Shown piece after piece: positions 1-48,272 of a stretch of DNA of 48,272 nt. A program made the translations under genes and the position numbers. Every line of letters begins with the position of its first letter. Within the stretch, counting starts at the first letter, position 1. The notes below the pieces were generated by a model. It did no database searches. It was not told the origin of the DNA and worked only from the letters and a program-made list of their open reading frames with translations. Source of the stretch: Rubritalea marina DSM 17716 (GTDB lineage: Bacteria; Verrucomicrobiota; Verrucomicrobiia; Verrucomicrobiales; Akkermansiaceae); NCBI RefSeq assembly GCF_000378105.1, contig NZ_KB899263.1, forward strand, positions 24,236-72,507, in the 5' to 3' direction.

Positions 1-251
1 ACTGGTGTGCTGCTGTGCTGTTGCTGAGGAATTAAAAAGTGATGCATAGCTTATCACTAAAGGGCTACAGCTTACTTGTCCACCTCTAAAAAAGGTGTTT
101 CACTTTACTATGATACCTTGAATTTCAATATATCCATTAGATCTGATATCACTTCACGATAGACCCAATTCACACACTGTTAATATATTACAAAAAGTTA
201 AGAGCTTCGAATTTTGTTGCATTTGCTGCACCTTTATTAAATCATGTTCAA
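1..251. other. Upstream region of the integron integrase
   Basis: This stretch has no convincing gene. It is AT-rich and carries two short inverted repeats: AGTGAT (38-43) with ATCACT (53-58), and CACCT (81-85) with AGGTG (93-97). In known integrons attI and the first cassettes lie on the promoter side of intI, so this is where attI would be expected. I searched for the core GTTRRRY and its complement RYYYAAC and found no exact match. The closest is GTTAAGA near 197, which lacks the final pyrimidine. Confidence 0.4.
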
Positions 252-1529
252 ATGACCACACTAGGTGAGACTAGCAAAAAGCCATCGCTCCTTCATCCAT
301 GGGTTGAGGATATTGAGCATTCGAGGGAATTGGATAGAAATCAAAAGCAGCACCATGGTTTTTTGATTGGATGGTTAGAATCATGGCGCATTAGCCAGCG
401 ATTAGAGGCAGGAAGAGAGACCTGTAAGCTATTTTGGCAGGTTCAGGTGCTCGCGAAAAAGAGGCAGGATTGGCAGCTATCCCAATGGGCTGAGGCGATT
501 CGTTGGTATTTGGAGTGGTTGCAGATTTGTAGGCGCACGCATAAAGAAACTGCAAGTATCCCGGAAAGAATGGCCAATGCTGTGCATCATTTGGGTTCAA
601 GAAGGGGGCTGGCACTATCGACACGAAGAACCTACGCAGGCTGGGTCAGCCGCTTTGGCATGACTCTGGAGCATGCTAAGGACGCTCAAAATCCAGCTCT
701 AGCACGCCAATGGCTAGCTGACATCGTCAATAAAACTCAGGTGAGCTTTTCCACCCAAAAACAGGCACTTAATGCTCTAGCTTTCTTTTACAAAGAGGTG
801 TGTGGAATGGAAGAAGTGGATCTAGGTGTGCGAATGCATAAACGTAGTCGGCATGTTCCTACAGTTCTTTCTGTATCTGAGCTGATGCACCTCATTGCAA
901 AGGTCGAGCCTAAGTACCGCTTGAAGGCTCGCTTGCAATACGGTGCGGGATTACGCGTGGCTGAGCTGCTGCAGCTGCGTGTGAAGGATGTTGATCTGGA
1001 GCGTCGGCAGCTCACCGTGAGGATGGGAAAAGGAGCACGCGATAGAGTAACAGTGATACCAGAGTGCTTGGTAGGGGAACTACAAGGGCAATTAGAGCGC
1101 TGTAGGAAGCTCTACGACGAAGATCGGGAGCGGCATGCGGAAGGAGTAGAGATGCCCCCCGCATTGGCGCGAAAAATGCCATGTGCAGCCAAAAGTTGGT
1201 CATGGTTTTGGTTATTTCCAGCAAAGGCTGAATCACGAGATCCTGGATCTGGGCTCGTGCGTCGTCACCATGTGCATCCAGGAGTGTATGGCAAGCATGT
1301 CAAACGAGCAGTAGTGGCGGCTGGAATCAAAAAACGGGTGACGACTCATGTGCTGAGGCATTCTTTCGCGACTCACCTAGTAGAGGCTGGGAGTGACTTA
1401 CGGACCGTCCAGGATTTACTCGGACATGCAGATGTGAAGACGACTGAAATCTACACGCATGTGGCCACTGGAACGAATGGCAAAGGTGTGCGCAGCCCAT
1501 TGGATACAGTCAACATACGAAGTGGTTGA
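252..1529 (+). CDS. intI: Integron-type tyrosine recombinase (IntI-like)
   Basis: A site-specific recombinase of the tyrosine family, integron integrase branch, which would recombine attI and attC sites. The catalytic residues are visible: Arg235 (GAGLRVAELL), His366 and Arg369 (HVLRHSFATHL), His392 (GHADVKTT) and the nucleophile Tyr401 (IYTHV). Residues about 312-346 contain the insert typical of IntI proteins (WFWLFPA, then RRHH). The core-binding domain begins around residue 120. Canonical IntI proteins are about 320-340 residues; this one has roughly 100 extra N-terminal residues, rich in Trp and charged residues, that I do not recognise. The frame is open throughout with no damage. ATG at 252 has no clear ribosome binding site. 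No cassette array or attC site is recognisable in the window. Confidence 0.88.
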   Translation: MTTLGETSKKPSLLHPWVEDIEHSRELDRNQKQHHGFLIGWLESWRISQRLEAGRETCKLFWQVQVLAKKRQDWQLSQWAEAIRWYLEWLQICRRTHKETASIPERMANAVHHLGSRRGLALSTRRTYAGWVSRFGMTLEHAKDAQNPALARQWLADIVNKTQVSFSTQKQALNALAFFYKEVCGMEEVDLGVRMHKRSRHVPTVLSVSELMHLIAKVEPKYRLKARLQYGAGLRVAELLQLRVKDVDLERRQLTVRMGKGARDRVTVIPECLVGELQGQLERCRKLYDEDRERHAEGVEMPPALARKMPCAAKSWSWFWLFPAKAESRDPGSGLVRRHHVHPGVYGKHVKRAVVAAGIKKRVTTHVLRHSFATHLVEAGSDLRTVQDLLGHADVKTTEIYTHVATGTNGKGVRSPLDTVNIRSG

Positions 1530-1547
1530 TCCACGATGTCTAGCTCC

Positions 1548-1585
1548 TCAGAGGCTGGTGCCCAAACATGGGCTAGCGCCTCTGA
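1548..1585 (+). terminator. Hairpin downstream of intI
   Basis: TCAGAGGC (1548-1555) pairs with GCCTCTGA (1578-1585), and inside it GCCCA (1560-1564) pairs with TGGGC (1569-1573) around AACA, separated by a 4x4 internal loop. It lies between the convergent intI and TonB-receptor genes, so it may stop transcription from either side. There is no T-run, so an intrinsic terminator is uncertain. The two-tier palindrome vaguely resembles a folded attC, but the RYYYAAC/GTTRRRY ends are absent. Confidence 0.4.
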
Positions 1586-1651
1586 AAGTAGGATGTCAGT
1601 CGCCCAGCAGCATCCCATGGATCCCCCCCTCAGTCAGTCATGTACTCTTGC

Positions 1652-3718
1652 TTACCAGCCGCACTTCACCGCAAGGATCGCGTTGAGCCCAGTGCCATTC
1701 ACACCTGATCCGTGCACGCGGTAGTCTGCGTCGCTAAGGTTCTCAAGCGCGAGTGTGAGCAAAAGGTTCTCGCGTGCCTGCCAGCCGCCGCGCACTGAGC
1801 CGATCATGTAGCCCGGCGTTCCATTCGTGGGGATGCGTTGGTCATCCCCGAGGTCACGCTGCGAAAGCTTGTCCTGCGTCGCGGCACCTGTCGACTCCGC
1901 CTCAAGCCAGAAGGCTCCGCCCGGGTGCGCCCAGCGCACGCGTACCGAGCCCATCAATGGCGCAAGGCGAGATACCGTGTCCTCGACAATCGGGCCACCG
2001 ACCACCGCCTGCGATTTTTGCTTCCCATCTTGATAGGTCAAATTGCCGAAGAGCTGCCATTGGCTAGCAAAGCGCCAAGCCACGTCCCCTTCCAAGCCCC
2101 AGATGTAGCCGTCCTCGCCATTGAGCTGGCGCAGGAAGTCCGTGCCGTCGATCGTCTGCTCTGCCGCCGTGATTGGGTCTTGGATCAAGGTGTAGAAGGA
2201 GGCGACGCCGTAGCTCAAGTCCGCCGTGCCCGCCTTGGTGCCTAGCTCAAAGCTCACCACCTTCTCTGCTTCGAGATCGGAGGATCCAATCACCTCGTCG
2301 GACGAACGCGACACTGTGGAGCCCGTGAGATCTGCAAGATTCGGGGCTCGGAAGCCCTGAGAAACCCCAGCGTAGATGCTATGCACCTCAGTGAGTTCAT
2401 AATTGCTTCGTAAGCTCAAGGAAAGGTCTGACCAATTGCCACCACCGGATTCGTCTTGGCCCAAGTTGCGATTCCACGCACGTTCCCAAGAAGCATCAAA
2501 GTAACTCGCGCGAGCACCAAGCTCGATCGCCAACTTCTCTACCGGCTTCCAGTTGTAGCGTGCGAAGGCTCCCAAAGAGGAATAGTCAGCTCCATCAGCC
2601 ACCGGACGGCGGCTCGGGTCGCTGGCATCCGAGGAAACCATGTCGTGATAGAAATCTGCCCCGTAGAGTAAGTCGCCCGGCCCTAGCTCTCCCCCAGCCT
2701 GGAAGGTGAGCCCTAGGGTGTCGACGGATGACGCCCCCCAGCGCGGGTCGCTGCGGCGCTCTGAATCTTTGCTGTTCTGATAAGAAACTGTGGCTTCCCA
2801 GCTGGAGAGCATGTTCTGCGATTCCTTACCACGGATCCTCAAGTACGCCAATGCGCGCTCTTGATCGTAGATGCGGTAATCGAGCGTGCCCGGTTGGGTC
2901 ACGTGATCGCCGTGCACCCAGCCCGGATTCTGCGTCGTGCTATGCCAGCGCGAAATGTCGTCTTGATTGAGGTACTGAAAGGCGGCTTCCAACTCGGTGC
3001 GCTCACTCAGTGCGTAGTTAAATTTTAAATCCACATTCTGCTCAGGGTAGCCAGTGTTGGTCATCCGCCCAAAGTAGCTATCGCGGATATCGCCGTAGTT
3101 CTTCAAGGTCGCGCCGAGGCTCAAGCCCCACACGCCGCCCTCACCCACGCGTTGTTCCAGTCGCCCAACGTGGCTCTGGCTATTCGTATCAAATTTGTAG
3201 TACACCGACCCGTCTGCATAATTGCCTTTGTGATCCTGGTAGCCAGTTCCCTTGCTCAAGAGGTTCAGCGTGCCCCCCAAGGAATCCGAACCATACATCA
3301 CCGACCCCGGGCCCTTCACCAACTCCATACGATCCACAGCATGCACATCCAAAGTATTCCAATACTGCACCGGACCACTGCGCCAAGTCGAATTGTTCAT
3401 GCGGATGCCATCCACTAAAAGCAGGTTTTGACGGCCGGTGAAACCACGCACAAAGGGGCTACCGTGACCATGCGTCGTCTTCTGAATAAGCACACCTGAA
3501 ATGTCCTTCAAGGCCTCGGGTACCGTGCGCGTCATGCGCTCCTCGATGTCTTCACTTGTCACAGTCTCCACAGCATAGGGCACGTCCAACTCGCTTTGTT
3601 CAGAGCGTGTAGCCGTTACCACTGTTGGCTCCAAGAAGTCTTCCGCATGCAGTCCCGTGATACCCAATGCGCCCAGTGTGAGCACGAGTGCCTCTTGCTT
3701 TCTGTGTAGTCTTTTCAT
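1652..3718 (-). CDS. TonB-dependent outer-membrane receptor
   Basis: A ligand-gated outer-membrane transporter powered by the TonB system. From the ATG at 3718 it has a basic start and hydrophobic stretch (LVLTLGALGITGLHA) ending in AEDF, a plausible Sec signal. A TonB-box/plug start follows (EPTVVTATRSE). The plug domain carries VRGFTGRQNLLLVDG and KGPGSVMYGSDSLGG. The rest is a beta-barrel ending in an aromatic residue (CGW), as usual for outer-membrane proteins. The open frame extends to 3772, but the extra 18 residues precede the signal and look untranslated. The plug most resembles the haem/siderophore receptor class; substrate cannot be assigned. No TonB, ExbB/D or ABC genes are adjacent. 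Inverted repeats upstream (3840-3924) may regulate it. Confidence 0.9.
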   Translation of the reverse strand: MKRLHRKQEALVLTLGALGITGLHAEDFLEPTVVTATRSEQSELDVPYAVETVTSEDIEERMTRTVPEALKDISGVLIQKTTHGHGSPFVRGFTGRQNLLLVDGIRMNNSTWRSGPVQYWNTLDVHAVDRMELVKGPGSVMYGSDSLGGTLNLLSKGTGYQDHKGNYADGSVYYKFDTNSQSHVGRLEQRVGEGGVWGLSLGATLKNYGDIRDSYFGRMTNTGYPEQNVDLKFNYALSERTELEAAFQYLNQDDISRWHSTTQNPGWVHGDHVTQPGTLDYRIYDQERALAYLRIRGKESQNMLSSWEATVSYQNSKDSERRSDPRWGASSVDTLGLTFQAGGELGPGDLLYGADFYHDMVSSDASDPSRRPVADGADYSSLGAFARYNWKPVEKLAIELGARASYFDASWERAWNRNLGQDESGGGNWSDLSLSLRSNYELTEVHSIYAGVSQGFRAPNLADLTGSTVSRSSDEVIGSSDLEAEKVVSFELGTKAGTADLSYGVASFYTLIQDPITAAEQTIDGTDFLRQLNGEDGYIWGLEGDVAWRFASQWQLFGNLTYQDGKQKSQAVVGGPIVEDTVSRLAPLMGSVRVRWAHPGGAFWLEAESTGAATQDKLSQRDLGDDQRIPTNGTPGYMIGSVRGGWQARENLLLTLALENLSDADYRVHGSGVNGTGLNAILAVKCGW

Positions 3719-3839
3719 GGCTTCATCTTCACCCATAGCACAAACTCTCAAGGCCTCTTCCTGAGACATCAAAACATGAATAGGCTTTTAATTGCGAATA
3801 GATCTCAATAGCAATATAGCGCGGCTGGCAAGGGAGAAA

Positions 3840-3924
3840 TGTGACCACCCTGTCACAATCGCACATTCTATCAAAAATAGAGATGCGAGCAAACCTGCTG
3901 TGACACTCACAGGATTACAATCCT
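3840..3924. promoter_or_regulatory. Cluster of inverted repeats between the TonB receptor and lemA
   Basis: Three short palindromes lie in the divergent intergenic region. TGTGAC (3840-3845) pairs with GTCACA (3852-3857). CTGTGA (3898-3903) pairs with TCACAG (3907-3912). AGGAT (3911-3915) pairs with ATCCT (3920-3924). The first two share the TGTGA/TCACA half-site but with spacings (8 and 3 bases between the 5-mers) that differ from the 6-base spacing of classical CRP sites. They could be operators for either gene. Confidence 0.35.
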
Positions 3925-3998
3925 CCATCTGAATTGTATTCGCTAGGATAGCTAGAATCTGATAGATACATAGCGTGACCAAGATCCCGATCATCTTT

Positions 3999-4556
3999 AT
4001 GCAGATCTCTTCAGCCATCGGCATGGTAGGGGGCCTTGCCATCCTTACATTTATCCTTATTGCTGTGATGTACAATGGCCACGTCAGTCGCCGCAATGCA
4101 GCCGACAACGCTCTATCAGCCATCGATGTTCAGCTCAAGAAGCGCTGGAACCTCATCCCCCAACTTGTGGCTACAGCGAAAGGCTACGCCGCCCACGAAA
4201 AAGCGGTATTCGAACGAGTCACCATGGCGCGCAGCGAGGCGAGGCATGCAAGGGACTGGAACCAACGCGCCCTCGCCGAAGGCCAAATCAGCACCGAAAT
4301 TCCGAGCATCGTCGCCCTCGCCGAGGCGTATCCAGAGCTCAAAGCTGATCAACAATTCATGAATCTCCAGCGCAATCTTACCGAGATTGAAAGCCAGATC
4401 TCCGCAGCGCGCCGCGCCTTCAATTCCGCCACCACAGCCTACAACGACGGCGTCCAGATGTTCCCTAGCAACATCATTGCTGGAGTCTTCGGCTTCAAGG
4501 CACGCGACCTCTACGCCATCGATGCCATCGAAACCTCTGTGCCGCAGGTCAAGTAA
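3999..4556 (+). CDS. lemA: LemA family protein
   Basis: A LemA-type membrane protein. It has one N-terminal transmembrane segment (GGLAILTFILIAVMYNG), so most of the protein would face outward on a long helical bundle. The family signature follows: YNGHVSRRNAADNA, then IDVQLKKRWNLIPQLV and ATAKGYAAHE. The length of 185 residues is normal. The frame continues upstream to a GTG at 3975 (193 residues), but ATG 3999 gives the usual short LemA N terminus; neither has a clear ribosome binding site. It is followed by two DUF3137 genes, a known neighbourhood for LemA. The biochemical role of the family is not established. Confidence 0.88.
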   Translation: MQISSAIGMVGGLAILTFILIAVMYNGHVSRRNAADNALSAIDVQLKKRWNLIPQLVATAKGYAAHEKAVFERVTMARSEARHARDWNQRALAEGQISTEIPSIVALAEAYPELKADQQFMNLQRNLTEIESQISAARRAFNSATTAYNDGVQMFPSNIIAGVFGFKARDLYAIDAIETSVPQVK

Positions 4557-4588
4557 TCGCCCGCCTCACGCATCATCCATTTTCTATC

Positions 4589-5566
4589 ATGATTCTCACC
4601 GACGAAATCAAACAAGAGCTTGCGCCCTGCATGAACGAGCTCGAGTCCATCCGTCACGAAGCCAATGCCACAGCGAGCAAGGGACGCCAGATTCAAGGTG
4701 TTGTCGCCCTGATTGGGGTGGGAGTCGCTCTCGCCAGCTTTCTAAGTAAGAGCCCACAGGCGATGGCCGTGGCTATTAGCGCCGCAGTCGTGACCATCGT
4801 CATCAGCATGTGCATCGAGCATTACTACGTCACCAAACCTCGGAAGCATTTTGCCACAAACTTCAAGAGCCGCATCTTCACCAAGCTAGTTTCCACCCTA
4901 CTGCCCGGCTTCCGCTATGATCCCTTCCACGGCATCTCCAAGCAACAATTCAGAGCCTCGGGCTTGATCAACTCGCGCATCGACCGCTACCACAGCGAGG
5001 ACTTCTTTGATGGCAAGGTCGGTGCCACCGAACTCAGCTTTGCCGAGTGCAAGGCCGAGCGTAAAGAGACCCGTACCGACAGCAAAGGCAGAACCCGCAC
5101 CACCTGGGTCACGGTCTTCGATGGTATCTACCTCGAGGCCGACTTCCACAAACACTTCAGCACCCGCGTCACCGTCATGCCAGACTTCGCCGAACGTACC
5201 TTCGGCTGGCTCGGCAAGAAAATGCAAGCGCTCGGTGGCAAGGTCGTGCACCTCGAAGACCCGGAATTTGAAAAGCACTTCGTGGTTCGCGGCGATGACC
5301 CGATCGAAACCCGCTACATCCTCACCCCCGCGATGATGCAACGGATCCTCGAACTCAAATCTAAGTTCGGTAGTAAGGTCATGCTCAGCTTCCAACACTC
5401 AAAACTCATCCTCATGATAGAAAGTGATAGAAATTGGTTTGAGCCCGATCACAAGAGCAATGGCATCCCATGGCAACGCCTCGAATCCTTCCTCAGCGAG
5501 CTCCGACTCATCACCTCCACCGTGGAAGACCTCGACCTCAACACCCGCATCTGGACCAAGGAGTAG
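4589..5566 (+). CDS. DUF3137 domain protein, copy 1
   Basis: A 325-residue membrane protein of the DUF3137 type, commonly found beside lemA. Two hydrophobic segments lie near the N terminus (VVALIGVGVALASFL and AVAISAAVVTIVISM). A large soluble domain follows with VFDGIYLEADF, FVVRGDDPIETRYILTP and SFQHSKLILMIE. Residues about 155-170 form a basic insert (KETRTDSKGRTRTTWV) typical of this family. It starts 32 bases after lemA and ends 9 bases before the second DUF3137 gene, so the three probably form one transcript. Function unknown. Confidence 0.8.
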   Translation: MILTDEIKQELAPCMNELESIRHEANATASKGRQIQGVVALIGVGVALASFLSKSPQAMAVAISAAVVTIVISMCIEHYYVTKPRKHFATNFKSRIFTKLVSTLLPGFRYDPFHGISKQQFRASGLINSRIDRYHSEDFFDGKVGATELSFAECKAERKETRTDSKGRTRTTWVTVFDGIYLEADFHKHFSTRVTVMPDFAERTFGWLGKKMQALGGKVVHLEDPEFEKHFVVRGDDPIETRYILTPAMMQRILELKSKFGSKVMLSFQHSKLILMIESDRNWFEPDHKSNGIPWQRLESFLSELRLITSTVEDLDLNTRIWTKE

Positions 5567-5575
5567 GCCTAAAGC

Positions 5576-6550
5576 ATGAACATTCCTATAGACATCCAAG
5601 CGTTCATCCAGCAGCGGCTGGATCAGCTTGAAAAGAAACGCCTCTCCATCCTCAAGTTGGAGAAGCGCGCCACCATCGAGCAAACCGTCGCCTTCACCGT
5701 CTTTACCCCCTTGTTCGTTTGGTTGCTACAATCGCCAGAGAGACAAACGAAGCGGATTGAAGTGCTCGCCATGGGCATTCTCTTCCTTGCTTGGTTGATT
5801 CGGATTCGCGAGTTACTGATCCGCCGCCCACGCATCGCATTCGCGAAGTCCTACAAAGACTCAACGGTAGGCTTCATCCTGCAGCAACTCTACCCCGGCC
5901 TGAATCATGAAGCCCACAAAGGCATTCCTTTTGAGCGCTTCCAATCCACTGGCTTGATCAAATCTGAGATCACCCAGTACTCCTCTGAGGACCTCATCCG
6001 CGGTTCCATCGATAGCATGCAAATCGCCATCGGAGAGGTCAATGTCCACTCGGGCCAAATCGATAGCACCACGGTTGAATTCCTCAGGTCTAGCAAGTTC
6101 TTCTATGGCATCTATCTAGAAATCGAAATCCCACAAAGCATCGAACACAAGATCACCGTGGCACCCCGTGAAATGCAAGGCTACTTGGGCTGGAATGACC
6201 ATCACATCTATCCCAGTGAGAAAGAAGTGAAAGGCTTCCAACAGCAGCGCTTTAATAAGGCCTATGTCGTGCGCAGTGGCGGCCCGGAAGAGACTCACCG
6301 GGTGCTCACTCCAGCACTCCAAGACCAGATCCTTTCTCTCAGAAAGAAGATAGGAAAGTCACTCATGCTCTGCTTCCAACAATCCAAAGTCGTCGTCATC
6401 TTCGAGATCAATCAACCATGGTTTGAGCCCAGCATCCGCAGACCTTGCAATGACTTTGCGGCGGTTCAACACTTTGCCGATGACATCGCTCTGTGCCTTG
6501 AGGTGGTGGATTCTTTTAACCGCAAAGAAGCTATTCGTAATGAAGTCTAG
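5576..6550 (+). CDS. DUF3137 domain protein, copy 2 (diverged tandem paralogue)
   Basis: A 324-residue paralogue of the preceding protein with the same layout. Two membrane segments (FTVFTPLFVWLLQS and IEVLAMGILFLAWLI) are followed by the same domain landmarks: PFERFQSTGLIKS, FFYGIYLEIEI, AYVVRSGGPEETHRVLTP, CFQQSKVVVIFE and PWFEP. The basic loop of copy 1 is replaced by a non-basic stretch. The nucleotide sequences have diverged well beyond a recent duplication. Its stop codon overlaps the stop of the convergent gene at 6547-6894. Confidence 0.75.
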   Translation: MNIPIDIQAFIQQRLDQLEKKRLSILKLEKRATIEQTVAFTVFTPLFVWLLQSPERQTKRIEVLAMGILFLAWLIRIRELLIRRPRIAFAKSYKDSTVGFILQQLYPGLNHEAHKGIPFERFQSTGLIKSEITQYSSEDLIRGSIDSMQIAIGEVNVHSGQIDSTTVEFLRSSKFFYGIYLEIEIPQSIEHKITVAPREMQGYLGWNDHHIYPSEKEVKGFQQQRFNKAYVVRSGGPEETHRVLTPALQDQILSLRKKIGKSLMLCFQQSKVVVIFEINQPWFEPSIRRPCNDFAAVQHFADDIALCLEVVDSFNRKEAIRNEV

Positions 6551-6894
6551 GCCTTGTCACCCACGGTGGACATCACGTCCAAGTAGTTTCGGAGGCGCTC
6601 TTGAAGTTCTGGACTGAAGGACTCTAGATCTTCTTCTAGCAACATTTCATGATTCAACATCACAGCCATCGTCACATCCATGGAGGAACGGCGGATGTCA
6701 TCCAGACAACGCTGCAGCACCTTTTTCTCTTCCCCCATCTGAGCGTGTGTGTCCCAAAATTGCTCGGTGGGTGACTTGTTGGTATCTGTCAGAGTTGCCA
6801 GCAGCTCACGGTTCTTCTTCTCAAGGTAACGCTCACGTAGAGTGCCCGTCATATCGCGCAATGCACGCCAGTCTGATTCTTTTCTGTCCATCAA
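6547..6894 (-). CDS. Small uncharacterised protein, 115 residues
   Basis: I do not recognise this protein. It is charged and predicted mostly helical, with a long acidic/amphipathic C-terminal half (NHEMLLEEDLESFSPELQERLRNYLDV) and no signal or membrane segment. A clean frame, two in-frame ATGs at the start and its fit between genes support coding. It is convergent with the second DUF3137 gene: the stops share the bases CTAG at 6547-6550. It lies just downstream of rlmN on the same strand (about 106 bases), so it might be co-transcribed with it. Confidence 0.6.
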   Translation of the reverse strand: MMDRKESDWRALRDMTGTLRERYLEKKNRELLATLTDTNKSPTEQFWDTHAQMGEEKKVLQRCLDDIRRSSMDVTMAVMLNHEMLLEEDLESFSPELQERLRNYLDVMSTVGDKA

Positions 6895-7000
6895 TGCTTA
6901 GTCATAGCACAAGACCCTCGCTATTCCTATCCACATTTGTACCAGGCCTTCGCCTACGCATGGAAAAAATCGCCGCGGGCTAGTGCCTTTGTCAAAGCAT

Positions 7001-8095
7001 CTATGACTCCACAATCTTGCCGTCTGCTGTCTCTTGCTTCAGGCGTAACTGCCCACAAGCAGCATCGATGTCATGGCCCTTCTCGATGCGCAAGGTCGTG
7101 GTGACTCCATTTGCGCGAACGATGTCGCGGAACTTATAACAATGCTCCTCAGTAGGGCGCACCCACTCCAGCCCCTCCACCGTGTTGTAGGGAATCAGGT
7201 TCACCAGAGCGCCGAGCGCCTTGGCGCGTTTCGCCAGAATCTTTGCCTGCGCGAGATCATCATTGATCCCTTGGATGAGAATGTATTCGAAGGTGATGCG
7301 CTTCTTCGACTTTGATTTGTAGTAGTGCAGCGCCTCAAAGAGCTCGTCGATCTTCCACTTCGAGTTCACCGGCATGATCTTGTCGCGAGTGTCATTGGTA
7401 GCCCCGTGCAATGAGATGGCCAAGCGGATCTGCTGCGGACGATCTGCCAGCTTTTTGATCATTGGCGCGAGGCCTGAGGTGGAGATCGTGATGTGGCGCG
7501 CTCCAATGTTCATCCCCCATGGCGCGGTGATGATGTCGAGTGCGTGGTTGAGGTTCTTAAAGTTGGCCAATGGCTCTCCCATCCCCATGAAGACGATGTT
7601 GTTGATCTTGCGTCCAGAATGCTTTTCCACCGCCATCAACTGGCCCACAATCTCATCGGCACTGAGGTTGCGCGTGAACCCATCTAGCCCAGAGGCACAA
7701 AACTTGCAGCCATAGGCGCAGCCTACCTGTGAAGAAACACAGGCGGTGTGCCGATCAGAGCGCTCCCCATACAAGGCCGGTGAGGCAGGGATCAACACCG
7801 TCTCGACATAGCGGCCGTCGTGAAGCTTAAACAAATACTTACGCGTCGTGTCTTCAGAACCCTGCACCCGCGCCAGCTCCAGCGGACTCATCCGGAAGTT
7901 CTCTTTCAAGGTGTCGCGCAATGCAGCCGGCAGATTGAGCATCTCATCCACCTTTTCAGCACGGTGGGTGTAGATCCACTCAAGCGCTTGCTTCACACGA
8001 TAGGCTGGCTGTCCGTGCTCATCATTGAGCAATTTTGTTAGATCATCGGCGGTGTATCCGAGGAGGCTAGGTAGTGCTTTTGGGATCGGGCTCAC
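7001..8095 (-). CDS. rlmN: 23S rRNA (adenine-C2)-methyltransferase RlmN
   Basis: A cytoplasmic radical-SAM enzyme that methylates C2 of A2503 in 23S rRNA and A37 of some tRNAs. The 4Fe-4S motif is CAYGCKFC, Cys126, Cys130 and Cys133. Other landmarks are FMGMGEPLAN for SAM binding, HITISTSGL, RLAISLHGA and the C-terminal Cys in DAACGQLRL, which with Cys119 region residues forms the methyl-transfer pair. The length of 364 is typical. It is divergent from purD across about 125 bases that contain an AATCCT/AGGATT palindrome at 8133-8146. Confidence 0.96.
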   Translation of the reverse strand: MSPIPKALPSLLGYTADDLTKLLNDEHGQPAYRVKQALEWIYTHRAEKVDEMLNLPAALRDTLKENFRMSPLELARVQGSEDTTRKYLFKLHDGRYVETVLIPASPALYGERSDRHTACVSSQVGCAYGCKFCASGLDGFTRNLSADEIVGQLMAVEKHSGRKINNIVFMGMGEPLANFKNLNHALDIITAPWGMNIGARHITISTSGLAPMIKKLADRPQQIRLAISLHGATNDTRDKIMPVNSKWKIDELFEALHYYKSKSKKRITFEYILIQGINDDLAQAKILAKRAKALGALVNLIPYNTVEGLEWVRPTEEHCYKFRDIVRANGVTTTLRIEKGHDIDAACGQLRLKQETADGKIVES

Positions 8096-8132
8096 GGTCG
8101 TGTTGTCTCAACTGCTGTCAAATTGTCGAGCA

Positions 8133-8146
8133 AATCCTACAGGATT
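8133..8146. promoter_or_regulatory. Palindrome between rlmN and purD
   Basis: AATCCT (8133-8138), AC, AGGATT (8141-8146) lies in the divergent region between rlmN and purD. It may be an operator. Only the symmetry supports this. Confidence 0.2.
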
Positions 8147-8220
8147 AGCAATGAATTAGAGCAAAATTGTAACTTCAGCCTTGGACAATGGACAGCTCTA
8201 GTTTTCACTCACCCGCAGAT

Positions 8221-9471
8221 ATGAAAATTTTAGTCGTAGGTAAAGGTGGGCGCGAGCACGCGCTTCTTACAGCATTCAACGAGTCTCCTACCGAGACCGA
8301 ACTCTTCAGCTTCCCAGGCAGCGATGCCATCGCCGAAATCGCAACATTGGTCAAGGTCGACGGACTCGAGCCACTCATCGAGTGGATGAAGTCCAACGAC
8401 ATCGACCTCTGTGTCGCCGGCGAAGAAAGCTACCTCGTCACTGGCGAAGGCCTTGCCAACCTCTGTGAAAAAGAAGGCATCCCCTGTTGGGGCCCTCACT
8501 TCCAGTCTGCTCAACTCGAAGCATCCAAGGAATTTGCCAAGGAATTCATGCTCCGCCACGAGATCCCAACCGGTGCCGCCACCGGATGTGCCGACATCGA
8601 TGAAGCACGCGCCGCCATCAATGGCCAGTACCCAACCGTGCTCAAGTTCGACGGCCTCGCTGCCGGCAAAGGCGTCGCCGTCTGCCCAGACGAAGCCACT
8701 GCCGAAGAATTTCTCAATGAAGTCCTCGTCGAGCGTCGCTTCGGCGATGGTCGTCTCCTCGTAGAAGAATGCCTCATCGGCCCAGAAGTTTCCGTCTTCG
8801 CAGCCGTGGTCGACGACAAATACCTCATCTTCACTCCAGCCCGCGACTACAAGCGCGCTGAAGATGGCGACCTGGGCCCGAACACCGGAGGCATGGGAGC
8901 CGTGGCATCACGCCAGCTCGTCAGCCAAGAACTCCTCAGCCAGATCGAACAAAAAATCGTCAAGCCCACAGTCGATGGACTCGTGAAAGACAATCTCCCC
9001 TACCGTGGCTTCATCTACTTCGGTCTCATGATCACCGAAGCTGGACCAAAAATCATCGAATACAACTGCCGCTTCGGCGACCCAGAATGCCAGGCCGTCA
9101 TGCCTATCGTCGGCGGCGACCTCGCGCAGTTCTGCTTCGACGGCGCCAAAGGTGAGCTCAGCTCAGACCTCCTGAGCTTCAGCGAAGGATGGTCGGTCTG
9201 CCTCGTGCGCGCCTCTGCGGGCTACCCAGAGACCTCGCGCTCCGGCGATGTCATCACTGGGTTCGACCAAGTAGAAGGCGCCCGCGTCTACCACGCTGGC
9301 ACCCGCAAAAATGCCGACGGCCAATGGGAAACCAATGGCGGCCGCGTACTCGCGGTTGTTGCTGGTGGCGATGACCGCCCGTCCGCCGTCCAAGCCGCCT
9401 ACGCTCAGCTCGAGAAAGTCACCTTCCCAGGCATGCAAAGCCGCACCGACATCGGTACCTTCAACTTTTAA
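8221..9471 (+). CDS. purD: Phosphoribosylamine-glycine ligase (GARS)
   Basis: An ATP-grasp ligase that joins glycine to 5-phosphoribosylamine in de novo purine synthesis. The start was set at ATG 8221 because MKILVVGKGGREHAL is the family N terminus; the frame also opens at 8188 with 11 atypical residues. Landmarks are VLKFDGLAAGKGVAV and RDYKRAEDGDLGPNTGGMGA for the ATP-grasp fold, and EYNCRFGDPECQ for metal and product binding. The length of 416 residues is normal. It stands alone, with no other pur gene nearby, and is followed by a palindrome and a strong intrinsic terminator. Confidence 0.96.
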   Translation: MKILVVGKGGREHALLTAFNESPTETELFSFPGSDAIAEIATLVKVDGLEPLIEWMKSNDIDLCVAGEESYLVTGEGLANLCEKEGIPCWGPHFQSAQLEASKEFAKEFMLRHEIPTGAATGCADIDEARAAINGQYPTVLKFDGLAAGKGVAVCPDEATAEEFLNEVLVERRFGDGRLLVEECLIGPEVSVFAAVVDDKYLIFTPARDYKRAEDGDLGPNTGGMGAVASRQLVSQELLSQIEQKIVKPTVDGLVKDNLPYRGFIYFGLMITEAGPKIIEYNCRFGDPECQAVMPIVGGDLAQFCFDGAKGELSSDLLSFSEGWSVCLVRASAGYPETSRSGDVITGFDQVEGARVYHAGTRKNADGQWETNGGRVLAVVAGGDDRPSAVQAAYAQLEKVTFPGMQSRTDIGTFNF

Positions 9472-9525
9472 AGGAGTAGATAGTAGGCAGTAGAAAGGGC
9501 GCAAGCGCTCTGCGAAGCTACTCCT
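9472..9525. repeat. Long imperfect palindrome directly after purD
   Basis: AGGAGTAG (9472-9479) pairs with CTACTCCT (9518-9525). The centre contains GCGCAAGCGC, which folds on itself. The element begins at the first base after the purD stop. It could be a small insertion such as a palindromic repeat, or an RNA-stabilising 3' structure placed before the terminator. Confidence 0.4.
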
Positions 9526-9544
9526 CGACTCAACAAGCATCACC

Positions 9545-9575
9545 AAAGCGAGCCCCTCATAGGGCTCGCTTTTTT
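9545..9575 (+). terminator. Intrinsic terminator of purD
   Basis: AAAGCGAGCCC pairs with GGGCTCGCTTT around a 6-base loop and runs into T's (to 9575). It is a strong GC-rich stem about 75 bases after the purD stop. Confidence 0.88.
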
Positions 9576-9666
9576 GTTCCTTAGCCAAGCATTGCTCCTA
9601 GATCAAAAATGCCCCCCACCACAGGGCGTTGTGCTAGACGCAGCCCCCAACGTGGTCTCAGTACCC

Positions 9667-9701
9667 AAAAAAAGGCCGGCACCACATGCGTGACACCGAC
9701 C
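9667..9701 (-). terminator. Intrinsic terminator of pyrE
   Basis: Read on the minus strand, GGTCGGTGTCAC (9701-9690) and GTGGTGCCGGCC (9685-9674) form a 12-pair stem with some G-U pairs and a 4-base loop, followed by seven T's. It starts 28 bases after the pyrE stop. Confidence 0.85.
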
Positions 9702-9728
9702 TGATTGATCAAAAATCTTTCGAAGCGC

Positions 9729-10295
9729 TTAGCCCAAAAGCGTGCTGCGCGAGTAGAGTGAGACCACCGGAATTCCGCGGGATTCGATCGCTGGACGACC
9801 ACCTTCTTCGCGATCTACAAGAACCAAGGCAAAGGCGACTTTACCACCCGCAGCCTCGATCGCATCGATTGCTTTGAGGGTCGATCCACCCGTGGTGATC
9901 ACATCATCAACGACAACAACCTGGTCACCATCCTTGAAATTGCCTTCAATTTGCTTGCCGCGTCCGTGGCCTTTAGGCTCCTTGCGAATATTAAAAACCT
10001 GAATCATCTCCTCTGGGTGCTCCATCGCAGATGTCATGCCCACCGCCAATGAAATTGGATCAGCGCCCATCGTCATGCCACCAATGGCATCAATGTCGAG
10101 CCCTTCAGCCTGAATCCGCTCGCGTACTGCAGCCCAACCAAGCTTGCCAATCAAGCCCGCGCCGACTGGGTCGAGCGCTGTCACCCTACAGTCAATATAC
10201 AAGTCAGATTTCGCGCCAGATGCTAAGGTGAATTCACCTGTACGCACCGACTTAGCCAACAAAACCTCCTTCAAAGAATCGTAAATCTCGGACAT
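9729..10295 (-). CDS. pyrE: Orotate phosphoribosyltransferase
   Basis: Converts orotate and PRPP to orotidine 5'-phosphate in pyrimidine synthesis. The PRPP-binding loop is VVVVDDVITTGGST at residues 126-139. FTLASGAKSDLYIDCR near the N terminus is the typical orotate-binding region, and KEPKGHGRGKQIEG is the flexible catalytic loop. The length of 188 residues is normal. It has its own terminator and is divergent from the epimerase gene at 10425. Confidence 0.95.
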   Translation of the reverse strand: MSEIYDSLKEVLLAKSVRTGEFTLASGAKSDLYIDCRVTALDPVGAGLIGKLGWAAVRERIQAEGLDIDAIGGMTMGADPISLAVGMTSAMEHPEEMIQVFNIRKEPKGHGRGKQIEGNFKDGDQVVVVDDVITTGGSTLKAIDAIEAAGGKVAFALVLVDREEGGRPAIESRGIPVVSLYSRSTLLG

Positions 10296-10424
10296 GGCGA
10301 CACCATCTACAGATTCCCATACTTTGTAAATCCCATATCAAATCCATCCTATAATTAACTGGACAGTTTTTCTTGGATGCTGGGTAAAAACTCTCCAATC
10401 TACCTCTAACGTTTTTATCAACAA

Positions 10425-11327
10425 ATGACTAAGGTATTACTGATAGGAGGCACCGGCTGTGTTGGCACCGCAACTGCCTACGCACTGAATAGATTAGAGC
10501 CTTCAGCTGAGATCTTTATTCTCTCACGCAAAGCCTCCAACGCAAATAGCTCTAAAAAATACCAATACGTGGTAGGAGATATCCTTGATCCTGAATCCTT
10601 GATCAAGGTGCTCGAAGAACACAAAATCACCCACGTCATGCACAGCGCCGCGCTGCGCACCAAGGAATGCTCAGACAACCCAAGCTTAGCCTTTGAGGTC
10701 AATGTCAAGGGCACCCAAAATGTCATCGACGCCATCAAGGCGGTGGGTGGGATTGAACGCCTGGTCTTCACCAGTACAGCGGCAGTCTACGCCGTGAGCG
10801 ATAGCCCGAGTTTCATGACCAAAGAAGCAGCACGCAAAGCCCTTCTCAACCCATACACCGCTACCAAGTTAGCCGCTGAAGCCCTGCTTGAAGGCAATGC
10901 CTACCACGCCAAGCAACCCACAACAATCTTACGCCCGCAAATCATCTATGGCCCACACCGCCTCTCGGAAGGCTCCACCGCTGGCGTCACAGCGGCGATC
11001 CTCGCAGCCAAGAAAGGAAAAAAATACACCATTCCCTTCGGTGGCACCACAGGATTCCATTACTCAGCTGATGTCGGCCTCGCCCATGCGCTGGCTCTGA
11101 TGATCGATAATGCCGACTTTGCGTGCTACAACCTCGTGGCCGAATCACTCTCAGTCGCTGACATCTGCTACGAAATCAACCGCTACCACGGCAAGGAACT
11201 CGTCGACCACATCGAAAAACCATACCCATTCCAGGCCGGGATCGATAGCAGCAGCTTCGAACAAGCATTCCCGAACTTCAAACAAACCACCTTCAGAAAA
11301 GCCGTCGAAATCATGTCCGCCGACTAA
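10425..11327 (+). CDS. NAD-dependent epimerase/dehydratase (extended SDR)
   Basis: An extended short-chain dehydrogenase/reductase. The Rossmann motif GGTGCVG is at residues 8-14 and the catalytic pair is Tyr144/Lys148 in NPYTATK, with Thr/Ser in VFTSTAAVY before it. The C-terminal half (LRPQIIYGPH, then HYSADVGLAHALAL) is as in nucleotide-sugar epimerases. The 300-residue length fits. Its substrate cannot be told from sequence; nucleotide sugars or steroid-like substrates are both possible in this group. It stands as a single gene, followed by the structured region 11335-11535. Confidence 0.82.
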   Translation: MTKVLLIGGTGCVGTATAYALNRLEPSAEIFILSRKASNANSSKKYQYVVGDILDPESLIKVLEEHKITHVMHSAALRTKECSDNPSLAFEVNVKGTQNVIDAIKAVGGIERLVFTSTAAVYAVSDSPSFMTKEAARKALLNPYTATKLAAEALLEGNAYHAKQPTTILRPQIIYGPHRLSEGSTAGVTAAILAAKKGKKYTIPFGGTTGFHYSADVGLAHALALMIDNADFACYNLVAESLSVADICYEINRYHGKELVDHIEKPYPFQAGIDSSSFEQAFPNFKQTTFRKAVEIMSAD

Positions 11328-11334
11328 ACGACGA

Positions 11335-11500
11335 GATAAACGTATCGATCTACCGGCAAAATGGGAATAAAACCCAGATCGGCACCTCTTAAGGGTAGTA
11401 CGTTTGTTCTCATTGAACTCAACATCCATTTTGGTCAGCTAGCTGACTAAGTACTGCTCTCCAACTGGGAGGATTGTGGGGGCAGTACACCCACTTTTTG
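11335..11500 (+). ncRNA. Candidate structured RNA or attenuator region
   Basis: No gene lies here, but inverted repeats follow each other closely. AAACGTA (11338-11344) pairs with TACGTTT (11399-11405) and encloses CGATCT (11346-11351)/AGATCG (11376-11381) and TGGG/CCCA. GTCAGCT-AGCTGAC (11434-11447) is a perfect 14-base palindrome. GTACTGC (11451-11457) pairs with GCAGTAC (11482-11488), with CTCC/GGAG inside. GTGGG (11476-11480) pairs with CCCAC (11490-11494) followed by TTTTT. The last two helices exclude each other, as in attenuators. No known RNA family is recognised. It may equally be 3' UTR plus palindromic repeats. Confidence 0.3.
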
Positions 11501-11535
11501 ACACAGCATTTTTCATTAAATGCTGTGTTTTTTTA
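11501..11535 (+). terminator. Intrinsic terminator
   Basis: ACACAGCATTT (11501-11511) pairs with AAATGCTGTGT (11518-11528) around a 6-base loop and is followed by seven or more T's. It closes either the epimerase transcript, 174 bases after its stop, or a separate RNA encoded at 11335-11500. Confidence 0.85.
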
Positions 11536-11934
11536 TTGCCTAGCCTCAAAAAAAATTCAGACGAACAGACCCCATTCAATGACATCAAACACACCTCATT
11601 GATTTAAACTGAGCCACCAAAGCGCTATTCAACACGATAGATCCTCAACGCATTTCCAGCATGATAATTTAAACATACATTCGCATAGGCGCAATTCCAC
11701 AGAATAACGCAAGCCATATAACTACTCTACCTTAAGTTATCAGTTGCATTTTTAAACATTGCCCATAGCTTGCGCCGCCAAAGATTTTCTATCCTTCGGG
11801 AATAATTTATAGCTATTGATACTCAAAAGGTATGAAAGGTGTATGCTTCAGCGCTCGATCATTGACTAAACCACATCATCGTGTACGGGAAGCCTAACCA
11901 AAGAAATATCACAAACGATAATCAATTTCCCTGT
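11536..11934. other. AT-rich upstream region of PEP-CTERM gene 1
   Basis: About 400 bases with no gene. It is clearly more AT-rich than the flanking genes. An inverted repeat ATAACT (11718-11723)/AGTTAT (11735-11740) may be a regulatory site. The frame of the next gene is open from a GTG at 11881, but its signal peptide starts at ATG 11935. Confidence 0.4.
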
Positions 11935-12828
11935 ATGCAATCCGTCTTCCACAATCTAACATTGATATGCCTCTGCCTCCTGGGCCTTGGCTCAATGGAC
12001 ATGGCACGTGGAGCATCGCTCGATCTCAGTGACTTAGAGCTCTTCAACCCCGACACCATCGACGACAGTGGTAGCCAATCGCTGAATGCGACAACTGGCA
12101 CCTTGACCTTCGACTTAAGTGATCTCACGTACAGTTACAATGATGGGAGTGGAACGACGATTGCAGGCTCTGGTCTCACTGTCTCCACTAGTGCTGGCAC
12201 CTACTCTACGTTTGTTTTCGATGATTTCGCAGTCGGTTCCAACGTCGACATCGTTGTAGAGAGCAATTCCTTCTTGGGTCTCTTTGGAGATCAGCAACAA
12301 TTGGCGATTGTCTCAAAAGCGGACATCAACCTAAACAGTGACATCGCACTGAACTCACCTTACCTCAACGATCAAAATGGAGGAATTGCACTTGTCGCCG
12401 GTGATTCGGTCACTATCAACGCAACCATCACAACGGACGGTTTAGAATCCTTTGGAAACATTGATGGCCGCGATGCTGGATCCATCGCAATTGCAGCTCC
12501 AAACATGGATCTAGAAAATGCAATCATCTCTGCAGTTGGCGGGGATGATGTCTCGGATGCTGGCGCCGGCAACGGAGGTTCCGTCTCTATCTATTCGGAT
12601 AGCCCACTAGACAACCTCCCAGTCATTGAAACGGGAGATCTCGATGGTACTGATGGAATAGACCAAGATCCCAACCTTGTATTCGAAAACAATCCCGCCA
12701 ACGTACCGGACTACGTGACCAGCGTGCCAGAGCCGAGTAGCGCCAGCTTGCTAGCGCTCTCACTGATCGGTGCCCTTTGTCACCGTAATCGCCGCCGCAG
12801 CAGCCAGCCACAAGACCTCACTGCGTAA
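11935..12828 (+). CDS. PEP-CTERM secreted protein, beta-helix-like
   Basis: A secreted protein of 297 residues. The start at ATG 11935 gives a Sec signal (LTLICLCLLGLGSM to ARGA). The C terminus has the full sorting tail: VPEPSSAS, a short hydrophobic stretch (SLLALSLIGALC) and a basic end (RNRRRSS). PEP-CTERM tails are removed by exosortase and lead to surface or exopolysaccharide-associated location. The middle (SKADINLNSDIALNSP, GGIALVAGDSVTINATI, GSIAIAAP) has the repeated short strands of filamentous-haemagglutinin-like beta-helices. No exosortase gene is in the window. It ends at the ftsZ-side terminator and is convergent with ftsZ. Confidence 0.8.
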   Translation: MQSVFHNLTLICLCLLGLGSMDMARGASLDLSDLELFNPDTIDDSGSQSLNATTGTLTFDLSDLTYSYNDGSGTTIAGSGLTVSTSAGTYSTFVFDDFAVGSNVDIVVESNSFLGLFGDQQQLAIVSKADINLNSDIALNSPYLNDQNGGIALVAGDSVTINATITTDGLESFGNIDGRDAGSIAIAAPNMDLENAIISAVGGDDVSDAGAGNGGSVSIYSDSPLDNLPVIETGDLDGTDGIDQDPNLVFENNPANVPDYVTSVPEPSSASLLALSLIGALCHRNRRRSSQPQDLTA

Positions 12829-12854
12829 AAAAGGTGACCATCTGCGGCCACCTT
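12827..12854 (-). terminator. Intrinsic terminator of ftsZ
   Basis: On the minus strand AAGGTGGCC and GGTCACCTT form a stem with a small bulge, followed by six T's (complement of the A-run 12827-12832). It lies 28 bases after the ftsZ stop and also touches the stop codon of the convergent PEP-CTERM gene. Confidence 0.8.
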
Positions 12855-12881
12855 CTCCAATGCTGCGTGTGCTAGATAAAC

Positions 12882-14450
12882 TTACTTGCGCATGAATGGT
12901 GGGAGATCGAGATCTTCTCCATCGACCACATAAGGATCTTCGCCTTCAAACTTACCTTTCTTGGCCCCGTCCAGCTTGAGTTCAGCCTGTGACCCAGAAG
13001 CCTCTGAAGCCCCACTGGGTGCTGCCACATCGTTCTTAAATTCTTCGAACATCAAAGCGTCATCATCCATCGTGGTGTCCGATGCGCTTGTTTCTTCGCG
13101 TTCAGGCTCAGTTACCTCCTCTGGCGCGTCGTCATCGATGGACATGAGTGCGCCATCATCCTCTGGGGTCTCAATCACCTCTGGGGTCTCAAGCTCAGAA
13201 TTGTCACTTGTTTCGGCGTCATTATCGGAATCCTCTTCTAGATCCTCTTCCATCTCCGCCACTAAATCTTCAGCCTCTTCGGTAATTTCCTGCGCAATCG
13301 ACTTCACTTCCTGCTCCTCAGGGTACTCCTCGATCACGTCCTCAACTCCTTCTTCAGTATGGTCCAGAGCCACGGCGTCCTCGCTACGATCCTCCTCTTC
13401 CGCCTCAAAATCTGCGATCACTGGGAGAGCCGAAGTCTCGACAACTGGAGATTCATCCACATCGTCATCCTCCACCTCAGAGCCTTCTGGAAGCGCACTC
13501 AAAATCGTCACACTCAAGCTATCACCCATCTCCGCATCAACAGCGGCACCAAAAAGGATGTGAGCATTCTCTGGCACATTTTTGCTAAGTTCGCGCATCA
13601 GCAACTCAACCTCATACAAGGTCATGCCCTCACCACCACAAATGTGAATCAAGGCGGAGCTTGCTTGTTTCAACAACTTTCCCTTGTCGAGAAGCGGGCT
13701 GGAGAGCGCATTCTTAAGCGCCGCATGACTACGATTCTCGCCAGAAGCGATCCCTGAGCCAAAGAGGCAACGCGAGCGAGAAACGTCAAGCGCCTTGATC
13801 AAATCATCAAGACCCACGTTGATCAATCCAGGACGCACCACAAGGCGAGTCACCGCCTTGATGCTCTCGGAAATCATCCGATCTGCAGCGGCAAAAGCCT
13901 CGTGAATCCCTTGCGCAGCAAGTACCATCTCACCCATCTTGCTATTCTCAAAGGTAACTAACGCATTCGAAATCACAGAAAGCTCATTCAAGGCCGACTC
14001 CGCTTGATCACGGCGACGCTTGCCTTCAAAGGCAAACGGCATCGTCGCAAACACCACCACAAAAGCTCCAAGCTCGCGTGCAATTCGCGCCACCACTGGA
14101 GCCGCACCAGAGCCAGTACCACCACCGAGTCCCACACAGATAAACACCATGTGATGCTCACGAAGCGCATCGCTAATCTCTTGCTCGTGCACCCCTGCTG
14201 CCTTCGCACCAAGCTCTGGATCACCACCACATCCCAAACCCATCGTCAGCTTGGCTCCCAATTGAATCTTCTCCGATGCCACCGAGCTGCTTAACGAACG
14301 AGAATCACAGGTCAAAGCCAAGAGCTCCACCCCCTGCATCCCATCCAACATGACGCGGTCGATCATGTTTAGGCCGGCACCACCCACACCCACAATTTTA
14401 ACCTGAGAGTTGGGGATTGTTTGTTGCTTATCTCTTTGGAATTCAATCAT
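12882..14450 (-). CDS. ftsZ: Cell division protein FtsZ (divergent, long acidic linker)
   Basis: The tubulin-like GTPase that forms the division ring. The GTP-binding core is residues about 12-325: IVGVGGAGLNMIDR, then the tubulin signature GGGTGSG at 109-115 (commonly GGGTGTG) and MPFAFEGKRR. The T7 loop reads N211-V-G213-L-D-D216, so the first of the two catalytic Asp residues of the NxDxxD motif is Gly. A very acidic linker of about 170 residues follows, then the conserved C-terminal peptide EDLDLPPFMRK, which fits the FtsA/ZipA-binding tail. The length of 522 is long because of the linker. No other dcw genes are adjacent. The 5' leader holds nested inverted repeats (14452-14511) that reach the start codon. 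Confidence 0.93.
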   Translation of the reverse strand: MIEFQRDKQQTIPNSQVKIVGVGGAGLNMIDRVMLDGMQGVELLALTCDSRSLSSSVASEKIQLGAKLTMGLGCGGDPELGAKAAGVHEQEISDALREHHMVFICVGLGGGTGSGAAPVVARIARELGAFVVVFATMPFAFEGKRRRDQAESALNELSVISNALVTFENSKMGEMVLAAQGIHEAFAAADRMISESIKAVTRLVVRPGLINVGLDDLIKALDVSRSRCLFGSGIASGENRSHAALKNALSSPLLDKGKLLKQASSALIHICGGEGMTLYEVELLMRELSKNVPENAHILFGAAVDAEMGDSLSVTILSALPEGSEVEDDDVDESPVVETSALPVIADFEAEEEDRSEDAVALDHTEEGVEDVIEEYPEEQEVKSIAQEITEEAEDLVAEMEEDLEEDSDNDAETSDNSELETPEVIETPEDDGALMSIDDDAPEEVTEPEREETSASDTTMDDDALMFEEFKNDVAAPSGASEASGSQAELKLDGAKKGKFEGEDPYVVDGEDLDLPPFMRK

Positions 14451-14451
14451 G

Positions 14452-14511
14452 TCTGGTAGGTATTAAAAAAACTTAAGGTATCTTTACTATCTATACCTAA
14501 CAAATACCAGA
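14452..14511 (-). promoter_or_regulatory. Hairpin leader of ftsZ
   Basis: Read on the minus strand, TCTGGTA (14511-14505) pairs with TACCAGA (14458-14452), two bases from the ATG. Inside it, AGGTAT (14498-14493) pairs with ATACCT (14481-14476), followed closely by a run of seven T's. The inner hairpin looks like a weak terminator. The outer helix would cover the ribosome-binding region, and no Shine-Dalgarno sequence is visible. Confidence 0.4.
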
Positions 14512-14535
14512 GCTAATTGAGCTAGATCGCGGGAA

Positions 14536-14832
14536 TCAGTCGCAGACCTTGCGCAGGTATTCGAAGCTGTAGATTCCAGTATTGTGGCCGTCAGCCCAAT
14601 GAAACGCTACGGCATAGCCGCCAATGACTTCATACCGTAGCAGATCGAAGCTATTCTCGGCGTAGGTCACCTCAGGCTTCACCACGCGCCCCAGAGCATC
14701 GGGCTCCCCCTGGCAATTGGCACACGGGCAAGCACGACGCAAGGTCTCAAAATTGACGTAGCTTTCGAGCCCATCACTCCAAGCGATCGCAAGTTCAGTA
14801 CCAATGGCAGCAATATGTTCAAGACGCAGCAT
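14536..14832 (-). CDS. DUF971 (GBBH-like N-terminal domain) protein
   Basis: A small protein of 98 residues with the DUF971 fold found at the N terminus of gamma-butyrobetaine hydroxylases and as a stand-alone bacterial protein. Features: AIAWSDGLESYVNFETLRRACPCANC with a Cys-rich metal-type motif, and YAVAFHWADGHNTGIYSFEYLR at the C terminus. The start was placed at ATG 14832, where the domain begins; the longer frame to 14922 would overlap the antiporter gene. It sits between kefB-like and ftsZ on the same strand. Role unknown; an iron-sulfur-related function is often suggested for relatives. Confidence 0.82.
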   Translation of the reverse strand: MLRLEHIAAIGTELAIAWSDGLESYVNFETLRRACPCANCQGEPDALGRVVKPEVTYAENSFDLLRYEVIGGYAVAFHWADGHNTGIYSFEYLRKVCD

Positions 14833-14878
14833 GGTGACTATGCTTGATGCTAGGAATGACTTTGACAACACTGAATTC

Positions 14879-16585
14879 TCACGCATCGGGCGATTGCCAG
14901 ACTGGCTCAATATCCGCGTCATAGCCCTGCATCACCGAGCGGATCAAGGCCCGCCCACTCTGCTCCTCATCGTAGAGTACGAAATCCACACCAGCACGCT
15001 GCAACGGCGCCACCTGTGATCCAAAATTAGCACGTGCGTAGACTCTCAGATCATGGCTCAACTCGCGCGCCACCTTCAATGACTTCATTGCCACAGTATC
15101 GTTGGCAAAGGTGTAGGCAATTGCCTGAGCATGGCGGATACGAGCAAGCAGCAACAACTCCATGTCCTGCACATCACCGAAGAGACAACACACACCCTCG
15201 CGCTGCAATCGCTTCACCGTCTCAGGATTCATCTCGACCACCAAGCAATCGATATTCGCCAGTTGCAAATTCTCGTAAAGGTTGCGCCCCACGGGACCAA
15301 ACCCGCAGATAATCACGTGTTCATTCATCTCCCTGATATGCCCGCTCATGCCCAAGGTGTGATTCTCAGGCACCGTGCGCCCACCGCGTGTCCAGCGGTA
15401 ATAAGCCTTTGCCCAGCCCAGGCTATACTTCATCAGCACCGGCACCAATCCCATCGTCAACGCACTGCTCACCAAGATCACCTGAGCCACCTCATCCGGT
15501 AGCGCTTCAAAATCCTGCGCACGTGCCAGCAGCACGATCGAAAACTCCCCAGTACTGCAGAGCGCAGCCGCCGTCACCATCCAGTTGCCCCGACGCAGCC
15601 CAGAAAGCTTCGCCGCCCATGCCACAATGAGAGCCTTCACCACCAATACGAAGGCCGAAAATAACAGCACCTCCACCCACAGATCCATCAATACCCCAAG
15701 GTCAATCAAGAGCCCCACCGACACAAAGAAAACCGTCAAAAACAAATCCTTGAAAGGTAGAATGTCTGAAAGCACCCGGTGTGAATAAATCGACTCACTC
15801 ACCACCACACCTGCCGCAAATGCTCCAAGCGCCGGGCTCAAGCCCAGTAAGCCACTGGCCAATGCAACCGCCGCACACAGCCCGATCACCGTCAGGGTGA
15901 ACAACTCGCGACTGCGCGTACGCGCCACCGCATCCAGCATTTCAGGGAAACCCTTACGACTCAGCAAAATGATTGATAGCGTGAACAACAGCCCTTTAAC
16001 CAATGCCGCTCCGAGCCCGGTCTCTCCAGAACTTTGACTCACTATCGGCGGAATCAATACCATGAAGAGGATCGCACCGAGATCCTGGAAGATGGCCATC
16101 CCCAGCGCCGTGCGCGCCTGCGGGCTCTCCGGCATCCCCAAATCCTCAAAACTCTTCATACTCACCGCAGTCGACGACAACGCCAACACAAAACCAAGCA
16201 ATAAACCCAAACTCCAAGAGTCCAGATACCAAGCACCCACCAAAAATCCAACCAACACACACATTGCCACCTGCACCCCACCACCTACGAAGATCGGCAT
16301 CCGTAGCGCCTTCATTTCCTTCAGAGAAAACTCAATCCCCAATGTGAACAACAACAACACCACCCCAATCTCTGCAAGCGCATCAATCGCCCCCACATCC
16401 TCAAGTCCCAGAACCCCCAAGAGCCCAGAATTATTGATCAAAATCCCACACAAAAAGTACCCAACCAACAACGATTGCTTGGCTCGCACCAAAAACAACG
16501 ACACCAAAACCACTGCCAGCAACACAATGGTCAATAACACAAAAAAAGGTGGGATCTCAGATCCTGCAGCCAAGAGGGAAAACAT
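14879..16585 (-). CDS. CPA2-type cation:proton antiporter with TrkA-N domain (KefB/C-like)
   Basis: An inner-membrane monovalent cation:H+ antiporter or glutathione-gated K+ efflux-type protein. The N-terminal 380 residues form about 12 membrane segments of the Na+/H+ exchanger fold (VGYFLCGILINNSG, LGLLLGFVLALSSTAVSMKSFEDLG, FLTVFFVSVGLLIDLG). The C-terminal TrkA-N domain begins at HVIICGFGPVGRNLYENL, an NAD-binding Rossmann motif, and ends about residue 560. The start at ATG 16585 removes 19 non-hydrophobic residues of the longer frame. It follows the rhodanese-like gene by 90 bases and precedes DUF971 by 46. Confidence 0.9.
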   Translation of the reverse strand: MFSLLAAGSEIPPFFVLLTIVLLAVVLVSLFLVRAKQSLLVGYFLCGILINNSGLLGVLGLEDVGAIDALAEIGVVLLLFTLGIEFSLKEMKALRMPIFVGGGVQVAMCVLVGFLVGAWYLDSWSLGLLLGFVLALSSTAVSMKSFEDLGMPESPQARTALGMAIFQDLGAILFMVLIPPIVSQSSGETGLGAALVKGLLFTLSIILLSRKGFPEMLDAVARTRSRELFTLTVIGLCAAVALASGLLGLSPALGAFAAGVVVSESIYSHRVLSDILPFKDLFLTVFFVSVGLLIDLGVLMDLWVEVLLFSAFVLVVKALIVAWAAKLSGLRRGNWMVTAAALCSTGEFSIVLLARAQDFEALPDEVAQVILVSSALTMGLVPVLMKYSLGWAKAYYRWTRGGRTVPENHTLGMSGHIREMNEHVIICGFGPVGRNLYENLQLANIDCLVVEMNPETVKRLQREGVCCLFGDVQDMELLLLARIRHAQAIAYTFANDTVAMKSLKVARELSHDLRVYARANFGSQVAPLQRAGVDFVLYDEEQSGRALIRSVMQGYDADIEPVWQSPDA

Positions 16586-16675
16586 CTCACTGAGACTAAC
16601 AAAATGCCTCAGCCCGTCAAGGAACCACGAGCAATCGAGCAAAGTCGCCTGCTATCGAGCTCGCCCCAGCAGCGA

Positions 16676-17218
16676 CTAATCCATTTCCAGTCGGTAACGC
16701 GGGATCGAGGAATCGACCTCCTGACTCCAGCGATCAATCCCTCCAATGATGCCCCTTGTGCCTTTCAGGCCGTGGCCTTGGAACCAAGCGCAGGTATCCA
16801 GCACTTTGGAGCCATTGTGATCGTACAGAATGATTGGATCGTTTTCTTTGGCGCTGCCGAAGAGCTCCTGCTGCCGCTCCTGGGTCATGAACTCTGAACC
16901 GCCAATCATTACCGCTTCATGCTCTTCGCGAGTGCGCACGTCAAGGAATACAAAGTCTTTGCCTTGCTCGATCCATTGCTGCACCTCACCCGCTTCAACA
17001 AGCATCGCGGCATCAACCTCGTGGCTCTTTAGAATGTGCTCCACCGCCTCTGCCACCACGATTTCGTTGCGAACGCAGACCTCGGCCAATGTCTCGTCAT
17101 CGCGGTAAGCACAAGAACTGCAACCACCAATATGGTATTTGGCGAAAAGTGCACGCTTGGCGCCGGGATATGCCGCCAAAAGCGCGGACATTGCTGTGGA
17201 TGGATCAAGATCTGCCAT
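16676..17218 (-). CDS. CxxC-domain/rhodanese-like fusion protein lacking the catalytic Cys
   Basis: A 180-residue two-domain protein. Residues 1-70 resemble the ScdA/DUF542-DUF1858 N-terminal domain with the motif YHIGGCSSCAY (Cys33, Cys36). Residues 75-175 are a rhodanese-like domain: FVFLDVRTREEHEAVMIGG, then the loop LYDHNGSKV where catalytic rhodaneses have Cys in place of Asp133, and ending in GIIGGIDRWS. It is therefore probably a non-catalytic rhodanese fold, perhaps a binding or signalling module. The start was set at ATG 17218; the longer frame overlaps the divergent pssA gene. Redox or persulfide sensing near the antiporter is a guess. Confidence 0.75.
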   Translation of the reverse strand: MADLDPSTAMSALLAAYPGAKRALFAKYHIGGCSSCAYRDDETLAEVCVRNEIVVAEAVEHILKSHEVDAAMLVEAGEVQQWIEQGKDFVFLDVRTREEHEAVMIGGSEFMTQERQQELFGSAKENDPIILYDHNGSKVLDTCAWFQGHGLKGTRGIIGGIDRWSQEVDSSIPRYRLEMD

Positions 17219-17295
17219 GAGGACCGCAATGTAATCGCATCTGCCACCATTTTCCACTGTTTCTTCTAGCTGAATTATGCCTACAACTAGAAACG

Positions 17296-18138
17296 ATGAG
17301 CACAAGGCCCGAAGATCAATACGAAGAACCAAAGATTTACCTTCTTCCCAACCTGATGACTGCGGGGAACCTGTGCTGCGGATTCTTTGCCGTGCTCACC
17401 ATCTTCAATGGCATGCAGCACGATGAATTCTCCGAAGCCTACAAGTACTACCAACAGGCCATCATGCTCATCTTCGGCTCCTGCATCTTCGATTTACTCG
17501 ACGGCCGGCTCGCCCGACTCGGCGGCCAAGAATCTCCCTTCGGACAAGAATTTGATTCCATTGCCGACGTCGTTTCCTTCGGCATGGCGCCCGCGCTTCT
17601 CGTATCCAAGGCCGTGCTTTTCCCACTCTCTGAGCAACTCGGCGACTTCAAACTCGGTTGGGCCATTGCCTTCATCTACCTGCTTTGCGGAGCCATGCGC
17701 CTGGCGCGTTTCAACTGCCTCGCCAACATGCCGAAAAAACCCAACGATAACATGGACTTCCGCGGCATCCCGATACCGATGGCAGCAGGCTTCATCGCCT
17801 CGATCACATTCCTCATCATTCACCTCTACCGCAGCCCGACCAACAACGACCCCGACCTCGGCGCTTGGAACTACGTGCTCGCAGCCACCATGCTTGGGCT
17901 ATCGGCCTTGATGCTATCCAACGTCCGCTACCCCAGCTTCAAAAAAGTCGACTGGCGCACCAAGGGCTCACTATGGGGCGTGGTCATCGGCGCGATCTTC
18001 TTCATGCTCCTACTCAACGAACAGACCCGTTGGTACACCCCCACCCTCATCTTCACCCTCTACCTCATCTACGGACTCGCCCGCCCCTTCTTGTCCAAGC
18101 GCCTACAAAAGCGCCTCGAGGAAACCGTCGAAAAATAA
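17296..18138 (+). CDS. pssA: CDP-diacylglycerol-serine O-phosphatidyltransferase
   Basis: An integral membrane enzyme that makes phosphatidylserine, the precursor of phosphatidylethanolamine. The CDP-alcohol phosphotransferase motif DGx2ARx8Gx3Dx3D is at residues 69-91 (Asp69, Gly70, Ala73, Arg74, Gly83, Asp87, Asp91). The start IYLLPNLMTAGNLCCGF is the typical first membrane segment of PssA. The 280-residue length fits the long-form bacterial enzyme. It is divergent from the rhodanese gene and 25 bases before the GHL10 gene, likely one transcript. Confidence 0.93.
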   Translation: MSTRPEDQYEEPKIYLLPNLMTAGNLCCGFFAVLTIFNGMQHDEFSEAYKYYQQAIMLIFGSCIFDLLDGRLARLGGQESPFGQEFDSIADVVSFGMAPALLVSKAVLFPLSEQLGDFKLGWAIAFIYLLCGAMRLARFNCLANMPKKPNDNMDFRGIPIPMAAGFIASITFLIIHLYRSPTNNDPDLGAWNYVLAATMLGLSALMLSNVRYPSFKKVDWRTKGSLWGVVIGAIFFMLLLNEQTRWYTPTLIFTLYLIYGLARPFLSKRLQKRLEETVEK

Positions 18139-18163
18139 GCAGCCGTCCTAGCTCCCACCACCC

Positions 18164-19612
18164 ATGCGCCACAAGCTAAACACCCTCCTCACCCTCAGCA
18201 TCCTCCTCTGCGGAGCCCTCAGCGCCATCGCCCAAAGCTACGCTCCCAGCAACGCACAGCCTCCCGCCTTCCCGCGCGAATTCCGCGCCGCCTGGATCAC
18301 CACCGTCTACAACATCGACTGGCCCAGCAAACGCGGCCTCAGCGCCAGCTCCCAGAAGCGCGAGCTCCTCGCTATCCTCGACAAAGCAGCACAGCTCAAA
18401 CTCAATGCCGTGATCTTCCAAGTCCGCCCGAATGCCGATGCGGTCTACAAATCCAGCCTCGAGCCCTGGAGTTACTGGCTCACAGGCACCATGGGCAAAT
18501 CCCCCGGCTACGATCCTCTGGCCTTCTGCATCGAGGAAGCGCACAAGCGCGGCATCGAAGTCCATGCTTGGTTCAATCCCTTCCGCGCCCTGCCAAACAA
18601 GTCACTACCCACCGCCAGTAACCACGTCAGCCGCACCCACGCGCGCCACGTCGTCACCTACAAGAATTACAAGTGGCTCAACCCAGCATCAGCATTCAGC
18701 CGAGACCGCGCCCTGCGCGTCATCCTCGACGTGGTCAAGCGCTACGACATCGACGGTGTCCACCTCGACGACTATTTCTACCCATACCCGACCGTTGTCA
18801 AAGGCAAGGCCTCTCCGCGATTCCCCGATGGCAAAAGCAATGCCCAGCGCCGCGCCTACGTAGACCAATTTGTCAGCGACCTCTACCGCAAGGTGAAATC
18901 TACCAAGCCCTGGGTCCGCGTCGGCATCAGCCCCTTTGGCATCTGGCGACCCGGCGTGCCTAGCTCAATAGAAGCAGGCATCGACGCCTACGATCACCTC
19001 TGTGCCGACTCCCGCAAGTGGCTTCAAAAGGGGTGGGTCGACTACCTAGCACCGCAGCTCTACTGGCAAATCTCACCGCGCAAGCAATCCTACACCACAC
19101 TTCTCGAGTGGTGGCGCCAGCAAGGCAGCCGCCCCGTCTGGCCAGGCATCGCCACCGCACGCATCAAAAGCGACAAAGATCCTTCACGACGCTCATCCGA
19201 AATTATCAAACAAGTCAATTACAGCCGCAGCATTGGACGCAATTGGGCAGGCGCCATCCATTGGAGTATGAAGTCACTCATGCAAAACCGCGACGGCATC
19301 TCCACCAAGCTTCAGTCCACTACCTACGCCACACCCGCGCTTGTGCCACCCATGCCCTGGATCTCCAAACGCAGCCCAGCCACTCCAGAATTCAGCGCAC
19401 GCAACAATGGCGGTTCCGTCGACCTCAAGATCGGCAATGCCGCCCGAGGCACCCGCTTCGCAATCCAAGCACGCTACAACAATAAATGGTACTCGATTGC
19501 CACCGTCCCACACCGCAACCCCCGTATCAAAGGCAAGCCCAGCGCCATCGCCGTCACCAGCGTCGATCGCTACGGCAATGCTAGCAAACCGCGTGTGCTC
19601 GCACGGCGCTAG
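18164..19612 (+). CDS. GHL10-family glycoside hydrolase-like protein (DigH/YngK-like)
   Basis: A secreted protein of the GHL10 (DUF187) group, whose E. coli member DigH cuts denuded peptidoglycan glycan. It has a Sec signal (LLTLSILLCGALSAIAQS) and a TIM-barrel core with EFRAAWITTVYNIDWPSK, LNAVIFQVRPNADAVYKS, VHAWFNPFRALP, DGVHLDDYFYPYP and GISPFGIWRP. An Ig/fibronectin-like tail of about 80 residues follows from about residue 400. Length is 482. It follows pssA by 25 bases. A cell-wall or polysaccharide glycosidase is likely; substrate not shown. Confidence 0.85.
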   Translation: MRHKLNTLLTLSILLCGALSAIAQSYAPSNAQPPAFPREFRAAWITTVYNIDWPSKRGLSASSQKRELLAILDKAAQLKLNAVIFQVRPNADAVYKSSLEPWSYWLTGTMGKSPGYDPLAFCIEEAHKRGIEVHAWFNPFRALPNKSLPTASNHVSRTHARHVVTYKNYKWLNPASAFSRDRALRVILDVVKRYDIDGVHLDDYFYPYPTVVKGKASPRFPDGKSNAQRRAYVDQFVSDLYRKVKSTKPWVRVGISPFGIWRPGVPSSIEAGIDAYDHLCADSRKWLQKGWVDYLAPQLYWQISPRKQSYTTLLEWWRQQGSRPVWPGIATARIKSDKDPSRRSSEIIKQVNYSRSIGRNWAGAIHWSMKSLMQNRDGISTKLQSTTYATPALVPPMPWISKRSPATPEFSARNNGGSVDLKIGNAARGTRFAIQARYNNKWYSIATVPHRNPRIKGKPSAIAVTSVDRYGNASKPRVLARR

Positions 19613-19762
19613 CCATCACACTCGCAATACACCAGGCAGCCTGCCTCCTATGAAAATTCTCTGGTCTCTAGCATCCTAAGTGCTAGATTTCACCCGTAAC
19701 GTCGAAGTCAATGTCCTTCATCCTGCCCCATTGAACGACACGGAAAAGATAGAACAATAACC

Positions 19763-20527
19763 ATGAAATTATACCTATTCATCGCCGCACTCCTCACCAA
19801 TCTACTCGTTGCCGAAGCTGAGCCAGTACGCGTACTCCTCATCACTGGGCAGAACAACCACGATTGGAAAGAAGTCGACCCACACATCATCAAGTCGCTA
19901 GAAGAAACCGGCCGGTTTAAAGTCGAAGTTACCGAATCATCGGAAAAGTTCCCTCCTGCACGTCTCCAAGAATTTGATGTACTCCTCAGCAATTGGAATC
20001 TCCTCAAGCAAGGCAAGAACCTCTACCCAGAGTTCGGCTGGTCTCCAGAAATGAAGGAAGCCTACATCAACTTTGTCAAAGATGGTGGTGGCCACGTTTC
20101 TATCCACGCCGGTTCCTCCTCCTACTGGGGCTGGAAAGAATACCAAGAACTCTCGATCGCCACCTGGAGCAAAGGCACCCACCACGGCCCACACCACAGC
20201 TTCGAAGTGCGCATGGACAAGCCAGAACACCCAGTCACCAAAGGACTCAGCAACTTCAAAAAATGGGATGAACTCTGGGAAAGCATCCACGTCACCGACA
20301 AAAATGCCAAAGTCATCACCTCAAACTTCTCCTCCAAAGAATCTGGTGGCGAAGGGATCTGGGAGCCCAGCACCCTCGTGTCACAATACGGCAAAGGCCG
20401 CACCGCATACACCAGCCTAGGTCACGCAGGCAAAGCATTCGACAGCAAGGATTTCCGAGTCCTCTTCGCCCGCCTCGTCGAGTGGGCTGGCACTGGAGAG
20501 GTCACCATCCCAGCCCCAGCGAAATAA
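19763..20527 (+). CDS. ThuA-like domain secreted protein
   Basis: A 254-residue protein with a short Sec signal (YLFIAALLTNLLVAEA) and one ThuA-like domain of the class-I glutamine-amidotransferase fold. Landmarks: VRVLLITGQNNHDWKEVDP, FDVLLSNWN, FVKDGGGHVSIHAG, THHGPHHSFEVR, HPVTKGL and AYTSLGHAGKAF. ThuA proteins of Verrucomicrobia and Planctomycetes are tied to sugar metabolism, but the reaction is uncertain. It ends with a terminator at 20555. Confidence 0.85.
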   Translation: MKLYLFIAALLTNLLVAEAEPVRVLLITGQNNHDWKEVDPHIIKSLEETGRFKVEVTESSEKFPPARLQEFDVLLSNWNLLKQGKNLYPEFGWSPEMKEAYINFVKDGGGHVSIHAGSSSYWGWKEYQELSIATWSKGTHHGPHHSFEVRMDKPEHPVTKGLSNFKKWDELWESIHVTDKNAKVITSNFSSKESGGEGIWEPSTLVSQYGKGRTAYTSLGHAGKAFDSKDFRVLFARLVEWAGTGEVTIPAPAK

Positions 20528-20554
20528 AGGCTACCGATCGACTGCAAACACGCC

Positions 20555-20585
20555 AAGAGCCGCTGGACACAGTGGCTCTTTTTTT
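20555..20585 (+). terminator. Intrinsic terminator of the ThuA gene
   Basis: AAGAGCC (20555-20561) pairs with GGCTCTT (20574-20580), with an inner CTG/CAG, followed by T's to 20585. It is 28 bases after the stop. Confidence 0.88.
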
Positions 20586-20615
20586 GTGCCCATACCATGC
20601 GCCACAGGTAGTGCA

Positions 20616-20650
20616 AGGTAGAGACGCATAGCCTTATGCGTCCGTGGAAC
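20616..20650 (+). repeat. Intergenic repeat copy A (35 bases)
   Basis: Begins AGGTAG and ends GGAAC, with a perfect hairpin GACGCATA (20623-20630)/TATGCGTC (20635-20642). It matches 43146-43180 without gaps at 24 of 35 positions. It lies in a non-coding gap. A second palindrome further on, GGGG (20704-20707)/CCCC (20715-20718), may belong to the same element. Confidence 0.5.
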
Positions 20651-20742
20651 GTTTCCCAGCAAGCACGCCTTTAGGTATCACGCGGGTATGTGGGGACTGT
20701 GCAGGGGACACATGCCCCTACCAATGTTCTCATCCTCAACAC

Positions 20743-20770
20743 AAAAAAAGCCCGCCATTGCTGGCGAGCT
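20743..20770 (-). terminator. Intrinsic terminator of tRNA-Glu
   Basis: On the minus strand GCTCGCCA and TGGCGGGC form an 8-pair stem (one G-U) with a 4-base loop and then seven T's. It lies 28 bases beyond the tRNA CCA end. Confidence 0.85.
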
Positions 20771-20791
20771 TCTTTATAATGCATTTCTTGA

Positions 20792-20872
<81 letters not shown>

Positions 20873-21132
20873 ACTGAATGGTTAGCGCTGAGCGCGGGCA
20901 CAAAGAACCACATCCCCCCCAGCCGCGCAAGTACTTTTTCTTATTTTTTCACGAGTTTTTTCATAGCCCCACAGTGCTAACAAAGAAACAGCCTCGCAGC
21001 CCTTTATTCACAAGCGACTTACACTCCACACCAATAAAAAAAGTCCTGTCGCCGATAGAATTCATCTGAATCGAGGAGCAGCGAGATTGACTCAAAACAA
21101 CAAAACAAACACCCCTTTATGCCCATCAGTGG
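20873..21132. other. Non-coding gap between tRNA-Glu and the ykgJ-like gene
   Basis: About 260 bases, AT-rich, with poly-A tracts. I see no gene. It should hold the tRNA promoter and the end of the ykgJ-like transcript, but no clear terminator hairpin is present. Confidence 0.4.
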
Positions 21133-21555
21133 CTAGTGCTCATGACTCAGGTCGCGGCCCCTGAGTTGGTGGTCTGCCGAAAGCGCTCCTTCATCCACCA
21201 AACCCAGCGCAACAGCCTCCTCCATTGGCACTGGCTTCGCTTGGCATTGCTCCTGCCATCCTGGGAAATTCCACCGATTCGGAAACCCCTTACACTGAAA
21301 TGGCTTCACCGACTGAATCTTGCACCCGCCATTCTCCAGCATGATGCATTCGTGGTTCTCACGCTCGATCAAAGAAAGGCCGCTACGATTGGTCCGCAAT
21401 CGCGTGAACCGCTGAATAAAGTCATCCACCTCCATGTCCAAAAACGCAGCAATCGCATCAATTTCATTCTCCTCCACACGGACATCTCCTGGCCATTTAC
21501 AGCAGGCCAAACAACGGTCGCATTGGTACCAGGTATCCTTCATCCCCTCAGCCAT
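21133..21555 (-). CDS. YkgJ-type zinc/iron-chelating Cys-cluster protein
   Basis: A 140-residue cytoplasmic protein of the YkgJ (UPF0153) family. Conserved Cys are in QCDRCLACCKW, HECIMLENGGCKI and KPFQCKGFPNRW. ATG 21555 was chosen because AGGAGA lies 9 bases upstream (21565-21570); the longer frame would overlap the AEC gene. The upstream gene on the same strand (AEC transporter) ends 31 bases before it, so they probably share a transcript. Metal binding is expected from the family; its role is unknown. Confidence 0.82.
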   Translation of the reverse strand: MAEGMKDTWYQCDRCLACCKWPGDVRVEENEIDAIAAFLDMEVDDFIQRFTRLRTNRSGLSLIERENHECIMLENGGCKIQSVKPFQCKGFPNRWNFPGWQEQCQAKPVPMEEAVALGLVDEGALSADHQLRGRDLSHEH

Positions 21556-21586
21556 CGCATAGATTCTCCTGAATGGAAAGGCTCGA

Positions 21587-22534
21587 TCACAAGCCCAAGA
21601 ACTGCACCCCAAGCACCACAATTAGCGGCATCGTCACCACACTCACTATCGTGGTTGCTACCACCACCTGCACCGCCACCTCCGGGCGCCCCCCATAATG
21701 CTTTGCCAGCACAATGGGAAACATCGCAGCCGGCATCGCAGCCTGCACCACCACCACCTTCTTCAACTCTTCTGGCACCGGGATCAACCACACCGATAGA
21801 ATCATCAACACGGGCAACACCGCCAAGCGCAGCAACACCGCACCTGCGCCCACCAACCAATCAAAGCGTTCCTTTCGCAACAACTCAACCAAACCCGCCC
21901 CAATCACAATCAATGCCACAGGAATCGCAGGCGCCCCAAGCATTTCCAATGATCCCATCACCGGCGCAGTAAACAAGTAATCCAAGCCCAACAAGTTCAC
22001 CAATAAACCAAAAAACACCGCAATCACTGGTGGCTTCATCACCAATTGCCAGGTAAATTTCTTATCCCCACGCATCATTGCCACCCCCACAGTCCACATC
22101 GCAAGCTCCACCCCCACATTGTAAGTGAACAACACTCCCAACAACTCCCGATCATTGAATATCGACAGTAGCAATGGCACCCCCATGTATCCGTAATTCT
22201 GGATACCAGCGGAAACCGCAAAGGTTCGTTTGCCATTACCGCGCTTCATTTTGCAAAGTCCCGCAAAGCCATAAGCCACCAGAACTGCCACTAACAAACT
22301 TAAAAATCCATATCCTACCAAGGTGCCCACCTCACGCAGGTCGCTCAGTGATTCGTTGCCAATGATATTAGCCAGTGTCAACGCAGGCATCAGCACCTTC
22401 ACCACCATCTCCATCATCCCACGCTCCACTTCCTCGCGCAGCACATTGTACTTGCGAAGCAACACTCCCACACCAATCACCACAAACACCGGGATCAATG
22501 CATTCAGCACTAGCAAGGACTCACTCATCATCAC
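21587..22534 (-). CDS. AEC family transporter (auxin efflux carrier type)
   Basis: An inner-membrane secondary transporter of about 10 membrane segments and 315 residues, PF03547 type. Landmarks include FVVIGVGVLLRKY at the start, a broken-helix centre with GIQNYGYMGVPLL, and PAAMFPIVLAKHYGG near the end. Substrates in the family are mainly organic acids such as malate. The three ATGs at the start are in frame; I kept the first. It is divergent from the histidine kinase gene across about 230 bases. Confidence 0.88.
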   Translation of the reverse strand: MMMSESLLVLNALIPVFVVIGVGVLLRKYNVLREEVERGMMEMVVKVLMPALTLANIIGNESLSDLREVGTLVGYGFLSLLVAVLVAYGFAGLCKMKRGNGKRTFAVSAGIQNYGYMGVPLLLSIFNDRELLGVLFTYNVGVELAMWTVGVAMMRGDKKFTWQLVMKPPVIAVFFGLLVNLLGLDYLFTAPVMGSLEMLGAPAIPVALIVIGAGLVELLRKERFDWLVGAGAVLLRLAVLPVLMILSVWLIPVPEELKKVVVVQAAMPAAMFPIVLAKHYGGRPEVAVQVVVATTIVSVVTMPLIVVLGVQFLGL

Positions 22535-22765
22535 TAGCTATGCTGCCAAACCACACATTATTCAAGCCCTATGAATAGCGGCCTCATCCAAGGGATGCGC
22601 TCATGCCTCAGAAATTGAAATTGTACAAAATAGTTGGATAAGGGTGGCAGCCGGAGCCGTATCAATACTCAATCCTAAGTGCATGAACCGCTCATTTATT
22701 CTAGGCAATGAGCTGAGCTTCTCGTATCTACATGATCGAATTGCTCCCTAAGCATAGACTGAATC

Positions 22766-24727
22766 ATGAACCGTGTATTACTCCTCTTCTTTTTGAGCAG
22801 CTTATGGCTCAGCCCCACTGCATGGGCTCAACGCCTGCAGTATTCGCCAGAAAAGATGTCACTAAACGCCCTGGAACAGCGGCTCGAAGAGATTGATGAG
22901 CGGCTTAAGATGATCGCTCGGTATAGCCCACGTACAGGTGTCGGAGCAATTGGCTACCGCACCAAAATCAAGACCACCCCAGACTACCAAGAATGGGTCC
23001 GCATCGATCTAGGCGAAGTAAAACAACTCGAGGAACTGGTCTTGGTTCCAGTAATATGGCGGGATTTTGAAAGCGGATTTCTTTCAGATGCCTTCCCCGA
23101 AGAATTCACCGTTCGAATGGGGATCTCCGACACTGACGAAGGCGAACTTGTCGCTCACTACGATCGCTCGGATCGCATAGCCCCGCGAGTGGCACCTCTC
23201 ATCATCCCGGTGCCCAAAGTGCGCGCCAAATGGATCCAGATTGAATTCAAATCCCTTGCCCTCTGGCGCAGGACGAACCAATACGCCATCCAGCTCTCTG
23301 AGATAGCTGCCTTTGACGCCACAGAGAACGTTGCTCTGCGCAGGCCAGTTAGCAACTCTGGAACACGACCAGATATCCCAGCGTGGAGGCCTGCATTCCT
23401 CACCGACGGCGCCACCCCGTACTTGATGAATATCCCACGCGGTAAAGGCACTGTGGCAAGCTCTAGCGAAGCAAAAAAATCACCACAAGAACATTTTGAG
23501 TTCATCATTGATCTCGAAGAAGCCCAGCCTGTTGATGGCCTCAACCTTCATGCTGTGGAGCAAAGTGACACGGCACCGCAATCATTTGCCGGTGACTTTG
23601 GCATTCCCCACCACTTTAGACTTGAGGGAGCCATGAGCGCAGATTTCTCGGATAGCAAGACCTTACTGGAGCTGCAGTTCGATTCTATTTTCGACAAAAG
23701 CACCATCATGATGTGGAACTTCCCTGAGCACCATTGCCGATACCTCAAACTCACCGTACTCGATTCCTTTGCCACACAGCTGAGACACGCTCAGCTCTAT
23801 CGCGTAGGCTTTGCTGAGATAGAAATTACCTCCAAGGGAAAAAATGTCGCCTCCGGCAAACCAGTCACCGGAAACTTCTCCCTATCCGACCGCCAGCAGA
23901 CATTCTCGCGCTATACCGACGGGCTCAACCTCTACGGTACCATTCTCCCAATGCGTGATTGGCTTCGTGAGCTTGCAGAACGTCACCAGCTCGAGGCTGA
24001 GCGACCAATCGTTTCCAAAGAAATTCAAGCCCGCTACACCAAGCAAAAAAAACTACTATGGATCACCATCTGTCTCACGGTACTTAGTGGGGCAGGTGTC
24101 GCAGTGGTTTTAATTTACACTAAGACACTGCGCACCCGTGAGGCAGCTAAAATCCGTGAACGGATTGCCGCAAACCTCCACGATGAACTAGGGGCGAACT
24201 TGCATGCGATTGGCCTACTTGGCGACATGGCTAAAAGGCTGGCAGACTCCCCCGAAGAGCTCAATGAAACCCTCGATCGCATTCGGGGAGTCACTGAGCG
24301 CACTGGCATCGCGGCGATCCACTGTGCCAATATGATGGAAGCTGAAGGAATCTGCGAAAACGTAGTCGATGAAATGCAGCGCGATGCTTCGCGCATACTC
24401 GTAGACTTGAAGCACAGCATGCATGTTGAGGGAGAATCTTTCCTTCAAAAGGTGACACGCCGCACCCAGATTGACCTCGTTCTCTTCTACAAAGAATGCC
24501 TCATCAACATCATTCGCCACTCAGGCGCTACCGAAGCTGCCACTGAGTTAAAAGCCACAACAAACGCCATTTCACTTGTAGTTGAAGATAATGGAAATGG
24601 ATACGATGGCGGACTCTCGAAAGCACTCCAACGCCGTGCTCGCTTGCTCGGAGCCAAAGCCGAAATCGAAACATCAAGCCAAGGAGGCGTTCGAATCCGT
24701 CTGAGCCTCACCAAACTCAAACTCTAA
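22766..24727 (+). CDS. Sensor histidine kinase with discoidin-like sensory domains
   Basis: A 653-residue sensor kinase. A Sec signal (VLLLFFLSSLWLSPTAWA) leads into a long extracytoplasmic part. It contains one discoidin (F5/8-type C) like unit at about 50-185 (WVRIDLGEVKQLEELVLVPV, KWIQIEFKSL), a second at about 190-350 (NVALRRPVSNSGTRP, FLTDGATPYL, RYLKLTVLD) and the start of a third (KNVASGKPVTGNF). One membrane segment at 430-452 follows. The HisKA_3 domain carries His472 in IAANLHDELGANLHAI. The ATPase domain has KECLINIIRHS and VEDNGNGYDGGL. Eight bases separate it from its regulator. Carbohydrate sensing is inferred from the discoidin fold and the next genes. Confidence 0.85.
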   Translation: MNRVLLLFFLSSLWLSPTAWAQRLQYSPEKMSLNALEQRLEEIDERLKMIARYSPRTGVGAIGYRTKIKTTPDYQEWVRIDLGEVKQLEELVLVPVIWRDFESGFLSDAFPEEFTVRMGISDTDEGELVAHYDRSDRIAPRVAPLIIPVPKVRAKWIQIEFKSLALWRRTNQYAIQLSEIAAFDATENVALRRPVSNSGTRPDIPAWRPAFLTDGATPYLMNIPRGKGTVASSSEAKKSPQEHFEFIIDLEEAQPVDGLNLHAVEQSDTAPQSFAGDFGIPHHFRLEGAMSADFSDSKTLLELQFDSIFDKSTIMMWNFPEHHCRYLKLTVLDSFATQLRHAQLYRVGFAEIEITSKGKNVASGKPVTGNFSLSDRQQTFSRYTDGLNLYGTILPMRDWLRELAERHQLEAERPIVSKEIQARYTKQKKLLWITICLTVLSGAGVAVVLIYTKTLRTREAAKIRERIAANLHDELGANLHAIGLLGDMAKRLADSPEELNETLDRIRGVTERTGIAAIHCANMMEAEGICENVVDEMQRDASRILVDLKHSMHVEGESFLQKVTRRTQIDLVLFYKECLINIIRHSGATEAATELKATTNAISLVVEDNGNGYDGGLSKALQRRARLLGAKAEIETSSQGGVRIRLSLTKLKL

Positions 24728-24735
24728 TCAATCAA

Positions 24736-25407
24736 ATGCTAAAGCCGATCAAAGTCATGCTAGTGGAAGACAACCTAGAATACCGCAGCGTGCTCGAATT
24801 CGCCCTTGAGAAGGAACATGACATAGAGCTTTATGCTGCCTTCGGCACGGCTGAGATAGCCTTGAGGAAGCTTGCCGAATCAGACGCCTCTGAGCAACCA
24901 GACCTCATTCTGCTGGATTTAAATTTACCAGGCATGAATGGCCTCGTAGCGCTGCCTCAGATCCTCGAGTACCCCGCGGTCAAACAGGTCCTGGTACTAT
25001 CCAACTCAAATCAAGAAGCGGATGTCGTAGCCGCCATCAGCATGGGAGCTGCTGGCTACTTGCTCAAGTCCTCCACGATCGACAGCATCCTGGGTGGGAT
25101 TCGCTCGATCTCAGCGGGTGGCACCTTACTAGACTCGGCGGTGGCCAAGTACATCATTAGCCAGATCAAACCAAAAACCTCTCCAATTTATGAAAATGGA
25201 AGAGACGAGGTGCTCACAGATCGAGAAATCGAAGTCCTACGCCTTTTAGGCGACGGGATGGTGAAAAAAGAAATCAGTGACAGCCTAGGGATTAGCTACT
25301 ACACCGTCGATTCACACGTGAGAAACATCTATAGAAAAATGCGTGTGCGCAATGCTGCTGAAGCCATCACCAAAGCATACGCCATCCGGTTGTTCTCAGC
25401 TGAATAA
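24736..25407 (+). CDS. NarL/FixJ-type response regulator
   Basis: A 223-residue regulator. The receiver domain has Glu11/Asp12, the phosphoacceptor Asp61 (LLLDLNLPGMNG) and Lys111 (GYLLKSS). The LuxR-type HTH at about 158-220 contains LTDREIEVLRLLGDG and YTVDSHVRNIYRKM. It lies 8 bases after the kinase and is its probable partner. Its likely targets are the PEP-CTERM, GH95-like and sulfatase genes that follow, by position only. Confidence 0.92.
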   Translation: MLKPIKVMLVEDNLEYRSVLEFALEKEHDIELYAAFGTAEIALRKLAESDASEQPDLILLDLNLPGMNGLVALPQILEYPAVKQVLVLSNSNQEADVVAAISMGAAGYLLKSSTIDSILGGIRSISAGGTLLDSAVAKYIISQIKPKTSPIYENGRDEVLTDREIEVLRLLGDGMVKKEISDSLGISYYTVDSHVRNIYRKMRVRNAAEAITKAYAIRLFSAE

Positions 25408-25480
25408 CGCTGCCACACACAGCCTATGACGTGAACACGCTATAGACGAAAAGAGTGCAAAGTTTCTACGGTTCGAGGCT

Positions 25481-26323
25481 ATGAAATATTCAGCCCTCGC
25501 AACAATGGCTTGTCTCTGCACAAGCGGGATCACTTCAGCTGCAACATACATTTGGAACGGCAATGCCAACGACCAAGACTGGCTTAACTCAGGGAATTGG
25601 GCCGGTGGCTCAGCGCCCTCCAGCCTATCATCTCCTACCGGACCTGATAATTTCGACACCATCATCTTCGATGGAAGCAACATGCCCACGGCAAACATCC
25701 CCAGCTTTAGCAGTGACCTTAGCACCAATGCTTCCAACCTCCAATTCAACAGCGGCGGCAGCTTTGCTTTGGATCTCTCTAGCAGCTTCGACGATGGACC
25801 TATTTCAAAAACTTCTCGAACATGGCTCACCGTTGGCGACGGTCTCGGACTAGCTGGCGATGTCACGGTCAACATAAACAATGCGAGTTACCTCCTCCGT
25901 CGCTACAAAGACACCACACTCAATTATCAGGTAAATGCAGACGGCATCTTAAATATCAACAGCGGCCTCACTCTCTACGGAGACAATAACAAGCACGTCA
26001 CCTTCACCCTCAATGGAGGCTCCCTCATCTCCACCGGAAGTGTCGACGAACGCTTTGACATAGGCAACAACCTCACCAATAGTTACTTCCAATTTGATGC
26101 TGCTGGTAGCTCCTTCACAGCCAATTACGGCGGAGCGTACGCAAACTTCGCAAGCCTGCAGGCTGACACCAATAACAACCTGCGTGTGGGAGCCGGGCTA
26201 GCACTCGACTTCCAGGACAACGGAGCAAGCTTCACCGTCACTGCAACTGCCGTTCCAGAGCCATCCAGCCTGGCACTCGTCGGACTCAGTACCCTCACAT
26301 TACTCACTCGACGCCGCCGCTAA
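25481..26323 (+). CDS. PEP-CTERM secreted protein 2
   Basis: A 280-residue secreted protein. The signal is ALATMACLCTSGITSA, followed at once by an autotransporter-like start (ATYIWNGNANDQDWLNSGNW, also seen in glycan-associated surface proteins). The tail VPEPSSLALVGLSTLTLLTRRRR is the full PEP-CTERM sorting signal. The body (about 140 residues) is Asn/Ser-rich with short strands. It starts 73 bases after the regulator and 92 before the GH95-like gene, so it is probably part of the same locus. Confidence 0.82.
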   Translation: MKYSALATMACLCTSGITSAATYIWNGNANDQDWLNSGNWAGGSAPSSLSSPTGPDNFDTIIFDGSNMPTANIPSFSSDLSTNASNLQFNSGGSFALDLSSSFDDGPISKTSRTWLTVGDGLGLAGDVTVNINNASYLLRRYKDTTLNYQVNADGILNINSGLTLYGDNNKHVTFTLNGGSLISTGSVDERFDIGNNLTNSYFQFDAAGSSFTANYGGAYANFASLQADTNNNLRVGAGLALDFQDNGASFTVTATAVPEPSSLALVGLSTLTLLTRRRR

Positions 26324-26415
26324 CACAAACATCAGAATAAGAACACATTGCAGCACCCTGGGCGCACATGCTAGAGTGATTCAATGACACTCCCATTCGA
26401 TGAATATCGCCTAGC

Positions 26416-28827
26416 ATGACTGCCACCCGCATCTCGCCCATTGATATGTCTATCCGCGCTCTTATCCATTGCTGGGCAAGCATCGTCATTCTAGCCTCTA
26501 GTCAGCTCTCATTCTCGAAGCCAGCCCAATTCAACATCGATTGGGAGTCCTTTCTCTCGCGTCATGATATGACATGGGAAATGGTTCCGAAACGCTGGGA
26601 GCACGCTCCCTACTCGGGGAATGGCAATGTAGGCTTTCTCTTCTACCAAGGGAAAAGTAAGAATGTGATGTCCATCCATACTGGCCGACACGACTACTAC
26701 GACCATCGCTTGCCTGAAGGGGCTAAGGAACATTTGTGGATCTATCGCTGCAGACTCCCTCTAGGACACTTTGAACTACAATCTCAAGGTGACATCACGG
26801 GTGTGGACCTGCGGCTGAGACTCTGGGATGCCGAGCTTACTGGCACGGTCTCCACCACGCGTGGCTCCTACAAGGTGCGCGCGCTCTCACACAGCCAATT
26901 GGATGTGATCTACTTCGAAACCGATGCGGTAGACGGTGAGTCGGTAGAGATCACTTGGAAGCCAGCCATTCCCTACTCCTCCGTGCGCAAAACGTTGGAT
27001 GCTGGGCGCGGGCCCAAGGGCGGCAGCTGGGATAACATGCGAAAGGCTCCTTACCCACTCGCACCAGAACCCGTGCATAGCACACAACAAGGGACCCACT
27101 TCTGCCTGCAACAACTCCATCAGCAACGTGGTGAAACAACCACAGGGTGGACGATCGATGGTAGCACCACTGGCAAACAACAGCTCCTCGCCAGCGTCCA
27201 CCATTGTTTTCCGGGTGAAACCAATAGCAAACAAACCGTAGAATCATCTCTCAATCGAGGACGCGCCCTGATGCTAGACGGCGATTTCTTCAGCTCACAC
27301 CGAGCTTGGTGGCATGCCTATTACCCACAGAGCTTTCTCACCCTCAAGGACCCAGAAAAGGAAGCATTCTATTGGATTCAAATGTACAAACTTGGCTCAG
27401 CCATGCGTGAAAATGGCCCAATCCTCGACCTAATGGGTCCATGGTACCACGACACCTTCTGGCCAATGGTCTGGGGCGATTTGAACGTGCAATTGCAGTA
27501 CTGGACCCACTTGACAGCCAATCGAATGGCAGTTGGCGAATCACTGCCAAACAACCTAGATAAATACGCTGCGAATCTGTCAAAAAATGTTCCAAAGCGA
27601 TGGAAAGATAGCGCCGCCATTGCTGCTTGTTTCCCGCAGAATTGCTTAGCCAACAACAAGGCCAAAGTGCCCGACATGTTGGCGTGGATCATGCACAACT
27701 ATTGGCTACATTGTGAATACGCTGGCGATAGAGAACGGATGCGCGACGGGCTCTTCCCCCTGCTCAAACAAACGGTAAACAGCTACTTAAACTACCTCAA
27801 AGACAATCAAGTACCTTCTGCAGATGGCACAGTGCACATCAAACGCAGTTGGTCGCCAGAATACCCTGGTGGGAATGGCCAAGACGTCAACTTCACCCTC
27901 GCACTCCTCCGCTGGTCTTGCCAGACGCTTTTAAATATCAATCAAGAATTTGCATTGGATGACCCGCTATCGAGCGAATGGCAACACATAATCGACCACT
28001 TGGTCGCGTTCCAAATTGATGATAACGGTCTGCGCATTGGCAAGGACATCCCCTTTGATAAGCCGCATCGCCACTACTCACACTTACTCGCATTCTACCC
28101 CTTGGCTGTTCTCAAACCCGACGCACCAGAAGGCGTCGATCTCCTAACCAAGTCGCTGGACCACTGGCTCGACACGAGCATCAACGGCGCGCAGAAAGAC
28201 ACTGCGATGCCAGTGACTGGCTACACCGCTACGGGGGCCGCCTCCATGTATGCCATGGCTGGAAAACCAGAGAAGGCCTACCACTATTTAGATTTCCTCA
28301 TCCAGCATAGAAATGTCTCCACCACGACCATGTACGCTGAAGGAAATCCGGTAATCGAGAGCCCACTTTCCTTTGCCACCGCACTGCACGACATGCTCCT
28401 GCAGAGTTGGGGTGGCTGCATCCGCGTATTCCGCGGAACTCCAAAGAGATGGACAGACCTCGCCTTCCACAATCTGCGTACTCAGGGAGCCTTTCTCGTC
28501 AGCGCAAAGAAACGAGATGGCGCGACTCAGTTTGTCTCAGTCGAGAGCTTGGCTGGATCCCCTTGCACGGTACAGACTGACATCTCGAATGCTAAAATTT
28601 ACATCAACGGAACTGAGGCACCAAAGAGCAAAGTGAAACTCACTGCGCAAGGCTGCTACTCGATCGATTTGAATAAAGGGGAAACCGTGATCTTCACCCC
28701 CGTAAATCTGGCTGATACTGACCTAGTCATTTCGCCACTACCAATGGATCAAAGTCATCACCACTTGTTTGGGTTGAGTGACAAGACAAAGCGCCTCCCG
28801 GGGCATCAATTCTACCAAAGAAACTAA
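26416..28827 (+). CDS. GH95-like glycoside hydrolase
   Basis: An 803-residue secreted enzyme resembling GH95 (alpha-L-fucosidase/alpha-L-galactosidase). N-terminal part: WEHAPYSGNGNVGFLFY. Catalytic (alpha/alpha)6 region: LMGPWYHD, GDLNVQLQYW, WSPEYPGGNGQ, HRHYSHLLAFYPL and ALHDMLLQSWGG, all in GH95 order. Compared with the B. bifidum enzyme residues, by eye, Asn423 is kept (Asn357), Glu566 is kept (Glu482), but Asn421 is Asp355 and Asp766 is Glu648. Signal peptide: either ATG 26416 or ATG 26446 (MSIRALIHCWASIVILASS). Substrate is not proven; fucose or galactose residues of sulfated glycans fit the neighbours. Confidence 0.75.
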   Translation: MTATRISPIDMSIRALIHCWASIVILASSQLSFSKPAQFNIDWESFLSRHDMTWEMVPKRWEHAPYSGNGNVGFLFYQGKSKNVMSIHTGRHDYYDHRLPEGAKEHLWIYRCRLPLGHFELQSQGDITGVDLRLRLWDAELTGTVSTTRGSYKVRALSHSQLDVIYFETDAVDGESVEITWKPAIPYSSVRKTLDAGRGPKGGSWDNMRKAPYPLAPEPVHSTQQGTHFCLQQLHQQRGETTTGWTIDGSTTGKQQLLASVHHCFPGETNSKQTVESSLNRGRALMLDGDFFSSHRAWWHAYYPQSFLTLKDPEKEAFYWIQMYKLGSAMRENGPILDLMGPWYHDTFWPMVWGDLNVQLQYWTHLTANRMAVGESLPNNLDKYAANLSKNVPKRWKDSAAIAACFPQNCLANNKAKVPDMLAWIMHNYWLHCEYAGDRERMRDGLFPLLKQTVNSYLNYLKDNQVPSADGTVHIKRSWSPEYPGGNGQDVNFTLALLRWSCQTLLNINQEFALDDPLSSEWQHIIDHLVAFQIDDNGLRIGKDIPFDKPHRHYSHLLAFYPLAVLKPDAPEGVDLLTKSLDHWLDTSINGAQKDTAMPVTGYTATGAASMYAMAGKPEKAYHYLDFLIQHRNVSTTTMYAEGNPVIESPLSFATALHDMLLQSWGGCIRVFRGTPKRWTDLAFHNLRTQGAFLVSAKKRDGATQFVSVESLAGSPCTVQTDISNAKIYINGTEAPKSKVKLTAQGCYSIDLNKGETVIFTPVNLADTDLVISPLPMDQSHHHLFGLSDKTKRLPGHQFYQRN

Positions 28828-28895
28828 CTACCGACCCCTGGGAGAATATTCCATTCGGACTCCCCCCTCGCACCCAGAATTTCAAGCTATCAACC

Positions 28896-30455
28896 ATGAA
28901 AACAAACGCATTCAACCTCGATTCCCTCTTAGGTATCTCCCTGCTTCACGCTGCCTGCGTGGGACTGCTGCTGGGAAGCAACTTGAGCACTAAAGCAAAG
29001 AGCGCACAGCAGCCTAACCAGCCCAATGTGATCTTTGTGTTTTCCGATGACCAACGCTATGATTCGCTTGGGATGACAGGAGATCCCATCACTCAGACAC
29101 CGCACCTAAATCAATTGGCTGCTGACGGGGTCTTCTTCGATCAAGCATTCGTCACCAGCCCGATCTGCGGCCCCAGCCGGGCAAACATCTTTACCGGCCA
29201 ATGGGAACGCAAAAACCGTATTGGTTTTAACTTTCTATCAAAAAATATCATTTCACAGGAAGTCTTCGAAAATAGCTTCTTGATGCAGCTCAAGCAGGCA
29301 GGTTACTCGACCGCCTTCCTCGGCAAACACCACACCAAAATTGTGGACCGCAACAACACGCCACTCAGAGATCATATTGATTTTTGTTATTTTGCTGAGG
29401 GCCACCTGGGCTTCCACCCAGCGAAAAAGCATAAAGAGTTTTCGAACTTAAAAAACACATCGCAAACCGAAGGGCTTTTCGAAGCGACCAAGGCCTATTT
29501 AGCGACTGATGAAGACTTTGATTATTTCTATAAAAACGCAGACCCCAAGGTGAAAGCATCGCTCAAGAAGCGCGACCCTAAGAAGCCATTCTGTGCTTGG
29601 GTGAATTTAAATTTGCCCCATCAATCGAGCCTCGGCGGGATGGGCTCGCTTCCGAGCGACCCAGAATTCTACTCGACACTCTACGAGGAGAAGCAAGATC
29701 AGATCATCATCCCTAGAGACACACCCTTATTTCCTGATGAGGTTCTCAGCATCAAGAAAATGCCCGGCTACTACCGACTCAAAGGAAAAGCATTGCGCAA
29801 CACGAAGCTGAAGACAGCGCGCGCAGTCTTCGGAATCGACCAATACATCAAAAACCTCCGTGATCTCCTCGTGCAGATTGGAGAAAGCGAGAATACCATC
29901 ATCATCTTTTGCTCAGACAATGGATTGATCTACGGCGAACATGGCATCAGTGGCAAAAGCATGCTCTACGAAGAATCAGTTCACGTTCCCTTGATCATCT
30001 ACTCACCATTCATGGAACAATCCAAGGCCGGTCAACGTCTCGATTCTCTCGTGGTTGGTCAGGATATCCCGGCCACCATTCTCGACATGTGCGGGTTAGA
30101 CGTGCCCGATACCTACCAAGGTAAAAGCATGGTGCCCTTGCTGGAGGGTGACACCTCAAATTGGCGCAACGATGTGTTTTTTGAAAACCTCTTCACCGAC
30201 CAAGAATACCCAAGAGCTGAGTCCGTGCGTGGGGAGAAGTTCAAGTACATCCGCTACTTCAGCCGTGAAAACGACCGAAAACAATACTTACCCGATGCCT
30301 CAATCAATGGAGAAAAGCCGATCTATGAAGAACTCTTCGACTTGAGCAAAGACCCGAAAGAACAAGTCAATCTAGCAACCAACCCTGAATACTCCTCGGT
30401 TCTCGCCGCGCAACGCAAGCGCTGCCAAACCCTCGTTGAGGAACTCGCAAACTAA
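28896..30455 (+). CDS. Sulfatase 1 (formylglycine type)
   Basis: A 519-residue secreted type I sulfatase. The N terminus has a hydrophobic stretch (ISLLHAACVGLLLGS). The metal site starts with FSDDQ (Asp51, Asp52). The catalytic Cys91, converted to formylglycine, is in SPICGPSRANIFTG with Arg95. ICGPSR differs from the C-T/A-P-T-R of the other two. Later landmarks are FCSDNG for calcium binding and GISGKSMLYEESVHVPLI. It begins 68 bases after the GH95-like gene and ends 5 bases before the next sulfatase, so translation is likely coupled. Confidence 0.9.
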   Translation: MKTNAFNLDSLLGISLLHAACVGLLLGSNLSTKAKSAQQPNQPNVIFVFSDDQRYDSLGMTGDPITQTPHLNQLAADGVFFDQAFVTSPICGPSRANIFTGQWERKNRIGFNFLSKNIISQEVFENSFLMQLKQAGYSTAFLGKHHTKIVDRNNTPLRDHIDFCYFAEGHLGFHPAKKHKEFSNLKNTSQTEGLFEATKAYLATDEDFDYFYKNADPKVKASLKKRDPKKPFCAWVNLNLPHQSSLGGMGSLPSDPEFYSTLYEEKQDQIIIPRDTPLFPDEVLSIKKMPGYYRLKGKALRNTKLKTARAVFGIDQYIKNLRDLLVQIGESENTIIIFCSDNGLIYGEHGISGKSMLYEESVHVPLIIYSPFMEQSKAGQRLDSLVVGQDIPATILDMCGLDVPDTYQGKSMVPLLEGDTSNWRNDVFFENLFTDQEYPRAESVRGEKFKYIRYFSRENDRKQYLPDASINGEKPIYEELFDLSKDPKEQVNLATNPEYSSVLAAQRKRCQTLVEELAN

Positions 30456-30460
30456 GTATC

Positions 30461-31924
30461 ATGAACCGCTTCACCAGATTCCTAGCAGCCCTATGCATTT
30501 CCTCGGCAACACTCCAGGCAGCCAGCAAACCAAACATCGTCTACATCCTTACTGATGATCAGGGCTATGGCGATGTGTCATTGCTCAATCCCGAGCGTGG
30601 CAAGATCCCAACGCCGGCAATGGACCGCATCGGCAAGGAAGGCATGATTTTCACCGACGCCCATTCCGGCTCATCCGTGTGCACCCCCACCCGCTATGGG
30701 ATCCTCACTGGTCGCTACAGCTGGCGCAGTACATTACAGTCTGGTGTCGTTCAAGGGTTCGCACCCTGCCTCATCTCAGAAGACCGCCCCACAGTGGCCA
30801 AGTTCCTCCAACAACATGGCTATGACACCGCCATTGTTGGAAAATGGCATTTGAATTTTCAATACACCGACCCAAGCACAGGAAAAACACTCAAACGCAT
30901 CAAAAGAAAAGCGCTCGCTCCAGTAGGAAGTAAAATTCCAGATGGGCCAGTACACCGAGGTTTCAATTACTTCCACGGCTTTCACCACGCTGGCGACATG
31001 GAAGGTGTGATCGAAAATGATACCGTGATCGCACACGACCCAGTCATCAACATGCTCCCGCGCGTCACCAATAAAGCCGTGCGCTACATTGAGAATCACG
31101 CAAAGAAAGACCAAGCCAAACCTTTCTTCCTATACGTCCCTTATGGGTCCCCTCACACACCAATCGTACCCACCCCTGAATGGCAGAAAAAAAGTGGTAT
31201 TTCTCCCTATGCGGACTTTGTGATGCAGACCGATGCTGGAGTCGGCGAGATTCTCGATGCCCTCGATCGCTGCGGTCTCACTGATAATACCCTGGTCATC
31301 TTCACTGCAGACAACGGTTGCTCAAAAGCAGCTCAATTCAGCAGGCTAGAAAATAAAGGCCATTTCCCAAGCGCGCATTTACGTGGCTCCAAGTCAGACC
31401 TATGGGAAGGTGGCCATCGCGTGCCATTCCTCGTGCGCTGGCCAGCCAAGATCAAACCAGGAACACACTCAGACCAACTGATCTGCCACACCGACTTATT
31501 TGCCAGTTGTGCCGACCTGCTCGGAGCTCAGCTACCAGATAATGCTGCAGAAGATAGCGTCAGCATCATACCTGCCTTTTCAGGGAAACCCATCAAGTCC
31601 TCCCGCAAGGGAGTGATTCACCACTCAATCAGTGGACACTTTGCGTACCGTGAAGGAAAATGGAAATTATTGTTAGCGCGTGGCTCCGGTGGGTGGACTG
31701 CCCCTAAGGAAACCGATGCTAAAAAGACCGAAGCGCCGGTAGCGCAGCTCTACAATTTAGAAAACGATCCAGGTGAAACCACCAATCTCTACACGACTCA
31801 CCCCGAACTTGTAGCGCGCCTCCTAGCGCAGTTGGAATCCGATGTGGCAATGGGCAGAAGCACCAAAGGACCTCAAGCTCAAAACGATCTGCAGGAAATC
31901 AAACTCTGGAAGAGTGGCAAATGA
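30461..31924 (+). CDS. Sulfatase 2 (formylglycine type)
   Basis: A 487-residue secreted sulfatase of the arylsulfatase/GALNS-like class. Signal: FLAALCISSATLQAAS. Metal ligands Asp32/Asp33 in LTDDQGYGDVS. Catalytic Cys74 in SSVCTPTRYGILTG, Arg78. Further: GKWHL, PYGSPHTP, FTADNG, DLWEGGHRVPFLVRWP. It follows sulfatase 1 by 5 bases and precedes sulfatase 3 by 79 bases. Formylglycine formation needs a maturase, and none is in the window. Confidence 0.93.
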   Translation: MNRFTRFLAALCISSATLQAASKPNIVYILTDDQGYGDVSLLNPERGKIPTPAMDRIGKEGMIFTDAHSGSSVCTPTRYGILTGRYSWRSTLQSGVVQGFAPCLISEDRPTVAKFLQQHGYDTAIVGKWHLNFQYTDPSTGKTLKRIKRKALAPVGSKIPDGPVHRGFNYFHGFHHAGDMEGVIENDTVIAHDPVINMLPRVTNKAVRYIENHAKKDQAKPFFLYVPYGSPHTPIVPTPEWQKKSGISPYADFVMQTDAGVGEILDALDRCGLTDNTLVIFTADNGCSKAAQFSRLENKGHFPSAHLRGSKSDLWEGGHRVPFLVRWPAKIKPGTHSDQLICHTDLFASCADLLGAQLPDNAAEDSVSIIPAFSGKPIKSSRKGVIHHSISGHFAYREGKWKLLLARGSGGWTAPKETDAKKTEAPVAQLYNLENDPGETTNLYTTHPELVARLLAQLESDVAMGRSTKGPQAQNDLQEIKLWKSGK

Positions 31925-32003
31925 GCCACTTCATGCATGACTCATAGTTTGAGAAACTTCGCAATAATACCACGCTTCTGACGTATTTAGATAACCAAAC
32001 ACC

Positions 32004-33881
32004 ATGAAATTCACACTACTCACCTCACTCAGCCTCCTCTGCGCGATCAGCACACCCGGCATTGCCGCTCAACGCCCAGAACAACCCAATGTCATCCTCA
32101 TCCTCACCGATGACCTCGGCTGGCAGGATGTGAAGTGCTATGACATCGATGCACCATCGCCTATGGAAACCCCAAACATCGACGCTCTAGCGCAAAAAGG
32201 TGTGATGTTTTGGCAAGGCTATTCCCCCGCTCCCACCTGCGCTCCCACGCGCTGCGCCATCATGAGCGGCAAACACCCAGCTCGAGCTCAAAAAACCCAT
32301 GTGGTTGGCGGAGCGCCACCCACCCCATACAACAAGCTTCAACACCGCATGATGGCTCCATGGTACAGCGGACGCATGCCAGAAAATGAAGTCACGCTGG
32401 CCAAGGTACTCCAACACAATGGCTACACCACTGGCCACTGCGGTAAGTGGCACATGGCCATCAACCACAACGCATTCCCACAACCAAAAGATCAAGGCTT
32501 CGACTGGAGCAGACACAACCTAGGAATCACCAAACTCATGAAGCCCAACCGCCTCACCGGCTTCGCCACATCAAGGGCTGATGATCCCTACCGCCTCGAC
32601 GAAAATGGCTTCGCCTATCACCAAAACAGTGAGGACGCTCTAACCTTTGTTAAGGAAAACAAAGATCAACCGTTCTTCCTCTATTACGCCACGTGGTTGG
32701 TTCACACTCCGATCCAGACACGCAACGAGCGCCTACTAAAGAAATACTGCAAAAAACTGGGAGTCGAACTCCCCCAAAAACCCAATGAATGGAACGGTGA
32801 AGGTCAAAGCAATCCCTTCTACTGCGCAATGGTTGAAGAGCTCGACTACTACGTGGGTCAATTAATCCAATACCTTGAGACGACTGACGACCCACGCTGG
32901 CCTGGGCACACGCTCAGTGAAAACACCTACATCATCTTCACCTCCGACAACGGCGGCATGGAAAAACACCCAGGTGAAATCATCACCGACAACTACCCGC
33001 TAGATCGCGGTAAAATCTCAGCCATGGAAGGAGGCACACGCGTCCCACTCATTATCACTGGCCCCAACATTCAAGCAGGAGTCCAGTCAGACGTGATGGT
33101 CAATGGACTCGACTTCTACCCCACCATCCTCACTTGGACCGGCGCAGACCTTCCATCAGACAAGCAACTCGACGGCTGCGACATCGCAGCATTGTTGGCA
33201 AACAACCCCACGGATCCCTCCCTTGTGAAAGAGTCCGACGGCTCACCTCGCGATACCATGGTGTGGCATTTCCCCAACAGCATCGCACTCGAAAGCACGA
33301 TCCGCGTCGGTGACTTCAAACTCGTGCGAAACTACGATCACGTCGACAACCCCAGAACCCCAGAGCTAGAACTCTTCCAACTCTACCAAAGCAAAGAAGG
33401 CAAGCAGCAACGCATAGACATCGAGGAAGCTCAAAACCTAGCGGAACAAATGCCTGAAAAAGCCATGGCGATGAATCAAAAGCTCAGCGAAATCCTCACC
33501 GAGATGGAAGCGAGCTATCCCTATTTCAACCCGGCCACGCGCCACAAGCTGCAGCACAAAGAATCTGTCTGCTCAGTCACCTCGCACCAGCAAGTCGGCA
33601 ATCAGGTGCATTTCCAGTTCGAAGAACATGGAGCGAAGGTGCTACGAGCTCAGCTTATCTACACCCTCAATGGCGGTCACCGCTACGAGGAATGGTTTCG
33701 CGAACCCGCCGAGCTAAAAGCAAATCAAACAGTCACAGCCAAGCTGCCCAACGGTACCACCCACTATGTTCTCAACTTGATTGATGAAAATAATTTCTTG
33801 GTCAGCTACCCAGAAATGCTCGATAGGAAGGCTGCCAGCAAGGAAAAGTATTCCACAAAAGCACTGGCTGTAGACAGATAG
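32004..33881 (+). CDS. Sulfatase 3 (formylglycine type)
   Basis: A 625-residue secreted sulfatase. Signal: LLTSLSLLCAISTPGIAAQ. Asp36/Asp37 in LTDDLGW. Catalytic Cys79 in APTCAPTRCAIMSG, Arg83. Further: CGKWHMAINHN, FTSDNGGM and MEGGTRVPLI. The C terminus (last 110 residues) is an extra domain after EMEASYPYFNPATRHK and may bind substrate. It differs from sulfatases 1 and 2 enough to suggest another sulfate position. It ends the plus-strand locus. Confidence 0.92.
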   Translation: MKFTLLTSLSLLCAISTPGIAAQRPEQPNVILILTDDLGWQDVKCYDIDAPSPMETPNIDALAQKGVMFWQGYSPAPTCAPTRCAIMSGKHPARAQKTHVVGGAPPTPYNKLQHRMMAPWYSGRMPENEVTLAKVLQHNGYTTGHCGKWHMAINHNAFPQPKDQGFDWSRHNLGITKLMKPNRLTGFATSRADDPYRLDENGFAYHQNSEDALTFVKENKDQPFFLYYATWLVHTPIQTRNERLLKKYCKKLGVELPQKPNEWNGEGQSNPFYCAMVEELDYYVGQLIQYLETTDDPRWPGHTLSENTYIIFTSDNGGMEKHPGEIITDNYPLDRGKISAMEGGTRVPLIITGPNIQAGVQSDVMVNGLDFYPTILTWTGADLPSDKQLDGCDIAALLANNPTDPSLVKESDGSPRDTMVWHFPNSIALESTIRVGDFKLVRNYDHVDNPRTPELELFQLYQSKEGKQQRIDIEEAQNLAEQMPEKAMAMNQKLSEILTEMEASYPYFNPATRHKLQHKESVCSVTSHQQVGNQVHFQFEEHGAKVLRAQLIYTLNGGHRYEEWFREPAELKANQTVTAKLPNGTTHYVLNLIDENNFLVSYPEMLDRKAASKEKYSTKALAVDR

Positions 33882-33948
33882 CGCCACGGACGACACTCGG
33901 GGGCTCCTCTCACAGCCGAGCTGCTACAGAAACCTCTTTGGGCTCAAT

Positions 33949-34644
33949 TCAACGAGGGCTGTAATTCCTGGCTCCAAAGATCGAGGAACCGACCCGCACC
34001 ATGGTGGCGCCCTCTTCGATTGCCACCTCAAAGTCCCCACTCATCCCCATGCTGAGTTCGGGCAGACTCACCCCGTGCTTGGTCTCTAGTTCATCCTTGA
34101 GATGCACCATCGCACGGAAAAACGGCCGCACCTGATCGGGGTCAGCCACAGCTGGCGGGATACACATCAGCCCCCTCACCTCAAGATGCTCAAGGGCCAC
34201 CAGCTCGGAAAACCCTGCGCGAATCTCATCCAATTCAAATCCTCCCTTGCTCAGCTCCCCACCAATATTCACCTGCAGCAACACGCGAGGCACGATCCCC
34301 ATGTCAGCAGCCACCCCATCGGCGTAGCGCGCAAGCTTCATCGAATCGATGCTGTGCACATACTGGAATAATCCAAAAACCTTGCGTACCTTGTTGCGCT
34401 GCAAACCACCGATATAATGCCATTCAATCGCTGGATCCATCGCTGGGATCTTCACTTGACCTTCCTGAAGCTTGTTCTCACCCAGCACCATCTGCCCCGC
34501 ATCCACCGCAAGCTGCACGTGCTCCACTGGCCAAGTCTTTGACACCGCAACCAAGCTCACAGCATCAACAGAACGCCCAGAGCGCTCGCTCGCCGCAGCC
34601 ATCGCTTGCTTAATCTGCCCCAAATTCTCAGCCACTTCAGTCAT
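33949..34644 (-). CDS. YggS-type PLP homeostasis protein
   Basis: A 231-residue PLP-binding protein of the YggS/PROSC (PLPBP) family, which buffers pyridoxal phosphate. The PLP lysine is in [11 protein letters not shown]. Further landmarks: [66 protein letters not shown] 34644 was chosen as the domain start; the frame extends 17 residues further. It stands alone, divergent from gltB. Confidence 0.93.
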
Positions 34645-34837
34645 GCCGCCATTGTTCCGAATCGCGCGAAAAACGCAACACCATTCAGCGGACAAAAACC
34701 ACAGAAAGTCTAAGCTTCTTCAATGATTGCAAACCTTTCCACCAGCTCTTCAGAGCCGTATTTTACTAACAATTCACCAGATCCGACATTTACGCTTTCC
34801 AAGTAGCCTTGAAACATCTTAAATGCACAGCCCTTCA

Positions 34838-34880
34838 GCTCTAGACAACGAACTAGAGCAAGCTTCTGGTACACCAGAAG
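34838..34880 (+). promoter_or_regulatory. Two hairpins in the gltB leader
   Basis: GCTCTAG (34838-34844) pairs with CTAGAGC (34853-34859), and CTTCTGGT (34863-34870) pairs with ACCAGAAG (34873-34880). They lie 34-76 bases before the gltB ATG (34914). There is no T-run, so a terminator is unlikely. A structured 5' leader is possible. No known glutamine-sensing RNA motif was recognised. Confidence 0.35.
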
Positions 34881-34913
34881 TCGGACAAAACTTTCACTAT
34901 CAACAACTTGGAA

Positions 34914-37900
34914 ATGAAGATCAGCCCTTACGACCAACGATTCACTCCGGATACTACCGGCTCGCTTCACTCGTTCAGCAATGAGCGTGACAACTGCGGC
35001 ATGGGCGCCATTGCAAATATCAATGGTGTTCCATCATTCGACATTCTTAACAAAGCGGTCGAATCAGTCTGCAACATGACCCACCGTGGTGGTGTCGACG
35101 CCGACATGAAAACCGGTGACGGCTCAGGTATCCTTTCGCAAATCCCGCGCAAACTCTTCAAGCAAGAAGCCGAGAAGCTTGGCGCGACAGTTGAAAATGC
35201 TGACGACCTCGGAGTTGGTGTCTTCTTCTTCCCCAACAACAACGCGGAAGCAGCCCAGAACATCCAAGAACTCGCTGAAAAAACACTCGCTGAACGTGGC
35301 ATCACATTCATCGGCTGGCGCCAAGTGCCAGTGGCGAAGGACGAACTCGGTGTGCAAGCGCAGAAGTCCTGCCCAGACATCCAGCACCTCATCGTCACCA
35401 AGCCATCTGGCTGGGAAGACCTCCACTTCGAGCGCCAACTCTACCTCGTGCGTCGCACCATAGAGCACGCCACTTCCGACGTGGCAGACTTCTACATCCC
35501 CACACTCTCCGCACGCCTCATCTCCTACAAGGGCCTCGCCATGCCAGCCACGCTCCGCGCGTTCTATCTGGACATGCAGAACCCTGACTTCGAGACCGCA
35601 ATCGCCGTCTACCACCAGCGTTTCTCCACCAACACCTTCCCAGCTTGGCCACTTGGTCAGCCGTTCCGCATGATGGCTCACAATGGTGAGATCAACACCG
35701 TGCGCGGCAACCGCAACTGGATGGCTTCCCGTGAAGAATTCTTCAATTCCGAAGTCTGGGGCGAAGACATCGAGCTCGTCAAGAACCTCGTCAAAGACAA
35801 CGAGTCAGACTCAGCATCACTCGATCACTGTCTCGAACTCCTCACCCTCTCCGGCCGCGACATCGAGCACTCCATGTGCATGCTCGTGCCACCTGCATAC
35901 CGCAACGACAACGAGATCTCTGAAGAAGTCTACGACTTCTACCAATACCACAGCTCCTTCGCCGAGCCATGGGACGGCCCCGCTGGCCTCGTCTTCACCG
36001 ATGGTGTGAAAATCTGCGCCGGCCTCGACCGCAACGGTCTCCGCCCATCACGCTACGCACTCTTCGACGACGGACTCCTCTACGTGGGTTCTGAAATCGG
36101 CTGTATCGAATGCGACGAAAACAAGGCCATCGCCAAAGGTCGCCTCGGACCAGGCCAAACCATGGTCGCAAACACCGCAACTGGCGAACTCGAGCTCGAC
36201 CGCGAAGTCAAGGAACGCCTCGCCAAGCAAGCCCCATACGGCCGCTGGGTCGATGAAAACCAAGTCCAACTCAAGGACTACGTTTCCCACGAAGCCATCG
36301 TGCCAGCTGAAGACTACGACGCCGTGACACTCTCACGCATGCAGCTCGCCAATGCGATCTCTGATGAAGAGCTCGACATGGTATTCCCACCCATGATCAA
36401 GGGCGCACAGGAAGCTGTGTTCTCCATGGGCTGCGACATCCCACTAGCCGCACTCTCACACTACCCACGACTTCTCCAAACCTACTTCAAGCAACTCTTC
36501 GCTCAGGTCACCAACCCACCAATCGACCCGATTCGTGAGTGGGCGGTCATGTCACTAGAAGCCGGACTCGGTGCCGAGAAGAACCTTCTCAACGAGAGCC
36601 CAGAGCACGCTCGCGTCCTCAACCTCGAATCCGCCATCCTCCTCGAACACGAAATGGACCGCATCAAGGAAATGGGAGAGCATGGGTTCAACAACCGCAT
36701 CATCGACACCACTTGGGCACTCGCAGATGGCGGAGCTGGCCTCAAAGCAGCCGTCGAAGCAGTCTGCGCAGAAGCTGAAAAAGCCGTCGACGAAGGCGTC
36801 GACGTGATCATCCTTTCCGACAAAGCAGCCGACATCGAACGCGTGGCAATCCCATCGCTCATGATCACCGGCGCAGTGCACCACCACCTCAACCGCGTGA
36901 AGAAGCGCATGCGCGCATCCATCGTTGTAGAGACCGCTGAAGCACGCGACACCCACACCGTGGCCATGCTCTTCGGCTTCGGCGCCACCGCCGTCTGCCC
37001 ATACCTCGGTTACGCCACAGTACGCCAGGTCGTCGCCAACGACGCCAAGGGCAAGCTCGGCGAAGGCATGACCCCCGAAAAGGCCATGACCAACTACCGC
37101 AAGGCACTCGAAAAAGGTCTCCTCAAGATCATGTCCAAGATGGGCATCTCTGTACTCAATTCCTACCAAGGCGCTCAAATCTTTGAAGCCGTTGGTATCG
37201 GCAAGGAAGTCATCGACCTCTGCTTCACTGGCTGCGTGTCCCGCATCGGCGGCATCGGCTTTGCAGACATCGCAGAAGAATCCATCATCCGCCACAAGGC
37301 AGCCTACAAAGACATCATCGAAGACGGCGCAGCAGTCACCGAAGCACTCCCGCTTGGCGACCCAGGCTACAACCGATACCGTAAGTCCGGTGAACGTCAC
37401 GCGATCACCACCGACTACATCAAAAACTTCCACACCTTCGTCAAAACTGGCAAGGCGGAAGACTACGCCGAGTATGTCAAAGCATCACTCGACACCCACC
37501 CGATCACCATCAAGGACCTCCTTGAGTTCGCACCATCCAGCAATGGCCCGATCCCGATCGAAGAAGTCGAGCCAATCGAAACCATTCGCACACGCTTCAC
37601 CACAGCCGCAATGTCCATGGGTGCGCTCTCTCCAGAGGCTCACGAGACACTCGCGATTGCCATGAACCGCATCGGCGCCAAGTCCGATTCTGGTGAAGGC
37701 GGTGAAGACCCAGTCCGTTTCACTGAGTACCCGAATGGTGACCTCGCTCGCTCCGCGATCAAGCAGATTGCCTCTGGCCGATTCGGTGTCTCCGCTCACT
37801 ACCTCGTCAATGCGGACGAGCTCGAAATTAAGATGGCACAAGGCGCTAAGCCTGGTGAAGGTGGTCAGCTTCCTGGCCACAAGGTCAATGGCATCATCGC

Positions 37901-39542
37901 CCGCCTGCGTAACACCCAGCCAGGTGTGCAGCTCATTTCACCACCGCCGCACCACGACATCTACTCGATTGAAGATCTCGCCCAGCTGATTCACGACCTC
38001 AAGGAAGTGAACCCATACGCGAAAGTGACCGTGAAGCTCGTATCCGAAGCTGGTGTCGGCACCATCGCAGCCGGTGTGGCAAAAGCAGATGCGGACAACA
38101 TCCTCATCTCAGGTCACGACGGCGGCACCGCAGCATCTCCGCTCTCCTCCACCAAGCACACCGGCCTCCCATGGGAGCTCGGACTTGCAGAGGCACAGCA
38201 GACGCTCGTGATGAACAACCTCCGCTCCAAGATCACCCTCCGTACTGACGGCGGCATGAAGAATGGTAAAGACATCGTCACCGCAGCCATCCTCGGTGCT
38301 GAGCAATTCAACTTCGGAACCACCGCCATGATTGCCATGGGCTGTGTCTACGTCCGCAAGTGCCACCTCAACAACTGCCCGGTCGGCGTAGCAACCACCG
38401 ATCCAAAGTGGCGCTCCAAGTTCAAGGGAACTCCAGAAATGGTCATCAACTTCTTCAATGGCGTCGCCCAAGAAGCACGCGAGATCATGGCCCAGCTCGG
38501 CATCCGCAAGCTCGACGACCTCATCGGTCGCCCAGAATTCCTCAAGCAACGCCACGTCCCTGAGCACCCGAAGGCAAACTCGCTCGATCTCTCACCAGTC
38601 CTCAAAGACGTGGTCGCTGAGACAGCACGCGCCTTCGATCTCGACCCAAGCGAGGTCTCCCTCATCAACGTCGACGAACGCAACGACGGCATCCACAAGC
38701 CTGAACTCGATGTCCAAATCATTGAAGACATCAAGTCCAAGCAGAACATTGCTCAGTTCGCAGAGCTCGCAGACCGCGCACCTATCGCTCTTGACTACAA
38801 GGCGGTTAGCACCAACCGAAACCTCGGCACACGCACCTCAGGCGCCGTCGCCATGGCATTCGGCAAGGCTGGCCTCCCAGCAGGCTCGATCCAGCTCAAC
38901 TTCACCGGCTCAGCTGGTCAGTCGCTCGGCACCTTCCTCAGCCCAGGCATCGAAATCAATGTCACTGGTGAAGGCAACGACTACGTCGGTAAAGGCATGT
39001 CTGGCGGTCAGATCACCATCAGACCACACGCTGGCGCACAATTCGTAGCTCACGAAAACTCCATCGTAGGCAACACCTGTTTCTACGGCGCCACTGGCGG
39101 CCAAGCCTTCCTCAATGGTCGTGCTGGCGAACGCTTCGGTGTTCGTAACTCCGGTGCCAAGGCAGTCGTAGAAGGAGTCGGTGACCACGGTTGTGAATAC
39201 ATGACCAACGGCCTCATCGTCATCCTCGGAACCACTGGACTCAACTTCGGCGCTGGCATGTCCGGCGGCACCGCCTACGTCTACGACGAAGATGGTCGCT
39301 TCCAGTCACGCATCAACACCGAAATGGTCGTGGCCCTTCCGATCAAGCGCTGCGAAGACAAAGCAGAAGCCAAAGCACTCATCGAAAAGCATGCGGAACT
39401 CACCGGCTCACCACGCGCCAAGGATCTCCTCGAAAACTGGGAGAAAACTTGCAAGAAGCTCATCCGTGTCATCCCTAAAACCAAGGCAGCCCTCGAAGCT
39501 GCCGAGGAACAACACGAAGCAGCATCCACGCCAAAGGCGTAA
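34914..39542 (+). CDS. gltB: Glutamate synthase large subunit
   Basis: Makes glutamate from glutamine and 2-oxoglutarate. The amidotransferase domain uses the Cys of DNCGMGA near the N terminus, after a roughly 28-residue propeptide. Landmarks: MTHRGGVDADMKTGDGSGI, then QRFSTNTFPAWPLGQPFRMMAHNGEINT. The FMN-binding synthase domain includes SGEGGEDP, KPGEGGQLPG and SPPPHHDIYSIEDLAQLI. The 3Fe-4S cluster is CVYVRKCHLNNC. The GXGXG C-terminal domain ends around residue 1500. 1542 residues from ATG 34914 (TTG at 34908 is less likely). No gltD is adjacent, so the partner is elsewhere or the enzyme uses ferredoxin. Its codon use is strongly biased, as in well-expressed genes. Confidence 0.96.
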   Translation: MKISPYDQRFTPDTTGSLHSFSNERDNCGMGAIANINGVPSFDILNKAVESVCNMTHRGGVDADMKTGDGSGILSQIPRKLFKQEAEKLGATVENADDLGVGVFFFPNNNAEAAQNIQELAEKTLAERGITFIGWRQVPVAKDELGVQAQKSCPDIQHLIVTKPSGWEDLHFERQLYLVRRTIEHATSDVADFYIPTLSARLISYKGLAMPATLRAFYLDMQNPDFETAIAVYHQRFSTNTFPAWPLGQPFRMMAHNGEINTVRGNRNWMASREEFFNSEVWGEDIELVKNLVKDNESDSASLDHCLELLTLSGRDIEHSMCMLVPPAYRNDNEISEEVYDFYQYHSSFAEPWDGPAGLVFTDGVKICAGLDRNGLRPSRYALFDDGLLYVGSEIGCIECDENKAIAKGRLGPGQTMVANTATGELELDREVKERLAKQAPYGRWVDENQVQLKDYVSHEAIVPAEDYDAVTLSRMQLANAISDEELDMVFPPMIKGAQEAVFSMGCDIPLAALSHYPRLLQTYFKQLFAQVTNPPIDPIREWAVMSLEAGLGAEKNLLNESPEHARVLNLESAILLEHEMDRIKEMGEHGFNNRIIDTTWALADGGAGLKAAVEAVCAEAEKAVDEGVDVIILSDKAADIERVAIPSLMITGAVHHHLNRVKKRMRASIVVETAEARDTHTVAMLFGFGATAVCPYLGYATVRQVVANDAKGKLGEGMTPEKAMTNYRKALEKGLLKIMSKMGISVLNSYQGAQIFEAVGIGKEVIDLCFTGCVSRIGGIGFADIAEESIIRHKAAYKDIIEDGAAVTEALPLGDPGYNRYRKSGERHAITTDYIKNFHTFVKTGKAEDYAEYVKASLDTHPITIKDLLEFAPSSNGPIPIEEVEPIETIRTRFTTAAMSMGALSPEAHETLAIAMNRIGAKSDSGEGGEDPVRFTEYPNGDLARSAIKQIASGRFGVSAHYLVNADELEIKMAQGAKPGEGGQLPGHKVNGIIARLRNTQPGVQLISPPPHHDIYSIEDLAQLIHDLKEVNPYAKVTVKLVSEAGVGTIAAGVAKADADNILISGHDGGTAASPLSSTKHTGLPWELGLAEAQQTLVMNNLRSKITLRTDGGMKNGKDIVTAAILGAEQFNFGTTAMIAMGCVYVRKCHLNNCPVGVATTDPKWRSKFKGTPEMVINFFNGVAQEAREIMAQLGIRKLDDLIGRPEFLKQRHVPEHPKANSLDLSPVLKDVVAETARAFDLDPSEVSLINVDERNDGIHKPELDVQIIEDIKSKQNIAQFAELADRAPIALDYKAVSTNRNLGTRTSGAVAMAFGKAGLPAGSIQLNFTGSAGQSLGTFLSPGIEINVTGEGNDYVGKGMSGGQITIRPHAGAQFVAHENSIVGNTCFYGATGGQAFLNGRAGERFGVRNSGAKAVVEGVGDHGCEYMTNGLIVILGTTGLNFGAGMSGGTAYVYDEDGRFQSRINTEMVVALPIKRCEDKAEAKALIEKHAELTGSPRAKDLLENWEKTCKKLIRVIPKTKAALEAAEEQHEAASTPKA

Positions 39543-39549
39543 ACGTGGC

Positions 39550-39566
39550 GGCGGTTTCCAACCGCC
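39550..39566. repeat. Small hairpin after gltB
   Basis: GGCGGTT (39550-39556) pairs with AACCGCC (39560-39566) around 3 bases. It lies between the gltB stop and its main terminator. Confidence 0.4.
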
Positions 39567-39585
39567 AAGCCAATAATCAATCAAC

Positions 39586-39620
39586 AAAAGCCCGCGAGGA
39601 GAGATCCCGCGGGCTTTTTT
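39586..39620 (+). terminator. Intrinsic terminator of gltB
   Basis: AAAGCCCGCG pairs with CGCGGGCTTT, followed by T's to 39620. It is a strong stem 44 bases after the gltB stop. Confidence 0.9.
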
Positions 39621-39791
39621 GTGTCGAAACAATCAGCATAGCGGCAGGAGTGCTCCCGACACGGCAGGAAGCCTGCAATTTCCTGAACTATCAATTGACT
39701 GTTCGCCCGAGACAGTTCATGACTTTTCGACTCCACTTCCCACGCTGGGAATTTGGGATGCTTGGCCTCGCGCCAACACGGCACATTGCAG

Positions 39792-42299
39792 ATGTTTAAA
39801 CACATGACAACACTACTCGCATCATCAGCTAGCAGCGACACCACCATGGTGCTCTTTGCTGGAGTATCTATTCTTGTTCTCCTATTCTGGTACCTCGCTA
39901 CCGACAAAGACAGAATCAAGCGCAACGTAGGATCTGGTATCGTATTCTTGATCGCCACATTCTCCTTCTTCGCCATCATTTCTCCGAGCAGCTTGCTCCA
40001 GGTCATCCAAGGTGAAAAAGAACTCGCCAATGCCCACAACCTACAGGGCGGCATCGAAATCGTCGGCGGTACCGCCTTCATCATCGAAGTGAAGCCTAAC
40101 GTCGACGAAGAAACTGGCGAGGTCATCGAGCTCACCCCATCATCGATGGACACAGCCAAGGCCATCCTCGAGCGCCGACTCAACGAGTCCGGCACCCTAG
40201 ACGCCCCAGTCTCCGTGCAAGGCAACCGCATCGAGATCCAAATCCCAAACATCGACCCTGCAGACGCTCAAGCACTCGAGAAAATCCTCACCACCACCGC
40301 CAAGCTCACCATCCACAAGATGCACCCGCAGTCACCTAGACTTGCTGGACTCGTGGCTGCCGGTGAAGAAACCATCCCAGGCTACCGCGCCTACCCACAG
40401 GAAATCAAAGATGAAGAAGGCAACATCGTAGGCACTCGCCACGTTCTCGTCGAGCGCCGCCCAGGCCTCACCGGACGCGAAGTCGCACGCGCATGGCCAG
40501 ACCGCACCAGCAACACCCAGGTCTACATCGAACTCACCTCAACAGGCGCAAAGCAAATGGAAACATTCACGCGCTCACTCACCGCCGGTCGCGACCAAAT
40601 CGTTTCTATTCTCGATGGCAAAGTCATCAACAACGCCACTCTCCAAGCCGAAGTCCTTTCAAAGAACTTCGTCATCAGCGGCCTCGACAACCTCGCCGAG
40701 TGTGAAGAGCTCTCCAAGGGCCTCTCCAACCCAATGGAGAACGACATCGAAATCATCGACAAGCGCACCATCTCAGCAACCCTCGGTGAAGCCACCGTCA
40801 GCCAGGGCATCAATGCAGGTCTCGCAGGCCTCGCACTCACCGTCGTCTTCGTCCTCCTCTACTACCGCTACTCCGGCATCGTGGCCATCATCGGCCTCGG
40901 CTTGAACGTCCTCATCCTCTTCGGCGCCATGGCGCTATTCAATGCCTCATTCACCCTCCCAGGTATTGCAGGCATCATTCTCACCATCGGTGTGGCAGTC
41001 GATGCGAACGTACTCATCTACGAGCGCATGCGCGAGGAACTCGCTGCAGGAAAATCCGTGCACGCCTCGATCAAGGCAGCCTACGAAAAGGCCTTCTCCG
41101 CCATCTTCGATGCCAACATCACCACCCTCCTCACCGCGCTCATCCTCTTCTGGAAAGCCACTGGCTCAGTCAAAGGCTTCGCAGTGACTCTCACCATGGG
41201 CATCTTCGGCACCTTGCTCGCCTCACTCCTCTGCACCCGCGTACTCTTCGCATGGTCGGAAGACAAAGGCATCCTCAAGAAGGTCAAATTCATGTCACTC
41301 GTGCCTGAGAAGACCATCGACTTCCTCGGCAAGCGCAAGATCGCTTTCACCCTCTCCGCCATCCTCATCGCAGCAGGCATCGTCACCACCGCCACCAATG
41401 GCGGCAGCCACCTAGGTATCGACTTCGTAGGCGGTAGCGTGACTCGCTTCGAAATCCCCGCTGGCCAGTCCGTCAGCCGCACACAAGCACAGGAGATCCT
41501 CGACGGACTCAAACTTGAAAAAGGCGCCTCCGCTCAGATCGAACAACCAGCCAACGGCAACGCCTTCCTCACCATCAAAACAAGCCGTGAAGACGCCGAC
41601 TCCGCAGTCGCAGCCATCCGCGCTGGCATCACAGGCTTCGACGAGAAAAAGGAACAAAGTTCCGCACTCAGCCCAGAAGCAAATGCTGGAACCGACTACG
41701 CTGTAGAAGCCTCACAGTCAGAAGTGAGCCCCACCCTCGGCGGCGAATTCCTCAGCAATGCCATCTGGGCCCTAGGCCTCGGCATCTTCTGCGTATTGAT
41801 CTACATCACCCTACGCTTCGAATTTTCCTTCGCCCTCGGCGCCTTCCTCGCCTTGGTTCACGACATTCTCATCGTACTCGGCATCCTCGTCGTCACCGGT
41901 CAGGAGTTCTCACTCATCCACGTGGGCGCCTTCCTCACCATTGCAGGTTACTCGATCAACGACACCATCGTGGTATTTGACCGCCTCCGTGAAGACCTCA
42001 AAATCAAATCTGGCAATGTTGCCGATGTCATGAATGCCGCGATCAGCAGCACCCTCTCACGTACCATCATCACCTCGGTCACCACCTTCGTGTCAGTACT
42101 CGTGCTCTACATCTTCGGTGGCGCCTCACTCCAGGCATTCTCCTTCACCATCATGATCGGTGTGATCGTCGGCACCTACTCCTCGATCTTCATCGCATCA
42201 CCAATCGTTTACATCTTCTCCAAAGCGCGTGGCACCGACCTCCGCAAGCAAGTCATGGAGACAGAGCTTCCTAACGCACTCAACCCAGAGGATGTTTAA
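39792..42299 (+). CDS. secDF: Protein translocase SecDF fusion
   Basis: SecD and SecF in one chain, driving proton-motive-force-dependent late export through SecYEG. The SecD part has the P1 domain with VGGTAFIIEV and ERRLNESG, and the membrane block GIAGIILTIGVAVDANVLIYERMREEL. The SecF part begins near residue 500 with HLGIDFVGGSVTRFEI and includes AGYSINDTIVVFDRLRED. About 12 membrane segments plus two extra at the N terminus. ATG 39792 (835 residues) or ATG 39804 is the start; the TTG at 39753 is less likely. It lies downstream of gltB but after its terminator. Confidence 0.95.
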   Translation: MFKHMTTLLASSASSDTTMVLFAGVSILVLLFWYLATDKDRIKRNVGSGIVFLIATFSFFAIISPSSLLQVIQGEKELANAHNLQGGIEIVGGTAFIIEVKPNVDEETGEVIELTPSSMDTAKAILERRLNESGTLDAPVSVQGNRIEIQIPNIDPADAQALEKILTTTAKLTIHKMHPQSPRLAGLVAAGEETIPGYRAYPQEIKDEEGNIVGTRHVLVERRPGLTGREVARAWPDRTSNTQVYIELTSTGAKQMETFTRSLTAGRDQIVSILDGKVINNATLQAEVLSKNFVISGLDNLAECEELSKGLSNPMENDIEIIDKRTISATLGEATVSQGINAGLAGLALTVVFVLLYYRYSGIVAIIGLGLNVLILFGAMALFNASFTLPGIAGIILTIGVAVDANVLIYERMREELAAGKSVHASIKAAYEKAFSAIFDANITTLLTALILFWKATGSVKGFAVTLTMGIFGTLLASLLCTRVLFAWSEDKGILKKVKFMSLVPEKTIDFLGKRKIAFTLSAILIAAGIVTTATNGGSHLGIDFVGGSVTRFEIPAGQSVSRTQAQEILDGLKLEKGASAQIEQPANGNAFLTIKTSREDADSAVAAIRAGITGFDEKKEQSSALSPEANAGTDYAVEASQSEVSPTLGGEFLSNAIWALGLGIFCVLIYITLRFEFSFALGAFLALVHDILIVLGILVVTGQEFSLIHVGAFLTIAGYSINDTIVVFDRLREDLKIKSGNVADVMNAAISSTLSRTIITSVTTFVSVLVLYIFGGASLQAFSFTIMIGVIVGTYSSIFIASPIVYIFSKARGTDLRKQVMETELPNALNPEDV

Positions 42300-42309
42300 G
42301 CCAAAGCAG

Positions 42310-42330
42310 CTACTGGCATGCAGCCAGTAG
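42310..42330. repeat. Hairpin after secDF
   Basis: CTACTGGC (42310-42317) pairs with GCCAGTAG (42323-42330) around a 5-base loop. It lies between the secDF stop and its terminator and may be a 3' stabilising structure. Confidence 0.45.
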
Positions 42331-42349
42331 CCGGCATTGTACAATCACC

Positions 42350-42378
42350 AAAGCGCAGCCTCACCCGCTGCGCTTTTT
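42350..42378 (+). terminator. Intrinsic terminator of secDF
   Basis: AAAGCGCAGC (42350-42359) pairs with GCTGCGCTTT (42367-42376) around 7 bases, followed by T's. It separates secDF from lipB. Confidence 0.88.
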
Positions 42379-42438
42379 CTTTGCACGTGACACACTTCAC
42401 ACTTCACACCCCTCAGTTCCCACCACACACTCCACAGC

Positions 42439-43074
42439 ATGCAACTGACCACGGAATGGCTCGGCGACAATATCGACTACCAAGAAGCACTGGCACTCCA
42501 AGAAGCCAAGCTCCTTCAGGTACTCGAACAAGATGCCGAAAACACCCACTTCCAACTTGAGCACAGCCCGGTCTACACCATCGGACGCACCCGCGACCAA
42601 TCATCGCTCAAAAACCCCGAACTCCTGCCACACCCCTACGTAGAGATCAATCGCGGAGGGCAAGCCACCTACCACGGCCCCGGCCAGCTAGTCGGCTACC
42701 CCATCGTCGATCTCAAGCCTCTGGGTAAAGACCTCCACACCTACATCCGCGCCATCGAGCAAGGCCTCATCGACGCCTGCAAGGGATTTGGCATCGATGC
42801 GCAGCGCCGCGATGGCCTCACCGGCGTCTGGGTAGAGCAGCGCAAACTCGCCTCCATCGGCGTCGGTGTGCGCAAATGGATCGGCATGCACGGCTACGCC
42901 ATCAACATCACCAAATCCAGCCTTCAAGGATTTCTATCAATCACACCATGCGGCCTAGATGGCGTCAAAATCACATGCGTGGAGCACGAAGCCAAACGCC
43001 CCATCAGCACCCAAGAATTCGCCACTGTCGCTGCAAAAACTATCAAAGCCGCTCTCGAAGAGCTAGAATGCTAA
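42439..43074 (+). CDS. lipB: Octanoyl-ACP:protein N-octanoyltransferase
   Basis: Transfers octanoate from ACP to the lipoyl domains of dehydrogenase complexes and GcvH. The family motif is RGGQATYHGPGQLVGYP at 72-88. The catalytic Cys171 is in ITPCGLDG and Lys136 in WVEQRKLASIGVGVRKW. The length of 211 is normal. lipA is not in the window. ATG 42439 has no clear ribosome binding site. It is convergent with the metallophosphoesterase gene. Confidence 0.95.
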   Translation: MQLTTEWLGDNIDYQEALALQEAKLLQVLEQDAENTHFQLEHSPVYTIGRTRDQSSLKNPELLPHPYVEINRGGQATYHGPGQLVGYPIVDLKPLGKDLHTYIRAIEQGLIDACKGFGIDAQRRDGLTGVWVEQRKLASIGVGVRKWIGMHGYAINITKSSLQGFLSITPCGLDGVKITCVEHEAKRPISTQEFATVAAKTIKAALEELEC

Positions 43075-43145
43075 GCGCGCGCTGATCGCCCGCGAAAATG
43101 CGGCACACATACCCCTAGCTCGAATCATGGCGACACCTGCGTTAT

Positions 43146-43180
43146 AGGTAGGGAAGCTTGTCCCTCAGCCTCCGCAGAAC
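43146..43180 (+). repeat. Intergenic repeat copy B (35 bases)
   Basis: Begins AGGTAG and ends AGAAC; matches copy A (20616-20650) at 24 of 35 positions with no gap. Its own hairpin is GGGA/TCCC. It lies in the non-coding gap between the convergent lipB and metallophosphoesterase genes. Confidence 0.5.
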
Positions 43181-43234
43181 CCAGTTAGGTTGTCGCAGAG
43201 CTCAAGGCTTCTCACGCGCTACCGCGAAGAGAAC

Positions 43235-43957
43235 CTAGCGCCCTTGCGCAAGACGGTCCGCGAGAACCTTAGGAAGGCCCGCCGCAAGAATCTTCTTCTG
43301 GGTGGTCTCAATGTCGTACTCGAGACGACGGAAGATCACCTTCTTCGCTTCCATGTCGTAAATACAATAGGAAGCGCGCCATTCGCCATCACGTGGCTGA
43401 CCCACAGAACCAGCATTGATGAAGTACTTCATGCCTGGCTCGATCTCAACGATCTCTGGTGAGGCTTCCTGCACGCGGGAACCACGCACAAAAACGCGCG
43501 GCACGTGCGTGTGACCGTGGAAACATACCTGAGTGAACTGGTAGGAAAAGTTAGACATTGCGTCGAACTTGTTTGTCACATAGTTCCACACATTTGGCTG
43601 ATCGAGCGTGGAGTGCACGATCGTAAAATCTTCGACCTGACGCACCATACGCATGCGTGCTAGCCATTCGCGCTGCTCAGCATTCAGCTGGTCACGCGTC
43701 CACTGCAATGCCTCTGCAGCTGTTGGGTTCATCATCTCTAGTGAGTGCTCACCACCGGCATCCTCATCGTGGTTTCCTTTCACCACAGGACAGCCCATCT
43801 CCTGAATCTTCTCCAAGCACTTCACTGGATCAGCATTGTAGCCCACCACATCACCTAAACATACATAGCTAGTACAGCCCTGAGACTCGGCATCTGCGAG
43901 TACAGTCTCGAGAGCTTCCCAGTTGGCGTGAATGTCTCCGAATAAGGCAATTTTCAT
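43235..43957 (-). CDS. Calcineurin-like metallophosphoesterase
   Basis: A 240-residue phosphoesterase. Metal-binding motifs: GDIHANWEAL, GDVVGYNADP, GNHDEDAGG, and GHTHVPRVF, as in the YfcE-like group. The metals are expected to be Mn or Fe. No signal peptide. The substrate (cyclic nucleotides, phosphodiesters, protein phosphates) cannot be told. Upstream on the minus strand lie about 136 bases without genes. Confidence 0.9.
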   Translation of the reverse strand: MKIALFGDIHANWEALETVLADAESQGCTSYVCLGDVVGYNADPVKCLEKIQEMGCPVVKGNHDEDAGGEHSLEMMNPTAAEALQWTRDQLNAEQREWLARMRMVRQVEDFTIVHSTLDQPNVWNYVTNKFDAMSNFSYQFTQVCFHGHTHVPRVFVRGSRVQEASPEIVEIEPGMKYFINAGSVGQPRDGEWRASYCIYDMEAKKVIFRRLEYDIETTQKKILAAGLPKVLADRLAQGR

Positions 43958-44093
43958 GAATGCAGTAGGTAAATTAGGCTGAAATCAGCTGTAGTTGCTA
44001 AGAGCAATGCACTGGATAGAATCAAAGGGAAAGAAAAAAATGCTCGTTATCTATAAATTTAAAGATGCCAAATCGTTACCAAACTGTTTGAGC

Positions 44094-44978
44094 CTAGTGA
44101 CCTAGCGCATCCAGAAGATCACGCACCCCATAGCGCGGTTTATCCGGATCAGAATCCTTCAAATAATGCGTGAGTAGCTTTACCGCATTCGCCCTAGACC
44201 CATAGATCTCTTGGATCGGGATCGCCGGCTCCGCGATCACATTCGGGTGCAACTGAAGCGCGCACAACCCATTACGAAGCGAACTAGGCGCCCCCTCAAC
44301 ATCACTCAAATACAACCTTCTAGCCAGTTGATAGGCGGACTGCTCCTCGCCGGGAATACGCAGCATCGCATAACATTGATCTAACTCAATACGACGGATT
44401 CTAGCATCTGTTAGCTCAAGATCATCCAGACAAGATTGTAGAATACCTAACACTTTAGGATAATCTAAAATACGATGTGGGTTCGACCACAAGCGAGCGC
44501 GCTCAAGACGCAGCTTCAAATCATCAGGGTTCGCCTCGATCCCCCGTTGGTAGAGCGCATCGCCCCGTGCAATCCACTCGCGGAACCCCTGCTTGCGCTG
44601 CAGCGGCGCAAGCGAGGCGTCCTCATGGACATCCGCTGCAGCATTATAGGCCAGATGCCAGGCTCCAGTATTCCAGTAAAAGGGATTGTACGGATCCAGC
44701 AACACCACCTCTTCAAGCCGCTCCTCCAGCCCCTCCCAGTCGCGCCCCGAATGGTAGCGGATCACGCCCAACGAATAGTATGCAGCCAAGGCGGGCCGCA
44801 GGCTTCCAAAACTAGCAATCCATGCCTTCTGACTCAAACCAGCACGCGCTTCAGCATCAAAGGATGGCGCCATCACTCTATCCTCCTTCAGCTGCGCGCT
44901 CAGTCGCCGCTCAAGCGGCAAACGCAACACCCCAAGCACCAACAAAGCAACACCGCAAACGATCAGCTTCCCGAACAC
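44094..44978 (-). CDS. Membrane-anchored helical-repeat protein of an ABC operon
   Basis: A 294-residue protein with one N-terminal membrane segment (FGKLIVCGVALLVLGVL) and a helical body that looks TPR-like (LAAYYSLGVIRYHSGRDWEGLEERLEEVVLLDPYNPFYW). I do not recognise a specific family. The start is GTG 44978: a strong AAGGAGG lies 6 bases before it, inside the 3' end of the permease gene, whose TGA stop is 2 bases from the GTG. The longer frame starting at 45026 lacks such a site. Its genes are probably translated together with the permease, so it may be an accessory part of the transporter. Confidence 0.72.
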   Translation of the reverse strand: MFGKLIVCGVALLVLGVLRLPLERRLSAQLKEDRVMAPSFDAEARAGLSQKAWIASFGSLRPALAAYYSLGVIRYHSGRDWEGLEERLEEVVLLDPYNPFYWNTGAWHLAYNAAADVHEDASLAPLQRKQGFREWIARGDALYQRGIEANPDDLKLRLERARLWSNPHRILDYPKVLGILQSCLDDLELTDARIRRIELDQCYAMLRIPGEEQSAYQLARRLYLSDVEGAPSSLRNGLCALQLHPNVIAEPAIPIQEIYGSRANAVKLLTHYLKDSDPDKPRYGVRDLLDALGH

Positions 44979-44979
44979 C

Positions 44980-45897
44980 TCACACCTCCTTTTTTCTAAA
45001 AATGAACCAAGACAGCACCAAAGCAATCGACACGTGCAACGCCGCCACCAAGCACACGCGCAGGATCAAACCCAGCTCGAGCATGCGCCCCTGAATCGTA
45101 GCATCCTCTAGGCTCATGAGCTTAAAATCAGGAAACAAATACGCCACCCAATGCGCCACCGAAAGCACCCTTGACTCACGCCCATGCGCCGCATACTCCG
45201 CCATCACACCGCGCGCCTCATCCACCATCAAGCCCACCACCATCACCACCAAGGTCGCCAACAAAGTGAACAAGGTCGAAGTAGAAAAAGTAGACAAACA
45301 AAGCGCCACCGCCGCAAGCACCGCAGCCTTCAAAAACACAGCCAACACCCCAAGCTGAAGCCCGACACCCGCCCCGTGCTGACGCAAGGTCGTCACGCGT
45401 TCATCAATAAGCTCTTGCGAAAACCCGAGCGCCTGCATCGCTGGCAACTGCTCCGCCAGCATCCCCTCCACCGTGTGCCACAGCGCAGCGCTGAGCAACA
45501 CATCCATACAAAGTAGCCCAATCGCCAACATCGCCAACACACCAAAGTAGCGCCCAAGCAAATAATCCAAACGCGTCACAGGCTTACACAGTATCGTGTA
45601 CAACGTCCGATCCTCCACATCCTTGGGAATCAACAACGCAGTAGCAGCGATCGCAAATACCGCAGCAAAAACATTCATGCTAAAGAAGGCCGCCCCCTTC
45701 ATCACCCTCAAACTCTGCTCAGAGTCCTGAGCCTTCCCCACACTACCAAAATCCACCCATAGCATCCCCAACATGATCGCCGCAAATACCACCAAAAAGT
45801 AAAACACCTTCATCCGCAGCACCTGAATAAACGTCTGCCTCGCCAACACACAGACCCGCGAGGGCGACAAAATCATCGTTCGCCCAGCACTAGACAC
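44980..45897 (-). CDS. ABC-2 type transporter permease
   Basis: A 305-residue permease with about six membrane segments (VFYFLVVFAAIMLGMLWV, SMNVFAAVFAIAATALLI, LFTLLATLVVMVVGLMVD). The fragment VEDRTLYTILCKPVTRLDYLLGRYFG is typical of the ABC-2 family. It starts at GTG 45897, 8 bases inside the end of the ATPase gene with a GGGGG-rich site upstream, or at ATG 45876. The exported substrate is unknown. Confidence 0.85.
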   Translation of the reverse strand: MSSAGRTMILSPSRVCVLARQTFIQVLRMKVFYFLVVFAAIMLGMLWVDFGSVGKAQDSEQSLRVMKGAAFFSMNVFAAVFAIAATALLIPKDVEDRTLYTILCKPVTRLDYLLGRYFGVLAMLAIGLLCMDVLLSAALWHTVEGMLAEQLPAMQALGFSQELIDERVTTLRQHGAGVGLQLGVLAVFLKAAVLAAVALCLSTFSTSTLFTLLATLVVMVVGLMVDEARGVMAEYAAHGRESRVLSVAHWVAYLFPDFKLMSLEDATIQGRMLELGLILRVCLVAALHVSIALVLSWFIFRKKEV

Positions 45898-46744
45898 CGT
45901 GCCCCCCCTTCCGCTGCGTCACCACATCAATAAAGACCGACTCCAAACTCCGCTCACGCCGCGCCATAGCCTCTACGGACCCACCTTGCTCCACAATCCA
46001 TCTCCTCAATGATTGCAAGCCAGCATCGTCCAAGCCACCAACGCTTAGCTGCACCTCATCGCCAGCACCGCAGAGTGAATCCACAGACCCTTGCACCACC
46101 ATCTCCCCCTCATAAATCACTCCCACACGGTCGCAAACCTCCTGCACCTGCTCGAGCAAATGCGAACACAAAAACACCGTCACCCCCCGTCCTTTCAACG
46201 ACAGAATCAAATCGCGAATCTCGCGCGAACCAATAGGATCAACGCCCGCCGTCGGCTCATCCAATACCAACAACTTCGGATCTTGAATCAATGCCTGAGC
46301 CAGCCCAATCCGCTGCAACATCCCCTTCGAAAAACCACTGAGCCGACGCTCCGCTGCATCAGCAAGGCGCACCAAATCCAACATCTCCTGCACCCGGGCC
46401 TTCAGACCTCCCCCACGCAAGCCACATAGCTTCCCATAAAACTCCAAGGTCTCACGCGCCGTCTGGTGCTTAAAAAAGTAGGGATTCTCTGGCAAATAAC
46501 CCACCTGGTGACGAGCATCCACCTTACTCGCATCGTGCCCAAACACGCGACACTCGCCCGCACTAGGCTGTAGCAAGCCCAGCAAAGCCTTCATCGTAGT
46601 CGACTTGCCCGCCCCATTCGGCCCTATCAAACCATAGACCTCCCCCTCAGCGATCTCCATCGATAGCCCCTTCACCGCCACCAAGCGCTTCCTCAACAAT
46701 GCCGACTTAAATTCCTTACGGAATCCTCGGATCTCAACCACCAT
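45890..46744 (-). CDS. ABC transporter ATP-binding protein
   Basis: A 284-residue ATPase: Walker A GPNGAGKST, Q-loop in VGYLPENPYFF, signature LSGFSKGMLQR, Walker B LLVLDEPTAG, and H-loop in LCSHLLEQ. It closely follows the CcmA/DrrA-like exporter group. ATG 46744 starts the domain (MVVEIRGF); another start at 46765 is possible. It is first of a three-gene operon (ATPase, permease, helical-repeat protein), divergent from ruvB. Confidence 0.92.
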   Translation of the reverse strand: MVVEIRGFRKEFKSALLRKRLVAVKGLSMEIAEGEVYGLIGPNGAGKSTTMKALLGLLQPSAGECRVFGHDASKVDARHQVGYLPENPYFFKHQTARETLEFYGKLCGLRGGGLKARVQEMLDLVRLADAAERRLSGFSKGMLQRIGLAQALIQDPKLLVLDEPTAGVDPIGSREIRDLILSLKGRGVTVFLCSHLLEQVQEVCDRVGVIYEGEMVVQGSVDSLCGAGDEVQLSVGGLDDAGLQSLRRWIVEQGGSVEAMARRERSLESVFIDVVTQRKGGHGV

Positions 46745-46883
46745 GTTAGAACTAGCTAGCGCCATCAATGTTGAAAATACGAAGCACACCCCAATTGACA
46801 ACGATAATCGCGTGCATCCATTCTTGCACATTGCCGCTGGCAGACTAACCTAGTCAAGTCATCGTCCCTAACGAGAATTTTCT

Positions 46884-47900
46884 ATGTCCGAATCCTTCTT
46901 CGAAAAAAGCAACAACGTACCGGATACCAACTACGAACAATCGCTGCGCCCACCCGCATTCAGCGAATTCCACGGACAAGACAAAATCAAGGACCGCCTC
47001 ATGCTCATGGTCGAGGCAGCTCAGAAACGCGATGACGTACTCGAGCACGTCCTCCTCTCCGGACCGCCTGGACTAGGAAAAACCACCCTCGCCAACATCA
47101 TCGCAGGCGCCGCAGGCACCCAGCTCCACACCACCTCAGGCCCGCAAATCGAAAAAGCAGGCGACCTCGCAGGCGTGCTCACCAACATCCAAAAAGGCGA
47201 TATCCTCTTCATCGATGAAATCCACCGACTCCACCCAGCGGTAGAAGAATACCTCTACCCCGCAATGGAAGACTTCCGCCTCGACATCATCATCGACTCA
47301 GGCCCCTCCGCACGCTCGATCCAGCTCAACCTCCCCAAATTCACCCTCGTAGGCGCCACCACCCGCGCCGGCATGCTCACCTCGCCACTGCGCTCACGCT
47401 TCGGCCTCGTCAATCGACTCGATTACTACTCGCGCGACGAACTCGCAGTCATCATCTCGCGCTCCGCCGCCCTCCTAGAGATCGACATCCGCCCAGATGG
47501 CGCCAGCGAAATTGCCGCACGCTCACGTGGCACACCACGCATCGCCAACAACCTCCTGCGCTGGGTACGCGACTTTGCCCAAGTCCGAGGCAATGGCATC
47601 ATCGACGGAAAAACCGCCATCGACGCCCTTGCCATGATCGAAATCGACAACGATGGGCTCGACGAAATGGACGTGCGCATCCTCGAATCCATGATCTACA
47701 AATTCAATGGCGGGCCAGTAGGCCTCTCCTCAGTAGCCGTCGCCGTTGGCGAAGACGCCTCCACCTTAGAAGAAGTTCACGAACCCTTCCTCATCATGCA
47801 AGGCTTTGTCAAACGCACCCCCCGCGGCCGCGTCGCCCTTCCCGCCGCCTACACCAAAATAGGTGCCTCACCCACAAAAGCTCCAGATGAACTCTTCTAA
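46884..47900 (+). CDS. ruvB: Holliday junction branch migration ATPase RuvB
   Basis: The motor of the RuvABC complex. Landmarks: [19 protein letters not shown], Walker [10 protein letters not shown], Walker [10 protein letters not shown], sensor motifs [19 protein letters not shown] and the C-terminal winged helix from [14 protein letters not shown] to [13 protein letters not shown]. The length of 338 is normal. ruvA and ruvC are not in the window. Confidence 0.97.
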
Positions 47901-48018
47901 CGCCCACGCGCTACAAGTAGCTCAATCAACCCACTTTGGAAGCCAAAGCCTGAACATCCATCGCCTTAAGAAGATTCATATTCAGGATAAGGTAAAGCAC
48001 AGGTGTTCAAGAAAGCGG
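47901..48018. other. Gap after ruvB
   Basis: About 120 bases without a gene. A weak hairpin CTTTGG/CCAAAG lies near 47935-47950 but has no T-run on the plus strand. Confidence 0.35.
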
Positions 48019-48117
48019 CTAATCCAGGGGCATCAATGCTGAAGGCTTGTAGACATTGAAGACAGGAGCGATGCGACGTGCCCCGAAGGGGTGAAGCTGC
48101 TGGAGGAGCAGCTGAAT
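48019..48117 (-). repeat. Palindromic element at the end of an IS110 remnant
   Basis: This stretch has two perfect hairpins: AGCTGCT (48095-48101)/AGCAGCT (48107-48113) and CCCC (48081-48084)/GGGG (48088-48091). On the minus strand one frame is open across it (reading LHPFGARRIAPVFNVYKPS), shifted from the IS110 frame. I think similar peptide-like repeats occur between genes in this phylum, but that is from memory. It may be a dispersed non-coding repeat. Confidence 0.35.
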
Positions 48118-48272
48118 CAATGAGTTCCCGTTTCCATCACCATGCGCGCTTCTGGATACTTTTGTCAAAGCCGGCGTAGGCTCTCACGATGATTGGTAAT
48201 TGAGCGTTGCTCTAGCGTTTCGCCAGCTTGGTCAAGGATGCAGATAGCGTGAGAACGATCTCCAAGATCGAT
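48117..48272 (-). pseudogene. IS110-family transposase remnant (N-terminal, degraded)
   Basis: Reading the minus strand from the window edge gives IDLGDRSHAICILDQAGETL, the DEDD N-terminal segment of IS110-type transposases, then NHRESLRRL. An in-frame TGA lies at 48165-48167 and another at 48117-48119; the frame between them still reads QKYPEARMVMETGTH. The match stops at the second TGA. The start codon and any element end lie outside the window. It is a decayed, truncated copy. Confidence 0.7.

Follow-up and report, generated by a model that had tools for sequence, protein, structure and literature searches.

A histidine kinase with discoidin-like sensor units beside PEP-CTERM, GH95-like and sulfatase genes in Rubritalea marina: a candidate for local, glycan-responsive control

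The window, by which we mean the whole stretch of 48,272 nucleotides from Rubritalea marina DSM 17716 that was analysed, encodes a sensor histidine kinase of 653 amino acids (22766..24727, plus strand, ATG start). From N- to C-terminus the protein consists of a signal peptide, an N-terminal helix, two discoidin-like units and a partial third one, a transmembrane segment, HisKA_3 and HATPase, with a stalk between the partial third unit and the kinase core. The signal peptide and the single transmembrane segment were called by eye, and on the same basis the extracytoplasmic part reaches to about residue 429 and the H-box lies shortly after the transmembrane segment. HisKA_3 scored over its Pfam cut-off (30.6 versus 24 bits) and HATPase_c under it (16.9 versus 26.4 bits). 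The phospho-acceptor histidine, the N box and the G box are all present, and H472, N581, D608 and G610 of the kinase core (24125..24724, plus strand) are invariant in an alignment of 39 rows. This alignment holds the close kinases, defined as ORFs scoring more than 300 bits to the window kinase (n=41), with two truncated ones (L053 and L054) left out. The solved structures that best match the kinase part are DesK/YocF. The stalk (residues 393-429, window positions 23942-24052) is the best conserved region among the paralogs, with a mean pairwise identity of 0.495.

The gene downstream encodes a response regulator with a receiver and a LuxR/GerE helix-turn-helix (24736..25407, plus strand; Pfam Response_reg and GerE), of which D61 is invariant over 36 rows and is taken as the phospho-acceptor. 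It is followed by a PEP-CTERM protein of 280 amino acids without any other Pfam family (25481..26323, plus strand) and by a GH95-like glycoside hydrolase (26416..28827, plus strand), whose catalytic domain scored 78.3 bits versus a cut-off of 27 and whose C-terminal domain remained just under it (26.3 versus 27.6). Then come three sulfatases on the plus strand, at 28896..30455, 30461..31924 and 32004..33881, with PF00884 scores of 139, 176.9 and 157.6 bits. Each has exactly one C-x-P-x-R motif, the formylglycine motif of S1 sulfatases (CGPSR at residue 91, CTPTR at residue 74 and CAPTR at residue 79, respectively). The top solved chain for sulfatase 1 was 6hr5 (alpha-L-rhamnosidase/sulfatase), followed by the exo-L-galactose-6-sulfatase 7lha; S1_15 sulfatases were among the high-ranking chains for sulfatase 2, and the k-carrageenan sulfatase S1_16 (9fo1) was the top chain for sulfatase 3. 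Pfam thus bears out the neighbours listed in the initial annotation, which had named a regulator, a PEP-CTERM protein, a GH95-like enzyme and three sulfatases. All seven genes from the kinase to sulfatase 3 share one strand and could form a single transcription unit. A clean empty site for the island was looked for in genomes of the same genus and none was found; in G041, G095 and G022 the relatives of the two flanking genes are divergently oriented with 1.1 kb between them, and in G066 the distance is large.

In the window kinase alone, F5_F8_type_C matched at residues 71-96 with 15.8 bits, under the Pfam cut-off of 28.2. Among close relatives, PF00754 matched at E<=1 in 36 of 39 (best 1.4e-8), and among distant relatives at E<=0.01 in 15 of 19 (best 1.9e-11). 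Unit 1 (about residues 55-186; 22928..23323, plus strand) taken alone gave a PF00754 match at E<=0.1 in 30 of the 39 close relatives, and unit 2 (about residues 187-356; 23324..23833, plus strand) in 12 of 39, the window's own unit 2 not being among them. Profile-profile comparison (hhalign) with 17 F5/8C domains above the Pfam cut-off, drawn from three genomes, gave probabilities of 91.9 for unit 1 and 94.9 for unit 2 (92.4 and 95.6 in a rerun). Column shuffles of these profiles reached at most 3.3 (60 each), and control profiles of response regulators and of the kinase domain reached 0.1 and 0.9. The profiles of units 1 and 2 matched each other at 87.1. The third unit (about residues 357-392; 23834..23941, plus strand) consists of the N-terminal stretch only, after which the stalk begins; it matched unit 2 at 90.2 over about 32 N-terminal residues of that unit, and gave no match to F5/8C directly (0.3, with its own shuffles reaching 1.8).

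Profile searches of the PDB were suggestive only, unit 1 pointing to a fucolectin-related protein and to neuropilin-2 (E 0.005-0.02) and unit 2 to CBM6 and other entries at E values of 0.07 or higher. Single-sequence AlphaFold models of the sensor region (412 residues) had a pLDDT of 34.8, and unit 2 had 33.9. Models of such low pLDDT were not used, and the assignment of the discoidin fold therefore rests on homology. At the level of family profiles it is confirmed that the extracytoplasmic half has two units of the discoidin/F5-8C type, followed by the N-terminal portion of a third; the two full units (92-96% versus shuffles of at most 3.3) and the one partial unit proposed earlier hold up.

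Four matches to the kinase were found in the R. marina genome, which are the window gene itself, two copies with 42% and 39% identity and a distant one with 22%. Within the taxonomic family, matches at E<=1e-20 occurred in 59 of 117 genomes and 9 of 16 genera, with close and distant kinases pooled. A weak match to Verru_Chthon_A (26.7 versus 332.3 bits) agrees with an assignment to Verrucomicrobiota, perhaps Akkermansiaceae. At class level, E<=1e-60 was reached in 9 of 286 genomes, five of them beyond the family. No kinase relatives were found in viral contigs, and a scan of genome contigs gave a kinase-domain match only. One class-level genome, G350, has five kinase copies within the fetched stretches. 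In a quickly built tree, copies belonging to G350, G090 and R. marina were scattered, so that many of the paralogs are old. The distant kinase group aligns with the close family across nearly the whole length (E 2.5e-106). Three distant triple-discoidin kinases (L057, L058 and L065) are each followed by genes of similar sizes and are without PEP-CTERM or sulfatase neighbours; these kinases perhaps have another, older role.

The kinase gene of L047 (8997-11021) is broken by a stop codon, and the regulator, the PEP-CTERM gene and a palindrome are still present. Five neighbouring proteins in L091 (11686-17000) and L093 (2353-6600) are 67-97% identical across two genomes; the kinases of these loci are only 40% identical, and opposite ends face the shared gene block. 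This may reflect a regulator cassette that was swapped at one site. A second response regulator in L076 (13552-14202) closely resembles that at 7004-7654 and has no kinase adjoining it in that stretch.

Genes were called in stretches of at most 20 kb surrounding the close kinases. For neighbourhood counts the cut was set at 230 bits, which adds the N-terminal piece of the split L047 kinase (n=42). PEP-CTERM genes were called by their tail pattern, and Pfam at E<=0.01 confirms 18 of the 19 adjacent ones; sulfatases were called with a profile derived from sequences that matched the three sulfatases of the window. Forty stretches from nine genomes, with positions picked by round numbers, served as control. 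In 35 of 42 cases the regulator gene adjoins the kinase gene in the same orientation. In 19 of 42 a PEP-CTERM gene is an immediate neighbour of the kinase-regulator pair, versus 7.3% of the two-gene units of the control (binomial p 2e-11). Leaving out four near-copies (L038, L039, L051 and L082) gives 19 of 38, and where both flanks are visible the count is 17 of 28. Thirteen of the 19 adjacent PEP-CTERM genes are divergent and lie on the side of the kinase start. Beyond the sorting signal the 19 proteins are mostly unrelated, with matches in 7 of 171 pairs. A sulfatase is adjacent in 9 of 42 (6.8% in the control, p 0.0018). In the class-level loci, a PEP-CTERM gene lies within three genes of 5 of 9 kinases, all five in G350, and a sulfatase lies within the same distance of 4 of 9. 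In L181 (11355-18866), five consecutive PEP-CTERM genes lie beside the kinase with an exact repeated element between genes, and sulfatases lie on the opposite side.

Mapped on the quick tree, the PEP-adjacent label needs 11 changes, 8 of them forced by well-supported branches, and only 4 of 500 label shuffles were as low as 11. The label is thus clustered, so that the PEP-CTERM cases are not independent and the p-values overstate the significance. The recurrence of PEP-CTERM genes at the kinase is itself evident in these gene neighbourhoods. The initial annotation had placed the kinase in a glycan locus; this focus was too narrow, as the commoner partner is the PEP-CTERM gene (19 of 42) and not the sulfatase (9 of 42).

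It could be argued that the position of the kinase is incidental in genomes that are rich in sulfatase and PEP-CTERM genes. A genome of 3.0 Mb indeed has 37 sulfatase and 38 PEP-CTERM matches, and gene content around the relatives is fluid, both of which would fit such a reading. The low control values given above for PEP-CTERM and sulfatase genes nevertheless speak against it, as do the distant kinases of the same architecture, which have a PEP-CTERM gene beside 2 of 20 and a sulfatase beside 0 of 20 (the distant locus L066 has no kinase ORF and was dropped from these counts). We therefore disfavour an incidental position and regard it as very improbable.

A more serious rival is that the kinases sense a common state of the envelope or surface, such as exopolysaccharide, contact or the traffic of PEP-CTERM proteins, with PEP-CTERM genes as their targets and the glycan genes as passengers of the island. 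The excess of PEP-CTERM over sulfatase adjacency favours this, and so does the exosortase that was found in 7 of 7 genomes searched. It is also favoured by the sensor being about as conserved as the kinase domain: identity between paralogs is 0.42 and 0.39 for the sensor units versus 0.43 for the kinase domains. Such similar values give no pointer to sensors that diversified for different glycans, and since the sensor units are scarcely more variable than the kinase domains, a common cue stays a live rival. Sulfatase adjacency is, however, enriched too.

Linkage of the kinase to the hydrolase in relatives had been set beforehand as a test of the initial annotation, and its outcome was mixed. 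Within the neighbourhood set a GH95 gene lies near the kinase in three loci (the window, L085 and L092), and L182 is a further case. In L085, from another genus, the GH95 protein is 66-67% identical and the sulfatases up to 61-70%, the kinase is only 44% identical and the gene order differs. In L182, from another family, a sulfatase and GH95 adjoin the kinase. L092 is a weaker case, with GH95 at 39% identity and divergent from the kinase. On the negative side, none of the 12 loci fetched for their GH95 (L168-L173 at 50-69% identity, L174-L179 at 38-43%) contained a close kinase; four of L168-L173 sit on contigs no longer than about 16 kb, and in L172 a kinase of the distant type shares the stretch with GH95. 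With few linked loci on one side and 0 of 12 on the other, the link between GH95 and the kinase recurs and is not obligatory. That GH95 mostly occurs without a close kinase nearby agrees with a common envelope cue.

The region upstream of the window kinase contains an imperfect dyad with arms of 8 and one mismatch (22690..22713, unstranded), which is a weak candidate for an operator. No second copy of this dyad and no repeated operator were found in the window, which fits a single operon and proves nothing. An inverted repeat, CTATGGGnCTTTTGTnCCnTGG, is common to the kinase upstream regions of L040, L046 and L092 from three genera, with little similarity around the block, and a further copy lies in L047 between the broken kinase gene and the PEP-CTERM gene. 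In whole genomes the full pattern matched once each in 4 of 8, all four times at the kinase, the pattern having been supplied by three of those four genomes and not by G034. With up to three mismatches there were ten matches in total versus six for the reversed pattern; on the kinase contig of G090, an esterase gene and the PEP-CTERM gene are each preceded by such a match, these having two and three mismatches.

The same locus may carry its palindrome several times. In L092 it occurs before the kinase and before the PEP-CTERM gene, and also in the kinase-GH95 interval and upstream of a SASA esterase. L183 has a different dyad in the interval separating its kinase from a GH29 fucosidase, and this dyad recurs upstream of two PEP-CTERM genes; L091 has another, imperfect dyad before the kinase and before a PEP-CTERM gene. 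L180 carries a perfect palindrome of about 26 bp that separates a kinase from a PEP-CTERM-like gene (17890-17916), with a nearly complete second copy where the next PEP-CTERM-like gene starts (19030-19055); the PEP-CTERM genes of this locus were judged by eye. Overall, 9 of 41 kinases share a 20-mer (up to 3 mismatches) with another upstream region of their locus, versus 22 of 615 in the null (p 1.2e-5). The sharing involves a PEP-CTERM target in four of the nine (L091, L092, L183 and L180), the other five being L076, L087, L089, the first kinase of L180, and L181 with its repeated element.

Other searches of the kinase upstream regions gave less. Inverted repeats with arms of 8 and any spacer were present before 8 of 32 kinases versus 28 of 209 (p 0.079, not significant). 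A palindromic motif search reached 56.8 versus 41.1-48.5 in four shuffles, a modest excess, and a free motif search yielded a T-rich motif only. Near-copies and contig-edge cases (L038, L039, L050, L078 and L082) were left out of the motif, inverted-repeat and 20-mer tests.

The palindromes repeated within loci of relatives support local control of surface-protein and glycan genes. For the idea that the kinases regulate PEP-CTERM genes in response to a common cue, it is a point in favour that in four loci PEP-CTERM genes are preceded by a shared palindrome. Palindromes are also present in the kinase-GH95 interval and upstream of a carbohydrate esterase in L092, and between the kinase and the GH29 fucosidase in L183, and these are less easily explained if glycan genes are passengers. 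On balance, we consider a common envelope cue unlikely, though far from negligible.

Our preferred reading is that the kinase-regulator pair controls its own neighbourhood and responds to a probable glycan cue via the discoidin-like array, which we consider likely. The kinase would be the sensor half of a NarL-type two-component pair with a periplasmic triple discoidin-like array, of which the third unit is partial. The array would detect a cue from outside the cell or from the periplasm, probably a glycan, whole or as a fragment; a glycan as cue is what we infer from the fold and the neighbours. The kinase would then phosphorylate the adjacent LuxR-type regulator, which would bind a private palindrome before the kinase, the neighbouring PEP-CTERM gene and the carbohydrate-active genes. 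For the window, given its possible single transcription unit, this would mean that a sulfated glycan, perhaps one containing fucose or galactose, turns on the sensor, the surface protein, GH95 and the sulfatases together. Here we infer the class of the ligand, the direction of regulation, the binding of the palindrome by the regulator and the operon of the window.

More tentatively, and with somewhat less than even confidence, we propose that the lineage as a whole has an expanded repertoire of insulated switches, each with a triple-discoidin sensor, its own regulator, its own palindrome and a private set of PEP-CTERM and glycan genes. How such sulfatase-rich bacteria choose which glycan cluster to express is the question to which the candidate sensor, its partner and the operator sequences in relatives are offered here. 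The excerpted texts of two papers on sulfatase-rich bacteria (PMC8857213 and PMC13174399) make no mention of two-component systems or histidine kinases, and an AraC-family regulator was suggested for Coraliomargarita in the excerpt of PMC3035286. No description of a discoidin-sensor kinase was found in the literature searched, which comprised open-licence papers.

Among known systems, PrsK/PrsR of Proteobacteria is alike in being a kinase-regulator pair tied to PEP-CTERM genes, as described in the consulted sections of Haft et al. (2006; PMC1569441). According to the same sections PrsR is sigma-54-interacting, whereas the window regulator is of the LuxR type with Response_reg and GerE. Identity with PrsK was ruled out, as TIGR02916 was above its cut-off in 0 of 7 genomes; the best match in the R. 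marina genome had 91.2 versus 300 bits and was to another gene than the window kinase. In these sections, PEP-CTERM regulators beyond PrsK/PrsR are said to be still to be found, and the table lists Verrucomicrobium spinosum with 65 PEP-CTERM genes and with neither PrsK nor PrsR (Haft et al., 2006). If it exists, the repertoire of insulated switches would supply a regulatory arm that PEP-CTERM systems have so far lacked outside Proteobacteria.

The window pair resembles NarL/DesK-type (HisKA_3) systems in its HisKA_3 core, HATPase and adjacent LuxR-type regulator, and differs by its sensor, the discoidin-like array. With CBM32/F5-8C lectin domains the likeness lies in the fold, as judged from profile homology. 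The window units would, unlike these, serve as the input domain of a kinase; the single-sequence match of the window kinase is weak and its third unit is truncated. SusR and the hybrid systems of Bacteroidetes are fused or single-protein sensor-regulators with SusC/SusD in the locus. They share with the window system a membrane sensor that is encoded within a glycan degradation locus. The window system differs by its separate regulator, LuxR helix-turn-helix and discoidin sensor, and Pfam detected no SusC/SusD in the nine genes scanned, so that the initial view of the locus as unlike SusR/hybrid sensors stands. The proposed insulated switches, if real, would thus be a counterpart outside Bacteroidetes of SusR/hybrid control.
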